A DNA stretch of 64,000 bases from an uncultured Clostridia bacterium (GTDB lineage Bacteria > Bacillota > Clostridia > TANB77 > CAG-508), in the NCBI GenBank assembly GCA_944392105.1, contig CALXVM010000001.1:1-64000 (forward strand), in the 5' to 3' direction. The notes under the pieces were generated by a model. The model saw nothing but the letters and a program-made list of their open reading frames with translations, made no database searches and had not been told where the DNA came from. Position numbers and translations under genes: made by a program. This document shows positions 1 to 64,000 of this stretch, one piece after another; the stretch's first letter is position 1; each line of letters opens with the position of its first letter.

Positions 1-143
1 AATTACAGAATTCATTCCTTAAAAGTAGCCTAATATAAACTTAATCAAAAAGTGTCTAACTTTTTGGGTTCAGTTCAGTTAGAGAAATCTAGCTTTTTTC
101 TTGCTTTTTGTTTTTTAAAAAAAATTAAATGGAGGTTTTGATT

Positions 144-869
144 ATGGCAGAAACAAATCAATTACTAATAAACTATTACAAAAAAGAAGAGATAAAGAAG
201 GTCAAAAAAATGATGGAAGAAAAACTTGAAGTAGGAAAAATTTTAGAAAATGTTAATATGGAATGGATTAGCAAAGAAGAAGTTTTAAACATACTAGGAG
301 AAGATTATGAACCAGTCATAAAAGAAAGTAAGGTATCAGATAAACATAAAAATGAAAATATGGTTAATACAGTTATTGTAACACGAAATACACCAATGGA
401 AATAGCAAGAAAATATAAAAAATATTTTGAGGAATATAAGCAAAATAGAAAACAAATTTGCAAAGATAAAAATATTAGCAATGGAACATTTCAAAAATAT
501 TTAAGATTAAATTATTTGATACCAGAATTACAAGAACTTGTAAATAGTAAAAAGTTAGGAATAAATCCATCAGAACATATAAGTTTTTTAGATGAGAAAA
601 ATCAATTTAAGATAGCAGAAATAATACAAAACTACGATTATGAAATTACAGATAACATAGCTCAAAAAATAAAGAAAGAGTTTAGAAAATGCAAAAAATC
701 AGGTGAAAACTATATTCTAAATAAGGAAAAATTAGAAAGTTATAAAAATGAGAAGAGTTTTAAATTAATTTTTACACAAGAAGAAATAGAAAAGTATTTT
801 AATGGTATGCCAAACAAAAAAATAAAAGAATACATTATAAATATTTTAGAAAATACAAAAGATGTATGA
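144..869 (+). CDS. ParB-like DNA-binding protein of an integrative element
   Basis: I chose the ATG at 144 because GGAGG at 131-135 lies 8 nt upstream; the ATG at 129 overlaps that ribosome binding site. The product is about 241 residues, rich in Lys and Glu. Residues about 100-155 resemble the helix-turn-helix part of ParB/Spo0J-type partition proteins (YLRLNYLIPEL, then a segment with INPSEHISFL). The N-terminal ParB nuclease/CTPase motifs are not recognisable, so this is a ParB-like protein and not a chromosomal Spo0J. It stops just before the next small gene and lies upstream of a serine recombinase, which suggests a maintenance or regulatory role in the element. No terminator separates the three genes, so they may be co-transcribed. 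Confidence 0.6.
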   Translation: MAETNQLLINYYKKEEIKKVKKMMEEKLEVGKILENVNMEWISKEEVLNILGEDYEPVIKESKVSDKHKNENMVNTVIVTRNTPMEIARKYKKYFEEYKQNRKQICKDKNISNGTFQKYLRLNYLIPELQELVNSKKLGINPSEHISFLDEKNQFKIAEIIQNYDYEITDNIAQKIKKEFRKCKKSGENYILNKEKLESYKNEKSFKLIFTQEEIEKYFNGMPNKKIKEYIINILENTKDV

Positions 870-879
870 GGTATGGCTT

Positions 880-1086
880 ATGGATAATATTGAAAAACAA
901 AAGATAAACACTAAACTATTACAAGAGAAGATAGATGCTAATTTATTAAATGAAAGTATTGAAATAACACTTCTAAATAGAATATACAAAGACAAACTAA
1001 TAGATGAAAAAATATACAAACAAGCAAAAGAGAACATCATCAAGGAATATAAACTAGAAAAATATGAGATTGATTTTAATTTTTAA
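880..1086 (+). CDS. small SHOCT-like protein upstream of recombinase
   Basis: A 68-residue charged protein. The ATG at 880 is preferred because GAGG at 868-871 sits 8 nt upstream; an earlier ATG at 862 lacks a site. The C-terminal half (LLNRIYKDKLIDEKIYKQAK and on) looks like the short helical SHOCT module, which is found alone or at protein ends, often in mobile elements. The gene begins 10 nt after the ParB-like gene and ends about 50 nt before the recombinase, so the three probably form one transcription unit. Function is unknown; it could help excision or regulate the recombinase, but the sequence does not show this. Confidence 0.5.
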   Translation: MDNIEKQKINTKLLQEKIDANLLNESIEITLLNRIYKDKLIDEKIYKQAKENIIKEYKLEKYEIDFNF

Positions 1087-1133
1087 ATAGTGTATAATCC
1101 AAGCAGGGTTCTCTCTAACAGAATGGAGGATTA

Positions 1134-4100
1134 ATGGAAGTTCAAGTTATAGAGAAAATACAAGGAAGAATAGATAGAACTACAGGACTACAAATAAATA
1201 GAAAACTAAAAGTAGCAGCATATGCAAGAGTAAGCACAGATTCAGAAGACCAATTAAACAGTTTTGAATCACAAGTAAAATACTACAATGAAAAAATATC
1301 AAAAAATATAGAATGGTCTTTTGTAGAAGTATATGCAGATGAGTCAATATCAGGAACACAAGATTACAAACGAAGTAATTTTATGAGAATGATACAAGAT
1401 AGTATGAATGGAAAAATTGATTTAATACTAACAAAATCAATATCAAGATTTGCAAGAAATACACTAGATACTCTGAAATATGTAAGAATGCTAAAAGAGA
1501 AAAATGTAGCAATTCTATTTGAAGAAGAAAATATTAATACTCTAGAAATGGCAGGAGAATTACTATTAACAATACTAAGTTCAGTAGCACAACAAGAAAG
1601 TGAAACAATATCATCACATGTAAAGCTAGGGCTAAAAATGAAACAACAAAGAGGAGAATTAATTGGATATAATGGATGTTTGGGTTATACTTATGACAAA
1701 GAAAACAAAAGTATATCTATCAATCAAGAGGAAGCAGAAATAGTAAAATATATTTTTAATAGATATGCACAAGGTGTAGGTTCAAGTATAATTGCAAGAG
1801 AACTAACAAACATGAAATATCTAACACCAAAAGGTCTAACAAGATGGAGTGATTCAACAGTTAGAAGAATACTGAAAAACGAAAAATACAAAGGTGATGT
1901 CTTGCAAGGAAAAACTTATACAACAGACCCTATAACACATAAACGAGTAATCAATATGGGAGAAGAAAATCAGTATTATATTAAAGAACATCACACAGCA
2001 ATAATTGAGCCAGAACTATTTGATAAAGTACAACAAATATTAGAAAAAAGAGCAGGTTCAAGAAGTAAAGGAAAAAGAAGAGGTAATTATAGTAGAAAAT
2101 ATCCATTTAGTAGTAGAATTTATTGTGGATTTTGTGGAACTGTTTTAACAAGAAGAAACTGGAATTCAAAAACTAAAAATGAGACACCAGTATGGCATTG
2201 TATGAACTTTGTTAAAAGAGGAAAACAAGAATGTCCTAAATGTAAAGCAATGAGAGAAACAGTAATAGAAAATTGTTTTGTAGATGCATACAAAATATTA
2301 TGTAGTAACAAAGGTGATATTGTAAATAAATTTATAACAAGAATAAACAGCATAATTACTGAGAACTCATCAAGTAAGTTAATAGAAAATATTGAAACAG
2401 AAAAAGAAAAGCTAAAGTCAAAAATGAATAAATTAATTGATTTAAGTTTAGATAATGCTATTGATAGAGAAACATTCTTAGAGAGAAAAGAAAAAATGCA
2501 AAATCAAATCGAAGAATTAAATTTAAAGCAAGAAAAATTAGCTGTAGAAGAAAGAAACAAAACAAACAGAAAACTTAGTCTAAATAAACTAAAACGATAT
2601 CTTGAAAATGGAGAAATTATAACAGAATTTGATAAAGATGCTTTTGAAATTTTAGTAAAACAAGTTATAATTGGTGGATATGATGAAAAAGATAAAGCAG
2701 ATCCAAAACAAGTAACTTTTGTACTAAAAAATGAAAGTAAAATTAATTATGAAGATTATCTACAAGCAAGCAACGAGGTTAATGAAAAAAATCTACAGAT
2801 GAGCGACCACACATTAGGTAGTAGTAAAAAAGTATGGTGGAAATGCAAAAATGGTCATGAATGGGAAGCTGTAATCCATACAAGAGCTAAAGGTGTCGGC
2901 TGTCCTTATTGTATGGGAAAAAAAGCGATTCAAGGAGTAAATGATTTTGCAACTTTGCATCCACAAATGTTAAAAGAATGGGATTATGAAAAAAACGATG
3001 AGTTAGGAATTAAACCAAATGAAATGTTAGTTGGTTCAGTAAGAAAAGTTAATTGGATATGTAGCAAAGGTCATAAATATGATAGAAGTATTTATGATAG
3101 ATTACATGGTCGTGGAAACTGCCCATATTGTGGAAATAGAAAAGTTTTACAAGGTTATAATGATTTAGCAACAACTAATCCAGAATTATTAAAAGATTGG
3201 GACTATGAAGAAAATGATAAATTAGGAATTAAACCGACAGAAATTACTAATGGTGGTAGAGAAAAAGTATGGTGGAAATGCGAAAAAGGTCATAAATGGA
3301 ATTCTATTATTAGAAGTAGAATTACAGGAAGTGGTTGCCCATACTGCTCAAATAATCTTGTGAAAAAAGGCTATAATGATATAACTACTACTAACCCTGA
3401 ATTATTAGAAGAATGGAATTATAAAAAAAATGATAAATTAGGAATTTTTCCATTTCAATTAAGTCATGGTTCAACCAAATTGGTCTGGTGGAAATGTAAA
3501 AAAGGTCATGAATATCAAATATCTGTAGCTCAAAAAACAAATAGAAATGTTAATTGCCCTATTTGTGCTAATCAACAATTATTGAAAGGTTACAATGATT
3601 TTGCAACAAAACATCCAGAATTATTAAAAGAATGGAATTATGAAAAAAATGATAAGCTAGGAATAAAACCAGATGAAATAGTTTTAGGTGGTAAAATCAA
3701 GTTTTGGTGGAAATGTGAAAAAGGTCATGAGTGGCAATCAACTATACCAGCAAGAATAAGAAATGATAAACTTTATAATCGTTGCCCTATTTGCTCTAGT
3801 TATTTAAGAACATCTATCCCTGAAAAAATAATTTTTTATTATATTAATAAAAAGTTTCCTAGAACTATAGCAAATTATAAACCTGAATGGTTAAAACCAA
3901 AAGAAATAGATATATTTATCCCAGAGTTAAACATTGGTATAGAATATGATGGATATTATTATCATAAAGATATAAAGCATGATATAGAAAAAGATGAATT
4001 GTGCTCAAAAAATAATGTAAAACTAATTAGAATTAGAGAAAAGAAAGCAAAACCTATTAACTCAAGTGCTATTATATATAACATAAAAATAGATAATAAT

Positions 4101-5300
4101 GCAGATTATACATATCTAGAAGATGCTTTATCATTTTTAAATATTTATTTTAACATAGATTTAGATTTTGATATTAAGCGTGATTTAGATGATATTATTA
4201 AAATGATTAACTTTATGGAAAAAGAAAACTGCATATCAAAAACCAATCCAGAAGTTCTGCGAGAGTGGAATTACGAAAAAAATGATATACTAGGAATTAC
4301 TCCAGATAATATAAGTAGTGGAAGTTCATTAAAAATATGGTGGAAATGCGAAAAAGGTCACGATTATCAAGCTATTGTTTCAAATAAAGTAAATCAACAA
4401 ACAAAATGTCCATATTGTGCAAATAAGAAAATTATAATAGGATTTAATGATTTAGCAACAACTAATCCTGAATTAATAGAAGAATGGGACTATGAAAAAA
4501 ATGATAAGTTAGGAATTAAACCAGAAAATGTTGTTTTGAATTCAACTAAAATGATTCATTGGAAATGTAAGAAAGGTCATGAATGGATAACAACACCAAA
4601 CAATAGAGCTAGAGGTTCAAATTGCCCATATTGTTCAGGAAGATATGCTATAAGTGGTGAAAACGACATTGCTACATTATTTCCCAAATTATTAAAAGAG
4701 TGGGATTACGAAAGAAATGACAAATTAGGAATTAAACCACAAAATGTAAAGAAAAATACAGATAAAAAGGTCTGGTGGATATGCGAAAAAGGTCATGAAT
4801 ATCAATCTTCAATTGTTAATAGAACAAAATCGAATGGAACGTGTTGCCCATATTGTTTAGGAAATAAAGTACTTATAGGTTTTAATGATTTGGCAACGAC
4901 AAACCCAGAACTATTGAAAGAATGGGATTATAGTAAGAACATTATTAAACCAAATGAAGTAACTAAGGGAACTCATAAAAAAATTTGGTGGATTTGTAGT
5001 AAAAATCATAGCTATGAAGCTACTATCCCAGCTAGAAGGGGTGGAACTGGTTGTCCATATTGTTCAGGAAACAAAATCTTAGTTGGTTTTAATGATTTAG
5101 CAACAACTAATCCTGAATTATTAGAAAAATGGAATTTTGAAAAGAATAATGAATTAGGAATTACTCCAGAATCAATTAGCAAAAGTTATAGTAAAAAAGT
5201 CTGGTGGAAATGTAAAAATGGTCATGAATATCAAAGACATGTGTATAATGAGAGAAATGGTAGTGGTAGATGTCCTATTTGTAAAAAGTTAAAAATGTAA
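1134..5300 (+). CDS. large serine recombinase fused to zinc-ribbon array and PD-(D/E)XK-like endonuclease domain
   Basis: A 1388-residue protein; GGAGGA at 1125-1130 precedes the ATG. Residues 1 to about 540 form a complete large serine recombinase: resolvase domain with the YARVST motif (Arg32, catalytic Ser34), recombinase domain about 190-300, Cys-rich recombinase zinc ribbon about 325-385 (CGFC, CPKC), then a coiled coil. Normal relatives end near here. This one runs on into ten copies of a zinc-ribbon repeat of the DUF4379 type, each with W-[KI]-C-x3-H and CP-[YI]-C pairs spaced by NDLATTNPELL and DKLGIKP. Five precede and five follow a segment at about 890-1000 with Asp926, Glu937 and Asp939 in IGIEYDGYYYHK, typical of Vsr-like PD-(D/E)XK nucleases. 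The first repeat lacks its leading half, so the join lies inside a repeat. Probably integrates or excises the element whose cargo lies left of the window. Confidence 0.85.
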   Translation: MEVQVIEKIQGRIDRTTGLQINRKLKVAAYARVSTDSEDQLNSFESQVKYYNEKISKNIEWSFVEVYADESISGTQDYKRSNFMRMIQDSMNGKIDLILTKSISRFARNTLDTLKYVRMLKEKNVAILFEEENINTLEMAGELLLTILSSVAQQESETISSHVKLGLKMKQQRGELIGYNGCLGYTYDKENKSISINQEEAEIVKYIFNRYAQGVGSSIIARELTNMKYLTPKGLTRWSDSTVRRILKNEKYKGDVLQGKTYTTDPITHKRVINMGEENQYYIKEHHTAIIEPELFDKVQQILEKRAGSRSKGKRRGNYSRKYPFSSRIYCGFCGTVLTRRNWNSKTKNETPVWHCMNFVKRGKQECPKCKAMRETVIENCFVDAYKILCSNKGDIVNKFITRINSIITENSSSKLIENIETEKEKLKSKMNKLIDLSLDNAIDRETFLERKEKMQNQIEELNLKQEKLAVEERNKTNRKLSLNKLKRYLENGEIITEFDKDAFEILVKQVIIGGYDEKDKADPKQVTFVLKNESKINYEDYLQASNEVNEKNLQMSDHTLGSSKKVWWKCKNGHEWEAVIHTRAKGVGCPYCMGKKAIQGVNDFATLHPQMLKEWDYEKNDELGIKPNEMLVGSVRKVNWICSKGHKYDRSIYDRLHGRGNCPYCGNRKVLQGYNDLATTNPELLKDWDYEENDKLGIKPTEITNGGREKVWWKCEKGHKWNSIIRSRITGSGCPYCSNNLVKKGYNDITTTNPELLEEWNYKKNDKLGIFPFQLSHGSTKLVWWKCKKGHEYQISVAQKTNRNVNCPICANQQLLKGYNDFATKHPELLKEWNYEKNDKLGIKPDEIVLGGKIKFWWKCEKGHEWQSTIPARIRNDKLYNRCPICSSYLRTSIPEKIIFYYINKKFPRTIANYKPEWLKPKEIDIFIPELNIGIEYDGYYYHKDIKHDIEKDELCSKNNVKLIRIREKKAKPINSSAIIYNIKIDNNADYTYLEDALSFLNIYFNIDLDFDIKRDLDDIIKMINFMEKENCISKTNPEVLREWNYEKNDILGITPDNISSGSSLKIWWKCEKGHDYQAIVSNKVNQQTKCPYCANKKIIIGFNDLATTNPELIEEWDYEKNDKLGIKPENVVLNSTKMIHWKCKKGHEWITTPNNRARGSNCPYCSGRYAISGENDIATLFPKLLKEWDYERNDKLGIKPQNVKKNTDKKVWWICEKGHEYQSSIVNRTKSNGTCCPYCLGNKVLIGFNDLATTNPELLKEWDYSKNIIKPNEVTKGTHKKIWWICSKNHSYEATIPARRGGTGCPYCSGNKILVGFNDLATTNPELLEKWNFEKNNELGITPESISKSYSKKVWWKCKNGHEYQRHVYNERNGSGRCPICKKLKM

Positions 5301-5307
5301 TCTAGTT

Positions 5308-5345
5308 ATAGAGTGGTATATGAAAAATCACTCTATATTTTTTTC
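5308..5345 (+). terminator. terminator after recombinase
   Basis: ATAGAGTG (5308-5315) pairs with CACTCTAT (5329-5336) and is followed by a T-rich tract. It lies 8 nt after the recombinase stop. Confidence 0.7.
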
Positions 5346-5383
5346 TTAAATACTTGATTTTTATAAGATGATTTGATATTATA

Positions 5384-5506
5384 TTGACAACTTGAATGAC
5401 TATTTAGTTATTCGTCAAGAGAGCTAACGAGTTGTAAACGTCTACTTCGTTGGCACCAAATTATAAAACCTCAAAGTACTTGATTTATAAGTGCTTTGAG
5501 GTTTTT
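5384..5506 (+). ncRNA. candidate structured RNA of three hairpins ending in a terminator
   Basis: In this gene-free stretch three hairpins follow one another. The first nests TTGAC/GTCAA (5384-5388 with 5414-5418) around GAATGACT/AGTTATTC. The second pairs GCTAACGA (5423-5430) with TCGTTGGC (5447-5454). The third, AAAACCTCAAAGTACT (5465-5480) with AAGTGCTTTGAGGTTTT (5489-5505), is a strong terminator shape. No ORF with a ribosome binding site fits. It could be a small RNA, a leader of the next gene, or part of the element's attachment region. I do not recognise an Rfam family. Confidence 0.4.
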
Positions 5507-5586
5507 ACTTTCCTAAAAGTATGCAGTAGATTTTTTTATAAAAGATAGTATAATAATACTATAAATAATTATGGGAGGTAGTAAAT

Positions 5587-5829
5587 ATGTCTATCGAAAA
5601 ACAAAGATTATATAATGAAATAGATACTCTACCAGAAGAACTTACAAATCAAGTGATAAATTTTATTGAATACTTAAAAATATCATATGTAGATACAGAT
5701 GCTCCAGATAATATAATGATAAAGAGTAAAAAAGATTTAAAAGAAAAATTGCAAAAAGGAATAGATGACGTAAATTCAAATAGAGTGATATCTTTAGATG
5801 AAACATTAGCAAAAATTGATAATATATAG
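5587..5829 (+). CDS. DUF2281-like antitoxin-type protein without adjacent toxin
   Basis: An 80-residue acidic protein with GGGAGG 8 nt before the ATG. The N-terminal LPEELTNQVINFIEYLK segment resembles DUF2281 proteins, which are often antitoxin partners. The C-terminal part (LKEKLQKGIDDVNSNRVISL) resembles tails of RelB/ParD-like antitoxins. No RelE/ParE-like toxin follows: the next 150 nt are non-coding and then a promoter begins. It may be the survivor of a toxin-antitoxin pair, or a stand-alone regulator. The family call is moderate; the toxin-antitoxin role is inference. Confidence 0.5.
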   Translation: MSIEKQRLYNEIDTLPEELTNQVINFIEYLKISYVDTDAPDNIMIKSKKDLKEKLQKGIDDVNSNRVISLDETLAKIDNI

Positions 5830-5869
5830 AATTTATAAAATTTAATTTTTATGTAGCTATCTACTAAGT

Positions 5870-5898
5870 TTGCAATTTTATGTAAAATAAGGTATAAT
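5870..5898 (+). promoter_or_regulatory. sigma-A-type promoter for the 5987 gene
   Basis: TTGCAA (5870-5875), 17-nt spacer, TATAAT (5893-5898). Transcription would start near 5905, upstream of a hairpin pairing CGCACCT (5920-5926) with AGGTGCG (5947-5953), giving a structured leader of about 80 nt. Confidence 0.6.
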
Positions 5899-5986
5899 AT
5901 AAGGGAGTAACACTTTTTGCGCACCTTTGAAAATGTAAAATTTTAGAGGTGCGAATCTCTGAATAATTATAAGGAGTGAATTTATT

Positions 5987-6187
5987 TTGGCTACTAAGAG
6001 AGAAGTATATCGAGAAGTTTTTGTATCCCCGTTTGCAAAGGACACGGAAGGTGATGCTCTGAAGGTGTTACAGACAATTCGGGAATGCCATTCTGAGATG
6101 TGCGGCTGGAAGGAAATCAAAGGTTTTGTGGAAAAATTACCGAACGGTCAATACCGTGCTGTAAGAGAACACGCAAAATACGAATGA
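5987..6187 (+). CDS. small hypothetical protein, high-GC foreign-type gene
   Basis: A 66-residue protein starting at TTG with AAGGAGTG at 5971-5978. I do not recognise the family. Its codons (CGG, CCG, CGT, GTG, AAG) and GC content, near half by eye, contrast with neighbours that are about 70 percent AT. It has its own promoter, a hairpin leader and a strong terminator, so it is an independent cassette. It contains an in-frame CGG at 6080-6082 read as Arg. The protein is intact and looks globular (CGWKEIKGFVEKLPNGQYRA). It shares this style with genes at 27578, 28795 and 57482. Function unknown. Confidence 0.6.
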   Translation: MATKREVYREVFVSPFAKDTEGDALKVLQTIRECHSEMCGWKEIKGFVEKLPNGQYRAVREHAKYE

Positions 6188-6193
6188 TTTTTT

Positions 6194-6239
6194 ATACAAG
6201 AGTGTATGTCTAGTAACATATGCTCTTGTATTATTTTTA
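6194..6239 (+). terminator. terminator after the 5987 gene
   Basis: ATACAAGAG (6194-6202) pairs with CTCTTGTAT (6223-6231), followed by a T-rich run. Confidence 0.8.
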
Positions 6240-6375
6240 TATTGTTCTTTGTTATATTAAGATTTCTCTTCCTATCCTTAAATTTCTAATTTAACTTATC
6301 TGAAATCTAAATATAAAAAGTATTATTATATAGATATAATATAAGAAAGATGGTATAATTGTATAGGAGTAACTA

Positions 6376-7254
6376 TTGAAAAAATATAGAAGAATTTTTT
6401 TAATAGTAAGAAACAGAAAAAATATTTGTAAATATGGGATGAGTATGGAAAAGCAAGAAATAATAAATAAATATAAAAATGATGAAGACAAATTATTGGT
6501 ATCGAAAGTATTAGATAAGATAAAATGGGCAAGAACAAAAAATAAAATAACTAATACAGACTTTTTAGATATGTATCAAAAGAAAGTTATAGATGAAGTA
6601 TTAAAAGCAGAAAAAGAAAAAAACTTTACATATTATTATCCATGTGATAATGCAGAGAAGCCTATGCTTATTATATATTCAGAAAAATATGATGAGATTT
6701 TAAAAAACAATAAATTTGATTTTTCACAATTTGTAAAACTAATAAGAATTATACTACCAAATCAGTTAAAAGGACAGTATGCACATAGGGACTACTTAAG
6801 TGGAATAATGAAGCTGGGAATAAGAAGAGAAAAAGTAGGAGATATACTAGTATTTGAAAATGGCGCAGATATAATAGTAAGCAGTGATATTTGTGAATAT
6901 ATTTTAGCTAATTTAGGGCAATTAACACGTTTTAGTAAAGCAGAAATAAAAGAAATAAACTTAAGTGAAATAAGGCAACCAAATATTAAAACAGAAGAAA
7001 TAAGAATTACTGTTTCTGCAATGAGATTAGACTGTGTGGTTGCAGAACTGGCACATTGCTCAAGAAATATGGGAATAAAAATAATAGAGGAACAGCGAGT
7101 TTTCTTAAACTATTTAAATGAAACAAAAAATTCTAAAGAAATAAAAATTGACGACATTTTAGTAATAAGAGGAAAAGGAAAGTTTAAGATAAAAAATATT
7201 GAAGGAGTAACGAAAAAAGGAAAAATAATTTCAATAGTAGAACATTATATATAA
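6376..7254 (+). CDS. ylmH: YlmH family RNA-binding S4-domain protein
   Basis: This matches YlmH, an S4-domain RNA-binding protein usually encoded near division genes in Firmicutes and linked to ribosome-associated quality control. Homologues begin near the segment MEKQEIINKYKNDEDKLL, so the ATG at 6445 would give the usual 269 residues. AGGAG at 6365-6369 instead favours TTG at 6376, which adds 23 basic residues. A 13-bp hairpin (6372-6384 with 6395-6407) covers that TTG, so the start remains uncertain. The S4 domain is C-terminal (SAMRLDCVVAELAHCSR, then IKIDDILVIRGKGKFK). Division genes such as divIVA are not next to it here. A terminator follows. Confidence 0.85.
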   Translation: MKKYRRIFLIVRNRKNICKYGMSMEKQEIINKYKNDEDKLLVSKVLDKIKWARTKNKITNTDFLDMYQKKVIDEVLKAEKEKNFTYYYPCDNAEKPMLIIYSEKYDEILKNNKFDFSQFVKLIRIILPNQLKGQYAHRDYLSGIMKLGIRREKVGDILVFENGADIIVSSDICEYILANLGQLTRFSKAEIKEINLSEIRQPNIKTEEIRITVSAMRLDCVVAELAHCSRNMGIKIIEEQRVFLNYLNETKNSKEIKIDDILVIRGKGKFKIKNIEGVTKKGKIISIVEHYI

Positions 7255-7278
7255 TAAAAAAGAATAAAATGTAGGAAC

Positions 7279-7308
7279 AAAACAGGAACACAATATTCCT
7301 GTTTTATT
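7279..7308 (+). terminator. terminator after ylmH
   Basis: AAAACAGGAA (7279-7288) pairs with TTCCTGTTTT (7296-7305). Confidence 0.75.
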
Positions 7309-7552
7309 AATAGATAGACACTAAAAATTGTTTGACAAAAAGACACTTTTATGCTAAGATACATTTTACATAATTAAATAGAAAAAATTGTATATCTTTA
7401 CAATTAATACCAAGCTTTGAAACTAGCATGGGAATTCAGTTGTACCAATTAAACAAAAAATGAAATGAAATAAAATATGTAATTTCCGCCACAGCGGAGA
7501 GTTTCTGTGTTTAAATAGAACAAAATAACAGATATATCTTTGGTGAGGGAAA

Positions 7553-7752
7553 ATGCATATAGAAATATTACTAGGGCAAGTAAGAGAAAAAAAGGAATGA
7601 CTTTAACAAAGCTAGCTGAGAAGAGCGGTGTTTCCAAAACTCATATTAATGACATTGAAAACAACGTAAAATCACCTAGTTTATTAGTTATGGTTAAATT
7701 AGCAAAGGCGTTAAATGTTGATATTAACGAATTATATAGGGTGAAGTGGTAA
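7553..7752 (+). CDS. XRE/Cro-type HTH regulator, frame interrupted at A AAA AAG
   Basis: From the ATG at 7553 (GGTGAGG just upstream) the frame reads 15 codons ending in EKKE and stops at 7598-7600. A -1 shift on the heptamer A-AAA-AAG at 7588-7594 continues as GMTLTKLAEKSGVSKTHI, giving a normal 66-residue XRE-type repressor (GQVREKKGMTLTKLAEKSG is the family's usual start). The heptamer is in the phase used by bacterial -1 frameshift sites such as dnaX, and AGGG lies 11 nt upstream. A lost base in the A7 run, or transcript slippage, would look the same. A TTG at 7540 in the downstream frame gives an abnormal N-terminus. It overlaps the next gene by one base (TAATG). Confidence 0.75.
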
Positions 7753-7961
7753 TGGCAGATACTAATAATAATTATTACAACAAAAGCATAGAAGCATTGG
7801 AAGAGTACATAGGACGAGAAAAAAAGACCATTACTGAGGTGGAGTGGAATAGACTTGCTTTTAAGAATAACTATTTATCTAGTGAGACCATAGGGTATCT
7901 TTCTAAAGTCAAGTTTAATAAGTTATGTAAAAAAATATTAAAAGACATAAAAAATAAATAA
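7752..7961 (+). CDS. small hypothetical protein paired with HTH regulator
   Basis: A 69-residue protein starting at the ATG at 7752 that overlaps the HTH stop; AGGGTGAAG lies upstream. It is helical and charged, without membrane segments (IEALEEYIGREKKTITEVEW). I recall similar short proteins beside XRE regulators in clostridial genomes but cannot name a family. Overlap implies translational coupling with the regulator. A terminator (AGACTGTTG at 7974 pairing with CAACAGTCT at 8002) closes the two-gene operon. Function unknown. Confidence 0.55.
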   Translation: MADTNNNYYNKSIEALEEYIGREKKTITEVEWNRLAFKNNYLSSETIGYLSKVKFNKLCKKILKDIKNK

Positions 7962-7973
7962 TTTTTTATGCTT

Positions 7974-8020
7974 AGACTGTTGGCAAAGTAAAAAAATTAG
8001 TCAACAGTCTTTTCTTTTTT
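7974..8020 (+). terminator. terminator of HTH operon
   Basis: AGACTGTTG (7974-7982) pairs with CAACAGTCT (8002-8010), followed by TTTCTTTTTT. Confidence 0.85.
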
Positions 8021-8094
8021 ATTGCTTAATAAATCTATATTTAATGTTGACTATATTATAGAAAAATGTTAAATTATAGTTGAGTTTATCATAG

Positions 8095-8133
8095 AAAGGA
8101 GCGTTAAAATAGTATATAGCTATTTAATAAAGT
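8095..8133 (+). promoter_or_regulatory. ppa translation start with hairpin between SD and ATG
   Basis: AAAGGAG at 8095-8101 is the only good ribosome binding site, 32 nt from the ATG at 8134. Between them TTAAAATAG (8104-8112) pairs with CTATTTAA (8120-8127) with one bulged A. Folding leaves about 8 nt between the site and the ATG. An in-frame TAA directly before the ATG excludes an earlier start. Confidence 0.45.
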
Positions 8134-8664
8134 ATGAATATTTGGCATGATATAGATAAAAATAGAATTTCAAAAGATAATTTTGTTTCAGTAATAGAAA
8201 TAAATAAAAATTGTAGAAATAAGTATGAGTTGGATAAACAAACAGGGATGTTAAAGCTAGATAGAGTATTATATACTTCTACACATTATCCTGCTAATTA
8301 TGGATTTATTCCAAGAACATATGCTGGAGATAACGACCCTTTAGATGTACTTGTTATATGTCAAGAAGAAATTGTACCTATGACATTAGTAGAGTCTTAT
8401 CCTATAGGAGTGTTAATAATGACAGACGACAATGAGGAGGATGAAAAAATTATAGCAATATGTAAGGAAGACCCATTTTTAAATTGCTATAAAGATATTT
8501 CGGAAGTACCACCAAATTTGTTAGCAGAAATAAAACATTTTTTTGAGGTATATAAACAATTAGAGGGAAAGAAAACTACTGTTGACAAAATGTTGGGTAG
8601 AGAAGAAGCGGAAAAAATAATACAAAAATGTATTGATAGATATGATCAAGTTTTTAAAAAATAA
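8134..8664 (+). CDS. ppa: family I inorganic pyrophosphatase
   Basis: A 176-residue cytoplasmic enzyme that hydrolyses pyrophosphate to phosphate with Mg2+, pulling biosynthetic reactions forward. The signature DNDPLDVLV carries the metal-binding aspartates, with YELDKQTGMLKLDR and YPANYGFIPRTY upstream as in family I enzymes. The length is normal. The N-terminus MNIWHDID matches homologues, so ATG 8134 is the real start even though its ribosome binding site is distant and separated by a hairpin. The next gene follows after 18 nt, probably in the same operon. Confidence 0.95.
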   Translation: MNIWHDIDKNRISKDNFVSVIEINKNCRNKYELDKQTGMLKLDRVLYTSTHYPANYGFIPRTYAGDNDPLDVLVICQEEIVPMTLVESYPIGVLIMTDDNEEDEKIIAICKEDPFLNCYKDISEVPPNLLAEIKHFFEVYKQLEGKKTTVDKMLGREEAEKIIQKCIDRYDQVFKK

Positions 8665-8682
8665 CATTTAGGAAGGGATAAT

Positions 8683-9882
8683 ATGATAATAGAAAAAATA
8701 ATATTTGGTGTATTATCAATTGCACTTTTTACAATTTTCTTCTTAAAAATGGTTACAAAAAATAATGCAACATATGTATATTTACTAGCAATCCAATTTA
8801 TTGGGATGATAATTAGCTTTTTAGAATTAATGTTTTCTATAAAGTTAAACATAATTATAAAAATAATATCTTATTTATTGGCTGTAGTAATACCTATAGC
8901 AATTCTTATTACGGAAAAGGTAAAAAAAATACAGTTTCCGGAATTGTTTAATTTTGCTATGGCAAAAATATATATAAAATCAAATAAATTAGAGATGGCA
9001 AAAAAATATCTTGAAAAAATAATAGAAGAAAACGAAGAAAGTTATTTAGCACATAAGATGTTAGCCAAAATATATGAGCAAGAAGAAAACTACGAATGGG
9101 CAATTGCCGAGTATACTAAAGTAATTAGTATAAATCCTAGAGACTATGAATCTTCATATTTACTTTCAAAAATTTTAAGCAAAAATGGTAGAAAAGAAGA
9201 AGCAATAGAAAGGCTAACAGATTTGGTAAAAATAACTCCAGAAGATTATAAAGTAGCAGATTTATTAGCTAATATATACATGGATGAAAAAAAATATAAA
9301 GAAGCTATAAATGTTTATATGAACGTACTTAAATATAATGCTACTAATTATGACATTTATTACAATTTAGGAATTGCATATACTATGCTAAATGATTTTC
9401 AAAGAGCAAAAGAATTTTATGAAAAAGCAGCAGAACTAAATTCATTACTATATAATCCTAACTTTAGCTTAGGACAAATAGCACTTCTTTATGGAGATTT
9501 AGAAGAGGCAGAAAAATATTTTATGAAAAATGTTCAAAGTGATGAAAAAGAAGCAGGACCATATTATTATTTAGCACAAATAGCAATGTTAAAAGGAGAA
9601 GAAGACAAAGCTGTAAACTATATAAACTTAGCTATACAGATGGACTATGAATTATACGAAAAAATTGTAAAAGATCCAATTTTCTTTTCTGTGCGAGATA
9701 AAATAAAACCTAATGAAGAAAAAGTAAAATTAACAGTTGAAATGAACGAAAAGGAGAAAAAGGCAAGAGAACATTTAAAAAATACATATATTTTAGTAGG
9801 AAGATTAAACAATAATGACATAAAGATAATGGAAAAAGTAAAAAATAATATTAAAGAAAAAGAACAAAGAGAAATAAACTAA
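8683..9882 (+). CDS. membrane-anchored TPR repeat protein
   Basis: A 399-residue protein with AGGAAGGG before the ATG. Two hydrophobic stretches (about residues 4-22 and 40-75) anchor it in the membrane. Residues about 85-330 hold tetratricopeptide repeats such as EDYKVADLLANIYMDEKKYK and YDIYYNLGIAYTMLNDFQRA. The C-terminal tail is highly charged. Such proteins act as scaffolds for complexes; nothing here names the partner. It is probably co-transcribed with ppa. A long hairpin element follows at 9906 and may act as its terminator. Confidence 0.8.
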   Translation: MIIEKIIFGVLSIALFTIFFLKMVTKNNATYVYLLAIQFIGMIISFLELMFSIKLNIIIKIISYLLAVVIPIAILITEKVKKIQFPELFNFAMAKIYIKSNKLEMAKKYLEKIIEENEESYLAHKMLAKIYEQEENYEWAIAEYTKVISINPRDYESSYLLSKILSKNGRKEEAIERLTDLVKITPEDYKVADLLANIYMDEKKYKEAINVYMNVLKYNATNYDIYYNLGIAYTMLNDFQRAKEFYEKAAELNSLLYNPNFSLGQIALLYGDLEEAEKYFMKNVQSDEKEAGPYYYLAQIAMLKGEEDKAVNYINLAIQMDYELYEKIVKDPIFFSVRDKIKPNEEKVKLTVEMNEKEKKAREHLKNTYILVGRLNNNDIKIMEKVKNNIKEKEQREIN

Positions 9883-9905
9883 TCAGAAAATCGAAATCGA
9901 TATCA

Positions 9906-10045
9906 AAAAAATAAGAGGTATCTTTTCAAATTTTTTAGCCTTGCGTGGGTGACCGTTGTGACAGCTGTTCGAGGCATTTATGCCGAGTTACAGATGTCCA
10001 AAAGGGGAAAGGCTTAAAAAATTCGAAAAGACACCTCTTATTTTT
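9906..10045 (+). repeat. long hairpin element, copy 1
   Basis: A 140-nt near-palindrome. The outer arms (AAAAATAAGAGGT at the left, ACCTCTTATTTTT at the right) continue through AATTTTTTA/TAAAAAATT to GCCTT/AAGGC. The core contains GCGTGGGTGACC, an inner hairpin GACAGCTG...GGCA/TGCC...CAGATGTC, and CAAAAGGGGAAAGG. A second copy lies at 38677-38822 on the other strand, with the same core and compensatory changes in the outer stem. It could be a structured RNA, a terminator, or a small mobile hairpin. A 77-codon frame across it is not a gene. Confidence 0.75.
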
Positions 10046-10116
10046 GCATTATATGAAATTTATTTTTTTATATACCATTACTTATATTAACTCATATAAT
10101 ATATGGGTGATTTTTT

Positions 10117-10981
10117 ATGAGAAATATATGTTTAATAGGTCGGAGATAAAAGAAATTATGAACTTGCAAAATTACTAGCAATGGATAAAGAAAATTTTGT
10201 ATCTAGTTTTGCTAATGAAAATATGAAATTAGAAAACATCGAAAAGTATAATACATTGGAAGAGGCATTGAATAAAAACGATATGATAGTTACGGGAGTT
10301 CCAATAAGTAAAGATAAAAAATATATTGTAGCCAATTATACTAATTTAAAAATAAAGTTGGATTTTTTACAAAATTTAAAAAATAAAATTTTGATATCCG
10401 GAATGATTCCAGATAAATATGAAAAAATATTAAAAGAAAACAAAAATTATGTAATAGATTTACTAAAAAATGAAGACTATATAATATTTAATGCAAAAAT
10501 TACAGTTGAAGGAATAATAAAATATTTAATTGAAAATACAAAGACTAGCTTATTTAATAGTAAAATATTAGTGCTAGGATATGGCCGAATAGGAAAAATA
10601 TTGTGTAATGTTTTAAAAAGTTTTACAGAAAATATATATTGTGTGACTTATAGCAAAGAAGAAACAGAAATTGCGAGAGCTAATACTATAAATGTTATTT
10701 TAGAGGAAGACTTAGAAAAATTTTTAAAAAATTTTGAAATAATAATAAATACAGTACCAAAAATAATTTTAGATAGTAAAAAATTAAATATATTATATAA
10801 GGAAGCATTTGTTCTAGATGTGGCATCAAAACCAGGAGGAATTGATCAGGATTTTGCACAAAAAAGCAAAATAAACTATATGTGGAAACTTGGAATTCCA
10901 TCGGAAATTTCACCAATAGAATGTGCTAAAAAAATTCAAAACGAGATATATAAAATTAATATTACATATATATTACAATGA
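10117..10981 (+). CDS. dpaA: dipicolinate synthase subunit A, interrupted by +1 frameshift near its start
   Basis: DpaA (SpoVFA) makes dipicolinate precursor for spores in the mother cell. From ATG 10117 (GGGTGA upstream) the frame reads MRNICLIG, then CGG at 10141-10143, and stops at 10147-10149. Skipping one base gives LIGGDKRNYELAKLLAMDKENF, exactly the conserved Rossmann start of the family, and a full 287 residues. A second Rossmann motif (VLGYGRIGKILC) and GIPSEISP follow downstream. The ATG at 10181 has no ribosome binding site, so it is not a convincing alternative start. The partner subunit dpaB is not in the window. Either recoding occurs at CGG-A, or the gene (or the assembly) carries an inserted base. 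Confidence 0.85.
10138..10149 (+). other. frameshift site in dpaA at CGG-A
   Basis: Zero frame reads GGT CGG AGA TAA; the productive frame reads GGT, skips C, then GGA GAT. Removing the T instead of the C would restore the same protein, so which base is extra is undetermined. Confidence 0.7.
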
Positions 10982-11014
10982 TATTACATTTACATTAAAA
11001 TTTAAAAGCAAATA

Positions 11015-11042
11015 TTGACTTTTTCCATAAAAACGATAAAAT
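11015..11042 (+). promoter_or_regulatory. candidate promoter of the type IV pilus operon
   Basis: TTGACT (11015-11020), 16-nt spacer, TAAAAT (11037-11042). A second TATAAT at 11135-11140 has only a weak -35 box. No known c-di-GMP riboswitch was seen in the leader. Confidence 0.4.
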
Positions 11043-11175
11043 TTAAGTAATAATTTAAGGTTATTTTGACCAATTAAAGGGGATTTTGTAACTTTAGAAA
11101 AAAATACAAGTATTTTTAGTGCGGTTATGAGAAATATAATAGTGTAAAAGTTTTATTTTGACAAAGGAGAAAGAA

Positions 11176-12804
11176 ATGACGAGTTGCTTAGGATTATATG
11201 TAGAAAGTAATATAATTAAATATGCAAAAATATCAAAAGATCGTGATAATTTAAAGGTAGAATCATTTGGACTAAAGTTTTACGATAAGCTAGGAGAAGC
11301 AATAAAACAAATAATTTCTGAGACTTATAGCTTTAAAGTACCAGTAAGTATAAACTTGGCAGATGAAGTTTATAACTATTTTTATATGTTTAGCATGCTT
11401 AACAAAAAAGACTTAAAAAAAGCTATAGAAACAGAATATGAATCTTATTGTACAGAAAAAGGATTAAACAAAAATGCAGTAGACACAAGATATGCACTTG
11501 TAAATTCTTTAAGCGATAAAGACAGAGTTAAAGTAATACATGTTGCTGCAAACAAAAACAATCTTAATGCTATAGAGCAACAATTAGCAGAAAACAAAAT
11601 AGCTGCAATTTCTCCTATTGGTATGACTATTGCTAATATTGCAAAAATGAAACAAAAAGAAAATATTGCAATAATAAACATGGAGGATAAAACTACAATA
11701 ACAATAATAGTTAATCAAAAAGTATATAGTGTAGATACTATAGAAAATGGGACAAGCGAAGTATTAGATAGCATTAACGCAAAAGAAAATTCATATTCTA
11801 AGGCTTATGAAATTTGCAAAAATTCTACTATATACACAATGGAAGGACAAGAACTACAAGATACAGAAAACGAATATTTAGATAATATTATGCCTACATT
11901 ATATAAAATAGCTGAAAAATCACAAAAAGTTATAGAAAATTCAGCAATAGATATAGACAGAATATATATAACAGGAACTTTATCTGTTGTAAATAACATA
12001 GATTTATATTTTCAAGAATTTTTTAACACAGAAAAATGTGAAATATTAAGACCATTTTTTATAAAAGATACTATAAAGGTAAATATAAAAGATTATATAG
12101 AAGTTAACTCAGCTATAGCTATGGCTTTACAAGGACTTGGCTATGGAGTTAAAGATATGAACTTTAAAAAACATAGTTTAACAGATAATTTACCAGAATG
12201 GATGACTGTAGACATTGGAAGTCCTAATGCAAATAGCAAAATTGGAAATGGATTAAAAGAATTTTTTGCTACAGACTGGAAAGCTAAGTTAGATACAACT
12301 GAAAGATGGTTATTAAGAGTTGCAGCAGGATTTTTAATATTAGTATTACTGTATACTGGATTTACAGTAGTAATGAATAATCAATATGAAGGAAAGTCAA
12401 GAGAAGCAGATGCAGTAAAATCAGATACAATGTTAAAAATAGCTAAAGTCGATGCTGACATAAATGCAGTAAAAGCAAAAACAAATCAATATTTACAATT
12501 AGCAGATAACTTAAGAAGTACAAGCCAAAAAATTCAAGATGACCAAAGAAATAAAAATGCAATTACAACAATGCTTAGCGAGATTATGTTTATAATTCCA
12601 AAAGAAGTACAATTAACATCAGTTGAAAATACTACTGGAAGTCATATTGTTATAAATGCACAAGCAGAAAGATATGAACAATTAGGTTACTTTAAAGTTA
12701 AAATAGCTAATGAAAATATTTTAAAAGCAGATACAGTTGTTTCAACTATGGGAACAAAAGATGGTGATATGGTTAAAATTGTAATAGAAGGAGATTTACC
12801 ATGA
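11176..12804 (+). CDS. pilM: PilM-PilN fusion, type IV pilus assembly
   Basis: AAAGGAGA at 11163-11170 points to the ATG at 11176 and not to the TTG at 11158. The 542-residue product joins two alignment-complex proteins. Residues 1 to about 340 resemble the actin-like ATPase fold of PilM (LGLYVESNIIKYAKI; AIINMEDKTTITIIV). Then come a transmembrane helix at about 377-399 (WLLRVAAGFLILVLLY), a coiled coil and a PilN-like periplasmic-type domain. In most species these are separate proteins that bind through a short PilN peptide; fusion fixes their ratio. It starts the pilus operon and overlaps pilO by four bases (ATGA). Confidence 0.8.
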   Translation: MTSCLGLYVESNIIKYAKISKDRDNLKVESFGLKFYDKLGEAIKQIISETYSFKVPVSINLADEVYNYFYMFSMLNKKDLKKAIETEYESYCTEKGLNKNAVDTRYALVNSLSDKDRVKVIHVAANKNNLNAIEQQLAENKIAAISPIGMTIANIAKMKQKENIAIINMEDKTTITIIVNQKVYSVDTIENGTSEVLDSINAKENSYSKAYEICKNSTIYTMEGQELQDTENEYLDNIMPTLYKIAEKSQKVIENSAIDIDRIYITGTLSVVNNIDLYFQEFFNTEKCEILRPFFIKDTIKVNIKDYIEVNSAIAMALQGLGYGVKDMNFKKHSLTDNLPEWMTVDIGSPNANSKIGNGLKEFFATDWKAKLDTTERWLLRVAAGFLILVLLYTGFTVVMNNQYEGKSREADAVKSDTMLKIAKVDADINAVKAKTNQYLQLADNLRSTSQKIQDDQRNKNAITTMLSEIMFIIPKEVQLTSVENTTGSHIVINAQAERYEQLGYFKVKIANENILKADTVVSTMGTKDGDMVKIVIEGDLP

Positions 12805-13505
12805 GAAAATTATTATTAATAGTTCTTATAATTTTATTATGCGTATTAGGGTATTTTGCAATATTTAATGGAATTTCGATTGGAGATTTCCAAGTACTAA
12901 GTGTAAGCCAGATAAAAGATAAGAACGACAAACTTGACCAAGAAATAGCAGAAATAGAAACAGAAAGAGCAACTACATTTCCAAATAAAACTTCACAATT
13001 AGGAAGCGAAACAGATACAATGATGGAAGCTAAGAAAACATATTTGGATTTGGCAAGTGTAAGCACAGAAGGAGAATTAAAAGAAGCTAATCAAGAAGAA
13101 ACATATTTAATAGAATTTTTGTGGACAAGAATGGGTAACCATGCAACACAAGAAGGCGTTAAAGCTAAGTTCGAAATAGTTTCTGGAGATACAGGAGAAA
13201 GCGAAATTCATAATATAAACTTTACAATAACAGGACACTATATAGCAATTATAAACTTTATTTCTGCAATAGAAAATGACAGTAAACTTGGATTTAGAAT
13301 TGAAAACTTTAAAATGGTTCCTGGTGGAGATGACTTAACAGCTACATTTACAGCAAGAAATATAAGAATAAAAAATGAACAAACAACTACAAGTACTACT
13401 TCAACACAAACGACAAATACAACAACAAATTCTACAACGAATAATACAACTACAACAGATACAACAAACTCAACAACAGGAAATACAACTAATACACAAT
13501 CTTAA
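12801..13505 (+). CDS. pilO: PilO-like pilus assembly protein with Thr/Asn-rich tail
   Basis: A 234-residue protein with one N-terminal membrane helix (about 3-25), a coiled coil (IKDKNDKLDQEIAEIETER) and a ferredoxin-like region of the PilO type (NINFTITGHYIAIINFISAIE). The last 40 residues are almost only Thr, Asn and Ser, a flexible, possibly cell-wall-spanning tail not typical of Gram-negative PilO. It overlaps the PilM-N gene by ATGA, so translation is probably coupled. It likely forms the inner alignment complex with PilM-N. The family call rests on fold features and operon position, because sequence conservation is low. Confidence 0.7.
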   Translation: MRKLLLIVLIILLCVLGYFAIFNGISIGDFQVLSVSQIKDKNDKLDQEIAEIETERATTFPNKTSQLGSETDTMMEAKKTYLDLASVSTEGELKEANQEETYLIEFLWTRMGNHATQEGVKAKFEIVSGDTGESEIHNINFTITGHYIAIINFISAIENDSKLGFRIENFKMVPGGDDLTATFTARNIRIKNEQTTTSTTSTQTTNTTTNSTTNNTTTTDTTNSTTGNTTNTQS

Positions 13506-13523
13506 TTTATGTAGGAGGTTAAA

Positions 13524-13931
13524 ATGGTAAAATCAATAATTAAAGAAATTATTATTATGTTATTGTTATGTGTTGCTATATTATTAATACTTGGCGTATT
13601 ATTTTATGATTATATTCCAAGTAATAAGGTAGTACCAAGTAAAATAGCATATTCAACACCAGAAAATATACAAGAAGAAATAAATGAAGAAGTAATTGAA
13701 GCTAACAAAACTAAAATTACTTATGAAGTAACAGACGCAGATTTAAATATATATAAACAAAGTAATAGTTATGTACCTGGAAAGAGAGATCCATTTTCAA
13801 TGGAAGAGACACAACCAACAGGAAACGCAACAGGTGGTACATCAACTAATAATGAAGAAACAGTAGAAACAAATACAAATTCCGATCCAAATTCAACAGG
13901 GACATTTTTCAATGATACTGGAAAAAAATAA
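13524..13931 (+). CDS. PilP-like or accessory pilus membrane protein
   Basis: A 135-residue protein with GGAGG upstream, one N-terminal membrane helix (about 9-30) and an acidic, Thr/Asn-rich exterior. The segment YVPGKRDPFS resembles the short motif in PilP and related proteins where secretin or alignment partners bind. There is no lipobox. Low-complexity ends like that of PilO suggest extension through the cell wall. Its place between pilO and the pilins supports a pilus role; the name PilP is inference. Confidence 0.55.
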   Translation: MVKSIIKEIIIMLLLCVAILLILGVLFYDYIPSNKVVPSKIAYSTPENIQEEINEEVIEANKTKITYEVTDADLNIYKQSNSYVPGKRDPFSMEETQPTGNATGGTSTNNEETVETNTNSDPNSTGTFFNDTGKK

Positions 13932-13998
13932 TTAATTTAGGTTATATTTATTTATTATAAATATATACAAAAAATCTAAAGAGAAAGGAGTAAATAAA

Positions 13999-14436
13999 AT
14001 GTTAGGAAAAACAAAGGGACAAGGTGGTATTACATTAGTAGCATTAGTTGTTACAATAGTAGTATTATTAATACTAGCAGGAATAACAATAGCATTAGTA
14101 TTTGCACAAAATGGTGTAGTAGGAAAAGCACAAGATGCTGCTGCTGATTCTAACAAAGGAACAATAGCTGACAATGTTCAAGGATATATTGTTTCTCAAC
14201 AAATGGAAGTAATCCAAGGAAAAACACCTGGAACAGATGGAAATATTACCGCTGGATTAAAAACAGCACTTAGTGCAGCTGGGATTTCAGTTGATGAAAC
14301 AACAGGTTCTGGAACAATCACAGTAAATGCAGATACATCAGTAACAATAGCTGGAACAATAACATTTACATTAAATGGACAAAGCTATGACCTTACTGTA
14401 GGTGGATATGACAATGGATATCCAAACTTAAAATAA
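13999..14436 (+). CDS. major type IV pilin 1
   Basis: A 145-residue prepilin with AGAAAGGAG upstream. A short basic leader (MLGKTKGQG) ends at Gly, followed by ITLVALVVTIVVLLIL, the hydrophobic helix of type IV pilins. Cleavage is expected between the Gly pair by the prepilin peptidase encoded downstream. Position +5 of the mature protein is Ala, not the usual Glu. The globular part is short, about 95 residues, Thr/Gly-rich and without cysteines. The first about 100 residues are nearly identical to the next gene, showing a recent tandem duplication with variable C-terminal ends. Confidence 0.85.
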   Translation: MLGKTKGQGGITLVALVVTIVVLLILAGITIALVFAQNGVVGKAQDAAADSNKGTIADNVQGYIVSQQMEVIQGKTPGTDGNITAGLKTALSAAGISVDETTGSGTITVNADTSVTIAGTITFTLNGQSYDLTVGGYDNGYPNLK

Positions 14437-14495
14437 TTTTGATATAAATATTTTAATATTTTAAATAAACAAAAGTTAAGAAAGGAGAATGTAAA

Positions 14496-14963
14496 ATGTT
14501 AAGAAAAGCAAAAGGACAAGGTGGTATTACATTAGTAGCATTAGTTGTTACAATAGTAGTATTATTAATATTAGCAGGAATAACAATAGCTTTAGTATTT
14601 GCACAAAATGGTGTAGTAGGAAAGGCACAAGAAGCTGCTAGAGATTCTAATAAAGGAACAATAGCAGACAATATTCAAGGATATATACTTTCTCAACAAA
14701 TGGAAGTAATCCAAGGAAAAACACCTGGAACAGATGGAAATATTACCGCTGGATTAAAAAGTGCTCTTACAGCAGCTGGAATTACAAACAGTGGTTCAGG
14801 AACAGTAACTGTTAATGCAGATACATCAGTAGCAGTATCAGGAACAATTACTTTCACATTAGGTGGACAAAGCTATAATTTTACAGCTTATACAAATGGA
14901 TACCCAACACTAACATTAGTTGAATCAGCATCTGGTGTTGAAAATGAAGAACTTGGAGCATAA
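14496..14963 (+). CDS. major type IV pilin 2, tandem paralogue
   Basis: A 155-residue prepilin, paralogue of the gene 60 nt upstream. Leader MLRKAKGQG, then the same ITLVALVVTIVVLLIL helix with Ala at +5. Nearly identical DNA runs through codon 80 or so (QQMEVIQGKTPGTDGNITAG). The proteins then diverge: this one loses the second aromatic loop and gains an acidic tail (SASGVENEELGA). The pair could give compositionally different pili or serve as a recombination reservoir for antigenic change. AGAAAGGAG precedes the ATG. Confidence 0.85.
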   Translation: MLRKAKGQGGITLVALVVTIVVLLILAGITIALVFAQNGVVGKAQEAARDSNKGTIADNIQGYILSQQMEVIQGKTPGTDGNITAGLKSALTAAGITNSGSGTVTVNADTSVAVSGTITFTLGGQSYNFTAYTNGYPTLTLVESASGVENEELGA

Positions 14964-15095
14964 TTAATGCATAATATGGCATATGCAGAAAAAATGTATA
15001 TGCCTTATTTTTTAATATAGCATAAATATTAACTTGTTATAACATGCCATAATTATAGATAATATAAAATATATTAATAACTTTAGGAGAAAAAA

Positions 15096-15911
15096 ATGGA
15101 CATTGTATTATATATACTACTTTTTTGTATAGGAACAGTTTTTGGAAGCTTTTTTACATTAGCAGTAAGTAGAATTCCAATTGGACAAGATATTACACAT
15201 GAGCGTTCTTATTGTCCAAATTGTAACCATAAATTAAGTTTCTTAGATATGATACCAATTTTTAGTTATATATTTTTAGGTGGAAAATGCAGATACTGCA
15301 AGCAAAAAATAAGAATAAGATATTTAATCTTAGAAGTTTTTTCAGGAATAGTATTTGTTTTATTTGCCATGTCTATAAAATTTAGTATGTATAATTTAAG
15401 TGTTAATAATATGACATATTTAATATTTGGATTATTATATATATCAACATTATTTATTATAGCAGGAATAGATAAAGAAAAAATAAGAATAGAAAAATCT
15501 GTCTTATTATTTGGATATATATTGGCTACAGCATATATAATTTATCTATATATAGTAGAACAAGATACTAGTATATATAGATATGTTATATATCTATTTG
15601 TCGTTCTTATACTTATGTTAATAGATATACTTTATTTAAGAAAGAAGATAAAAGATAGTTACCCTATAGAAGTGTTGTTACTATCAATACTAATGATAGC
15701 ATTTACATATGAACTACAATATGCAATTACAGTAACTATGACATTATTAATTATTGCTTTTGTTTTAATATTTTTTAAAATAAAAAATAGAAAAGCTAAA
15801 AGCATAAAAACTACAAAAAAACAAGAAATTAAGTTACCTATTGGATTTTATATGTGTGTTTCAAATATTATAGTATTAATTGTAACTAATATGGTTACTT
15901 TCTATGCATAA
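15096..15911 (+). CDS. pilD: prepilin peptidase (A24 family)
   Basis: A 271-residue polytopic membrane protease and N-methylase that cleaves prepilin leaders after Gly. GSFFTLAVSRIP and the zinc-binding CPNC...CRYC loop (about residues 40-65) are typical. The family normally uses two Asp residues; the second in particular (here near GIDKEKIRIE) lies in a context less canonical than GxGD. About seven membrane helices follow. TTAGGAG precedes the ATG. It sits directly after the two pilins, its expected substrates. Confidence 0.85.
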   Translation: MDIVLYILLFCIGTVFGSFFTLAVSRIPIGQDITHERSYCPNCNHKLSFLDMIPIFSYIFLGGKCRYCKQKIRIRYLILEVFSGIVFVLFAMSIKFSMYNLSVNNMTYLIFGLLYISTLFIIAGIDKEKIRIEKSVLLFGYILATAYIIYLYIVEQDTSIYRYVIYLFVVLILMLIDILYLRKKIKDSYPIEVLLLSILMIAFTYELQYAITVTMTLLIIAFVLIFFKIKNRKAKSIKTTKKQEIKLPIGFYMCVSNIIVLIVTNMVTFYA

Positions 15912-15971
15912 AAATAACTAAAAATGTAGATTAAACTTTGCTATAAAACTTAAGAGAGGGATGATAAAAAA

Positions 15972-16391
15972 ATGGATAATGTAAATTTAAAAAGAATAAA
16001 TACTAAATCAGAAAATGGTTTTACATTTACAGATTTAGCAATTGCCATTTTTGTAATCATGCTTTTTGCAGGAACTATAGGAACAATACTATATCAAATT
16101 ACAGAGGTAAAATTAAGCACACAATTATCTGCAGAGGCAACTGTTTGCGCAATACAAATATTAGAAGATATTGACAAAAAGGACTATGACCTTGTAGAAA
16201 ATGGAATGGAAGATGAGTATAAAACAAAGTTTCAAATACCTAATGGATTTGCTTTACAAATAAACGTTACTAATTCTTCACAGACTGTAGGAGGACAGCC
16301 TACCAAAAAAGTTGAATTAAGGATAAAATATGAGTTTAAAGGACGAGATGAAGAACTTGTAATAACTAGACAAAAAGTAAGGGAAGCCTAA
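15972..16391 (+). CDS. minor pilin (PilV-like)
   Basis: A 139-residue prepilin-like protein. The leader ends NG, followed by FTFTDLAIAIFVIMLF, a type IV pilin helix with Asp instead of Glu at +5. The rest resembles PilV/GspI-type minor pilins (TVCAIQILEDIDKKDYDL). GAGAGGGATGA precedes the ATG. It probably helps initiate pilus assembly at the tip. It is followed 15 nt later by another minor pilin gene. Confidence 0.7.
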   Translation: MDNVNLKRINTKSENGFTFTDLAIAIFVIMLFAGTIGTILYQITEVKLSTQLSAEATVCAIQILEDIDKKDYDLVENGMEDEYKTKFQIPNGFALQINVTNSSQTVGGQPTKKVELRIKYEFKGRDEELVITRQKVREA

Positions 16392-16406
16392 ATGTAGGAG
16401 GATGTA

Positions 16407-16847
16407 ATGAAAAGTCAAAAAGGTGTTACATTAATTGCATTAGTAATCTATGTTATTGTATTAACAATAGTTGTTTCAATTTTAGCTATGATATCTAGTT
16501 TTTTCTTTTCAAATGTTAATTTTGTAAAGAAACAAGCAAACTATGCACCAGAGTTTAATAAGTTTAATATGTTTTTTATACAAGATGTAAAACAAAATAA
16601 AAATTTAACAATTACAGGTAATGTTGTTAAATTTGAAGATGGAACAGAATATACTTTTAATTTGGATCAAAAAGCAATATATAGAAATGGAAAGGCTATA
16701 GCAAAAAATGTTCAAGCAGCAGTTTTTACTACAACAACAGAGACTATAAGAAATACAACAAAGAATATTGTAAATGTTAGTATTGCAATAGGAAATACAG
16801 GAGCTTTATTTACTAAAGAAATAGATTATGTACTAAAATATTGGTAA
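16407..16847 (+). CDS. minor pilin
   Basis: A 146-residue prepilin-like protein with GTAGGAGG upstream. The leader MKSQKG is followed by VTLIALVIYVIVLTIVVSIL, a pilin helix with Ala at +5 like the major pilins. The C-terminal part is beta-rich with no cysteine. Together with the preceding gene it probably forms a tip or priming complex. The assignment rests on the prepilin motif and operon position. Confidence 0.7.
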   Translation: MKSQKGVTLIALVIYVIVLTIVVSILAMISSFFFSNVNFVKKQANYAPEFNKFNMFFIQDVKQNKNLTITGNVVKFEDGTEYTFNLDQKAIYRNGKAIAKNVQAAVFTTTTETIRNTTKNIVNVSIAIGNTGALFTKEIDYVLKYW

Positions 16848-16977
16848 TTAATGGACTTAGCATATATTTATATTTAATTTAGAAAATTTATAGTATAATA
16901 ATTATATAACTTTGTATGTTAAATATTTAAACATAGTTTATAAATATATAACATGAAACTTAAGAGGAGGAAAACCT

Positions 16978-18606
16978 ATGGATACAAAAAGAAGTCAGCC
17001 AATAGGAATAGAATTAGTAAAAAGAGGAATTGTTACAGAGGCAGATATTGATAAAGCACTAGAATATCAAAAAAGACATCCAAAGAAAAAAATAGGAGAT
17101 ATATTAGATATATTAAAATTATGTGACCCACATGTTTTAATAGATGCTATAGGAGAAATACTTGAAGAAAAAGCTATATATTTACAAGAAAACGATATAA
17201 AAATTAATGTGTTAGATTATGTATCTCTAGATATAATAAAAGAAAATAAAGCAATCCCATTTGATATTGTGTCAGGTAGAGTAAAAGTATGCTTTGCAGA
17301 TACTTCTAATAGAAAATCTACTGATGTAATTAGATTATTGCTTTTAAACAAAGGTCTTGTAATGGATAGATATATTACTTTTGAAAGTAATATAGATAAT
17401 ATAATTAATTCATTAGAAGGCGTAGTTTCTGATGATATTAATACTAATACAGATGTCTCTGGTTTAGTGGATAGCATTATAAAAACTGCTATGGAAAAAA
17501 GAGCAAGTGATATCCATATAGAACCTATGGAAAAGTTTGTTAGAGTTAGGTACAGAATAGATGGACAATTAATTACAGCTGTTACAATTGATAAAGAAAA
17601 ACAAGCACAAATTGTAGGAAGACTAAAAGCCATTTCTAATATGCATCAAGAAAAACAAGAATCACAAGATGGTAGAATTTTAGCTTATCCAGATTACAAT
17701 ATACGTGTATCTTCACAAAAAAATGTTAATGGAGAAAAGTTTGTTTTAAGATTACTAAAGAAAAATGAAGATATAAAAAGATTATTCGAACTTGGATTTC
17801 CAGATGACGAAAAATTAGTTAATGACTGTTTTAACAAGAAAAACAGTATTACTGTTGTAGCAGCTCCTACAGGAGAAGGTAAAACAACAACTTTATATAG
17901 TATAATAGATTATTTAAACAGACCAGAAATAAATATTACAACAATTGAAGATCCAGTAGAAATAAGAATTGATGGATTAAACCAAATAGAGGTTGACCCA
18001 AAAGCTACTTTCCAAGATTCTTTAAGAACAGTTTTAAGACAAGACCCAGATATAATTTTAGTAGGAGAAATAAGAGATAAAGAAACAGCAGAAATTGCTA
18101 TGCAAGCAGGTCAAACAGGACATTATGTATTGTCAACAATACACACAATAGATGCTATAGAGGTTATAACAAGGTTAAGAAAAATGGGAGTATCAGATTA
18201 TGATATTTCTAGTACATTAGCAACATCTGTATCCGAAAGACTAGTAAGAAGAGTGTGCCCAAACTGTGCAAAAGAAAGACCTTTTACACAAAAAGAAAAA
18301 GACGTTATAAATAAATTTGCAGAAAAATATGGTTGTAAATTTGATGTGGACAATGCTATGACATATGATGTTGTAGGATGTAAAAAATGCAATAATACAG
18401 GTTATTATGGCAGAATTGGTATATTTGAGGTTCTTTCAATAACAGATACAATTAGAGAATTAATTACAAAAGGATCATCAAGTATTGAGATAAGAAAGGC
18501 TGCACTAGAGGAAGGATATAAGCCTTTAATTATAGATGGAATAGGCAAAGTTCTTTCTGGAATAACAACATTAGATGAAGTTAACAACAAATTAGTTATA
18601 TATTAA
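16978..18606 (+). CDS. pilB: type IV pilus extension ATPase PilB
   Basis: A 542-residue cytoplasmic hexameric ATPase of the PilB/GspE family that powers pilus polymerisation. An N-terminal MshEN-like domain (about 1-150) precedes the ATPase core. The Walker A loop is APTGEGKTTTL (about residues 297-307, with Glu in place of the usual Ser), followed by Asp-box and Walker B segments (DPDIILVGEIRD) and a His box. A zinc site is formed by CPNC and CKKC in the C-terminal part. AGGAGG precedes the ATG. It sits directly before pilT and pilC. Confidence 0.93.
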   Translation: MDTKRSQPIGIELVKRGIVTEADIDKALEYQKRHPKKKIGDILDILKLCDPHVLIDAIGEILEEKAIYLQENDIKINVLDYVSLDIIKENKAIPFDIVSGRVKVCFADTSNRKSTDVIRLLLLNKGLVMDRYITFESNIDNIINSLEGVVSDDINTNTDVSGLVDSIIKTAMEKRASDIHIEPMEKFVRVRYRIDGQLITAVTIDKEKQAQIVGRLKAISNMHQEKQESQDGRILAYPDYNIRVSSQKNVNGEKFVLRLLKKNEDIKRLFELGFPDDEKLVNDCFNKKNSITVVAAPTGEGKTTTLYSIIDYLNRPEINITTIEDPVEIRIDGLNQIEVDPKATFQDSLRTVLRQDPDIILVGEIRDKETAEIAMQAGQTGHYVLSTIHTIDAIEVITRLRKMGVSDYDISSTLATSVSERLVRRVCPNCAKERPFTQKEKDVINKFAEKYGCKFDVDNAMTYDVVGCKKCNNTGYYGRIGIFEVLSITDTIRELITKGSSSIEIRKAALEEGYKPLIIDGIGKVLSGITTLDEVNNKLVIY

Positions 18607-18626
18607 CAAAAGAAGGAGGAAAAATA

Positions 18627-19751
18627 ATGATAGACATTGACAAAATTATGTATTTAGCAATGAAAAAGGATGCATCTGATATTCACTTAATTGCTGGAAT
18701 AAAACCGGTAATGAGAGTAAGAAGAGATTTAATAAATTATGAAGATTTTGATATATTAACAGAAGAAGACATGTGGGAAATATATGACTATTTTGTTAGA
18801 GGAAATGTAGATAAAGATAGAGTATTTAAAGAAACAAAAAGATTAGATTCATCATTTGTATTTTCAGATATTCGTTTAAGAGTAAATATATCACTTTCAA
18901 ACGAAATACCTGTAATAACATTAAGACTTATAAAAAATGAACTTCCATCATATGAGTCATTAGGAGTACCAGATATAGTAAGAAGAATGATGTATCAACC
19001 ACAAGGACTTATTTTAGTAACTGGTAAAACAAACTCAGGTAAAACAACTACTTTAAATGCTTTAATAAATGAAATAAATGAAAATCAAAATAAAAAAATA
19101 TTAACATTGGAAAGCCCAATAGAATATAAGCATAAATGTAAAAAATCTATTATAGTTCAAAAAGAAGTAGGAGTTGGACAAGACTGTTTAACATATAGTG
19201 ATGGTGTTAAGAACTCTTTAAGAGAGGACTGTGACATACTAGTTATAGGAGAGATTCGTGACAGAGAGACAATGGATGCAGCTATAGAAACAGCAGAAGC
19301 TGGTCACTTAGTAATAGGTACACTTCATACAAAATCTTGTGCTGAGACTATAGACAGAATGATCAACTTCTATGACATAAGAGACCAACAAACAATAAAA
19401 TTCTTAATTGCATCTTTACTAAAATTAGTTGTTTCTCAAAGACTATTAACAGGCAGAACAGGAGACTTAGTATTAGTTCCAGAAGTAATGGTTGTAGATA
19501 ATATAGTTTCTGGTATAATTAGAAAAGAAAAAATAAGTGTATCAGAAATAGAAGATGCTATACAAAGTAACTCAGAAAAGGGAAGTATAGGTTTAATAAA
19601 TTCGTTAGCAGAATTATTTACACAAGATAAAATTACTTTAGAGCAAGCTAAAGCTCAAATTGAAGAAAAAAATATAGAAGTCTTAAACAGAACTATAATG
19701 CAGTTAAAGATTAAGAAAGAAAATAGAAATAAAAGACAAGACGATGATTAG
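18627..19751 (+). CDS. pilT: type IV pilus retraction ATPase PilT
   Basis: A 374-residue ATPase of the PilT family, expected to drive pilus retraction and therefore twitching-type movement. It starts with the usual KKDASDIHL segment. Walker A is GKTNSGKTTTL, in which Pro-Thr-Gly of the canonical loop is Lys-Thr-Asn. Walker B is DILVIGEIRDRETMD, and the AEAGHLVIGTLHT His box is present. The AIRNLIRE-like C-terminal motif is replaced by a charged tail. The gene lies 20 nt after pilB with AAGGAGG. Having both ATPases suggests dynamic pili. Confidence 0.92.
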   Translation: MIDIDKIMYLAMKKDASDIHLIAGIKPVMRVRRDLINYEDFDILTEEDMWEIYDYFVRGNVDKDRVFKETKRLDSSFVFSDIRLRVNISLSNEIPVITLRLIKNELPSYESLGVPDIVRRMMYQPQGLILVTGKTNSGKTTTLNALINEINENQNKKILTLESPIEYKHKCKKSIIVQKEVGVGQDCLTYSDGVKNSLREDCDILVIGEIRDRETMDAAIETAEAGHLVIGTLHTKSCAETIDRMINFYDIRDQQTIKFLIASLLKLVVSQRLLTGRTGDLVLVPEVMVVDNIVSGIIRKEKISVSEIEDAIQSNSEKGSIGLINSLAELFTQDKITLEQAKAQIEEKNIEVLNRTIMQLKIKKENRNKRQDDD

Positions 19752-19768
19752 AAAGGGGTGTTAGTTAG

Positions 19769-21121
19769 ATGCCAGAATATGTTTATCGAGCTGTAACTGA
19801 AAAGGGGCAAATTGTAAGAAACAGAGTAGAAGATGTAAGCAAAAATACTTTAATAAAAAGGCTTAAAAGTAATAATTTAATGCCAATTAGCGTATCTCAA
19901 GTAGGTTATAGAAGTGTAAAAAAACATAAAAGTAGAAAAAGAAATGTAACAGATATAGATGATATTATGAGGATGGCAAACTCAGCAGATGTAATGCAAG
20001 GAAGAAGAGCTAGAGATCAAAAAATATCTGAAAAAGTTAGTTTAGCATTATCATTAGAAGAAAGAATAACAGAAAGAGATATAAGAATATTTACACAAAA
20101 TTTTTACTTGCTAAAAAAAGCTAATTTTAACAATATACATGCATTAAACACATTAATACAAAGTACAGAAAATATGTCTTTTAGAGGAGTTTTGGAGGAT
20201 ATATTAGCTGGTGTTGAAGCAGGTGAATATATGTATACAACAATGGAATATTATTCAGATATATTCCCATATATATATATTAATATGATAAAAGTAGGGG
20301 AACTATCAGGATCTCTTACACAATCATTACAACAAGCCGTAAAATATTTAGATGATACAGGCTCTAGAAATAGAAAACTAAAAGCTATTTTAATACCAAA
20401 TATTGTTCAATTTGTGGCAATTATTATATTACTATTTGCAGGAACAATTTATGTATTACCTTTAATACAAGATGTATTTGCACAAGTTGGTTCAAGCGTA
20501 ACTCTTCCAGATATAACTTTATGGTTTATGGGAGTAGTAGATAATATTATTGCATATTGGTATATTCCAACAATAATCATAGCAGTTATAGTAGCAGGAA
20601 TATTGTGGTATATAAATACTCCTAGAGGAAGATATAATTTTGATTATTTTAAATATAAAATGCCAATATTTGGTTCATTAATTTATGCAATAGACTTTTC
20701 AAGATTAATGAGAGCAATGCTTCTAAATTTACAAAATGGTATGAGAATACAAGAGTCACTAGAAGTTTCTAAATCAGTAGTAAAAAATTATGTTATGCTA
20801 TCAATAATAGAATCTTCAATTAATAATATTTTAATAGGTGGCTCATGGATAGAACCATTTGAAAATTCAGGATTAGCATCTGCGATGGAAACAGAAATGC
20901 TTAAAATAGGTATGCAGACAGACTTATCTGAAATGATGGAAAAATTATTAGACTATATGGACATAGACATAGACAACAAGATGCAAAAGATAATGAAAGT
21001 ATTACCAGAAATTTCATATGCATTTGTTGGAGCAGTATTAATATTCTTAGTAATTGTAGTATTAGTACCATGTATCCAATTGTATATGGGTAACTGGCTA
21101 ATTGATGCAATGGGTGTATAA
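19769..21121 (+). CDS. pilC: type IV pilus inner-membrane platform protein PilC
   Basis: A 450-residue platform protein of the PilC/GspF family, which couples the ATPases to pilin assembly. YVYRAVTEKGQ opens the protein as in homologues. Two T2SSF domains (about 95-215 and 300-430) flank membrane helices near 208-230, 265-285 and 420-445. GAAAGGGGTG precedes the ATG. A Lys/Arg-rich insert at about 50-75 precedes the first domain. It is the last gene of the operon, followed by a terminator. Confidence 0.9.
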   Translation: MPEYVYRAVTEKGQIVRNRVEDVSKNTLIKRLKSNNLMPISVSQVGYRSVKKHKSRKRNVTDIDDIMRMANSADVMQGRRARDQKISEKVSLALSLEERITERDIRIFTQNFYLLKKANFNNIHALNTLIQSTENMSFRGVLEDILAGVEAGEYMYTTMEYYSDIFPYIYINMIKVGELSGSLTQSLQQAVKYLDDTGSRNRKLKAILIPNIVQFVAIIILLFAGTIYVLPLIQDVFAQVGSSVTLPDITLWFMGVVDNIIAYWYIPTIIIAVIVAGILWYINTPRGRYNFDYFKYKMPIFGSLIYAIDFSRLMRAMLLNLQNGMRIQESLEVSKSVVKNYVMLSIIESSINNILIGGSWIEPFENSGLASAMETEMLKIGMQTDLSEMMEKLLDYMDIDIDNKMQKIMKVLPEISYAFVGAVLIFLVIVVLVPCIQLYMGNWLIDAMGV

Positions 21122-21146
21122 AAAAAGAGGCAATGGCCTCTTTTTG
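21121..21146 (+). terminator. terminator of pilus operon
   Basis: AAAAAGAGGC pairs with GCCTCTTTTT around an AATG loop, directly after the pilC stop. Confidence 0.9.
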
Positions 21147-21209
21147 CTTTTACTAAATAAATTTGATATAATTTATACATGTAGTCAATAAAAAAGGAAT
21201 GTGATTAAT

Positions 21210-22100
21210 ATGAAAATAGGAATTGATATAGGTGGCAGTCATATTGCTATTGCTTTAGTTAATGAAGAAGGAAAGATATTAGAAAAAAATGAAACAGACA
21301 TAGAAGATATAGAAAATGCAGAAGTATTTATAGAAAAATATATTATGAAAAATATTCACAATATGGTACCACAAAAGAAAATTGAATCAATTGGAATTGC
21401 ATCTCCAGGAACTCCAAAAGATGGAAAAATATTTTCTATGTATAATTTAGGCATTAAAGAATTAGACATAGCTAAAATGATACAAAAATATTATAATATT
21501 CCGGTAAATATAAGAAATGATGGAAAATGCTCAGCTTTAGCAGAAAAGAAGTATGGTAGTTTAAAAGAATATAATGACTGCATATTTTTATGTTTGGGTA
21601 CTGGAATTGGTGCAGGAGTATTTTTAGATGGAAAACTTTTAGAAACAAAAAGAGCACCTGGTTTTGAAATTGGACACATGGTTATAAACAAAAATGGTAT
21701 AAGATGTAATTGTGGCAAAACAGGTTGCTTCGAAACATACTGCTCCATGAAAAGGTTTAAAGATAATGTTAGAGAAATTTTAAACTTAAATTCAGACATA
21801 TCTGCAGTAGAACTTTTAGACATTATAGAAAAGAATAAGGACAATTTAAGATTAAAAGATTTAATAGATGAATATATTAATAACTTAATAATAGGATTTT
21901 CTAATTTAATAGATATATTTGAGCCAGAAGCAATATCACTTGGTGGTAGTTTTGTGTATTTTAGAGATGTATTTTATGATAAATTAGTAAGTGAATTTAA
22001 CAAAAGAAAGTATTATTTTAATAAAGATATAAAAACAGAGATAAAACTAGCTATGCTAGGCAATGATGCAGGAATAATAGGTGCTACGATAAATCATTAA
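21210..22100 (+). CDS. ROK-family sugar kinase, probable glucokinase
   Basis: A 296-residue kinase starting at ATG 21210, 10 nt after AAGGAA. The phosphate-binding motif is IGIDIGGSHIAIAL at residues 3-16. The glucose/ATP-site motifs (CLGTGIGAGVFLDGKLL; GFEIGHMV) are present, and the ROK zinc site CNCGKTGCFE is at about 164-174. It would phosphorylate glucose, N-acetylmannosamine or a related sugar; substrate cannot be fixed from sequence. It is monocistronic between the pilus terminator and the RNase J promoter. Confidence 0.85.
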   Translation: MKIGIDIGGSHIAIALVNEEGKILEKNETDIEDIENAEVFIEKYIMKNIHNMVPQKKIESIGIASPGTPKDGKIFSMYNLGIKELDIAKMIQKYYNIPVNIRNDGKCSALAEKKYGSLKEYNDCIFLCLGTGIGAGVFLDGKLLETKRAPGFEIGHMVINKNGIRCNCGKTGCFETYCSMKRFKDNVREILNLNSDISAVELLDIIEKNKDNLRLKDLIDEYINNLIIGFSNLIDIFEPEAISLGGSFVYFRDVFYDKLVSEFNKRKYYFNKDIKTEIKLAMLGNDAGIIGATINH

Positions 22101-22149
22101 GACATTTTCTCATTTCTTTCATATTGTATTTTTGCATAATTTTTTAGAT

Positions 22150-22178
22150 TTGACAAATAATTAAACATATAGTATAAT
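22150..22178 (+). promoter_or_regulatory. sigma-A promoter and long leader of rnj
   Basis: TTGACA (22150-22155), 17-nt spacer, TATAAT (22173-22178). Transcription from about 22185 leaves a 285-nt AT-rich leader without an ORF, containing two TTTTGTGCG words (22262 and 22321 areas). The length suggests post-transcriptional control, perhaps autoregulation. I saw no known riboswitch. Confidence 0.75.
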
Positions 22179-22471
22179 AATAACCAGTTGTTACCAAGAG
22201 ATGGTAAAGAAGAGATTTATATATTATTTATTTTTAATTGAGAAAAATAATAGTTAGTTTTATTTTGTGCGGGTTAATATTTATAAAATTTAAAATATAT
22301 TTATAAAAATAAATATATACTTTTGTGCGTGAATTTAAAAAAGTATATTAATAAATATATAAAATATTTTAAAGAGAAAATAAGTTTAAATTAGTATCAA
22401 CTAACTGTATATTTTTTCCAATTCTAAAACTTACTATATAGACCTAAAAAAGAAAGAAGGAGAGAAAATAT

Positions 22472-24427
22472 ATGACAAATGAATTAAATATGAATGAAAC
22501 TAGGATAAGAAAGAAAAACGAAAATAGCCTAGTTAAGAGAAGTGTGCCTAAAACACAAAGGCAGAGACAAAGAGGAGTTAAAACAGAACATAAAAGTACA
22601 AAAACAACTCCAGAAACAAGAAGTACAAGATTATCTGATGTAAAAGAAAAAAGCAATCTAAGAAATTTAAGAGAAAACAAAAAAATTACAGAAACAATTG
22701 AGACAAGAAATAGAAAGGATACTTCGAAAAAAGAGAAAGTAAATAAAAGAAGTTTAGACTTCTCTTTTAAAAAGTCTAATTTAAAAATAGCACCATTGGG
22801 CGGACTTGGAGAGATAGGAAAAAACATTACTGTATTTGAGTATGAAAATGAAATTGTAGTGGTTGACTGCGGTCTAGAGTTCCCAGAAGACGATATGCTA
22901 GGAGTAGACTTAGTTATACCAGATGTAACATATTTGGTAAAAAACAAAGATAAAATTAAGGGTATGGTTATAACACATGGACATGAGGACCACATAGGAG
23001 CCATACCATATGTTTTAAAACAAATTAATATACCTATTTATGCAACAAAATTGACAATAGAGTTAATAAAAAATAAATTGGAAGAACATCATCTTGTAAA
23101 TAGTGCTAAGTTACATGTGGTAGAACCAGGACAAACAATTAATTTTGGAAAGTTGAAAGCGGAATTTATAAGAAGTTCACATAGTATTCCAGATGCTGTA
23201 ATGATAGCAATGCATACTCCAGTAGGTGTAGTACTTCATACTGGTGACTTTAAAGTTGACTATACTCCAATTGATGACAAAATAATGGACTTAGGCAGAA
23301 TTGCAGAATTAGGTAATGAAGGTGTGCTTGCATTACTTTCAGACAGTACAAATTCAGAGAAAAAAGGATTTACTATGTCAGAAAGTAGTATAGGAGAAGT
23401 ATTTGATAGGCTTTTCCAAGGAAACAAGAAAAGAATAGTAGTTGCAACATTTGCTTCAAATGTCCACAGAGTTCAACAAATTGTGGATGCAGCAGTTAAA
23501 TATGGCAGAAAAGTAGCAATATGTGGTAGAAGTATGATAAATATGATAGATGCTGCTAGAAAACTTGGATATATAGAAGTGCCAGACAATGTATTTATAG
23601 ACATTGATATGATTAAAAATTATACAGATGATCAATTAGTTATAATTACAACAGGAAGCCAAGGTGAAACAATGTCTGCACTTACAAGGATGGCAAATGG
23701 CGAGCATAAAAAGGTTACTTTAACACCAAATGATATGGTAATTATATCTGCAACACCAATACCAGGAAATGAGAAAGGTGTGTCAAGAGTAATTAATGAA
23801 TTAATGAAGGGCGGAATAGAAGTAATATATAGCTCATTAGAAGCAATACACGTTTCAGGACACGCATGCCAAGAAGAACAAAAATTAATATTGGCACTAG
23901 CAAAACCTAAATACTTTATGCCAGTACACGGTGAATATAGACAATTAAAAGCACACATGGAAACAGCAAAACAAATGGGAATAGATCCCGAAAATATATT
24001 CATTTTAGAAAATGGAAGGGTACTTGAATTAAATGAAAACGAAGCTAAATTTACTAGCACAATTCAATCTGGTAAAATTTTAGTAGATGGACTTGGTGTT
24101 GGAGACGTAGGAAATATTGTTTTAAGAGACAGACAACACCTATCTCAAGATGGACTAATAGTTATTGTTATGACAATGGATTCAAATACAGGAGAAGTAA
24201 TATCAGGACCAGATGTTGTGTCTAGAGGATTTGTTTATGTAAGAGAATCTGAAAACCTAATGGATGAGGTAAAACAAGTTATTGCAGAAGAAGTTAGAAA
24301 ATGTGAGGAAAATAGCATAAGAGATTGGAGCACAATAAAATCTAACATTAAAGATACATTAAGAGATTATATCTTTACAAAAACAAAGAGAAATCCTATG
24401 ATATTACCTATTATTATGGAAGTTTAG
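22472..24427 (+). CDS. rnj: ribonuclease J with basic N-terminal extension
   Basis: A 651-residue beta-CASP metallo-beta-lactamase ribonuclease acting in mRNA decay and rRNA maturation (5' exonuclease and endonuclease). The catalytic motif HGHEDHIGA is at about 169-177, and later motifs include SHSIPDA, HTGDFK and HVSGHA. Homologues of about 555 residues begin at KIAPLGGLGEIGKN, here residue 107. The first 100 residues are a Lys/Arg-rich disordered extension, as known in actinobacterial RNase J, probably an RNA or partner contact. AAGGAGAG precedes the ATG. It has its own promoter and a terminator. Confidence 0.93.
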   Translation: MTNELNMNETRIRKKNENSLVKRSVPKTQRQRQRGVKTEHKSTKTTPETRSTRLSDVKEKSNLRNLRENKKITETIETRNRKDTSKKEKVNKRSLDFSFKKSNLKIAPLGGLGEIGKNITVFEYENEIVVVDCGLEFPEDDMLGVDLVIPDVTYLVKNKDKIKGMVITHGHEDHIGAIPYVLKQINIPIYATKLTIELIKNKLEEHHLVNSAKLHVVEPGQTINFGKLKAEFIRSSHSIPDAVMIAMHTPVGVVLHTGDFKVDYTPIDDKIMDLGRIAELGNEGVLALLSDSTNSEKKGFTMSESSIGEVFDRLFQGNKKRIVVATFASNVHRVQQIVDAAVKYGRKVAICGRSMINMIDAARKLGYIEVPDNVFIDIDMIKNYTDDQLVIITTGSQGETMSALTRMANGEHKKVTLTPNDMVIISATPIPGNEKGVSRVINELMKGGIEVIYSSLEAIHVSGHACQEEQKLILALAKPKYFMPVHGEYRQLKAHMETAKQMGIDPENIFILENGRVLELNENEAKFTSTIQSGKILVDGLGVGDVGNIVLRDRQHLSQDGLIVIVMTMDSNTGEVISGPDVVSRGFVYVRESENLMDEVKQVIAEEVRKCEENSIRDWSTIKSNIKDTLRDYIFTKTKRNPMILPIIMEV

Positions 24428-24438
24428 AAGAATATAGT

Positions 24439-24471
24439 AATACCAAGCACTTAGATGCTTGGTATTATTTA
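24439..24471 (+). terminator. terminator of rnj
   Basis: AATACCAAGCA (24439-24449) pairs with TGCTTGGTATT (24456-24466). Confidence 0.85.
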
Positions 24472-24647
24472 TTTGTTACCTTTTTGTTACCTACGTAATA
24501 GGTTTTTCGGGGTTTTATATTGTTTTGATGCTTATATATATAATTTTTTTTAGTTTTTTAATTGAAATAAAATTTGAAGTGTAAAAAATTATTTTAAAAT
24601 AAAATGAATATTTATTCATAGTTTTATATAAAATAATAATATAATTG

Positions 24648-24676
24648 TTGACATTATATTTACAAAATGTTACAAT
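24648..24676 (+). promoter_or_regulatory. promoter of the intergenic RNA
   Basis: TTGACA (24648-24653), 17-nt spacer, TACAAT (24671-24676). The stretch 24472-24647 before it is plain AT-rich sequence with nothing else recognisable. Confidence 0.7.
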
Positions 24677-24682
24677 TATTAT

Positions 24683-24798
24683 ACCAGAAGAGGTTTTCTC
24701 TTTGTTCGGTCGATAGCTAGATACTGATTATAAATAATTAAGCGTATGTTAAGTACGTCAGTCTAGTTGGGAAGAGGCTACTACGTTAGTCTCTTTTC
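24683..24798 (+). ncRNA. candidate structured RNA convergent with DUF3800 gene
   Basis: A transcription unit of about 115 nt with promoter and terminator but no ORF. Visible pairings are AGAG/CTCT around 24690, CTAG and ACTGA with TCAGT and CTAG enclosing CGTA/TACG, and a final AGAGGCTA/TAGTCTCT stem followed by TTTTCTT. Its 3' end meets the 3' end of the opposing DUF3800 gene at 24799. Several published RNA motifs of unknown role are named after their association with DUF3800 genes; I cannot say which, if any, this matches. Confidence 0.55.
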
Positions 24799-25554
24799 TT
24801 ATGGCAAAAATATTTTATAATTAATAAATTCTATTCTTTTTGAAAATTCTAAGAGATTTTCTATATTATTTAAATATAATCTACGTACTGTTCCTGCTAC
24901 TAAGTCAGAAGCTTGGATTAAATAACTTTTCTCGGATTTTTGATAACAAACACTTACATCTAAATCAGAACTTATAACTGGAGTAGAATATGAGCCATAA
25001 TTGTAATTAATTATTCCATATTTTAATTCTTCTATAATTCCATCTCGTAAGTTATAATATCCATTTGTTTTTGTGGTTTGTTCGTCAATATTTATTATTA
25101 GCTTTACAGGTAAATTAGGATTTAATTGATTTTCTTTTATTAATGATTTTATAATATGTTTTATTAATAACTTTAGAGAATAGTCTAAAAATCTTCCCCT
25201 AGAAGCAGTATCATTTTTAATATTAGGGTATACTTTAGTATTATTTATAATACAACCAATAGTATGATATTTTTTTATATAGTTCATAAGTTGTCTATTA
25301 TGCTTGGATTTTAACATATTATGTTTTAATTCTGGACAAGATTTATTACTATTGCATGTTGATATGTTTTGATTACAATATTTACATTTTATATTTTGAA
25401 CAATACTTCTATATTGTGTAATAAATTTATCTTTTTCACTTTTTGACGTAAAAATTAAACCTGCATATATAGTTACCTTTTCTGTATCTACAAGTTTGCC
25501 TGAGTCATCTATATTTATATATAGAGTTTGATTCTCCTTTGAGATTAAATTCAT
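24799..25554 (-). CDS. DUF3800 family protein
   Basis: A 251-residue protein with AAGGAGA 7 nt before the ATG. DDSG near residue 16 and IQASDLVAGTVRR near the C-terminus are hallmarks of DUF3800, proposed to have an RNase H-like fold. A Cys pair (CKYCNQ) and CPEL form a likely metal-binding insertion at about 57-75. DUF3800 proteins occur in mobile and defence-associated contexts and are repeatedly found beside structured RNAs. Here an RNA unit lies immediately against its 3' end on the opposite strand. It is monocistronic; biochemical role unknown. Confidence 0.8.
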   Translation of the reverse strand: MNLISKENQTLYINIDDSGKLVDTEKVTIYAGLIFTSKSEKDKFITQYRSIVQNIKCKYCNQNISTCNSNKSCPELKHNMLKSKHNRQLMNYIKKYHTIGCIINNTKVYPNIKNDTASRGRFLDYSLKLLIKHIIKSLIKENQLNPNLPVKLIINIDEQTTKTNGYYNLRDGIIEELKYGIINYNYGSYSTPVISSDLDVSVCYQKSEKSYLIQASDLVAGTVRRLYLNNIENLLEFSKRIEFINYKIFLP

Positions 25555-25738
25555 ACTAGATTCTCCTTTTTAAATATTAAAAAATATAAAGAAATAAATT
25601 ATTTAGAATAAAATTATTACTATATAAAAATTATACAATATTTTAACTAATAAGTAAATTATATAATACATTTTAGTTTATCTAATTAGTAAATTATAGA
25701 GATATATCTACTATTTTCATAGCATTTTCTATAAATTA

Positions 25739-25767
25739 TTGCAGAATAGGCAAAAATGCAGTATAAT
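25739..25767 (+). promoter_or_regulatory. promoter of gltX
   Basis: TTGCAG (25739-25744), 17-nt spacer, TATAAT (25762-25767). The leader is about 30 nt, with no T-box. Confidence 0.7.
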
Positions 25768-25804
25768 AATACCATCGATAAAAAAAGAAAAGAGGAGAGC
25801 AGTT

Positions 25805-27454
25805 ATGAATTATAAAGAGTTAGCAGATTTACTTTTTCCAGATGCAAAGCCAGTTTCATATTACGAGGAAAAATATCCAGCGAGAAATTTAAAAGAGGGT
25901 GCTGCTGTAGTTAGGTTTGCCCCAAGTCCAACAGGATTTGTACATATTGGTGGACTTTATCAAAGCATTATAAATAGAAAATTAGCGGACCAAACAGGTG
26001 GCGTATTTATATTAAGAATAGAAGATACAGATCAAAAAAGACAAATAGAAAATGGTGTTGTACAAATAGTAGATTCACTTAAGGATTTTGATATAATACC
26101 AGATGAAGGAATGACAGGAGAAAATACAGAAAAAGGAATATATGGACCATATAAACAAAGCGATAGAAAGGATATATACCAAGCTTTTGCTAAATATTTA
26201 ATAGAGCAAGGAAAAGCATATCCATGTTTTGCAACTCCAGAAGAACTAGAAGAAATGAGAAATAAGCAAGAAGCTGCAAAAATTAGACCTGGATATTATG
26301 GAATATGGGCAAAATATAGAACTTTGTCAGTAGATGAGGCAGCAGAAAAAATAAAAGCAGGAGAACCATGGGTTGTACGTTTTAAATCAATGGGACAAGA
26401 AGATAAAAAAATTAAGCATCATGATTTAATAAAAGGAAATATAGAGTTTCCAGAAAATGACCAAGATATAGTTATAATAAAAGCAGATGGACTTCCAACA
26501 TACCATTTTGCACATGCTGTTGATGATCATTTAATGAGAGTAACACATGTAGTTCGTGCAGATGAATGGCTATCATCTGTACCTCTACATTTAGAGTTAT
26601 TTAAAGCATTAGGATTTAAAACTCCTAAATATGCACATACAGCATCTATCATGAAAGAGGACGAAGGTAAGAAACGTAAAATTAGTAAAAGGAAGGACCC
26701 AGAAGCAGCAGTTAGTTACTATCATGAAGAAGGAATTCCTTCACAAGCCGTTTGTGAATATTTATTAAATATAGCAAATTCAAATTTTGAAGGATGGAGA
26801 AAAGCAAATCCAGATAAAGATATTTCAGAATTTAAATTTGAACTTGGAAAAATGAGTGTAAGTGGAGCTGTTTTTGATTTAATAAAACTTTTAGATGTTT
26901 CTAAAAATGTTATATCTAAATATACTAAAGAAAGAATATATGATGAAGTTTTAACATGGGCAAAGAGATATGATACAGAATTAGAAGAAATGTTACAAGA
27001 TAAAGAATATTCATTAAAAGTATTTGGGATAGAAAGAGGAAATGCGAAACCAAGGAAAGATATTGCAAAATGGAGTGATGTAAAAGAAAGCATTATATAC
27101 ATGTATGACAATAAATTCCTAAATTCTAATACAGAATATCAATTTGGAAATATAAATGATAAAGAAGAAATAAAGAAAATATTAACTTCGTATATGGAAA
27201 AACATTTTAATATGCAAGATGATAAGCAAACATGGTTTGACAAAATAAAAGATTTATCAGAAGAATTTGGATATGCAAGAGAAGTAAAAGAATATAAGCA
27301 AAATCCAGAAAATTATAAAGGACATGTTGGAGATGTAAGTACAGTATTAAGAGTTGCATTAACAGGAAGACAAAATACACCAGATTTATATGAAATAATG
27401 CAAGTTTTAGGGGAAGAAAGCATTAAAACAAGAATGGAGAAAGCAAAGAAATAA
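25805..27454 (+). CDS. gltX: glutamyl-tRNA synthetase
   Basis: A 549-residue class I synthetase that charges tRNA-Glu. The ATG at 25805 lies 6 nt after AGGAGA; the upstream in-frame ATG at 25739 is inside the promoter. FAPSPTGFVHIGG gives the HIGH-type motif near residue 46 and KISKRKD the KMSKS-type motif near 292. At 549 residues it is longer than the 480-490 of most bacterial enzymes, because of an N-terminal lead of about 37 residues and insertions, a form seen in gut clostridia. Monocistronic, ending in a bidirectional terminator. Confidence 0.93.
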   Translation: MNYKELADLLFPDAKPVSYYEEKYPARNLKEGAAVVRFAPSPTGFVHIGGLYQSIINRKLADQTGGVFILRIEDTDQKRQIENGVVQIVDSLKDFDIIPDEGMTGENTEKGIYGPYKQSDRKDIYQAFAKYLIEQGKAYPCFATPEELEEMRNKQEAAKIRPGYYGIWAKYRTLSVDEAAEKIKAGEPWVVRFKSMGQEDKKIKHHDLIKGNIEFPENDQDIVIIKADGLPTYHFAHAVDDHLMRVTHVVRADEWLSSVPLHLELFKALGFKTPKYAHTASIMKEDEGKKRKISKRKDPEAAVSYYHEEGIPSQAVCEYLLNIANSNFEGWRKANPDKDISEFKFELGKMSVSGAVFDLIKLLDVSKNVISKYTKERIYDEVLTWAKRYDTELEEMLQDKEYSLKVFGIERGNAKPRKDIAKWSDVKESIIYMYDNKFLNSNTEYQFGNINDKEEIKKILTSYMEKHFNMQDDKQTWFDKIKDLSEEFGYAREVKEYKQNPENYKGHVGDVSTVLRVALTGRQNTPDLYEIMQVLGEESIKTRMEKAKK

Positions 27455-27525
27455 AGATTCAATAAAAAAAATTCCATACCAGACTATACTAGATAAACTA
27501 AATGTAAATAAATTTTAATAATAGC

Positions 27526-27560
27526 AAAAGTGGCAGATGCTTTAGCATCTGCCACTTTTT
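27526..27560. terminator. bidirectional terminator between gltX and the 27578 gene
   Basis: AAAAGTGGCAGATGC (27526-27540) pairs with GCATCTGCCACTTTT (27545-27559); 15 bp with a 4-nt loop, A-run on one side and T-run on the other. Confidence 0.9.
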
Positions 27561-27577
27561 CACTGACTCCAAAAGAA

Positions 27578-27817
27578 TCAGAACGGGGTGAAACACATGA
27601 TCTTGCGACGCGCATAGACGTTGTTGTCAGACATTGCTCGAATGTCAGCAAGCATAGACTTTGGCGCCCACACACAGACAGTTACATCGGAAAGAGTAAA
27701 CTGACAGGTTGGAAAATTGGCTTCAAGGCCAATGGTAAAGGCCTCTGCACGCTCGTCAGTAGCGAATTCCAGCCGGATATCTTCCTTTGCTGCTTTGGCT
27801 TTCTTTTTCTGTGCCAT
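27578..27817 (-). CDS. small hypothetical protein, high-GC foreign-type gene
   Basis: A 79-residue protein starting at ATG 27817 with GGAGTG 9-10 nt upstream. It opens with a Lys/Ala-rich stretch (MAQKKKAKAAKEDIRL) followed by a compact alpha-beta segment. I do not recognise it. Codon use (CGC, CGG, GCC, CTC) is far more GC-rich than in flanking genes; an in-frame CGG at 27773-27775 encodes Arg. It has a perfect promoter, two inverted repeats in the leader that may be operators, and a strong terminator, so it is a self-contained cassette. Function unknown. Confidence 0.6.
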   Translation of the reverse strand: MAQKKKAKAAKEDIRLEFATDERAEAFTIGLEANFPTCQFTLSDVTVCVWAPKSMLADIRAMSDNNVYARRKIMCFTPF

Positions 27818-27839
27818 AATGTCACACTCCAATAGGTTA

Positions 27840-27880
27840 TTTGTCCAACTGAACAAACCGTGATAAACGTTCATTTGAAC
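27840..27880 (-). promoter_or_regulatory. two inverted repeats in the leader of the 27817 gene
   Basis: TTTGTCCAACTGAACAAA (27840-27857) and GTTCATTTGAAC (27869-27880) are palindromic and lie between the promoter and the ribosome binding site. They could bind a repressor. The half-site order differs from the clostridial LexA box. Confidence 0.4.
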
Positions 27881-27888
27881 ATATTACT

Positions 27889-27917
27889 ATTATAATACTA
27901 AAAACTTACATAGTCAA
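27889..27917 (-). promoter_or_regulatory. promoter of the 27817 gene
   Basis: On the minus strand, TTGACT (27917-27912), 17-nt spacer, TATAAT (27894-27889). Confidence 0.75.
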
Positions 27918-27973
27918 TGAAATTAACATAATTTGAAGAACTATGTAAGTTTTTATAATATATATAAGTGCAA

Positions 27974-28570
27974 TTAGGCTAGCGAGATATCTAAATATTC
28001 GTATATTTTATTCCAAGCTTCCTCAGAATATATTTTTCTTTCGCTAGAAAATGGAATAAAAGTAAAATCACGCATAGGATTTAATTCATCTTGTAAAGCC
28101 TTTACGGCGTCATTTACTTTAGTAACTGCAATTTTATCTGCTTTATTTGCGATAATAACACAAGGTAAATTGCTATGTACTATGTAATCATACATTATCC
28201 TATCATTTGCTCCAGGTGAATGCCTAATGTCAATTAAGAATATTACTAAAGCTATATTTTTAGATTTCCTTAAATATTCATCTATAAAAGAATTTACTTT
28301 TGATTGCTCTTGCTTAGACATTTTACTATATCCGTATCCAGGTAAATCTACAAAATAAAATTTGTTATCCATATTATAAAAATTAATTTGTCTAGTCTTT
28401 CCAGGTTCACTACTAGTTCTAGCAAGCTTTTTTCTATTTACCATTGTATTAATGAATGAAGATTTACCAACATTAGATTTACCAACAAGAACAATTTGGG
28501 GTAAATCATTTTGTGGGTATTGCTTTGGATTTACAGCTGATATTTCAAATTGTGGATTTTTTATATTCAT
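27974..28570 (-). CDS. engB: ribosome biogenesis GTPase EngB/YsxC
   Basis: A 198-residue TRAFAC GTPase needed for 50S ribosome assembly. The P-loop GKSNVGKSS is at residues 30-38. G2 lies in the SSEPGKTRQINFY segment, G3 is DLPGYGYSK, G4 is ANKADK. AAAGGGAG precedes the ATG. The usual neighbour lonA is absent; purA lies upstream across a terminator. It is a typical complete family member with AT-rich native codons. Confidence 0.95.
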   Translation of the reverse strand: MNIKNPQFEISAVNPKQYPQNDLPQIVLVGKSNVGKSSFINTMVNRKKLARTSSEPGKTRQINFYNMDNKFYFVDLPGYGYSKMSKQEQSKVNSFIDEYLRKSKNIALVIFLIDIRHSPGANDRIMYDYIVHSNLPCVIIANKADKIAVTKVNDAVKALQDELNPMRDFTFIPFSSERKIYSEEAWNKIYEYLDISLA

Positions 28571-28714
28571 ATAATTCTCCCTTTATAAAAATCAATTTTA
28601 AATTTTAAATTGTAAATTAAATTCACAATTTATTTTAAGACTATAATACTTATATATTAACATATGTGAACATTTTTTTCAAATTGGAAATTAGGGAAAG
28701 GTCCAAATTTCCAA

Positions 28715-28754
28715 AATAAGAGGAGAGGGGTATCTTAAAAAGAACCCCTCTCCT
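28715..28754 (-). terminator. terminator of purA
   Basis: AGGAGAGGGG (28721-28730) pairs with CCCCTCTCCT (28745-28754); on the minus strand it is followed by CTTATTTT. Confidence 0.85.
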
Positions 28755-28794
28755 ATGTAACTCTTGTAAGTTTTTTGGTAACAGTTGATATTGT

Positions 28795-30195
<1,401 letters not shown>

Positions 30196-30361
30196 TTACC
30201 ATAAAAACTTACGTAAAAATTTTATCATAAAAATTGGATAAAATCAATTAGTAAAAGTTATTTATGACTGTTACTGATAAAGTATCAAAAATATAAATGG
30301 ATGAAAATTTTAATAATTAGATAGAGTATAAAATAATTACAAAAACTATAAAATTTTATAA

Positions 30362-30397
30362 AAAATAACTATAGATATAATTATCTATAGTTATTTT
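30362..30397 (-). terminator. terminator of serS
   Basis: A 16-bp palindromic stem AAAATAACTATAGATA with a 4-nt loop, followed by a T-run on the minus strand, just after the serS stop. Confidence 0.8.
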
Positions 30398-30424
30398 AAA
30401 ATCTATGAATTCATTTTTAACAAA

Positions 30425-31711
30425 TTATTTTTTTGGTACTAGTTTTTCAGTACCACCCATATAAGGCCATAATACTTTTGGAATACTAACACTACCATCT
30501 TCGTTATAATTGTTTTCTAATAAAGCAATTAACATACGAGGTGGGGCTACAACTGTATTATTTAAAGTATGTGCATAATAATTTCCTTTTTCACCCTTAA
30601 TACGTATTCCTAGACGTCTAGCTTGAGCATCTGTTAAGTTAGAACAGCTTCCAACCTCAAAATATTTCTTTTGTCTTGGACTCCAAGCTTCAACATCACA
30701 ACTCTTAGCTTTTAAATCTGCCAAATCTCCACTACAGCATTCTAATGTACGTACAGGAATGTCCATACTTCTAAATAACTCAACTGTGTATGACCATAGT
30801 TTATCATACCAATTCCAGCTGTCTTCTGGTTCACATACAACAATCATTTCTTGCTTTTCAAATTGATGTATACGGTAAACTCCACGTTCTTCAATACCAT
30901 GAGCACCTTTTTCTTTTCTAAAACATGGAGAATATGAGGTCATTGTATAAGGAACTTCTGCTTTTGGAAGTAATTGACCTTTAAATTTTCCTATCATTGA
31001 GTGTTCACTTGTACCAATTAAATATAAGTCTTCACCTTCAATTTTATACATCATAGCATCCATTTCTTCAAAGCTCATAACGCCATCAACAACGTCACTT
31101 CTTATCATAAATGGAGGGATGCAATATGTGAATCCTTTATTAATCATAAAGTCTCTAGCATATGCAAGAACTGCAGAATGAAGTCTTGCAATATCTCCTA
31201 CTAAATAATAAAAGCCATTTCCTGCAACTCTACGTGCTGAGTCTAAGTCTATTCCAGCAAAAGATTCCATTATATCTGTGTGGTATGGAACTTCATAAGG
31301 TGGAACAACAGGGTCTCCAAATTTTTCTATTTCTACATTTTTGCTATCATCTTCACCAATAGGAACAGAATCATGCATAATATTAGGTATTTTCATCATT
31401 CTTTCTCTTATTTCTGCGTTATATTTTTCTTCAAGTTTCTCATTTTCTTCGAGTTCTGTGTTTATATTTTGTACTTGTTTTTTTATTTCTTCTGCTTCGG
31501 ATTTTTTATTTTCTTTCATTAAAGCACCAATTTGGCTACTTAATGAATTTCTTTGCATTCTAAGTTCGTCACCTTTTAATTTTACTTGACGATTTTTTTC
31601 ATCTAAATCTTTTACTTCGTCTACTAAGACAAGTTTGTGGTCTTGGAATTTCTTCTTGATATTTTCTTTCACAAGATCTGGATTTTCACGAATTAGTTTA
31701 ATATCAATCAT
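30425..31711 (-). CDS. serS: seryl-tRNA synthetase
   Basis: A 428-residue class II synthetase charging tRNA-Ser. The start is ATG 31711, 8 nt after AGAGGT; earlier in-frame ATGs are too close to or beyond the site. The N-terminal coiled-coil arm for the tRNA long arm (about 30-100), GTSEHSMIGKF, CFRKEKGAHG (motif 2) and the C-terminal NNTVVAPPRMLIALLEN (motif 3) are all present. I looked for a T-box leader upstream and saw none. It is divergent from the ECF sigma operon. Confidence 0.95.
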   Translation of the reverse strand: MIDIKLIRENPDLVKENIKKKFQDHKLVLVDEVKDLDEKNRQVKLKGDELRMQRNSLSSQIGALMKENKKSEAEEIKKQVQNINTELEENEKLEEKYNAEIRERMMKIPNIMHDSVPIGEDDSKNVEIEKFGDPVVPPYEVPYHTDIMESFAGIDLDSARRVAGNGFYYLVGDIARLHSAVLAYARDFMINKGFTYCIPPFMIRSDVVDGVMSFEEMDAMMYKIEGEDLYLIGTSEHSMIGKFKGQLLPKAEVPYTMTSYSPCFRKEKGAHGIEERGVYRIHQFEKQEMIVVCEPEDSWNWYDKLWSYTVELFRSMDIPVRTLECCSGDLADLKAKSCDVEAWSPRQKKYFEVGSCSNLTDAQARRLGIRIKGEKGNYYAHTLNNTVVAPPRMLIALLENNYNEDGSVSIPKVLWPYMGGTEKLVPKK

Positions 31712-31818
31712 GAACATTACCTCTTTTCTTAAATAATGACACCATTTTATCATAAAAGCCTTATATAATCAAGGATTGCTAAAAAAATAATAGTTATACA
31801 TGAAAAATAATACTTATG

Positions 31819-31847
31819 TTGACCTAAAAGTTTATCCATGCTATATT
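31819..31847 (+). promoter_or_regulatory. sigma-A promoter of the sigma-factor operon
   Basis: TTGACC (31819-31824), 17-nt spacer, TATATT (31842-31847). Confidence 0.6.
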
Positions 31848-31887
31848 ATGTGAAAACGAAAAAATTATAAAAATATAAAAAAAAAAC

Positions 31888-31912
31888 AAACTTTTTTATA
31901 ACTTTAATCGTC
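31888..31912 (+). promoter_or_regulatory. possible ECF-sigma autoregulatory promoter
   Basis: AAAC (31888-31891), 17-nt spacer, CGTC (31909-31912), the general pattern used by ECF factors such as SigV. It lies 22 nt before the ribosome binding site. Tentative. Confidence 0.35.
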
Positions 31913-31945
31913 TAATATTTTGAAGAACACAATGGGAGGACATTT

Positions 31946-32416
31946 GTGAAAAAGGATGAAGCAATACAAGTATTAATAGAATATGTAAGAGCAAATGAAG
32001 CTGGATTATACCGCATAGCATATAGTTATGTAAAAGATGAAGAAACTGCCTTAGATATGGTTCAAGATGCAATTGAAAAGGCAATTAAAAAAATTCACAC
32101 GTTAAAGTATAAAGAGTACGTAAAAACATGGTTTTATCGTATTTTAGTTAACAGATGTATGGATAATTTAAAAAGAAAAAGTGTAAGGCAAGAAATTTGT
32201 TTAGAAGATTATCTTATCAACGAAGAAGACAAAGAATATATAGATATCTATCGTTCTATAGATAAACTAAAACCGAAATTTAGAACTGTTATTGTATTGC
32301 GTTATTTTGAAAATATGAAATTAGAAGAAATTGCTCAAATTACAGATACTAATGTAAGCACTGTTAAAACAAGATTGTATAAAGCTCTGAAAGATTTAAA
32401 AACAGAGCTAATGTAA
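31946..32416 (+). CDS. ECF RNA polymerase sigma factor, SigV-like
   Basis: A 156-residue sigma-70 family member with only regions 2 and 4. GTG start 5 nt after GGGAGGA. Region 2 contains SYVKDEETALDMVQDAIEKA; region 4 contains RTVIVLRYFENMKLEEIAQI and a helix-turn-helix ending in STVKTRLYKALKDLK. The next gene encodes an RsiV-like membrane anti-sigma, and the third a peptidoglycan-type deacetylase. This matches the SigV lysozyme-response arrangement of Bacillus and Clostridioides, although the signal here is inference. Confidence 0.85.
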   Translation: MKKDEAIQVLIEYVRANEAGLYRIAYSYVKDEETALDMVQDAIEKAIKKIHTLKYKEYVKTWFYRILVNRCMDNLKRKSVRQEICLEDYLINEEDKEYIDIYRSIDKLKPKFRTVIVLRYFENMKLEEIAQITDTNVSTVKTRLYKALKDLKTELM

Positions 32417-32476
32417 AAAATATACTATTTAAATTTAAGTATTAGAATAGATCCAAAAAAGATAGAAAGGATATTT

Positions 32477-33346
32477 ATGAAAAAATTAAAAAAAGCATGC
32501 CAATTTTATGAATCTTTAAAAATACCCAAACAATTAGAATATACTGTTGAAAGTGCATTTAAAGAAAACAAAAAAACAAAAAGAAAATGGGTATTTACAA
32601 AAACTATATTAGCAATTACTTGTTCTGCATGTTTTGCGTTTTTTATTATGGTAAATACAAATATGTCTTTTGCAAATGCTGTTAGTAATATACCAATTGT
32701 TAGAGATATTGCAGAAATTTTTACTATTAGAGATTATAAAGAAGATAATGAATCAGAACTAATCGATGCAAAAGTTCCTGCACTTAGAAATACTGGTAAT
32801 ACCGCTTTAGAAAAAAGGATAAATGCAGAAATTATGCACAAAGTAGATGCATTAGTACACGACGTAAAAAACAGGGCAAAGGAATATCAAAATATTTTGA
32901 AAGAAGCAAATTATACAGATGCAGCAATTAAAAGAATCGAAGTTCAAATTGATTATGAAATAAAATCAAATACAAAAGAAAGAGTATCTTTTGTATTAAG
33001 CAAGTCAGAATATTTTGGAAGTAACTATACAGAAAAATATTACTATAATGTAGATTTAACTACAGGAAAAGATATTACTTTAAAAGATATGTTAGGAGAA
33101 AATTATAAAAGTATTGCTAATTCACAAATAAAAGAACAAATTCAAGAAAGAATAGAAAATGATGAAAATGCAATGTTCTTTAGCGAAGAAGATGATCCAT
33201 ACTTAGAAGATGGTTCGTCATTTAAGTCTATTAGTGATAAGCAAGAATTTTATATAAATGAAGAAGGAAATGTTGTTATTGTATTTCCAAAATATACAAT
33301 TGCACCAGGCTATATGGGCATTTTGGAATTTGAAATTAAGAAGTAG
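32477..33346 (+). CDS. RsiV-like anti-sigma factor (DUF3298)
   Basis: A 289-residue protein with GAAAGGA before the ATG. A cytoplasmic head of about 38 residues would hold the sigma factor. One membrane helix follows at about 40-62, then an extracellular part with the DUF4163/DUF3298 pattern of RsiV (YYYNVDLTTGKDITLKDML; VFPKYTIAPGYMG). Bacillus RsiV binds lysozyme directly, which triggers its cleavage and frees SigV. The position behind the sigma gene supports the pair. The spacer between them (60 nt) has no terminator. Confidence 0.8.
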   Translation: MKKLKKACQFYESLKIPKQLEYTVESAFKENKKTKRKWVFTKTILAITCSACFAFFIMVNTNMSFANAVSNIPIVRDIAEIFTIRDYKEDNESELIDAKVPALRNTGNTALEKRINAEIMHKVDALVHDVKNRAKEYQNILKEANYTDAAIKRIEVQIDYEIKSNTKERVSFVLSKSEYFGSNYTEKYYYNVDLTTGKDITLKDMLGENYKSIANSQIKEQIQERIENDENAMFFSEEDDPYLEDGSSFKSISDKQEFYINEEGNVVIVFPKYTIAPGYMGILEFEIKK

Positions 33347-33433
33347 AAATTATATGAAAAAATACCCAAAGTGCAGGATAATACATGATAATTTTAGAAA
33401 AAATAATGAATAAAAACGTAGGAAGTGAACAAA

Positions 33434-34714
33434 ATGAATATATTAAATGTTATAGAAGTAATAGTTGCCATTATTTTAATTATTTTTATAGTTTTATTAC
33501 ATACAAGCAACAAGAAACTAAAACTATATAGAGTAGTATTTTTAGAAATTACATTAGTTGCGATTTTTGGACATGTTGGTTATAACTTATTTTTTAAACA
33601 ACCAACAATTGAAATATTAGGAGATAAAAAAATTGTAATAGAAGCTGGAAGAGATTATGAAGACAAAGGGGCAAAAGCAAAGCTACGAGGCAAAGATATT
33701 TCAAAAACTTTAAAAGTAAAAAATGAAGTTAATCCTAAGAAGCCAGGAGAGTATAAAGTATATTATGAGTTAATCTATAAAAACAAATTAATAAAAGTAG
33801 AGAGAACAGTTTATGTAAAAGATGAAACTGCTCCAACACTAAAATTAAAAGGAAGCAGTACAATTAATGTTCCAAGTGACAGTGAATATGAAGAGGAAGG
33901 TTATACTGTAGAAGATGATGTAGACGGTGATATTTCAAAAAATGTAAAGATAGACAAAAAAGAGATTAATGAAAAACAATATAAAATAATTTATACAGTT
34001 TGTGATAAATCAGGAAATAGTACAGTTGCAGAACGAATAGTAAATATTGTTAACCCTGTAAAGAAACATGATAAAAGTAAGAATGGGTATGTATATTTAA
34101 CATTTGATGACGGACCAACATTTGACATAACACCAAAAATTCTCGATATTTTAAAAGAAGAAAATATAAAAGCTACTTTTTTTGTTATCAATTATACAAA
34201 GGATAAAGAACCGCTTATTAAAAGAATTGTAGAAGAAGGGCATAGTATAGGTATTCATGGAAATTCTCACAAATATGCTGAGGAGTATCAATCGGCAGAC
34301 CATTTTATGGATAATGTTTATACAATGGAAAAAAAGATAAAAGATGTGACAGGAATAGAAACAAAAATTATAAGATTTCCTGGAGGCAGTTCAAATACAG
34401 TTAGTAAATATTATAGTGTTGGAATTATGACAGCATTAACAAGACGCGTGTTACAAGAGGGATATCGTTACTTTGACTGGAATATTCCTTCGGGAGATTC
34501 TGGAGATGTAGATACTTCTGAAGCAGTATATAACAATGTTACTAAAAATTTAGGAAAAGATTATCCCAATATGGTATTAATGCATGATTTTAGCGGCAAT
34601 AAGAAAACTGTAAATGCATTAAGAGATATTATTCGATATTGTAAAAGCAATGGATATATATTAGATAAAATTAGAGATGATACGCCAATGATTACACATA
34701 AAGTAGCAAATTAA
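33434..34714 (+). CDS. membrane-anchored polysaccharide deacetylase with Ig-like domains
   Basis: About 426 residues from ATG 33434 (TAGGAAG upstream; GTG 33425 is too close). N-terminal membrane helices (about 5-25 and 35-52) are followed by two DUF5011-like Ig domains (EAGRDYEDKGAKAK; ETAPTLKLKGSS) and a NodB deacetylase domain from about 220. That domain has TFDDGP, HSIGIHGNSH with metal-binding His, RFPGG and MHDF. It likely removes acetyl groups from cell-wall GlcNAc or MurNAc outside the cell, giving lysozyme resistance. Being third in the sigma/anti-sigma operon, it is the expected effector. The architecture resembles PdaC- or PgdA-type enzymes. Confidence 0.85.
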   Translation: MNILNVIEVIVAIILIIFIVLLHTSNKKLKLYRVVFLEITLVAIFGHVGYNLFFKQPTIEILGDKKIVIEAGRDYEDKGAKAKLRGKDISKTLKVKNEVNPKKPGEYKVYYELIYKNKLIKVERTVYVKDETAPTLKLKGSSTINVPSDSEYEEEGYTVEDDVDGDISKNVKIDKKEINEKQYKIIYTVCDKSGNSTVAERIVNIVNPVKKHDKSKNGYVYLTFDDGPTFDITPKILDILKEENIKATFFVINYTKDKEPLIKRIVEEGHSIGIHGNSHKYAEEYQSADHFMDNVYTMEKKIKDVTGIETKIIRFPGGSSNTVSKYYSVGIMTALTRRVLQEGYRYFDWNIPSGDSGDVDTSEAVYNNVTKNLGKDYPNMVLMHDFSGNKKTVNALRDIIRYCKSNGYILDKIRDDTPMITHKVAN

Positions 34715-34858
34715 CGAAAAAATTTAGCTTCTCTATTAAAATAGGCTAGTATAACAAATAAGTTAATATAATAAAATGTAATAAAGTACATATTTATGTA
34801 TAAAATTAATTATATTGGCATATACTAGTAATATTAGCATATTAAGGGAGAAGAATGA

Positions 34859-35137
34859 ATGGAAGATAAATTTATAAAAGATGGAAAAAAGGTAACTGAT
34901 AAAACAGAAGAACAAAAGAGTGTGGAGCTTGTTGTTAGTATTTTAAAAACAAAAAAAGATTTAGACATGGCTAATCATAACTTTGAATTCGCAGAAAAAG
35001 AATTAATAGATTATTATGCATATCAAATTAAAGCTAATAAAAGCAAGTTAGATTATTTAATGAAAAAAGCTAAGGAACAAGGGATTGCTCTAGACATGAC
35101 CAATGAAATATATTTAAGAAAAAATGAAGTAGTATAG
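34859..35137 (+). CDS. YaaL-like protein (DUF2508)
   Basis: A 92-residue helical protein with AAGGGAGAAG upstream. KKDLDMANHNFEFAEKELIDYYAYQIKANKSKLDYLMKKA is cut here into its recognisable parts: a tandem-helix DUF2508 core. The gene directly precedes bofA, the same order as yaaL-bofA in Bacillus. Function is unknown; its association with sporulation genes is positional. Confidence 0.75.
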   Translation: MEDKFIKDGKKVTDKTEEQKSVELVVSILKTKKDLDMANHNFEFAEKELIDYYAYQIKANKSKLDYLMKKAKEQGIALDMTNEIYLRKNEVV

Positions 35138-35187
35138 TAATAATTGTCCAATAAATCTCATACTATTTAAATAAGAGGTGAGAATTC

Positions 35188-35451
35188 TTGGACAATAATA
35201 TTTTAATAACATTTGTGGTATGCATAATAGCAATTTTTATATTGGGAAAGATATTTGCTTGGCCATTGAAAGGAATTGTAAAGTTAATAGGTAATTCTAT
35301 AATTGGCGGGGTGATTATATTTATAATAAATTTAATAGGAGCAAATTTGAATTTTCATGTGGGATTAAATATTGGAACTGCATTAGTTGTTGGAATATTA
35401 GGAATTCCAGGGGCAGTCTTACTAATTATATTAACATTATTCTTAGTTTAA
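35188..35451 (+). CDS. bofA: BofA-family inhibitor of pro-sigma-K processing
   Basis: An 87-residue membrane protein starting with TTG (AGAGGTGAG upstream). Two or three hydrophobic helices and the motif NLIGANLNFHVGLNIGTA, then GILGIPGAVLLI, are typical of BofA, which holds the SpoIVFB protease inactive in the outer forespore membrane. It lies after the YaaL-like gene and ends in a terminator shared with the convergent CDF gene. SpoIVFB itself is not in this window. Confidence 0.85.
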   Translation: MDNNILITFVVCIIAIFILGKIFAWPLKGIVKLIGNSIIGGVIIFIINLIGANLNFHVGLNIGTALVVGILGIPGAVLLIILTLFLV

Positions 35452-35474
35452 ATGATTCTATGTTGTATAAAATG

Positions 35475-35517
35475 AAAAAACATTAGGTTACTTTGCTTAT
35501 AATCTAATGCTTTTTTA
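35475..35517. terminator. bidirectional terminator between bofA and CDF gene
   Basis: CATTAGGTTA (35481-35490) pairs with TAATCTAATG (35500-35509), with an A-run before and a T-run after. Confidence 0.8.
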
Positions 35518-35519
35518 TT

Positions 35520-36380
35520 TTATACTGGATTTACGTGAATAATTGCTAGATATATGCTTGGAAGTTTATTTAATTGCTTCTCTAAATTATCAGCAATTTC
35601 ATGACTCTCAAAAGTAGACATATTTCCGTCTAAATCTATAGAAATAGAGATTAAGTATTGATAGCCTACTGGTGTAGAAGTAAAATGCTTTGTTCCTTTT
35701 ATTTCTTTGTAAGTACTTATAATTTCATATATTTCTTTTTTAGTTTTCTCATTAATTGCTTTATCCATCAAAACATTATAACTTTCTATAAAAATTTTAA
35801 CGCCGGTTATACAAATCCAAACAGAAATTCCAATACCTACTACACTATCAAACCAATAAATGTTGTATAAGCTAAGCAATACTGAAATTAAAGTAAAAGT
35901 AGTAATTATACAGTCATTTCTATGGTCTTTCATATTTGCTTTTAATAGTAAGTTGTTGTTTTGTTTATATAATCTATATGTATATAAAAATAATGATAAC
36001 TTAGTTATAATAGTTATTGCACAAACTAAAACTAACATCCAAGAAAAAGTAAATTCAGTGCCTAAAATTAAATTACCAGTTGAATCATATAGTAGTTTAA
36101 AGGCAATAACAATCATAGAAAGGCTTATAAGTAATGAAAAAATGTATTCTGCCTTTCCATGACCAAAGTTATGGTCATCATCTTGAGGTGCACTAGCAAT
36201 TTTGCTACCTATTGATGTCATAGCAGATGCAAATATATCTCCGAAACTATTTGCTGCATCTGCTATCATTGCTTGGCTATGCGTAAAAAGTCCAATAGCT
36301 CCTTTTATGATTAATAAAAATATATTTCCAATTATTCCAATAATTCCAGCTTTTTGTGAACTTACATACCTTTCTTCCAT
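35520..36380 (-). CDS. cation diffusion facilitator transporter
   Basis: A 286-residue divalent metal exporter of the CDF family with six membrane helices. The metal-site aspartates lie in IADAANSFGDIFAS (helix II) and in the helix V segment DSVVGIGIS. HNFGHGKAEYI is the family signature after helix II. The C-terminal cytoplasmic domain (about 205-286) contains metal-binding His residues (HFTSTPVGYQYLISISIDLD, cut at 20). AGAGGTG precedes the ATG. Probably exports Zn, Mn or Fe; specificity cannot be read. Confidence 0.9.
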   Translation of the reverse strand: MEERYVSSQKAGIIGIIGNIFLLIIKGAIGLFTHSQAMIADAANSFGDIFASAMTSIGSKIASAPQDDDHNFGHGKAEYIFSLLISLSMIVIAFKLLYDSTGNLILGTEFTFSWMLVLVCAITIITKLSLFLYTYRLYKQNNNLLLKANMKDHRNDCIITTFTLISVLLSLYNIYWFDSVVGIGISVWICITGVKIFIESYNVLMDKAINEKTKKEIYEIISTYKEIKGTKHFTSTPVGYQYLISISIDLDGNMSTFESHEIADNLEKQLNKLPSIYLAIIHVNPV

Positions 36381-36471
36381 ATTTTGTACACCTCTTAAAA
36401 TGACATTGTTTTAAAAAAATTATTACATATTTTTGATTTACATTTAATACCGTATATTTTTGCGTTACAAA

Positions 36472-38310
36472 TTATTCTACTGTAACAGACTTAGCTAAAT
36501 TTCTTGGTTTATCAACATCTAATCCTTTATTCTTAGATATATAATAAGAAAGAAGTTGAAGCGGAATAACAGATAATATAGGTGATAGTAAAGCACTTGT
36601 ATTTGGAATATTGATTACGTAATTAAAGTGATCTGAAGGTATTATTTGATTTGTAATTATTAATGTTTTAGCACCACGTGTAATTACTTCTTGAATATTA
36701 CTTAGTGACTTTTCTATTAATTTAGGGTCTGTTATTATGCCAATTACAGTTACATTATTTTCAATTAATGCTATAGGGCCATGTTTTAATTCTCCAGCAG
36801 CATATGCTTCTGAATGTATATATGAGATTTCTTTAAGTTTTAATGAACCTTCTAAAGCGACATTATAATCTGTTCCTCTTCCTAAAAAGAACATATCCTT
36901 TTCAGTATATACTTTCTTTGCAAATGCTTTAATTTCCTCGGTATTATCTAATATATTACTAATTTTTACAGGTAAGTCTAAGATTTCAGATTTTAAATTC
37001 TCCAAAACTTCATTTGAAGTACTATCTAGAACTTCTGCAAAATATATAGCAAGTATAGCAAGTAAAACTACCTGAGAAGAATAAGCTTTTGTTGACGCAA
37101 CAGCTATTTCAGGACCTGCGTGTGTATAAATAGTATAATTTGCTTCTCTAGTAATAGAGCTTCCTATAACATTAGAAATAGCAAGTGTTGTAGCGCCTTT
37201 TTCTTTAGATAATTTTAGTGCTGCAATAGTATCTGCTGTTTCACCAGATTGACTAATAAAAATACATAAAGTATTTTTATCTATGATAGGGTCTCTGTAT
37301 CTAAATTCAGATGCAATATCTACTGTTACAGGAATTTTGCAAAGTTTTTCTATAATAGTTTTACCAGTTAAACCAGCATGCATTGCAGTTCCACATGCTA
37401 CAATATAAATTTTGTTAATACTAGATAGAAATTCTTTAGAAAAATTTAAATCATCAAAATCACATTTTTCACCTAGTCTAAATCTAGATCCAATAGTTTC
37501 TCTAATAGCACTAGATTGTTCATAAATTTCTTTTAACATGTAATCTTCAAAGCCATCTTTTTCTGCTGCACATGCGTCCCACTCAATATTTTTTATAGCT
37601 TTAGAATGTTCTACTAAACTTGAATCATAAAATTGAACTTTATTCTCATAAATTTCTACAAATTCATTATCATCAGGAAGATAAAATTCTCTAGTATAAG
37701 GTAATATTGCTGGAATATCTGATGCAATAAAATTTTCGCCAATTCCTTTTCCTATTACTAATGGACTATCCTTTCTTACAGCTATAAGTCTATCTGGATA
37801 TTTGTTAGAGATAACCCCAATAGCATAACTTCCTTTTAAATCATCAACTGCAGATTTTACAGCTCTTAAGAAAGGATTTTCTCCTTGTATACCATTTTCA
37901 GAATAATAATGAATTAAATTAGGTATAACTTCTGTATCTGTTTGAGACAAGAATTTATATCCTTTATTTTCTAGAAAACTTCTTATTTCAGTATAATTTT
38001 CTATAATTCCATTGTGGACAACTGCAAAAGTACTGCTATTATCCATATGAGGATGTGCATTTTCTTTAGATGGTTTTCCATGTGTTGCCCATCTAGTATG
38101 AGCAATACCAACTGTACCAGTTAAATCATTTATTCCGACTAAATCATATAAATTATTAACTCTTCCTTTATCTTTTCTTACAACAATTTTATCTTTATCT
38201 AAAACTGCTATTCCAGCAGAATCATAGCCTCTATATTCTAAGCTTAAAAGACCATTAATTAATATAGGAGTAGCTTTTTTATCTCCTATATATCCAACAA
38301 TTCCACACAT
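36472..38310 (-). CDS. glmS: glutamine--fructose-6-phosphate aminotransferase
   Basis: A 612-residue enzyme making glucosamine-6-phosphate for the cell wall. The N-terminal amidotransferase domain starts CGIVGYIG with Cys2 as nucleophile. The two SIS domains (about 290-600) carry ACGTAMHAG, ISQSGETADT and the C-terminal LAKSVTVE. Length is normal. AAGGAGG lies 7 nt before the ATG. Its mRNA leader contains a glmS ribozyme, so the product glucosamine-6-phosphate should trigger mRNA cleavage. Confidence 0.97.
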   Translation of the reverse strand: MCGIVGYIGDKKATPILINGLLSLEYRGYDSAGIAVLDKDKIVVRKDKGRVNNLYDLVGINDLTGTVGIAHTRWATHGKPSKENAHPHMDNSSTFAVVHNGIIENYTEIRSFLENKGYKFLSQTDTEVIPNLIHYYSENGIQGENPFLRAVKSAVDDLKGSYAIGVISNKYPDRLIAVRKDSPLVIGKGIGENFIASDIPAILPYTREFYLPDDNEFVEIYENKVQFYDSSLVEHSKAIKNIEWDACAAEKDGFEDYMLKEIYEQSSAIRETIGSRFRLGEKCDFDDLNFSKEFLSSINKIYIVACGTAMHAGLTGKTIIEKLCKIPVTVDIASEFRYRDPIIDKNTLCIFISQSGETADTIAALKLSKEKGATTLAISNVIGSSITREANYTIYTHAGPEIAVASTKAYSSQVVLLAILAIYFAEVLDSTSNEVLENLKSEILDLPVKISNILDNTEEIKAFAKKVYTEKDMFFLGRGTDYNVALEGSLKLKEISYIHSEAYAAGELKHGPIALIENNVTVIGIITDPKLIEKSLSNIQEVITRGAKTLIITNQIIPSDHFNYVINIPNTSALLSPILSVIPLQLLSYYISKNKGLDVDKPRNLAKSVTVE

Positions 38311-38384
38311 AAAATACCTCCTTAAAATTTATTAACTTTTATTTAAGAAAGCAATTACAAATTAATAGTTACCCTATTAGATTT

Positions 38385-38508
38385 GTTGTATTATATTACT
38401 ATAATTTTTTCTCTAATATTTAATGGCAGTAACTATGCCATAGAACCATCCGCCGAATCTTTCGATAAGTTCTATCCTCGTCAACAGAAAAAAATCTGTC
38501 CAGGCGCT
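38385..38508 (-). ncRNA. glmS ribozyme (glucosamine-6-phosphate riboswitch)
   Basis: On the minus strand the leader contains AGCGCC (cleavage expected just before G at 38507), then GTTGACGAGG, TTATCGA, TTCGGCGGATGG and TACTGCCATTAA in the order of the glmS ribozyme. It ends about 75 nt before the glmS start. Metabolite-dependent self-cleavage leads to mRNA decay by RNase J in Bacillus; an RNase J gene is present in this window. Confidence 0.95.
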
Positions 38509-38676
38509 AAAATAAAATCTATCCTCCTATTTATAAAGTTTAAAATAATTTGTAAGCTTCTTTAATGTAATTATATTACTATAAAATTATAAAAGTGTCA
38601 AAGAAAATAAAAAAGTACAAATGTTTATTTTAATATTGTGATATTTTTTATTAAATTATTCAAATAATATTGTTGC

Positions 38677-38822
38677 ATAGCCCAAAATAGGTATCTGTTC
38701 TAATTTTTTAAACCTTTCCCCTTTTGGACAGCTGTAACTCGGCACAAGTGCCTCGAACAGCTGTCACAATGGTCACCCACGCAAGGCTTAAAAAATTAGA
38801 ACAGATACCTATTTTGGGCTAT
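38677..38822 (-). repeat. long hairpin element, copy 2
   Basis: The same element as at 9906, in the opposite orientation. The outer stem is about 40 bp (ATAGCCCAAAATAGGTATCT and its complement), continuing to AAGCCTT/AAGGTTT. The core on the minus strand reads GCGTGGGTGACC, GACAGCTG...GGCACTTGTGCC...CAGCTGTC, CAAAAGGGGAAAGG. It lies 170 nt upstream of the glmS ribozyme. Compared with copy 1, stem pairs change on both sides together (for example T-A to G-C in TCTNTTC/GAANAGA). Confidence 0.75.
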
Positions 38823-39190
38823 TATATATTCTATTATGTTAATATACATTTTATTACATCAATAAAATTCGTTAAGGGAAAAGTATTATAAAAGTAAAAG
38901 TTGATTAAAAAGTAAATTGGTGCAATACTATATAAAATAGAGAAGTGTAAAAGTAAAATCTAAAAGAAAAGTGAATTCCAAATGCAAGAGAACTACATAA
39001 AAATAAATTTCTGTAACATCATAAATATTGATTAACAAGCTATTTTATGGTAAAATATATAAAGTTTTATAGTGAGAAATAAAAGAATATATTGTTAAAA
39101 ATATTAAGGTATGAAGAGAAGTTCTTATTGAAGAGAAACAACTAAAAACAGAAAAGGTAAATAAAATTATTAGAGTATAGGAGATATAAT
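38823..39190. other. intergenic region upstream of uvrC
   Basis: 368 nt of AT-rich sequence with no ORF or clear hairpin. AGGAGAT at the end is the uvrC ribosome binding site. A TATAAT-like box on the minus strand at about 38823-38830 abuts hairpin copy 2. No convincing uvrC promoter was found by eye. Confidence 0.5.
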
Positions 39191-41014
39191 GTGTTTGACA
39201 TAGAAGCTGAACTAAAAAAATTGCCTAACAAACCTGGTGTGTATATAATGCATGATAAAAACGATAAAATTATATACGTAGGAAAAGCAATCTCATTAAA
39301 AAATAGGGTAAGGCAATATTTTAGAAAAACTAATAAAACAAAAAGAATAGAAAATATGGTTTCATTAATAGACCATTTTGAATATATAGTAACAGATAAT
39401 GAGGCAGAGGCTTTAATATTAGAGTGTAATCTAATAAAGAAAAATATGCCAAAATTTAATGTCCTTCTAAAAGACGATAAAACATATCCGTATATAAAAG
39501 TAAATGTAAAAGCAGAATATCCAGATGTTTATATAACGAGAAGAATATTAAATGATGGGGCTAAATACTTTGGACCTTATGCTAATGCCGGAAGTGCTAA
39601 AGAAATGGTAGATTTTATAAAAACAAAGTTTAAGATTAGACAATGTAAAACTTTTAAATATAAAGATAGACCATGTTTAAATTATCACATAAAAAAGTGT
39701 ATGGCACCTTGTATGGGGTATATTAGCAGGGAAGATTATAGAGAGCAAATAAATCAAATTATAGACTTGTTAGAAGGAAAAACAGAAAAAATTATGAAAC
39801 AGCTAAAACAAGAAATGGAGGAAGCTTCTAAGAAATTTGAGTATGAGAAAGCAGCTTATATTAGAGACAAAATTTTAGCAATAGATAATATAAGTAAAAG
39901 ACAAAAGGTTTCTAACTTATCTGAAAATGACATAGATGTAATAGGAATAGCAAAAAGTAGTTATCAAGTTTGTGTAGAGATGTTTTTTATAAGAAATAGT
40001 AAAATGATAGGCAGGAAACATTATTTTTTAGCTAATATGCAAGACGAGGAAGACAGTGAAATATTATCAAGCTTTATTAAACAATATTATGTAGGAAATC
40101 CTATTTTGCCACATAAAATAATGATTAAGGAAAATATAGAAGATAAAGATATTATAGAGAAATCTTTAACAGAGCAAGCAGGTAGAAAAGTAGAAATAAA
40201 AACACCGCAAAAAGGTGAGAAGTTAAGATTAGTAGAAATGGCAGAAAATAATGCAAAAATTACTTTAGACAACAAAGAAAAGGACAAAACATCAATTCTA
40301 ACAGAATTAAAAGAAGCTCTAAATTTGGAAAATATGCCAAGGAAGATTGAATGTTTTGATATTTCGAATATATCTGGAACAAATGTAGTGGCAGGAATGT
40401 GTGTAATGCAAGATGGAGTTATAAAAAAGAATTTATCTAGAAGATTTAAGATAAAAACAGTAATAGGTCAAGATGACCCAGCTTGTATGAGAGAAGTTGT
40501 AACAAGAAGGTTAAAGCATTCTGTAGAAAATCCAGATGGAGGATTTGGGAAGCTTCCAGATGTAATTTTCGCAGACGGTGGTATTACACAAATAAGAGCA
40601 ATTAAACAGGCTATCTTGGATGTGGATATGTGGATAAAACAGGAAAAAAACAGTGACTTTAAACTAAATATACCAGTTTTTGGGATGGTAAAAGACGATA
40701 CGCACTCAACAAGAGCTTTAATAGATGAAGACAGAAATGAAATACAAATATCAGATAAACTTATGAACTTAATAACAAATTTCCAAGACCAAGTTCACGA
40801 TACAGCAATAAATTATCACAGAAAATTAAGAGACAAAGAAATTACAAAATCTGAACTAGACGAAATAAAAGGTATTGGAGAAGCAAAGAAAAAAGAGCTT
40901 TTAAAACATTTTGGAAGCATAAAGAAAATAAAAGAAGCAGATATAGAAGAAATTGCAAAATTAAAAGGGATAAATCTAGAATTAGCAAAAAATATAAAAG
41001 ATAAACTTAATTAA
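39191..41014 (+). CDS. uvrC: excinuclease ABC subunit C
   Basis: A 607-residue nucleotide-excision-repair nuclease making both incisions. GTG start with AGGAGAT upstream. The GIY-YIG domain is N-terminal (PNKPGVYIMHDKNDKIIYVG), followed by a Cys-rich linker (CKTF, CLNYHIKKCMAPC), a UVR motif (KKFEYEKAAYIRDKI) near 215-235, the RNase H-like C-terminal nuclease (ECFDISNISGT, VFADGG, HDTAINYHRKLR) and a helix-hairpin-helix end. Complete, native codon use. Confidence 0.96.
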   Translation: MFDIEAELKKLPNKPGVYIMHDKNDKIIYVGKAISLKNRVRQYFRKTNKTKRIENMVSLIDHFEYIVTDNEAEALILECNLIKKNMPKFNVLLKDDKTYPYIKVNVKAEYPDVYITRRILNDGAKYFGPYANAGSAKEMVDFIKTKFKIRQCKTFKYKDRPCLNYHIKKCMAPCMGYISREDYREQINQIIDLLEGKTEKIMKQLKQEMEEASKKFEYEKAAYIRDKILAIDNISKRQKVSNLSENDIDVIGIAKSSYQVCVEMFFIRNSKMIGRKHYFLANMQDEEDSEILSSFIKQYYVGNPILPHKIMIKENIEDKDIIEKSLTEQAGRKVEIKTPQKGEKLRLVEMAENNAKITLDNKEKDKTSILTELKEALNLENMPRKIECFDISNISGTNVVAGMCVMQDGVIKKNLSRRFKIKTVIGQDDPACMREVVTRRLKHSVENPDGGFGKLPDVIFADGGITQIRAIKQAILDVDMWIKQEKNSDFKLNIPVFGMVKDDTHSTRALIDEDRNEIQISDKLMNLITNFQDQVHDTAINYHRKLRDKEITKSELDEIKGIGEAKKKELLKHFGSIKKIKEADIEEIAKLKGINLELAKNIKDKLN

Positions 41015-41130
41015 TAAAACAATATGTAAAAATTTAAAATACGATAATATGCATAAAACAAATTAAGTACTCATATATAATAATAAGCAAATATAAATTT
41101 TGCTTTAATTATTTATAGGGGGAATTAATT

Positions 41131-41337
41131 ATGGAGTATGCAAAAGATGTTTCTTTTAATTTAAAATGTGGAAGTAAGGAAGATGTAAAGCTACATAGGA
41201 CAAACCTTATGTCAAAATGTATTCTTAAGGCTAAGAGACATAAAGTTATAATTTCAATAATTATATTAACAGCTTTAATGATAGCGTTAGATTGTTTTTT
41301 AATAGCAAATTTTATTAATGTATTAAGTAGTTTGTAA
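41131..41337 (+). CDS. small membrane protein
   Basis: A 68-residue protein with AGGGGGAA 7 nt before the ATG. The first 40 residues are polar with two Cys (LKCGSK, MSKC); the C-terminal 25 form one membrane helix (VIISIIILTALMIALDC). I do not recognise a family. It lies alone between uvrC and the methyltransferase. The strong ribosome binding site and typical codon use support a real gene. The 230 nt after it are AT-rich with no visible gene. Confidence 0.5.
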   Translation: MEYAKDVSFNLKCGSKEDVKLHRTNLMSKCILKAKRHKVIISIIILTALMIALDCFLIANFINVLSSL

Positions 41338-41521
41338 TTTATATATAGTTTTAATATATTTGAAAATAAAAAAATGAAGAAGATAGATAATAATAAATAG
41401 ATAAAAAATAAGTAGTTAAAAGGTAATAAAAATAAAGTCAATGATTAGATAAAAAATAAATATTTAAAATATAAAGTAATAAATAAATTAAATAATTATA
41501 AAAATAAATGATTATAAATAG

Positions 41522-41564
41522 AAGGAGTTAATAAGCTGGTAATATCCAGTGAAAATTAAATAGT
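41522..41564 (+). promoter_or_regulatory. methyltransferase start with hairpin between SD and ATG
   Basis: AAGGAG (41522-41527) is 37 nt from the ATG at 41565. TTAAT (41528-41532) pairs with ATTAA (41555-41559), and inside it GCTGG (41535-41539) pairs with CCAGT (41546-41550). Folding brings the site to within about 5 nt of the start codon. Confidence 0.45.
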
Positions 41565-42425
41565 ATGGAAATAGCAAGAAATTGGAAAGATTATGAAATA
41601 TTAGATATGGCAAATGGAGAAAAGTTAGAAAGATGGGGGAATGTATATTTAATTAGACCAGATCCTCAAATTATTTGGAAAGAAAAAACTTTTCAAAACA
41701 AATGGAAAATGGCAAACGCTAGATATAGTAGAAGTTCTAGTGGTGGAGGAAGTTGGAATTATATTAAGAAAGTGCCAGATAATTGGCAAATAAAATATAA
41801 AGATTTAACTTTTAATATAAAACCTATGGGATTTAAACATACTGGTTTATTTCCAGAGCAAGCTGTTAACTGGGATTGGATGATTAATAAAATAAAAAAT
41901 GCAAATAGAGAAATTAAAGTATTAAACTTATTTGCTTATACAGGAGGAGCAACAGTAGCATGCAGTTATGCTGGAGCATCTGTATGCCATGTAGACAGCT
42001 CAAAGGGGATGGTTACATGGGCAAAAGAAAATATAGTTTCATCAGGACTTAAAGATAGACCTGTTAGATTTATTGTAGACGATGTTGTTAAATTTGTTAA
42101 TAGAGAAATACGTAGAGGCAATAAATATGATGCTATTATAATGGATCCTCCATCTTATGGAAGGGGAACAAATGGCGAAGTATGGAAGTTTGAAGAAAAT
42201 ATAGGAGATTTAGTAGAACTTTGTACAAAAGTCTTATCAGATAAACCATTATTTTTCTTAATAAATTCATATACAACAGGAATATCAAGTATGGTATTAG
42301 AAAATATACTAAGACTAGCAATAAATAAAAAGGGCAGATTAAGTTGCGGAGAAATTGGACTTCCTATGACAAATTCTAATTTAATTTTGCCATGTGGAAT
42401 ATATGCAAGATATGAAGGAGAATAG
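41565..42425 (+). CDS. SAM-dependent methyltransferase, RlmI/RlmK-like
   Basis: A 286-residue Rossmann methyltransferase. NLFAYTGGATVACSYAGASV is the SAM-binding motif I with the following helix, HVDSSKGMVTWAKEN motif II, and DAIIMDPPSYGRG the catalytic-loop DPPSY motif typical of RNA cytosine/guanine methylases of the YccW/RlmI-RlmK type. The likely target is 23S rRNA, but the usual N-terminal PUA domain is missing. The N-terminus WKDYEILDMANGEKLERWG matches homologues, which supports ATG 41565 although the ribosome binding site is distant. Confidence 0.8.
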   Translation: MEIARNWKDYEILDMANGEKLERWGNVYLIRPDPQIIWKEKTFQNKWKMANARYSRSSSGGGSWNYIKKVPDNWQIKYKDLTFNIKPMGFKHTGLFPEQAVNWDWMINKIKNANREIKVLNLFAYTGGATVACSYAGASVCHVDSSKGMVTWAKENIVSSGLKDRPVRFIVDDVVKFVNREIRRGNKYDAIIMDPPSYGRGTNGEVWKFEENIGDLVELCTKVLSDKPLFFLINSYTTGISSMVLENILRLAINKKGRLSCGEIGLPMTNSNLILPCGIYARYEGE

Positions 42426-42530
42426 ATAGCTAAAATAATAATGATAATAAAAGTAGTTTATATATAGTTATATTTAATTATATTAATGTACTAAGTAGAG
42501 ATATATAAGTAATAAATTAAGGAGAAAAAA

Positions 42531-43215
42531 ATGGACAAACTTAAAGTAATATATGAAGATAATCATATAATTGTAGTAGAAAAGCCTGTAAATATACCTT
42601 CACAGGGAGATAAAACAGGGGACATAGATATGCTTACTATTATAAAACAATATATAAAAGAAAAGTGCAATAAACCAGGAAATGTATATCTTGGGTTAAT
42701 ACATAGGCTAGACAGACCAGTTGGAGGAGTAATGGTATTTGCCAAAACTTCAAAGGCTGCTGCAAGACTTAGTGAAGAGGTAAGAGAGAAGATTTTTCAA
42801 AAAACGTATTTAGTAATAGCAAATGGAAAATTTGAGGAAGAGAAGCGGAGTATTTGAAGATTATCTTGTAAAAAATGAAAAAAATAATATAAGTAAGGTA
42901 ACAAAAGATACACAAAAAGGAAAGTTTGCAAGTTTGGATTATGAGGTACTAAAATATGATGAACAGTTAAATCTTTCAGTTGTAAAAATAAATTTACATA
43001 CAGGAAGGCACCATCAAATAAGAGTACAACTATCTAGTAGAAATCATAGTATATATGGTGACCAAAAATATGGTGGAAGAGGTCATGGAAAGCAAATAGC
43101 TTTATGGGCATATAAGCTTAAAATAATACATCCAACTACTAAAAAAGAGATGGAATTTGAATCAGTTCCGGAAAAGATAGGAAGTTGGAAAATATTAGAT
43201 GGAATAGAATTATAA
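42531..43215 (+). CDS. RluA/RluD-family pseudouridine synthase, interrupted by +1 frameshift
   Basis: AAGGAG precedes ATG 42531. The first frame gives residues 1-105 with HRLDRPVGGVMVFAKTSKAA (catalytic Asp in HRLDRPVGG), then CGG at 42846-42848 and a stop at 42855-42857. The +1 frame continues with SGVFEDYLVKNEKN, GRHHQIRVQLSSR and IYGDQKYGG, the rest of the family. Skipping one base gives 227 residues, normal for S4-less members. An ATG at 42823 in the second frame lacks a ribosome binding site. Enzymes of this type isomerise uridine in rRNA or tRNA. Frameshift, recoding or sequencing insertion are all possible. Confidence 0.85.
42843..42857 (+). other. frameshift site in the pseudouridine synthase at CGG-A
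   Basis: Zero frame reads AAG CGG AGT ATT TGA. Skipping C gives AAG GGA GTA TTT GAA. The extra base could also lie a few codons upstream, because the local protein sequence is variable. Confidence 0.6.
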
Positions 43216-43233
43216 AAATAAACTAATAAGTTA

Positions 43234-43294
43234 TTATACGAAAATCAAAATAATTATATGAAAAATAATATTTGGATTTTCGTATAATTTTTTT
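43234..43294 (+). terminator. terminator of the pseudouridine synthase gene
   Basis: TTATACGAAAATC (43234-43246) pairs perfectly with GATTTTCGTATAA (43275-43287), followed by seven Ts. Confidence 0.85.
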
Positions 43295-43370
43295 ATGCAT
43301 TTCATATAACTTTTATGGAGAATAAAGTCGAAAGATGTATTATTGTGTCAGAGCAAATGAGGTGAGCAAA

Positions 43371-44000
43371 ATGATAGATAAGTTCTGCGACTACATAACA
43401 AAAAAGATTAAAGAAAAAAATCCAGACATGGACGAAGAAAAAACTTTAATAGTAGACTTTGGAGTAAGACTAATTTTTGGAGAATTACCTAAAATTTTTG
43501 TACTATTCATAGTTGGATTTGTACTAGGTATAGGTTGGTATACATTATTAGCATTTTTGTTATTATGTCCATATAGAAGCTTTACAGGAGGATTTCATTT
43601 AAAAACTCATTTGGGCTGTATGTTATGTACTATAATTTTGTACTGTGGACCTGTTATACTAGCAACGTATGTAACAATTGAACCTCAATATTTAAAATAT
43701 ACTGCTGTAGGTTTAGTTAGTTTATTAGCTATAATATTAATTGCAAAATATGCCCCAGCAGATACCGAAAATATGCCAATTATTAGTAAGCAAGAAAGAA
43801 AAAGCAAGAAGATAAAAAGCTTTATAGCATTAGCTATATTAATTACAATAATAGTATTTATACCAGATAAAATTATTTCGAATATGTTGCTTTATGGAGT
43901 GTTTTTACAAACATTAACTATTACAAGAACAGCATATAAAATTACAAAAAATAAATATGGACATGAGAAATACGAAAAAGAGCAGCAAATAGCTGCATAA
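43371..44000 (+). CDS. agrB: AgrB, autoinducer peptide processing membrane protease
   Basis: A 209-residue polytopic membrane cysteine protease that trims and cyclises the AgrD peptide. ATG 43371 lies 4-5 nt after GAGGTGAG; an earlier in-frame ATG at 43335 lacks a site. His76 and Cys83 in GGFHLKTHLGCMLC have the seven-residue spacing of the AgrB catalytic pair. PYRSFTGGFH is the family signature. agrD follows 64 nt downstream. agrA and agrC are encoded on the other strand, convergent with this operon. Confidence 0.93.
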   Translation: MIDKFCDYITKKIKEKNPDMDEEKTLIVDFGVRLIFGELPKIFVLFIVGFVLGIGWYTLLAFLLLCPYRSFTGGFHLKTHLGCMLCTIILYCGPVILATYVTIEPQYLKYTAVGLVSLLAIILIAKYAPADTENMPIISKQERKSKKIKSFIALAILITIIVFIPDKIISNMLLYGVFLQTLTITRTAYKITKNKYGHEKYEKEQQIAA

Positions 44001-44064
44001 AATTTTGTTAATAAACATTACCGGTAATGTTTTATTATATATTTTTTAAAAGGGGGAATAAGAC

Positions 44065-44184
44065 ATGTTAAAGATATTAGCTAAAGTTGCAGAAAAGTAT
44101 GCAAAATCAACAAATAGTGCATGTTGGCTATTAGGAATATTACATCAACCAAAAATGCCAGCTAATTTAATAAAAAAGGATTAG
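44065..44184 (+). CDS. agrD: AgrD autoinducer peptide precursor
   Basis: A 39-residue peptide with AGGGGG 8 nt before the ATG. The N-terminal amphipathic helix (MLKILAKVAEKYAKSTN) is followed by SACWLLGIL, then HQPKMPANLIKKD, the conserved acidic/proline tail of AgrD. Aligning HQPKMP with known precursors puts six residues after the Cys in the predicted thiolactone instead of the usual four. It is the only product too short for routine gene calling in this operon, and lies immediately before a double terminator. Confidence 0.9.
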   Translation: MLKILAKVAEKYAKSTNSACWLLGILHQPKMPANLIKKD

Positions 44185-44227
44185 TTATATTCCTTATTTT
44201 AACAAAATTTCCGACAAAAAAATTTGT

Positions 44228-44290
44228 AATCCCCAGAAAAAATGGGGATTTCTTAATTAAAGACTCTTTATAAAAAGAGTCTTTAATTAT
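44228..44290. terminator. double terminator between agrD and agrC
   Basis: AATCCCCA/TGGGGATT (44228-44235 with 44243-44250), then AATTAAAGACTCTT/AAGAGTCTTTAATT (44256-44288). The second is usable from both strands. Confidence 0.8.
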
Positions 44291-45645
44291 TAGTAATATA
44301 TTTCTAATTGTTGTTTAAAATATTCAGAATTTTTAGTAGTAAATAAATTTAAGTTGTTATTTCTATTTAATATTTTTCTTACTTCATATAGTCCAAGTCC
44401 ATGGTTTTCTTTATCATTTTTAGAAGTATAATTTTTCTCATAAATTTTATCTATGTCAACATTTTTGTTAGTATATGTATTTTCTACAATTACTACTAAT
44501 CTATGTCTATTTAATTCTTTTCTAAAATATACATTTATTTCCTTTTTCTCACATTCTTTTGCTGCCTCTATAGCATTATCTAATAAAATACCAAACATTC
44601 TAATAAACTCATATATTTTCATATTATCTTCTATTTCTGTTAAATTTAAGAAAGACTCTATATTCATTGTTATACCATTTTCATTTGCTTTGTAATATTT
44701 AGAAGAAAGAATATTGTAAATAGAAGGACTGTTAATAACATTTGGATCTAATGCTGCTAAATTAACTATAATTTTACAATCTGCTAATAAATCTTTATAA
44801 TATTTTCTTAAACCTTCCATATCGTCTTTATCTAAATATCCACCAATACTTTGAATAATATTATTAAAATCATGTTTAAAAGTTCGTAAATTATCATGCA
44901 TATCTTGTAATTCTTTATTATGCCATTGTTGTACTTCTAAATCTCTAGTTGTTAACTCTAATTTAGCTACATTTAACATAGAGTATAAACTTAAGAAAAA
45001 ATAACCTGCTAAACCAATTATACTTATTAAAGTAATGAGTACGGGTAATGTATCACTGTAATAACTAATTAAATATAACTGTGTAGCAATTACGCATAAT
45101 CCTAAAATAGCATTTACAATATATAATATTTTATTCTTTTTACTTAAGACATCTATGTTAATGTTAAACTTAACATATTTTACTAGTTTATAGATTAAGA
45201 ATAATACTAGGTAGATAGATAAAGTCGAAATGAACCTATAGAAAGGTATATTCATTAAACTTTCATAGTCTAAGTTAAATATTTTTAAATAAACTTTAAA
45301 TATAATTAGTTCTAATGCTGAAATTATAAATATAGGAACAAATACAGAAAAGAGACCTTTTATAAAATTAGTTTTAAATATAAACATAATTAAAATTAAC
45401 ATAGAGGTCATATTAACAATAGTACCAATGGGATTAGGAAGTACTATTCTGGAAATAAATCCTATTATTGAAAATGATAAAACATATGCAATTTGACTTG
45501 TTCTATTTGATTTAATATTTAATAAAGTAGTAAATAAACTCATATTTACATATGCTTCAATAAAACATAAGAATAATCCACTTATGTTTATTAATGTTTC
45601 ATTAGGAGTGCTTATTGCATTCCATACTGTTTGAAAAATATTCAT
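44290..45645 (-). CDS. agrC: AgrC-like GHKL sensor histidine kinase
   Basis: A 451-residue kinase with six or seven N-terminal membrane helices (to about residue 220), a coiled linker, the FKHDFNNIIQSIGGYL segment with the phosphorylated His, and a GHKL ATPase domain (GILLDNAIEAAKE N-box; HGLGLYEV G-box). It is the likely receptor for the cyclic peptide made by AgrBD. GGAGG precedes ATG 45645. It overlaps the upstream regulator gene by 44 bases, so the two are translated together. Confidence 0.9.
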   Translation of the reverse strand: MNIFQTVWNAISTPNETLINISGLFLCFIEAYVNMSLFTTLLNIKSNRTSQIAYVLSFSIIGFISRIVLPNPIGTIVNMTSMLILIMFIFKTNFIKGLFSVFVPIFIISALELIIFKVYLKIFNLDYESLMNIPFYRFISTLSIYLVLFLIYKLVKYVKFNINIDVLSKKNKILYIVNAILGLCVIATQLYLISYYSDTLPVLITLISIIGLAGYFFLSLYSMLNVAKLELTTRDLEVQQWHNKELQDMHDNLRTFKHDFNNIIQSIGGYLDKDDMEGLRKYYKDLLADCKIIVNLAALDPNVINSPSIYNILSSKYYKANENGITMNIESFLNLTEIEDNMKIYEFIRMFGILLDNAIEAAKECEKKEINVYFRKELNRHRLVVIVENTYTNKNVDIDKIYEKNYTSKNDKENHGLGLYEVRKILNRNNNLNLFTTKNSEYFKQQLEIYY

Positions 45646-46345
45646 TTTTGAAAACCTCCATAAAATTGTTTTTGTATTTTGGACCTATATAACATTTATT
45701 TTCTTGGTTATTATTAAGATATATAGTATTTGTTTTTACATCAATATTTGTTATTTTATCTGTATTAACTATATATGATTTATGGCATCTAACAAAATTT
45801 TTAGGTAAACTTGTTGATACTTTAAGAAAAGAACTATAAGTATTGTAATCTCTAGTGTCTGTATGAAAAATAATTTTCATACCTTCCTTTTTTATATACT
45901 GTATAGTATCTTGCTTAATAATGGTTTTATTGTTATCAAGCCTTATATAAGTATGTGTGTTACCTTGTATGTCATCTAATAATCTTAAAATAGTATCTTC
46001 CAATCTCTCAGATGTAATTGGTTTGGGTAGATAATCAAATGTTTTATACTTATAAGCTACTAAGCCATATTCTAAGTGAGCTGTAGAGAATATAAGATAA
46101 ACATTTTTGTCTTTTTTTCTAATTTTTTCTGCAATGTCTAATCCAGAAATATGTGATTTAAAATCAATATCTAGTATAAGGACATTTGGAGAGTTTTCGT
46201 CTAAATATTTTAATAAGTCTTTAGGATTAGTTGTTTTATATAAAATACAAGCTTCGATGTCATGTTTTATGAAAATTGATTCTAAAATTTTGCTTAATCT
46301 TTCTAGGATGATAGAATTGTCATCACATAAAACAAAATTTAACAT
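45602..46345 (-). CDS. agrA: AgrA-like LytTR response regulator
   Basis: A 247-residue two-domain regulator. ATG 46345 follows GGAGGT; an in-frame start 13 codons upstream lacks a site. The receiver domain has the acidic pocket CDDNS and phospho-Asp in ILDIDF; the LytTR DNA-binding domain occupies about 140-247 (RCHKSYIVNTDKITNID). It would respond to AgrC and activate target promoters. The order agrA-agrC on one strand facing agrB-agrD on the other differs from the single agrBDCA operon of Staphylococcus. Confidence 0.9.
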   Translation of the reverse strand: MLNFVLCDDNSIILERLSKILESIFIKHDIEACILYKTTNPKDLLKYLDENSPNVLILDIDFKSHISGLDIAEKIRKKDKNVYLIFSTAHLEYGLVAYKYKTFDYLPKPITSERLEDTILRLLDDIQGNTHTYIRLDNNKTIIKQDTIQYIKKEGMKIIFHTDTRDYNTYSSFLKVSTSLPKNFVRCHKSYIVNTDKITNIDVKTNTIYLNNNQENKCYIGPKYKNNFMEVFKNEYFSNSMECNKHS

Positions 46346-46429
46346 ATATTTAACCTCCATATTAATTAACAAAAAAATAAACATGTACTTATAAGAAAAT
46401 AATTTCCAATAATATCCAGCAACTATTTT

Positions 46430-46458
46430 AATATAATCTAAAAATTGAAGATTGTCAA
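46430..46458 (-). promoter_or_regulatory. promoter of agrAC
   Basis: On the minus strand, TTGACA (46458-46453), 17-nt spacer, TATATT (46435-46430). The remaining 46459-46728 is AT-rich and holds no further recognisable gene, but must contain the pdaA promoter. Confidence 0.7.
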
Positions 46459-46728
46459 GAAATTTATTAAAATAAATACAAAAAAATGTCGAAACGTGAC
46501 AAGTCTTGGAACATACAGGAATAAAGAATAAAAAAATTAGAAAAAAAGTAAAATAATTGTAATTTTATTATTTTTTTTCTTGAAAATTTATTTAGTAAAT
46601 TAATTTTAATTCTAATCAACTAAAAGGTAAAAATTTACAAATAATAAAAAGATTATTTGTAAAAGATAGTTATTTTTTTATTTCTTTTTTCATAAGATGA
46701 ATAAAAAGTTATTCTATAGGAGGATGCA

Positions 46729-47541
46729 ATGAAACAGAAAAATGTTAGGTTATTTATAATGCTGTCTACATGTTTTATATTTATTTTTACATTTGCAGTT
46801 GCAAGTGAGAACAAAATGCAAACTATTGAGACAGGTGCAACTACTTTGCTTAGTAATGAGAAAATAGAGTGGGGAATAAAAAGAGGAGATAACCATGAAC
46901 AACCAGATTTGGGAGCAAAAAATAAAATGATGATAGATAAATATAATGGAATAGCAATGGGGAATAAAGAAAAACCTTATGTGTATTTAACATTTGATGG
47001 AGGCTATGAAGCAGGCTATACAGAAAAAATATTGGAAGTTTTAAAACAAAATAATGTAAAAGCTACATTTTTTATTACAGGGCATTATTTAAATACTAGC
47101 TCAGATTTAGTTAAAAGAATGATTGATGAAGGACATATAGTAGGAAATCATACAGTAAATCATAAAAGTATGCCAGATATAGATAATGATACTATAAAAA
47201 AGGAAGTAATGGACTTACATACAGCAGTATATGAGAAATTTGGTTATGAAATGAAATATATTAGACCGCCAAAAGGAGAGTATAGCGAAAGAACAATAGA
47301 TTATACAAATAGCTTAGGATATAAAACTGTAATGTGGTCGTTTGCTTATGATGATTGGGATGAAAATAAACAGGGAAGAGAAGAATATGGTAAGAAAAAA
47401 ATATTAGATAATGTTCATAATGGAGAAGTAATATTATTGCATTCAACGTCTAAAGATAATAGTAACATTTTAGATTATTGCATAAAAGAAATAAAAAATA
47501 TGGGGTATGAATTTAAAAGCTTAGATGAGTTTGAAGCTTAG
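46729..47541 (+). CDS. pdaA: PdaA-like delta-lactam-forming deacetylase
   Basis: A 270-residue polysaccharide deacetylase with an N-terminal signal or anchor helix (about 6-25). The NodB core has LTFDGGYEAGYT, in which the second Asp of LTFDDGP is replaced by Gly-Gly as in PdaA relatives, then HIVGNHTVNH and RPPKGEY. PdaA removes the acetyl group of muramic acid to make the muramic delta-lactam of spore cortex. AGGAGG precedes the ATG. It lies directly upstream of yqfC-yqfD, consistent with a sporulation locus. Confidence 0.88.
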   Translation: MKQKNVRLFIMLSTCFIFIFTFAVASENKMQTIETGATTLLSNEKIEWGIKRGDNHEQPDLGAKNKMMIDKYNGIAMGNKEKPYVYLTFDGGYEAGYTEKILEVLKQNNVKATFFITGHYLNTSSDLVKRMIDEGHIVGNHTVNHKSMPDIDNDTIKKEVMDLHTAVYEKFGYEMKYIRPPKGEYSERTIDYTNSLGYKTVMWSFAYDDWDENKQGREEYGKKKILDNVHNGEVILLHSTSKDNSNILDYCIKEIKNMGYEFKSLDEFEA

Positions 47542-47661
47542 GCTTGGCATATTTTGAATACTAAGAAGAGTTTTATAATGTAATATGTATTCTTGACTTA
47601 AAAAAACAGCTATAAAAAGTCAATAGAAAATTAAATATTTTAAGGAAAGGATAAACTTAAA

Positions 47662-47946
47662 ATGAGGAAAAATAGAAAAAAAGGTGCAAGCAAATTAGAT
47701 AGACTTTTAGAATTGCCAGATGAGTTAGTTTCCAATGAACCAAAAATAACTATAGTAGCATTTAATAAATGTTTAATAGAAAACTATAAGTCTATACTAG
47801 AATACCAAGAATTTTATATAAGGCTAAGTACTTATATTGGTATTATAAATATAAATGGGTTTAATATGCAATTAAATGAAATGACAAACGATGACTTATT
47901 AATAGAAGGCAAAATTGAAAGCATAGATTTTGAAAGCACAATATAA
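47662..47946 (+). CDS. yqfC: sporulation protein YqfC
   Basis: A 94-residue protein with AAAGGA upstream. The segments LDRLLELPDELVSNEPKITI and ECLIENYKSI-like IENYKSILEYQ match YqfC, which is expressed in the mother cell and of unknown biochemical role. It is followed after 17 nt by yqfD, as in Bacillus and most clostridia. Confidence 0.85.
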   Translation: MRKNRKKGASKLDRLLELPDELVSNEPKITIVAFNKCLIENYKSILEYQEFYIRLSTYIGIININGFNMQLNEMTNDDLLIEGKIESIDFESTI

Positions 47947-47963
47947 AATGAGGAGGAATAGCT

Positions 47964-49148
47964 TTGCATTTTAAAGTATTACTTTGTTACTTTTTAGGAT
48001 ACTTAGAAATAGAAGTAGAAGGTTATTTTATAGAAAAATTTATAAATAACTGTTTAAAACGCAGTGTATTTTTGTGGAATATAAAAAGAAAAAAATCTAC
48101 CATAATGACTTGTAATATAGGAATAAAAGATTTTAAAAAAGTAAGAAAAATATTAAAGAAAACTAAATGCAAAGCAAAAATAGAGAAAAAAAGAGGATTG
48201 CCTTTTATTTTTAATAAATATAAAAAAAGAAAAACTTTTGCATTAATTATATTAATAATTGCAATTGCAATTATTATATTATCAAATTTCGTATGGAATA
48301 TACAAATAGAAGGAACAGAAACCATAGACAATAAAGAGTTAATAGATACTTTAAAACAAAAAGGGCTATCTATAGGAAAGTTTAAGCCAAGTTTAGACAC
48401 AAAAGATATAATAAATAAGATAAGATTAGATAGAGATGATATTGCATGGATAGGAATAGAAATAGAAGGTACTAATGCAATTGTTAAAGTAGTAGAAGCC
48501 GAAGAAAAGCCAGAAATAATAGATGAAAATGAGTATTGTAATATTGTTGCAACAAAAGACGGTGTTGTGTCTAAAATAATGGCGCAAAATGGTACACCCC
48601 TAGTAAAAGAAGGAGATTTAATAAAAGAAGGAACAATACTAATAGGAGGATGGCTTGAGGGAAAGTACACAGGAACTCGATATGTCCATGCAAATGGGCA
48701 AGTTGAGGCAAAAGTGTGGTATACTCAAAAAGAAAGAGTGTATTTAAAAGAACAGAAAAAAGAGGAAACAGGAGAGTCTGAAAATAAATATTCCGTAAAT
48801 ATAAATAATTTTATAATAAATTTTAATAAAAGGCTTTCAAAATTTGAAAATTATGATACAATAGAAGAGACAAAAAAATTAAAGTTATTTTCTAATTTTT
48901 ATTTACCAATAGAAATAGTAAAAACAACTTATAAAGAGTACAAAAATACAGAGATAACGCACACATTAGAAGAAGCTAAAACAATTGGTATAGAAAGGGC
49001 AAAAGATAAATTAAATGCGCAAGTAGAAAATACTAACAACATAACAGACGAGCAAATTAATGTATACGAAAATGCAGAATTTGTTGAAGTAGAAGTTATT
49101 TATGAAGTAAAAGAAAATATTGGGACAAAAGAAAAAATAGTATTTTGA
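47964..49148 (+). CDS. yqfD: sporulation protein YqfD
   Basis: A 394-residue protein starting with TTG 6 nt after GGAGGA. A single membrane helix near 95-112 (FALIILIIAIAIIILSNF) follows a basic cytoplasmic part; the exterior contains the YqfD pattern (GTETIDNKELIDTLKQKG, and KDGVVSKIMAQNGTPLVKEG, where function of the latter resembles a lipoyl-like hairpin). Required for late sporulation in Bacillus. Next gene starts 14 nt after the stop. Confidence 0.85.
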   Translation: MHFKVLLCYFLGYLEIEVEGYFIEKFINNCLKRSVFLWNIKRKKSTIMTCNIGIKDFKKVRKILKKTKCKAKIEKKRGLPFIFNKYKKRKTFALIILIIAIAIIILSNFVWNIQIEGTETIDNKELIDTLKQKGLSIGKFKPSLDTKDIINKIRLDRDDIAWIGIEIEGTNAIVKVVEAEEKPEIIDENEYCNIVATKDGVVSKIMAQNGTPLVKEGDLIKEGTILIGGWLEGKYTGTRYVHANGQVEAKVWYTQKERVYLKEQKKEETGESENKYSVNINNFIINFNKRLSKFENYDTIEETKKLKLFSNFYLPIEIVKTTYKEYKNTEITHTLEEAKTIGIERAKDKLNAQVENTNNITDEQINVYENAEFVEVEVIYEVKENIGTKEKIVF

Positions 49149-49162
49149 AAGGGAGAGTGCAT

Positions 49163-50386
49163 ATGGAAGAAAGAAGTTTAAGAATATACAATTCAGAAAG
49201 AACATTTTTTAACAAAATAGCAAATGGCTTAACAAGAATGTTAATTCCAACAAAAATAGGGATTAATGGTTTCTTAATATCAATAAAAAGAACTAACATT
49301 TTAAAAGCATACGAAGAAGTAAAAAAGAATGCAGACATAGAAGACGAAGACAAAAAAGAAATGCTAGACAAAAAATACGAAGATATGTATGCATTGTATT
49401 TAGAAGCTATAGATAAATACATAATGGATTCAATTTATAAAAAAGTAAAAACAGATACAGCAAGTGACTTCGAAAAAAATGCATTATCAAGTTATTATAA
49501 TATAATTCAATTAAAAGATAATGACTATACAGAATTCAAATACAGAAAACAAATATACTTATTAGGACTAGATTATGATAATATTGAGTCTCACGGAAAG
49601 CCTCAAATTATAGAAAGATATAGAAACTTTTATGGAAGCGAGATGGAAACTTTATATAAAGGACTTCTAAAACATTATTCTATAAAATTATCTGATAATT
49701 TAACTGCAGGAGATAGAGACATAGTTTATAATAAAATATTTAATACATTAGCAGATTATGTAGAAAATATTTTACCAATAAAAATGCAAGAAGACGGAGA
49801 AAAATACAAAGAAGTTGTAGATGAATACAATAATTTTGATAAATTTACTATTGGAAAATTAGACCAAAATGATGTAATAGAGAAAAACCTAATTTTAATA
49901 GGAATGAGCAGAAAGTTATTTACACATAGTTTACCATTAGTTGTAGCAGAGCGTTGCTATATAAAACTATTAAAAGATGCAAGAAATTTAATAGTAGACA
50001 CTAAAATATTAAGAAAGAAAGAAAAAGCATATTCATTACTAATTAATATAATAGATGAATACAATTTAAGAGTATTATTAACAAAAATTTATTGGGACAA
50101 GCCAGAACAAAGAGAAGAATATAAAGAGTTTTCTAAAAAGTATAGAGAAGTTGAAAAACTAAGCATTGTAAATAAAGAGGAATACTTAAAACAAAAACAA
50201 ATTTTATTCTTAAAAGCAGATTTAAAGAAAGTATATCAAAATGAAAATCGTTACTATAAAATTATAAAATTCTATAAAGATAAGCTTGTAGAATTAGGAG
50301 CTATGAGAAAACTAAAAAATGGCTGTATGTCATATGGGTATTATGTAAAAGCAGATAAAAAATTAAAAAAAGTTGTTAACAAATAG
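49163..50386 (+). CDS. unknown conserved-context protein between yqfD and ybeY
   Basis: A 407-residue, highly charged helical protein without membrane segments or recognisable catalytic motifs. GGGAGAG lies 5 nt before ATG 49163; a TTG at 49145 overlaps the yqfD stop. In Bacillus the slot between yqfD and ybeY holds phoH (yqfE) and yqfF. This protein has neither a Walker motif nor an HD motif, so it is not PhoH. Its spacing (14 nt after yqfD, 10 nt before ybeY) implies co-transcription. Repeated Lys/Tyr-rich helices suggest a structural or binding role. I cannot assign a family. Confidence 0.65.
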   Translation: MEERSLRIYNSERTFFNKIANGLTRMLIPTKIGINGFLISIKRTNILKAYEEVKKNADIEDEDKKEMLDKKYEDMYALYLEAIDKYIMDSIYKKVKTDTASDFEKNALSSYYNIIQLKDNDYTEFKYRKQIYLLGLDYDNIESHGKPQIIERYRNFYGSEMETLYKGLLKHYSIKLSDNLTAGDRDIVYNKIFNTLADYVENILPIKMQEDGEKYKEVVDEYNNFDKFTIGKLDQNDVIEKNLILIGMSRKLFTHSLPLVVAERCYIKLLKDARNLIVDTKILRKKEKAYSLLINIIDEYNLRVLLTKIYWDKPEQREEYKEFSKKYREVEKLSIVNKEEYLKQKQILFLKADLKKVYQNENRYYKIIKFYKDKLVELGAMRKLKNGCMSYGYYVKADKKLKKVVNK

Positions 50387-50396
50387 GGGAGGACTT

Positions 50397-50888
50397 ATGA
50401 GAATTACATCAGAAATAACTCTAAAGGGAGTAGAAGAAAAAGATAGTCACGAAGACTTAATAGATAGAGTTGTAGAAAAATGTTTTGAAATAGAAAATTT
50501 AGATGAAAACAAAGTATATGTTGCAATAACATTAACAACTCCAGAAGAGATAAGAGAAATAAATAAAGAATTTAGAAAAATAGACAAAGAAACAGATGTG
50601 CTATCTTTTCCTATTTTCGAAAAGAAAGATATAGATATGCTTAGAAAAAATGGAGAAATTGTAGACGAAGATATGCCACAAGATGTTTTGGGCGATATTA
50701 TAATATCTATGAAAAAGGTAGAAGAACAAGCTAAAGAATATGGACATAGTGTAGAAAGAGAACTTGCATATATGGTAGTACACGGTTTTTACCACTTAAT
50801 GGGATATGACCACATGGTAGAAGAAGATAAAAAAGTTATGAGAGAGAAAGAGGAAAAAGTTTTAGAAAGTTTAGATATAGTAAGATAA
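50397..50888 (+). CDS. ybeY: rRNA maturation endoribonuclease YbeY
   Basis: A 163-residue zinc enzyme involved in 16S rRNA 3' processing and ribosome quality control. HGFYHLMGYDH is the metal-binding H-x3-H-x5-H motif. VLSFPIFE and DVLGDIIIS are family blocks. GGGGAGG lies 4 nt before ATG 50397. It is followed by the dgkA fusion, the same order as in Bacillus. Confidence 0.95.
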   Translation: MRITSEITLKGVEEKDSHEDLIDRVVEKCFEIENLDENKVYVAITLTTPEEIREINKEFRKIDKETDVLSFPIFEKKDIDMLRKNGEIVDEDMPQDVLGDIIISMKKVEEQAKEYGHSVERELAYMVVHGFYHLMGYDHMVEEDKKVMREKEEKVLESLDIVR

Positions 50889-50908
50889 TAAAGGAATGAT
50901 TAATTGTT

Positions 50909-51703
50909 ATGAAAAAAGACAATAAAGAGGCAAAAGAAACTAAAAAAAACTTAAAAGACCAAAAAACTAACTCTGATAAAAGAATAAAAAACAGTGGATT
51001 TATAGATGCTTGGAAAAACGCTATAAATGGTATTATATATGCAACAACTACACAAAGCAATATTAAGAAACAACTTATTATTGCTGTTGTAGTTGTTGTT
51101 ATTAGTTTGTTTTTTAATTTATCTAAAGCAGAATTCTTGTGCTTTTTATTTACTATTATATTAATTTTATTTGCAGAAATGACTAATACAGCAATAGAGA
51201 CAGTAGTAGATTTATGTACAGAAGTATATCATCCAAAAGCTAAAATTGCTAAAGACGTAGCAGCAGGCGGAGTTGTAGTAACAACAATAAATGCCATAAT
51301 AGTAGCATACTTTTTGTTTTTTGATAAATTAAGTGAAATGGGAATAGCATTTTTACAAAATATTGCTTCATCACCTCAACATTTAGCATTTACAGTAGTT
51401 ATGATAGTAATTATAGCAGTTTTAGCATTAATAGCATTTTCTAAAACAAACAAGCATAAAATATTTAATGAAAAATTTATTCCAAGTGGACATGCAACAA
51501 TTGCTTTTGCAGCAAATACTATTATTTGGATTTCTACACATAATCCTGTAATATTAATTCTATCACTTATAATGGCAATATTAATAGCAGAAAGCAGAAT
51601 ACAAGCCAAAGAACATAAACTTTCAGAAGTTATTTTTAGTGCTTGCTTAGGAACAGTTCTAGTTTTAATTTTATATGGAATAGCAAAATTATTTACAATG
51701 TAA
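50909..51703 (+). CDS. dgkA: undecaprenol/diacylglycerol kinase fused to PAP2 phosphatase
   Basis: A 264-residue membrane protein with AAGGAA upstream. Residues about 25-140 are the trimeric DgkA-type kinase (FTIILILFAEMTNTAIETVV, then HPKAKIAKDVAAGGV). Residues about 155-264 form a PAP2 phosphatase: IPSGHATIAFA and SRIQAKEHKLSEV with catalytic His residues. The kinase half would phosphorylate undecaprenol; the other half would remove phosphate from undecaprenyl or phosphatidyl phosphates. Opposing activities in one chain suggest control of the lipid-carrier pool. It sits in the ybeY-dgkA-era neighbourhood. Confidence 0.88.
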   Translation: MKKDNKEAKETKKNLKDQKTNSDKRIKNSGFIDAWKNAINGIIYATTTQSNIKKQLIIAVVVVVISLFFNLSKAEFLCFLFTIILILFAEMTNTAIETVVDLCTEVYHPKAKIAKDVAAGGVVVTTINAIIVAYFLFFDKLSEMGIAFLQNIASSPQHLAFTVVMIVIIAVLALIAFSKTNKHKIFNEKFIPSGHATIAFAANTIIWISTHNPVILILSLIMAILIAESRIQAKEHKLSEVIFSACLGTVLVLILYGIAKLFTM

Positions 51704-51829
51704 AATAATACTTTTGTAAAACACAAGTTATATATCAATTAAAAATGTAGACTATATATAATTTACATATGGTTTTATTAAAACTAATTGGTTTATAGGT
51801 GTAACCAAATAAAAACCTAAATACTTTGT

Positions 51830-51867
51830 AAGGAGAAAGTATAATTTTTAATTATACAAATGTAAGT
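51830..51867 (+). promoter_or_regulatory. yerB start with hairpin between SD and ATG
   Basis: AGGAG (51831-51835) is 32 nt from ATG 51868. GTATAATT (51839-51846) pairs perfectly with AATTATAC (51850-51857). Folding leaves about 13 nt. An out-of-frame ATG-TAA start-stop sits at 51860. Confidence 0.45.
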
Positions 51868-52938
51868 ATGGATATAAAAAGTCAAAAAGGTGGATTAAAA
51901 ATTTTAATAGGAATTCTAATAGTTTTAATATTGGCAGCAGGGGTACTATTAGCAATGAAATATTTTCAAGAAAACGGCACAGAGAAAACTTCTAACGAAA
52001 ATGTAGACGGAATGGAAATAAAAAAGGAAGAAGAAAAGAAACCAGTAACTTTTTCTGGAACAGATAGACCAATAGCTGTTATGATAGATAACCATAAAAA
52101 TGCAATGCCACAAGCTAATCTTCAAGAAGCTGAAATAGTTTATGAAATAATAGTAGAATATGGCGAAACTAGATTAATGGCAATATATAAGGGAGACGAT
52201 TTAGATAAAATAGGACCTATAAGAAGTGCAAGACATTATTTTGTAGATTATGCATTAGAAAATGATGCTATTTATGTACATTTTGGAGAAAGCCCACAAG
52301 CAGAAGAAGCCATAGATAAATACTTTGTTCAAGATATAAATGGAATAAATGAGAGTGAAGATTATTTCTGGAGAACAGACGACAGATATGCACCACATAA
52401 TGTTGTAACAGATACAAAAAGTATTCTAGAAATAGCTAAGGAAAAAGGATATAGAACAACATCAGATGAAGAAAGCGTATTAAACTATGTTGTAGATGAA
52501 GTTAATTTAGAAAATGGTCAAAGTGCTGAAAACATTGTTATTCCTTATTCAGACTATAATACTGTAAGTTATGAATATGATAGTGAAAACAAAAACTATA
52601 TTAGATATTCTAGAGACGAAAAACAAGTGGACTGGGATACAGAAGAGCCAGTTACTGTAAAAAATATAATAATAGCAAAAGTAGAAAATTCTACATTAAA
52701 TGATGGCTCAGACAAAGATAGACAAACAATAGATAATATAGGAACTTTAGAAGGATATTATATTACTAATGGCAAGGCAATACCTATTACATGTGAAAAA
52801 GAATCTGTTACTTCTAAAACAGTTTACAAAGACTTAAATGGTAACGAAATAAAAGTAAATGATGGAAATACTTTTATACAAATGTGTCCAGAAGATGCAG
52901 ATATAACAATAGAGGGAATAGAAGATACTAGCAATTAA
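51868..52938 (+). CDS. YerB-like DUF3048 membrane-anchored protein
   Basis: A 356-residue protein with one N-terminal membrane helix (about 10-30) and no lipobox. The extracellular part is DUF3048: DRPIAVMIDNHKNAMPQANL, ETRLMAIYKGD, IGPIRSARHYFVDYA and the C-terminal YKDLNGNEIKVNDGNTFIQM. YerB-type proteins are common in Firmicutes and poorly characterised; some are putative lipoproteins. It precedes the hydrogenase genes by 115 nt but is probably functionally separate. Confidence 0.85.
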   Translation: MDIKSQKGGLKILIGILIVLILAAGVLLAMKYFQENGTEKTSNENVDGMEIKKEEEKKPVTFSGTDRPIAVMIDNHKNAMPQANLQEAEIVYEIIVEYGETRLMAIYKGDDLDKIGPIRSARHYFVDYALENDAIYVHFGESPQAEEAIDKYFVQDINGINESEDYFWRTDDRYAPHNVVTDTKSILEIAKEKGYRTTSDEESVLNYVVDEVNLENGQSAENIVIPYSDYNTVSYEYDSENKNYIRYSRDEKQVDWDTEEPVTVKNIIIAKVENSTLNDGSDKDRQTIDNIGTLEGYYITNGKAIPITCEKESVTSKTVYKDLNGNEIKVNDGNTFIQMCPEDADITIEGIEDTSN

Positions 52939-52994
52939 GTAAAATATAGAAATAAGCTATATAAAAGCCAATAGAAAATTAAATATATTTAAAG

Positions 52995-53053
52995 AAAGGA
53001 GATATGATGTATTTATTTATTAAAAATAGATGAATACATCATAAAAAATATAT
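52995..53053 (+). promoter_or_regulatory. hndA start with hairpin and leader peptide between SD and ATG
   Basis: AAAGGAG (52995-53001) is 52 nt from ATG 53054. TATGATGTATT (53003-53013) pairs with AATACATCATA (53033-53043), 11 bp. Folding leaves about 11 nt and hides an ATG-ATG that opens a 9-codon leader ORF (53004-53033). Translation of hndA may thus depend on hairpin state. Confidence 0.45.
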
Positions 53054-53533
53054 ATGAGTTGTGTAGACGAAAAAATAGTAGAAGAAACAAGAAAAATATT
53101 AGATGGATATAAAAAAGAAAAAGATAACTTAATTCCAATATTAAATGATATACAAGTAAAATTTGGATATATACCAAAAAAGTCTCAAATGGAAATTTCT
53201 AAATATTTAGGAATACCAATGGCAGAAATTTTTGGAGTTATTACATTTTATTCAAGATTTTCTTTAGAACCAAAAGGGAAGTATAATATTTCTGTTTGCT
53301 TAGGTACAGCATGCTTTGTTAAAGGTTCACAAGCAATTTTTGACAGACTAAAAGAAAGATTAAAATTAGAAGATGGTCAAACTAGTGCAGATGGAAAATT
53401 TTCTATAGACACAACAAGATGTGTTGGAGCATGTGGAATTGCACCAGTTTTTACTGTAAACAATGAAGTATATGGTCATGCAACAGTAAAAAAACTAGAT
53501 GAGGTATTAGATAAGTTAGAAAAAGAGGGATAA
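53054..53533 (+). CDS. hndA: hydrogenase/NuoE-like [2Fe-2S] subunit
   Basis: A 159-residue thioredoxin-like ferredoxin subunit of NAD(P)-linked [FeFe] hydrogenases (HndA, HydC, NuoE family). Four cysteines bind the [2Fe-2S] cluster: CLGTAC and CVGACG. GVITFYSRF and YIPKKSQMEIS are family blocks. It starts the three-gene hydrogenase operon; ATG 53054 has no adjacent ribosome binding site. It works with the flavoprotein and catalytic subunits downstream. Confidence 0.92.
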   Translation: MSCVDEKIVEETRKILDGYKKEKDNLIPILNDIQVKFGYIPKKSQMEISKYLGIPMAEIFGVITFYSRFSLEPKGKYNISVCLGTACFVKGSQAIFDRLKERLKLEDGQTSADGKFSIDTTRCVGACGIAPVFTVNNEVYGHATVKKLDEVLDKLEKEG

Positions 53534-53630
53534 AAGATTTAATAAGAATTAAAGAAAAAAATACAAAAAATATATAAGTAAAAAACTACTAGAGAACAAA
53601 TTGATTATCATTGTAGTAAGGAGGTCTTAA

Positions 53631-55487
53631 ATGAAGACAATAGAAGAATTAAATAAAATAAGAGCAGAAAAAAGAATAGAATTAGACTTAAGAAAAAATA
53701 CAAATGCGGATACAAGAGAAAAACATATTTTAGTATGTAATGGTACTGGTTGCACATCTTCAAAATCACCAGAAATATTAGAAAATTTTAAAAGAATAAT
53801 AGAAGAAAAGGGCATACAAAATGTAAGAGTTATAAAAACAGGATGTTTTGGTTTATGTGCAAAAGGCCCTATTGTTATAATAAGACCAGAAGATACTTTT
53901 TATGCAATGGTAAAACCAGAAGATTGTGAAGAAATTATACAGTCACACATAGTAGAAGGAAAAGTTGTTGAAAGATTATTATGCAAAGACATAGATGGAA
54001 AAAAAGTAAATAGATTAGATGACCTTACTTTTTACAAAAAACAGAAGAGAATAGCTTTAAAAAATTGTGGAGTAATAAATCCAGAAGATATAGATGAGTA
54101 CATAGCTTTTGATGGGTACAGAGCATTAGCCAGAGTTTTGGTAGAAATGTCACCAGACGAAGTAATAGACACTATAGATAAATCCGGATTACGTGGCAGA
54201 GGTGGTGCTGGATTCCCAACAGGAAAGAAATGGAAAAGTACAAGAGAGGCAAAAGGAGATAAAAAATTTGTTGTATGTAATGCAGATGAAGGTGATCCAG
54301 GAGCTTTTATGGATAGAAGTATACTAGAAGGAGACCCCCATGCTGTATTAGAAGCCATGGAGATTGCAGGATATAGCATAGGAGCAGAAAAGGGATACAT
54401 ATATGTAAGAGCAGAATATCCAATAGCTGTAAATAGACTGCAAATAGCAATTAATCAAGCAAGAGAATATGGAATACTTGGAGAAAATATATTTGGAACT
54501 GGATTTAACTTTGACATAGAAATAAGATTAGGTGCAGGAGCATTTGTGTGTGGAGAAGAAACAGCACTTTTAGAGTCAATAGAAGGTAAACGTGGTCAGC
54601 CAAGAGTAAAACCACCATATCCAGCACAATCTGGTTTATGGGGATGTCCAACATTAATAAACAATGTAGAAACATATGCCAATATTGCACAAATTATATT
54701 AAAAGGACCAGAATGGTATTCTTCTATAGGAACAGAAAATTCAAAAGGTACTAAAGTATTTGCTTTAGGTGGAAATGTTAATAATGTTGGATTAGTAGAA
54801 GTTCCAATGGGAACAACTTTAAGAGAAATTGTTTATGATATAGGTGGAGGAATTCCAAATGGTAGAGAATTTAAAGCAGCTCAAACAGGTGGACCTTCAG
54901 GAGGATGTATACCAAAAGAACATTTAGACACACCAATAGACTATGAATCTTTAAAAGCAATAGGTTCAATGATGGGATCTGGTGGACTTATTGTGATGGA
55001 TGACACCAAATGTATGGTATGCTTAGCTAAATTCTATTTGCAATTTACAGTAAGTGAGAGTTGCGGAAAATGTACGCCATGTAGAATTGGAACAAAAAGG
55101 ATGCTAGAAATATTAGAAAAACTATGTAGTGGTGAAGGCACAGAATACGACATATATAGACTTGAAAAATTAGCAGTAAATATTCAAAAATCAAGTATTT
55201 GTGGATTAGGACAAAGTGCACCAAATCCAGTAATAAGTACACTAAAATATTTTAGAGAAGAATTTAGACAACATGCCATAGAAAAAGAATGTAAAGCAAT
55301 GGAATGTAAGGCATTAGCTAGAATAGAAATAGATGAGGAAAAGTGCAAAGCTTGTGGATTATGCCAAAAAAATTGTCCAGTAAATGCAATAGAAGGAGAA
55401 GGAAGAGAAAAGAGGCATATAAATCAAGATAAATGTATTAAGTGTACGACGTGTATTAGGTCTTGCCCATTCCACGCAATTGGTTAA
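53631..55487 (+). CDS. hndC: hydrogenase NuoF-like flavoprotein subunit
   Basis: A 618-residue subunit binding NAD(P)H, FMN and several FeS clusters. Order: N-terminal thioredoxin-like [2Fe-2S] domain (CNGTGC, CFGLC), NuoF core with GRGGAGFPTGKKW for NADH/FMN, SESCGKCTPCRIGTKRM binding a [4Fe-4S] cluster, and a C-terminal two-cluster ferredoxin (CKACGLCQKNC, CIKCTTCIRSC). AGGAGG precedes the ATG. Such subunits occur in NADP-reducing and electron-bifurcating hydrogenases; sequence does not distinguish them here. Confidence 0.93.
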   Translation: MKTIEELNKIRAEKRIELDLRKNTNADTREKHILVCNGTGCTSSKSPEILENFKRIIEEKGIQNVRVIKTGCFGLCAKGPIVIIRPEDTFYAMVKPEDCEEIIQSHIVEGKVVERLLCKDIDGKKVNRLDDLTFYKKQKRIALKNCGVINPEDIDEYIAFDGYRALARVLVEMSPDEVIDTIDKSGLRGRGGAGFPTGKKWKSTREAKGDKKFVVCNADEGDPGAFMDRSILEGDPHAVLEAMEIAGYSIGAEKGYIYVRAEYPIAVNRLQIAINQAREYGILGENIFGTGFNFDIEIRLGAGAFVCGEETALLESIEGKRGQPRVKPPYPAQSGLWGCPTLINNVETYANIAQIILKGPEWYSSIGTENSKGTKVFALGGNVNNVGLVEVPMGTTLREIVYDIGGGIPNGREFKAAQTGGPSGGCIPKEHLDTPIDYESLKAIGSMMGSGGLIVMDDTKCMVCLAKFYLQFTVSESCGKCTPCRIGTKRMLEILEKLCSGEGTEYDIYRLEKLAVNIQKSSICGLGQSAPNPVISTLKYFREEFRQHAIEKECKAMECKALARIEIDEEKCKACGLCQKNCPVNAIEGEGREKRHINQDKCIKCTTCIRSCPFHAIG

Positions 55488-55499
55488 TTCAAAAAATAA

Positions 55500-55590
55500 A
55501 CGTCGTCTTGCGTTGTTGAAATTTAGATAAAAAATGCTCAACGTGCAAAAGCACGCCTCCGCTTTTTTACTAAATTTCGCCTAGCAATAC
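55500..55590 (+). other. intergenic hairpin between hndC and hydA
   Basis: AAATTTAG...AAAAAA near 55521-55537 pairs with TTTTTTAC/TAAATTT near 55563-55577, enclosing GTGC-AAAA-GCAC. Outer sequences (TTGC, GAAATTTAG) extend it with bulges. The stretch is richer in GC than its surroundings. It may set the ratio of the two subunits by RNA processing, or be a small repeat element. Confidence 0.45.
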
Positions 55591-55674
55591 TTGTTTCTTT
55601 TTCGAATTAAAAAAAGTAATGAAGAGCTTCGAATTACGTAGTTAAAATTTTGATGAGGCAAAAGGAGGAGAAAA

Positions 55675-57415
55675 ATGGTTAATTTAAAAATAGATGGAAA
55701 AAATGTTGTTGTACCAGAAGGAACCACAATATTAGATGCAGCAAAACAAGCAGGAATAGACATCCCAACATTATGTTTTTTAAAGGATATAAATGAGGTT
55801 GGAGATTGTAGAATGTGTATTGTAGAAGTCGAAGGCAGACGTGGATTTGCAACTTCATGTATACAAAAGGTAGAAGAAGGAATGGTAGTACATACACATA
55901 CTCCAAATGTATTAGAAGCAAGACATACAATTCTTGACCTAATAATTTCAAACCATGCAAAAGATTGCTTAACTTGTACACGCTCACGGAAACTGTGAGC
56001 TTCAAGATTTGGCAATTAAGTTTAATGTATTAGATGTTGAGTTTAAAGGAGAAATGACAAAACATAAAGTTGATGATAAATCACCATCAATAGTTAGAGA
56101 TTTTAATAAATGTATTTTATGTAGAAGATGTGTAGCAACATGTAAAAATGTACAAAATATAGGAGCAATTGACTGCATAGAAAGAGGTTTTGAGTCTTGT
56201 ATATCTACTACATATGACCACAGTTTAAATGATGTAAATTGTACATTTTGTGGGCAATGTATTGAATCTTGTCCAACTGGTGCTCTTCATGAAAAAGAAA
56301 ATATAAATGATGTATGGGCAAAATTAAAAGATCCAGATACATATGTTGTTGTCCAAACAGCTCCATCTGTAAGAGTAGCTCTTGGAGAAGAGTTTGGTAT
56401 GGAAATAGGTACAAATGTTACAGGAAAAATGGTTTCAGCATTGAAACATCTAGGTTTTGATAAGGTTTTTGATACAAATACTGGTGCTGATTTTACAATC
56501 ATGGAAGAGGCTACAGAATTTGTAAAGAGATTTAAAGAAAATGACAATTTACCAATGACAACATCTTGTTGCCCAGGCTGGGTAAAATTTGCAGAAATGG
56601 AATATCCAGAAAACTTGCCACATTTATCAAGTTGTAAATCTCCACATCAAATGTTTGGAGCTATTATAAAATCATACTATGCAGAGAAAAACAATATTGA
56701 CCCTAAAAATATATATGTGGTTTCTGTTATGCCATGTATTGCTAAAAAGTTTGAAAGACAAAGAGAAGAAATGAAAGTAAATGGGCTATGGGATGTAGAT
56801 GCCGTTATAACTACACGTGAGCTTGCAAGGATGATAAAACAAGCTAATATAGAATTTGATAAATTAGAAGATGGAACTTTTGATAATCCAATGGGAGAAG
56901 CTACAGGTGCAGCAGCTATATTTGGGGTTACTGGTGGAGTTATGGAGGCAGCACTTCGTACAGCATACGAGCTTATTACAGGTAAAGAATTACAGAAATT
57001 AGAGTTTGAAGAAATAAGAGGTGCAAAGGGCATAAAGAAAGCAACAATACAGATAGGAGATAAAGAAGTTAAAGTAGCTGTAGCACATGGATTAAGCAAT
57101 GCAAGAAAAATAATGGAAGAAATAAAAAATGGTACATCAGATTATCAATTTGTAGAAGTAATGGCTTGCCCAGGAGGTTGCATAATGGGTGGAGGTCAAC
57201 CTATAAAGAATTCTAAAATAAGGATGACAGTTGATGTAAGAGAAAAAAGAGCTGCAGCAATGTATTCTATAGATGAAAGAAGTACAATAAGAAAATCACA
57301 TGAAAATCCTGTGTTAAAACAAATATATAAAGAATATATTGGAAATCCAGGAGAGCATAAAGCACATGAACTTTTACATACACACTATGTAGAAAGAGAA
57401 GAATACAGAATTTAA
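55675..57415 (+). CDS. hydA: [FeFe] hydrogenase catalytic subunit, interrupted by +1 frameshift
   Basis: AAGGAGGAG precedes ATG 55675. The first frame encodes the N-terminal [2Fe-2S] ferredoxin domain and the start of the His-Cys cluster motif DCLTCTRS; then CGG (55987-55989) leads to a stop at 55996-55998. Skipping one base restores RSGNCELQDLAIKFNV, the conserved sequence, and the protein continues to 57415 as 579 residues. Two [4Fe-4S] sites (CILCRRCVATC, CTFCGQCIESC) and all H-cluster loops (TSCCPGWVKF, MPCIAKKFE, EVMACPGGCIMGGG) are intact, as is the small-subunit-like tail. The second part has no start site of its own. It produces or consumes H2 with HndA/C. Confidence 0.92.
55984..55998 (+). 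other. frameshift site in hydA at CGG-A
   Basis: Zero frame reads TCA CGG AAA CTG TGA; skipping C reads TCA GGA AAC TGT GAG, restoring Ser-Gly-Asn-Cys-Glu. Removing the A of TCA instead would give the same residues. Confidence 0.75.
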
Positions 57416-57443
57416 AGATATAATATTTTTTGTAACAAAAATT

Positions 57444-57480
57444 AAAAACTCGAGAGGGAGTGCCCTCTCGAGTTTTTTAG
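57444..57480. terminator. bidirectional terminator between hydA and the 57482 gene
   Basis: AAAAACTCGAGAGGG (57444-57458) pairs with CCCTCTCGAGTTTTTT (57463-57478). Confidence 0.92.
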
Positions 57481-57481
57481 C

Positions 57482-57760
57482 TCACTTGAAGCGATAAATA
57501 ATGAGCTGGATGCTTAGCAATACCAAATCAACAGTAAGCGCTATAAATAGCCCTGTACTAATTTCGTATGCTGCAAATAAACCTGCAACACAGGCTGTTA
57601 CACCTATAAGCGTTATTCCTGCAAGTTTCTGGAACTGCAACCGCTCTGTCAAGGTGATTTGCTTACTAGGCTTAAACAAAAAGCTTATGCTCATGAGAAG
57701 TCCTAGTAATGTGCATACGGTTAGGACTATTACTGCAAAAAGCAGCAGCGGAAACAACAT
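57482..57760 (-). CDS. small membrane protein, high-GC foreign-type gene
   Basis: A 92-residue protein with three predicted membrane helices (about 2-26, 47-66, 69-88) and a short polar loop (KPSKQITLTERLQF). AAAGGAGTGATACC precedes the ATG. Codons are GC-richer than neighbours, and an in-frame CGG (57641-57643) encodes Arg. It has a perfect promoter and a strong terminator. I do not recognise a family. It shares codon style and ribosome binding site with genes at 5987, 27578 and 28795. Confidence 0.6.
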   Translation of the reverse strand: MLFPLLLFAVIVLTVCTLLGLLMSISFLFKPSKQITLTERLQFQKLAGITLIGVTACVAGLFAAYEISTGLFIALTVDLVLLSIQLIIYRFK

Positions 57761-57851
57761 GGTATCACTCCTTTCTAGTTGTGTTACAATTTTACAATTC
57801 TTAATTCAAAGAAAAGAAAATTGCAAGAAGATAAGTGCGCTTCATAATATA

Positions 57852-57880
57852 ATTATAAAATATTTTACACAATATGTCAA
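57852..57880 (-). promoter_or_regulatory. promoter of the 57760 gene
   Basis: On the minus strand, TTGACA (57880-57875), 17-nt spacer, TATAAT (57857-57852): consensus in both boxes. Confidence 0.8.
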
Positions 57881-58270
57881 AAATATGTGTATAGAAGTGC
57901 CGAAAAACGGCGATTTTAGAGATTGAAAATAATAAAAAAATGTGATATAAATAAAATGTTATATTCAAGTGAAAAGTAGCGAAAATTTAACAAAATTTAT
58001 CTACACATTTCTACAAAAAATTAATTTAATAAAATATATAATAAGTAAGCAAATTATTATAATATATGACAAGTTCAGTATGTACGATATATTAATTATA
58101 ACTGTAGGAAAAAATTGTTGCAGTAAATGTTAATAAAAAAGATGCGTTATTAATTTAAGCTTAACGAAAATTATGCTAATTGGTGTTATAATATAAGTCA
58201 ATATAAATAGAAAAATAAGTTTAATATAAGAAAAAATATAATAAAATTATTTAAAATAGAAAGGAATAAA
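57881..58270. other. intergenic region upstream of era
   Basis: 390 nt of AT-rich sequence. GCCG-AAAAA-CGGC at 57899-57911 is a small hairpin. A TATAAT at 58187-58192 may belong to the era promoter but has a weak -35 box. No gene seen. Confidence 0.5.
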
Positions 58271-59179
58271 ATGGATAAGAAATTTAAATCAGGATTTGTT
58301 TCAATAGTAGGTAGAACAAATGTAGGAAAATCAAGTATATTAAATAGCTTAGTAAAGGAAAAAGTTGCAGCAATTGCAAATAAACCACAAACTACAAGAA
58401 CACAAATTAGAGCAATTGTAAATAGGCCAAATTCTCAAATAATATTTATGGATACACCTGGAATTCATAAGCCAAAGTCTAAGTTAGGAGATGTAATGGT
58501 AGACAATGCATTTGAGGCTATTGGAGATTGTGATGTTTTGCTATTTGTTGTGGAAGCTACATCAAAAGATATAGGCAAAGGAGACAGACTAATTTTAGAC
58601 AAAATAAAAGAAGCAAAAAGGAAAACAATATTAATAATAAATAAAATAGATTTAGTAAATAAAGAAGAAATTGCAAGACTAATAAATTTATATAAAGATG
58701 AGTATGATTTTGCAGCTATAATTCCAGTTTCTGTAGAAAAAAGCTATAACTTAGATGCAATTTTAGATGAAATAGAAAGTAACCTAAAAGAAGGTCCAGC
58801 ATATTATAATATTGATGAGTATACAGACCAAACACTAAGACAATTAACAGAAGAAACAATAAGAGAAAAAGCATTGAGACTTTTACAAGATGAAGTACCT
58901 CACGGAATATTAGTAGAAGTAGAAAAAATGAAAATGAGAAAAACAATAGATAAGGAGCCAATTTATGATATAGATGCAACTATTTATTGTGTAAGAGAGT
59001 CACATAAAGGTATTATAATTGGAAAAAACGGTGCAATGCTTAAAAAAATCGGAACATATGCAAGACAAGATTTAGAGAAAATGTTTGATTGTAAAATTAA
59101 TTTAAAAATTTGGGTAAAAGTAAAGCAAGATTGGATTAATAATGACAGCTTTGTTAAGAAATTTAAAAATAAAGATTAA
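58271..59179 (+). CDS. era: GTPase Era
   Basis: A 302-residue GTPase that binds the 3' end of 16S rRNA during 30S assembly. P-loop GRTNVGKSS at 14-22, G3 DTPGIHKPKSKLG, G4 NKIDLV, and a C-terminal KH domain (ESHKGIIIGKNGAMLKKIG). AGAAAGGA precedes the ATG. It is followed by yqzL and recO as in Bacillus, but ybeY and dgkA lie 6.5 kb upstream, separated by yerB and the hydrogenase. Confidence 0.96.
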   Translation: MDKKFKSGFVSIVGRTNVGKSSILNSLVKEKVAAIANKPQTTRTQIRAIVNRPNSQIIFMDTPGIHKPKSKLGDVMVDNAFEAIGDCDVLLFVVEATSKDIGKGDRLILDKIKEAKRKTILIINKIDLVNKEEIARLINLYKDEYDFAAIIPVSVEKSYNLDAILDEIESNLKEGPAYYNIDEYTDQTLRQLTEETIREKALRLLQDEVPHGILVEVEKMKMRKTIDKEPIYDIDATIYCVRESHKGIIIGKNGAMLKKIGTYARQDLEKMFDCKINLKIWVKVKQDWINNDSFVKKFKNKD

Positions 59180-59441
59180 ATTATTTAACGTAAATTTGGA
59201 AGATACTGTTAATAAAATTTGCAAATAAAATAATAAAAATATAAAAAAATAATATTTTGTTTAATGTTTTGCTATTGAAGTTTAAATAGAAGATTAAGTA
59301 AAAAATAGCAAAATTATCTTGGTATAAATTTTAAATAAATACAAAAGATAAAAATAATATTATAAGATTGAAGCAACAAAAATCTTATAATATTTTAGCA
59401 AATACTAAAGTATATGCGTTCTTTAACAGGAGATGATTACT

Positions 59442-59612
59442 ATGATAAAACAAATTGCTTGGAATACTTTTAAAAATACTGGTAACATAGATACATTTAT
59501 GGAACTAATGGAAGTAGAAAATATAGAAAAAACAATGAAAGGTATGTACGACAATGGGAATAGTAAAAACGAAGGGAATAGTAATAGCGGAAAACAATAT
59601 GAGCGATTATGA
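59442..59612 (+). CDS. yqzL: YqzL-like small protein overlapping recO
   Basis: A 56-residue protein with AGGAGA 8 nt before the ATG. It begins MIKQIAWNTFKNTGNIDTFM, the pattern of the YqzL family (W-x2-F-x3-G-N-I-D), encoded between era and recO in Bacillus. The frame runs 59 nt into recO, ending at 59612, so the last 19 codons are shared with recO in another frame. The extended Asn/Ser-rich tail is probably not conserved. Its function is unknown. Confidence 0.75.
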   Translation: MIKQIAWNTFKNTGNIDTFMELMEVENIEKTMKGMYDNGNSKNEGNSNSGKQYERL

Positions 59613-60279
59613 TAAAATGGTTACCATTTTAACTCCAAGTGGGAAAATTGGGTGCGCTGCTAGAGGTGCTAGAAAACCCAAAAGTATGCTTATGGCAGCT
59701 ACTCAGTTTTTGTGTTTTGGAGAGTATATGTTATATAGAGGAGTGAATTCTTATAATATAAATTCATGTGACACAATAGAAATATTTTATAATATAAGAA
59801 CAGACTTGGACAAGCTAAAATATGCAACACATATAACTAAAATAATAAATGACGTAACAGATGAAAATCAAAATACATACAAAATTTTACAGCTATTCTT
59901 AAATACATTATATATGATTTCGGAAACGAACGAAAACCTAGATTTTATAGTTTCAGTGTTTAAAATAAGACTAGCTTGCCTTTTAGGTTTTATGCCTATA
60001 ATAAATAAATGCACATCTTGTGGCGAAAATGGTGCAGATGAATATTTTAGTTTTGAAGATAGTGGATTTAAATGTGAAGCTTGTGCAAGACAGGACAAAG
60101 GGGCAATAAAAATAAGTAAATCTACAGCTAATGCTATAAAATATATAATTTTAGCGGATGCCAAGAAAATATTTTCATTTAATATAGCAGAAGAGAATAG
60201 GAGAGAATTAGAGATAATTGCAAAATTATACTTAAATGATAAACTAGATAAAGAGTATAAAATAGAAGATTTATTTTAA
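59554..60279 (+). CDS. recO: DNA repair protein RecO
   Basis: A 241-residue recombination mediator that helps load RecA. The N-terminal OB fold starts KTKGIVIAENNMSDYDKMVT, and a zinc finger is formed by CTSCGE and CEACAR. AAAGGT is a weak ribosome binding site; overlap with yqzL suggests translational coupling. Complete length for clostridial members. Confidence 0.92.
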   Translation: MGIVKTKGIVIAENNMSDYDKMVTILTPSGKIGCAARGARKPKSMLMAATQFLCFGEYMLYRGVNSYNINSCDTIEIFYNIRTDLDKLKYATHITKIINDVTDENQNTYKILQLFLNTLYMISETNENLDFIVSVFKIRLACLLGFMPIINKCTSCGENGADEYFSFEDSGFKCEACARQDKGAIKISKSTANAIKYIILADAKKIFSFNIAEENRRELEIIAKLYLNDKLDKEYKIEDLF

Positions 60280-60346
60280 ATCAATTTAAATTATAGAAAA
60301 CTTAAAAATAATATAAACTTGAAGATATTAAAAATATTAAAAATAT

Positions 60347-60389
60347 TTTTAATACTTTTAATACTTTTAATACTTTTAATACTTTTAAT
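60347..60389. repeat. short tandem repeat, 9-bp unit
   Basis: Four full copies and one partial copy of TTTTAATAC. It lies in the 333-nt gap between recO and a glycosyltransferase gene. Downstream at 60451-60487 AAAATACAGATTAT pairs with ATAATCTGTATTTT, a 14-bp hairpin of terminator shape. Confidence 0.8.
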
Positions 60390-60549
60390 TTTAATATATG
60401 GTATAATTAAAATGTATTATTAAATATTCTATTTTTAAGCAAAATGTGATAAAATACAGATTATGGAGTGGAAATAATCTGTATTTTCATGTAATTGTAA
60501 AATTAAGAAAAAATTAAGCTAAAATACGCATAAAAAGCAATTTATATAT

Positions 60550-60579
60550 TTGACATTTAATATAATAAAATGATATAAT
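60550..60579 (+). promoter_or_regulatory. extended -10 promoter of the 60613 gene
   Basis: TTGACA (60550-60555), 18-nt spacer, TGA-TATAAT (60571-60579). Confidence 0.75.
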
Positions 60580-60612
60580 AAATCAGTTAATAAACGTTTT
60601 GAGGGAGATATT

Positions 60613-61857
60613 ATGAGCAAGGTAATTAAGTTTGGTGTAGGTTTTGTTACAGGAAGACCTAATATTTGTAAGCTTATTAATAACACATGCAAGCATTTAG
60701 TAGAACAAGTTAATAAATCAGATGTAAAAATAGAACTAACTATTTTTATATTATTTGATTTACAATATCAATTTACAACAAGAATAGACTTTTATGGACT
60801 TATGCCAGATGTATATAAAAATGTTAATGTAAAATATATAACACCAGAAGATTTGGAAGAACAAAAAAAGATGCTAATAGGAAAAGAAATATTAACAAAA
60901 AAAGAAGCAGATTTGTTCTTAGGATATGGGTATGCTAAAGGAAGAAATACTATAATGTATTATGCGTTAAAAAAGGATATAGACTACCTATTATTCTGGG
61001 ATGATGATGAATATCCTGTAGCATGTGTAAAAGATGAAAGCGATGAAGAAATAACATGGGTAAAACAAGACAATATTTTAGATACAATAAACTATATGAA
61101 AAAAGCAGATGTAGCTTTAGGTCATAAATGTGGTTATGTTTCACCTATTCCTTATATAGAGCTAAAAGAAGATATAAATGAAGAATTATTTAAAGATTAT
61201 ATAGAAGCCGTTTCAAATGAGGCTATATCATGGGAAAAAATAAGAGAGCAATTAGTAAAATATCATGGTTTTAGATATATTTCTAAGAGTGAAATAGAAG
61301 AAGCTAAAGTAAAAGAAATAGAATTTGACGGAATTGGAAAATGGGTTTTAGGTTCACCACTTTGCTTAAATTTAACACATCTAGACAAAATACCATCGTT
61401 TTATAACCCAGAAGGAGCAAGGGGAGAAGATGCATTTTTCTCTACATGGCTAGAAAATTCAAAAGTAATAGAAATGCCAGTGTACCATTTCCATGATGCT
61501 TTCTTAAAATATACAAATATTTTAAATGAAAAATATCCTAAAAAGCTAAGAAAAATAAAAATGGAAGATGAGCAAACAACAGAAAGATTTATAAAGGCTT
61601 CGATTGGATGGATAAGATATAAACCATTGTTTATTTATCTAACAGATAGAAAAAATTATAATGAAAAAATAGATCAAATACGTGAAAAGTTAAAAATAAG
61701 TATACCAGAAGTAAATAAACTATTTGAAAATTCAGATTTAAACATATTATTACCTGAATTAGAAAAGTTTAATAGCAGTGTAAAAAAAGATTATGAAGAT
61801 TATATAAAAACAAATGAAGCATGGGAAAAAGTTAAAAAAGCTATGACTGAAAAATAA
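60613..61857 (+). CDS. GT-A-type glycosyltransferase-like protein
   Basis: A 414-residue protein with GAGGGAG upstream. An acidic FWDDDEYP motif near residue 130 is the DxD site of GT-A glycosyltransferases, preceded by a helix-strand pattern (GYGYAKGRNTIMYYALKKD) typical of the nucleotide-sugar fold. A second acidic site is GARGEDAFFSTWL. No membrane segment is seen. It probably adds sugar to a cell-surface polymer, but donor and acceptor are unknown. Convergent with two further glycosyltransferase genes, suggesting a surface polysaccharide locus. Confidence 0.75.
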   Translation: MSKVIKFGVGFVTGRPNICKLINNTCKHLVEQVNKSDVKIELTIFILFDLQYQFTTRIDFYGLMPDVYKNVNVKYITPEDLEEQKKMLIGKEILTKKEADLFLGYGYAKGRNTIMYYALKKDIDYLLFWDDDEYPVACVKDESDEEITWVKQDNILDTINYMKKADVALGHKCGYVSPIPYIELKEDINEELFKDYIEAVSNEAISWEKIREQLVKYHGFRYISKSEIEEAKVKEIEFDGIGKWVLGSPLCLNLTHLDKIPSFYNPEGARGEDAFFSTWLENSKVIEMPVYHFHDAFLKYTNILNEKYPKKLRKIKMEDEQTTERFIKASIGWIRYKPLFIYLTDRKNYNEKIDQIREKLKISIPEVNKLFENSDLNILLPELEKFNSSVKKDYEDYIKTNEAWEKVKKAMTEK

Positions 61858-61955
61858 TTTTAAATAAAGTTTAACTTATACAACGTAAGATAAATATAAT
61901 AAAAAGATTAAGAAAAATAGAAAAAATGGATACATTTAAATAGACAAAAAATAAT

Positions 61956-61986
61956 AAAAAGTTGGAATAATTAATTCCAACTTTTT
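61956..61986. terminator. bidirectional terminator between glycosyltransferase genes
   Basis: AAAAAGTTGGAAT pairs with ATTCCAACTTTTT around AATTA. On the minus strand it includes the last codons and stop of the next gene. Confidence 0.85.
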
Positions 61987-62993
61987 ACTGTATCATCAAA
62001 TCTTTGTCTTTGAGTGTTAAATCTATCTCTAAAAAATTCAAGTCTATCTGCAGTTAAATTCTGCTCTTTTTCTAAAGTTTTCATATTTAATTCAAATTTA
62101 TCATTAAATTTCTTTATAAGAAGTTCTTTAGCAGTATCTGCAATTGCAGGGTCAAATCTAGGCATTTTAACTGCAAGTTCAATTGTATTTTCTAAGAATC
62201 TAGCTCTTGCTCTATATTCAAGCTCATATAATGCATGAGAATGGAAAAATTCAATACAACCATCAAATGCATCAAGTACATCTAGTCTTTTTAAAGATAA
62301 TGTAGCAGACATTATACTATTAGGTCTTTTAATATATCCATACAATACATCATCAATTGTAGCAATGCTTTTGCAATTATATAATACACGATATGTAGTG
62401 AATTCGTCTTCGTTTAATTTACCAACTGGAAAACGAATATTATTATATGTTTCTTTCTTGTACAATTTACTCCATGATACAACTGTTTTTATATATAAGT
62501 GTAAATCATCGGAAAATAATTCTAATAAAGCTTGTTCATTATTAATAATTGAAACTTGTCTATTTTCTTTTATATCTAAAAAGCTTTCTTTGTTTTCTGG
62601 TGTAACATCCTCAAAAGGAATTTTATTATAGTCACATTCAACTATATCTGCAGAATGTTCTAAAGCAACATTTAGCATTATTTCATAAAATCTAGTTGAA
62701 ATATAATCATCTGAATCTACAAATGAATAGTAATCACCTGTTGCAACATCCAATCCAGCATTTCTTGCTGTTGATAAACCGCCATTTTCTTTATGTATAA
62801 CTTTTATACGTTTATCTTTTTTTGCATATTCTTGGCATATTTCTAAAGAGTTATCTGTTGAACCATCATCAACTAAAATAATTTCAAGATTAGTATATGT
62901 TTGATGAATTAAAGATTCAAGACAGTTAGTAATATATGGAGCAACATTATAAACTGGCACCATTACACTTATTAATTTTTTTTCTGTATTCAT
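61971..62993 (-). CDS. family 2 glycosyltransferase
   Basis: A 340-residue GT2 enzyme: SVMVPVYNVAPYI at the start, ILVDDGSTDNS, GGLSTARNAGLD and SFVDSDDYI (DxD). The C-terminal 120 residues are helical and variable. It overlaps the upstream GT4 gene by four bases, so they are translated together. It likely extends or decorates a surface glycan using a nucleotide sugar. Confidence 0.9.
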   Translation of the reverse strand: MNTEKKLISVMVPVYNVAPYITNCLESLIHQTYTNLEIILVDDGSTDNSLEICQEYAKKDKRIKVIHKENGGLSTARNAGLDVATGDYYSFVDSDDYISTRFYEIMLNVALEHSADIVECDYNKIPFEDVTPENKESFLDIKENRQVSIINNEQALLELFSDDLHLYIKTVVSWSKLYKKETYNNIRFPVGKLNEDEFTTYRVLYNCKSIATIDDVLYGYIKRPNSIMSATLSLKRLDVLDAFDGCIEFFHSHALYELEYRARARFLENTIELAVKMPRFDPAIADTAKELLIKKFNDKFELNMKTLEKEQNLTADRLEFFRDRFNTQRQRFDDTVKSWN

Positions 62994-64000
62994 ACATCCA
63001 CCTCATCCATTAAATTTACAAAGTTTTTATAAAAATTTTCTTTACTATATTTTACAGAATGTTTCTTGCTTTCTTTACCCATTTCTGCTCTTACATTTGG
63101 GTTTTCGTATAGGTAATCAAGTTTATCTGCCATATTTTGAATTAAATTTTCATCTCTTTCCAAAACAAAAGCATTTTTGTTAGTAACGAGTTCTGGAATT
63201 CCTCCAGAGTGTGTTGTTATAATAGGTAATCCACTTGCCATAGATTCCATAACAACAAGTCCAGATGGCTCTTCCCACATTGAAGGAATAATAGAAATAT
63301 CAGCAATACTATGTATTTTATATAAGTTAGTATTATGAATAAATCCAGTAAATATAATTTTATCAGATACATCTTTAGAAATTTCTATTAATTCTTTATC
63401 ATAATCTGTAAGAATTTCATTTCCGAATTTAGAATTACCTACAATCATAAGCTTACAATTGTCAATGTGCTTCATTTTCTTAAAAGCTAATATTAATTCT
63501 TTTATGCCTTTCTGAGGTACTGTTCTACCGCAAAACATAAGTACACAATCAGTTTTTTTAATATTATATTTTTCTTTTAACTCGTCTTTTTCATCTTCAC
63601 TAACTTTTTTGGTAAAGTTTTCAATGGCTATTCCATTTTCAACTACTCTAACAAAATTAGGACTTATAATTTTGTTACTTGTTAAGTAATTTTTTACATA
63701 ATTGCTAATAGCAATAAAGAATTTGTAATTTCTTAACAATCTTTCGTCTCCTGCAACATTTCCATGCATATGAAGTAAAAACTTTTGAGAAGGTAGTTTT
63801 TGAATTAAATACTCATAACCTAAGTAGTTTCCTCCTTCTATAACTATGTAGTCAAAACTTTTGTTAGCTAAAACTTTATATACTTCGTCCATATATATAC
63901 GGAAATTATCAGAAACAGTTTCATCAGAAAAGTCTAACTTTGCTGTGTTTTCTGGTAATTTTATATAATGCATTGTAGTATATTTGTAGCTCTTGCTAAT
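62990..64000 (-). CDS. family 4 glycosyltransferase, partial at window end
   Basis: The frame stays open to the window edge on the minus strand, so the start lies beyond 64000; the ATG at 63973 is internal. The visible 336 residues hold the C-terminal GT-B half with FCGRTVPQKGIKELI, and the EPSGLVVMESMASGLPII signature with GGIPELV of retaining GT4 enzymes. It precedes the GT2 gene with ATGA overlap. Probably part of a capsule or teichoic-type polysaccharide cluster continuing to the right. Confidence 0.88.
   Translation of the reverse strand: MSKSYKYTTMHYIKLPENTAKLDFSDETVSDNFRIYMDEVYKVLANKSFDYIVIEGGNYLGYEYLIQKLPSQKFLLHMHGNVAGDERLLRNYKFFIAISNYVKNYLTSNKIISPNFVRVVENGIAIENFTKKVSEDEKDELKEKYNIKKTDCVLMFCGRTVPQKGIKELILAFKKMKHIDNCKLMIVGNSKFGNEILTDYDKELIEISKDVSDKIIFTGFIHNTNLYKIHSIADISIIPSMWEEPSGLVVMESMASGLPIITTHSGGIPELVTNKNAFVLERDENLIQNMADKLDYLYENPNVRAEMGKESKKHSVKYSKENFYKNFVNLMDEVDV

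Follow-up and report, generated by a model that had tools for sequence, protein, structure and literature searches.

A DUF3800-I RNA and a predicted RNase HII-like DUF3800 protein in an uncultured Clostridia bacterium: a possible RNA-controlled nuclease module

The window analysed here, the whole stretch of 64,000 nucleotides from an uncultured Clostridia bacterium, carries a DUF3800-I RNA gene (RF02969) that converges on a DUF3800 gene, the product of which is predicted to adopt an RNase HII-like nuclease fold. Among relatives, the linkage between RNA and gene is near-obligatory while their order is free. The unit can be interpreted, with a confidence that stands midway, as a module of anti-phage type in which an RNA antitoxin is paired with a nuclease toxin, comparable to AbiF-RCd22. 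The RNA family and its association with DUF3800 are already known from Rfam; the unit adds one member to this family and is not a new type of system. The features of the unit and its surroundings are as follows.

22472-24427, + strand: left flanking core gene, bordering the insertion spot; from its ORF translation, presumably ribonuclease J-like
24641-24679, + strand: promoter of the RNA gene (-35 TTGACA at 24648-24653, 17-nt spacer, -10 TACAAT at 24671-24676)
24683-24800, + strand: DUF3800-I RNA gene (RF02969), with the 5' end placed from the promoter position
24683-24710, + strand: 5' stem-loop of the consensus structure, ACC/GGT pairing 24683-24685 with 24708-24710, variable hairpin inside
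24714-24769, + strand: central domain, helices 3-5 of the consensus
24714-24720/24763-24769, + strand: outer stem of the central domain (consensus structure)
24724-24726/24759-24761, + strand: second stem of the central domain (consensus structure)
24727-24741, + strand: conserved unpaired A/U-rich segment of the central domain
24742-24747/24753-24758, + strand: hairpin of the central domain (consensus structure)
24769-24800, + strand: intrinsic terminator, helices 6-7 of the consensus (hairpin 24769-24797, T-run 24794-24800)
24799-25554, - strand: DUF3800 gene (Pfam PF12686), 251 aa, predicted RNase HII-like metal-dependent nuclease
25805-27454, + strand: right flanking core gene, bordering the insertion spot; from its ORF translation, taken to be gltX, glutamyl-tRNA synthetase

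The sequence-only reading of this DNA had described a TTGACA/TACAAT promoter, nested stems and an intrinsic terminator, all of which were confirmed by direct reading at 24648-24800. It had also placed the end of the RNA at the end of the opposing DUF3800 gene, and the T-run of the terminator indeed overlaps the stop codon of that gene (TTA on the + strand, 24799-24801) by 2 nt. The search with the DUF3800-associated motifs that it had proposed was positive: the RF02969 covariance model scored 57.1 bits, above the gathering score of 44.2, with a match spanning 24676-24806 (E = 4.3e-6, whole window searched). Both the RNA, by genome search, and the DUF3800 gene are single-copy in the 1.5-Mb genome. 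The clade of the window shares with the rest of RF02969 a score above the gathering threshold and the DUF3800-gene association. However, it forms a divergent edge of the family, with 57 bits against 75-106 bits in L120-L122, L124, L129, L132 and L133, and its convergent order sets it apart. The Rfam search also gave a glmS ribozyme elsewhere in the window (38365-38519, - strand, 87.7 bits); near a DUF3800 or DUF3800-I locus of relatives, an OLE RNA (L052:597-1191, - strand, 342.9 bits) and a skipping-rope RNA (L016:660-740, + strand, 64 bits) were observed.

The promoter is enclosed by an imperfect dyad, ATAATTGT(TG)ACA at 24641-24653 and TGT(T)ACAATTAT at 24668-24679, which overlaps the -35 and -10 elements and may represent an operator-like element. 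The promoter is kept in nearly all relatives and has diverged in L006 and L099. The dyad is common to both subtypes of the unit described below, and both arms are altered together in a few loci, such as L093 and L102. Because the dyad stays constant while the RNA and the protein diverge, a factor that binds it, if there is any, would, speculatively, more likely be shared or host-encoded.

The RNA structure is conserved more than expected by chance. In an alignment of 26 diverse members to an RNA-only model, which was fitted to the structure of the model, itself derived from an ordinary MAFFT alignment, 97.1% of the cells of the 36 pairs were paired, and both-side changes occurred at 29 of these pairs. 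The real alignment was matched by none of 500 shuffled controls, and when the partners were slid by 1-3 columns, the pairing fell to 36-49%. In the central domain, helices 3-5 are paired at 97-100% and 12 of the 16 pairs show changes on both sides. In the ordinary alignment of 19 relatives, compensatory changes were found at 20 of the 47 predicted pairs, with the promoter columns counted in. Thus the stems, on whose conservation in relatives the sequence-only reading had made its proposal depend, covary strongly. Both in the window and in the relatives, the RNA is a single non-repeated structure, not a tandem-repeat array.

Co-occurrence of the RNA and the gene in relatives, proposed earlier as a check, is borne out by the genome survey. 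RF02969 is present in 20 of 292 genomes of the same bacterial family, and the matching DUF3800 clade, defined by a 24-protein alignment, occurs in essentially the same genomes of this set. An apparent exception, G030, also has a related convergent RNA (R1, 50.5 bits), and G283 is cut by a contig end. At the named loci of the clade, which overlap with the 292-genome set, the RNA lies beside the gene in 31 of 35 cases, or 31 of the 32 that could be assessed, since three were cut by contig ends; L118 and L106, which are contig ends, were left out of the count. The one remaining locus, L119, has an intact clade gene with no RNA detected nearby and no RF02969 match in that genome, although a diverged RNA could escape detection. 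All eight inspected phage or plasmid loci carry the RNA, one of them just under the cut-off (41.2 bits). The clade is rare across the phylum: of 397 other genomes, two carry it, and each of them has the RNA as well. When IMG/VR was scanned for two peptide patterns derived from the aligned proteins, 121 pattern matches and no relatives came up; the scan was insensitive, since annotated phage records did yield three relatives.

The order of the two genes changes among these loci. The convergent order, with the RNA downstream of the gene, was found at 28 loci, including the clade of the window; it is not a general feature. In L120-L123, L125-L128 and L132, the RNA follows the gene in tandem, under a promoter of its own; in L124, L129 and L133, it precedes the gene in tandem, about 15 nt before the start codon. 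This free order speaks against a role as antisense RNA or mRNA terminator and favours an RNA that works in trans.

A few loci depart from this picture. At L003:1501-2514, a DUF3800-I RNA was found in a genome without any DUF3800 gene; this orphan adjoins an integrase-like ORF and has a convergent PemK/MazF toxin gene nearby. Partner swapping could be the cause, but the toxin gene is 290 nt away in an integrative element, and the case is a single one. At L008:1626-1697 and L016:1631-1748, the contigs break just past the RNA, in a common repeat with ACAAGGTTAAGTTACCT and hairpins, possibly a mobile repeat inserted between the RNA and the gene; these two were taken for assembly breaks and not counted among the orphan RNAs.

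The RNA and the protein each fall into subtypes A and B, with mean between-subtype identities of 61% and 44%, respectively, and the two assignments agree wherever an RNA could be paired with its protein. The correlation between the distance matrices of RNA and protein is r = 0.96 overall and 0.54 within subtype A; for the promoter stretch it is only 0.28. The RNA-protein correlation, in which shared vertical descent is still contained, is evidence of co-inheritance and compatibility rather than of direct contact.

The product of the DUF3800 gene matched PF12686 with 48.8 bits (cut-off 21) as its only Pfam family. An AlphaFold model, built from 18 proteins of the window and the loci, reached a mean pLDDT of 85.3 and a pTM of 0.84. 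A sequence search of the PDB gave no meaningful relatives; the top fold match of the model was RNase HII (1eke; E = 1e-5, probability 1.00, TM 0.50-0.57), followed by RNase H2 entries, which predicts an RNase HII-like nuclease fold. This agrees with published work in which DUF3800 is termed an RNase H fold (PMC10910872, PMC12669027). All 24 aligned proteins share D16, D157 and D217, with either D or E at position 17; E75, K77 and D124 are likewise invariant. In the model, D16 and D17 are found at the end of strand 1, D157 at the end of a later strand and D217 within a late helix, a placement that we assume to be the one expected of an RNase H active site, and these four residues are candidates for the active site. 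The likeness to RNase HII lies in the fold and, putatively, in an acidic pair ending strand 1 and two later aspartates in similar elements, whereas the identity of about 10%, the extra helices, the RNA partner and a CxxC...C...C insert found in some members only distinguish the DUF3800 protein from it.

The unit is accessory cargo of prophages, plasmids and a chromosomal spot. The spot, between the RNase J-like gene and gltX, was compared by gap length and content (L053-L071), which does not fix the exact borders of the inserted unit: nine genomes of the genus have an empty spot, with a gap of only 3-82 bp, and other genomes hold the RNA-DUF3800 unit or a different DUF3800 gene (L062) there. 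Genes of toxin type also occupy it, namely PemK/MazF-type in L068 and L069 (L068 being assigned solely by similarity to L069), ParE in L067 and HicB in L065. In the Streptococcus prophages Javan110 and Javan73, the DUF3800 gene lies between a CI-type repressor and an integrase, and an ImmA-like gene is among its prophage neighbours; the gene directly follows the lysin in prophages carried on plasmids of Ligilactobacillus, Exiguobacterium, Enterococcus and Fructilactobacillus. A Doc-type toxin gene is found close by on a plasmid of Lactobacillus gasseri; L129 is the locus with such a gene beside the unit. Such prophage and plasmid positions are usual for lysogenic-conversion, defence and toxin-antitoxin genes.

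The sequence-only reading had considered an RNA-protein pair of toxin-antitoxin, mobile or defence type plausible. The pair itself is supported by the linkage in three gene orders and by the co-divergence, and the toxin-antitoxin or defence type is favoured because of the prophage, plasmid and toxin-gene contexts; the mobile type is disfavoured, as no recombinase was found in the unit and there is no sign of self-mobility. In the reading preferred here, the DUF3800-I RNA would be made from its own strong promoter, and the folded RNA would bind the RNase HII-fold nuclease in trans and keep it inactive, as an RNA antitoxin of type-III-like action. If the short-lived RNA were lost or diverted, as could happen when a phage turns off the transcription of its host, the freed nuclease would stop growth or phage multiplication. 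We infer the binding of RNA and protein, the inhibition by binding, the toxicity of the free nuclease and a purpose in phage defence or maintenance; the supports for this antitoxin role are the near-obligatory linkage, the three gene orders, the co-divergence, the nuclease-like fold, the prophage and toxin-gene settings, the orphan RNA of L003 and the precedent of AbiF-RCd22. Three observations count against it. RNase HII, the closest fold, cleaves RNA in RNA/DNA hybrids and not mRNA, which ToxN cuts; the PADLOC defence library gave no match at E <= 1; and L119, without a detectable RNA, fits badly with an obligate antitoxin, although it is not decisive.

In the precedent, the prophage-borne non-repeat RNA RCd22 of Clostridioides difficile directly binds and neutralises the toxic AbiF (PMC12373285). 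Like the present RNA, it is a single structured RNA of about 100-130 nt without repeats, with its own SigA-type promoter and terminator (PMC12373285); both systems are prophage-borne and place an RNA beside an RNA-active protein, and the tandem upstream position of the RNA in AbiF-RCd22 and in type III modules is that seen in L124, L129 and L133. However, AbiF belongs to the Abi_2 family, related to ancestral Cas13, whereas DUF3800 has an RNase H fold; the two RNAs are unrelated, and the neutralisation is experimental for AbiF-RCd22 and proposed for the present unit. Neither an Abi_2/AbiF protein (Pfam) nor the abiF RNA motif (Rfam) was matched, so the unit is not an AbiF-RCd22 system. It resembles type III toxin-antitoxin modules (ToxIN, CptIN, TenpIN) in combining an RNA gene with a nuclease gene and in being accessory and defence-related, but it is not a classic type III module, since its RNA lacks tandem repeats and its protein, with DUF3800 as the only Pfam match and an RNase HII-like fold, is not of the ToxN/AbiQ family.

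Less probable than the antitoxin role, but the strongest of its competitors, is a role of the RNA as the cofactor that a defence ribonucleoprotein needs: it would scaffold, activate or specify the nuclease against phage nucleic acid, the protein alone being inert. The near-obligatory linkage is equally compatible with this, and the free order and co-divergence are equally expected; the prophage positions are typical of defence or exclusion genes. DUF3800 proteins also accompany Cas12a2 and type VI-F/V-A2 CRISPR loci (PMC10910872, PMC12669027), and these accessory proteins share the domain family and the RNase H fold; the Cas12a2-linked ones, however, are fused to TPR and the CRISPR-linked proteins lie beside a CRISPR array, whereas that of the window is stand-alone with its own RNA. 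On the other hand, the variation in the RNA alignments falls mostly within stems, hairpin loops and one short A/U-rich stretch, and no long variable unpaired segment was seen there, which makes a TnpB- or IscB-like guide unlikely and rejects an IscB/TnpB-type RNA-guided nuclease. The orphan RNA of L003 is also easier to explain as an antitoxin than as a cofactor, which, without being decisive, inclines the choice towards the antitoxin role.

That the pair is a small mobile element, composed of a DUF3800 enzyme and an RNA guide or template, appears improbable. The patchy distribution, the differing flanks and a chromosomal spot that is empty or filled would fit it, and RNase H folds occur in transposases. 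However, the RNA and the gene are single-copy in the genome, no recombinase and no terminal repeats were noticed, among 397 other genomes of the phylum just two carry the unit, and several copies lie in known prophages, which accounts for the movement. It is more improbable still that the RNA controls the DUF3800 mRNA in cis, whether by antisense pairing or by terminating convergent transcription. The convergent transcripts of the window and the terminator overlapping the stop codon suggest such an action, but as a general function it is largely refuted by the tandem loci (L120-L129, L132 and L133), where the RNA is on the strand of the gene, downstream or upstream, and it is the RNA structure that is conserved, not the sequence alone. 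At the upstream-tandem loci, an extra cis effect via attenuation is possible. Finally, an unrelated host small RNA, adjacent by accident, is hardly credible: the orphan RNA of L003 is consistent with it, but the linkage, which holds in changing order at 31 of the 32 loci that could be assessed and at all eight from phages or plasmids, refutes it.

The pattern extends to other DUF3800 clades of the same bacterial family, in which a promoter-plus-terminator unit lies directly after the stop codon of the DUF3800 gene. In cluster 1 (L023-L035, L047, L052; for example L159, G127:C27:5484-5683), the unit is convergent with a TTGACA/TATAAT promoter, and it folds into a three-way junction in which 9 of 20 pairs show compensatory changes (14 sequences aligned). 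The convergent unit of cluster 2 (L036-L039, L041, L049; 5 sequences) has a three-way junction as in cluster 1, and in some members its -35 element lies within a TGTCAA..TTGACA palindrome. The RNA of cluster 4 is the Rfam family DUF3800-VII, and cluster 5 (L046, L048, L051, L155, L156; 5 sequences) has a tandem downstream unit with a hairpin core in common with DUF3800-I. In cluster 3, a downstream ORF takes the place of the RNA-like unit. Sensitive scans of Rfam 15 matched no DUF3800 family in clusters 1 and 2, and in cluster 5 reached DUF3800-I in one member only, at 35.1 bits, under the cut-off. Some of these cluster RNAs could be published motifs absent from Rfam. With a probability that falls somewhat short of even, DUF3800 proteins may generally be RNA-partnered RNase HII-like nucleases, each clade having its own RNA class and most a three-way-junction-like core; they would then form a broad class of RNA-controlled toxin or defence systems that includes families outside Rfam (clusters 1, 2 and 5).

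Literature searches of full texts found no functional study of DUF3800-linked RNAs. The main contribution of this work is mechanistic evidence together with the wider DUF3800-RNA pattern: the free gene order, the co-divergence, the predicted RNase HII-like fold and the setting in prophages and a toxin-gene spot turn a vague RNA-gene association into a testable proposal of an RNA controlling a nuclease in trans, for which the Javan110 prophage and the plasmid-borne prophages of Enterococcus and Ligilactobacillus provide small portable examples. If the proposal is true, a non-repeat RNA antitoxin and an RNase H-fold toxin would join the AbiF-like systems.
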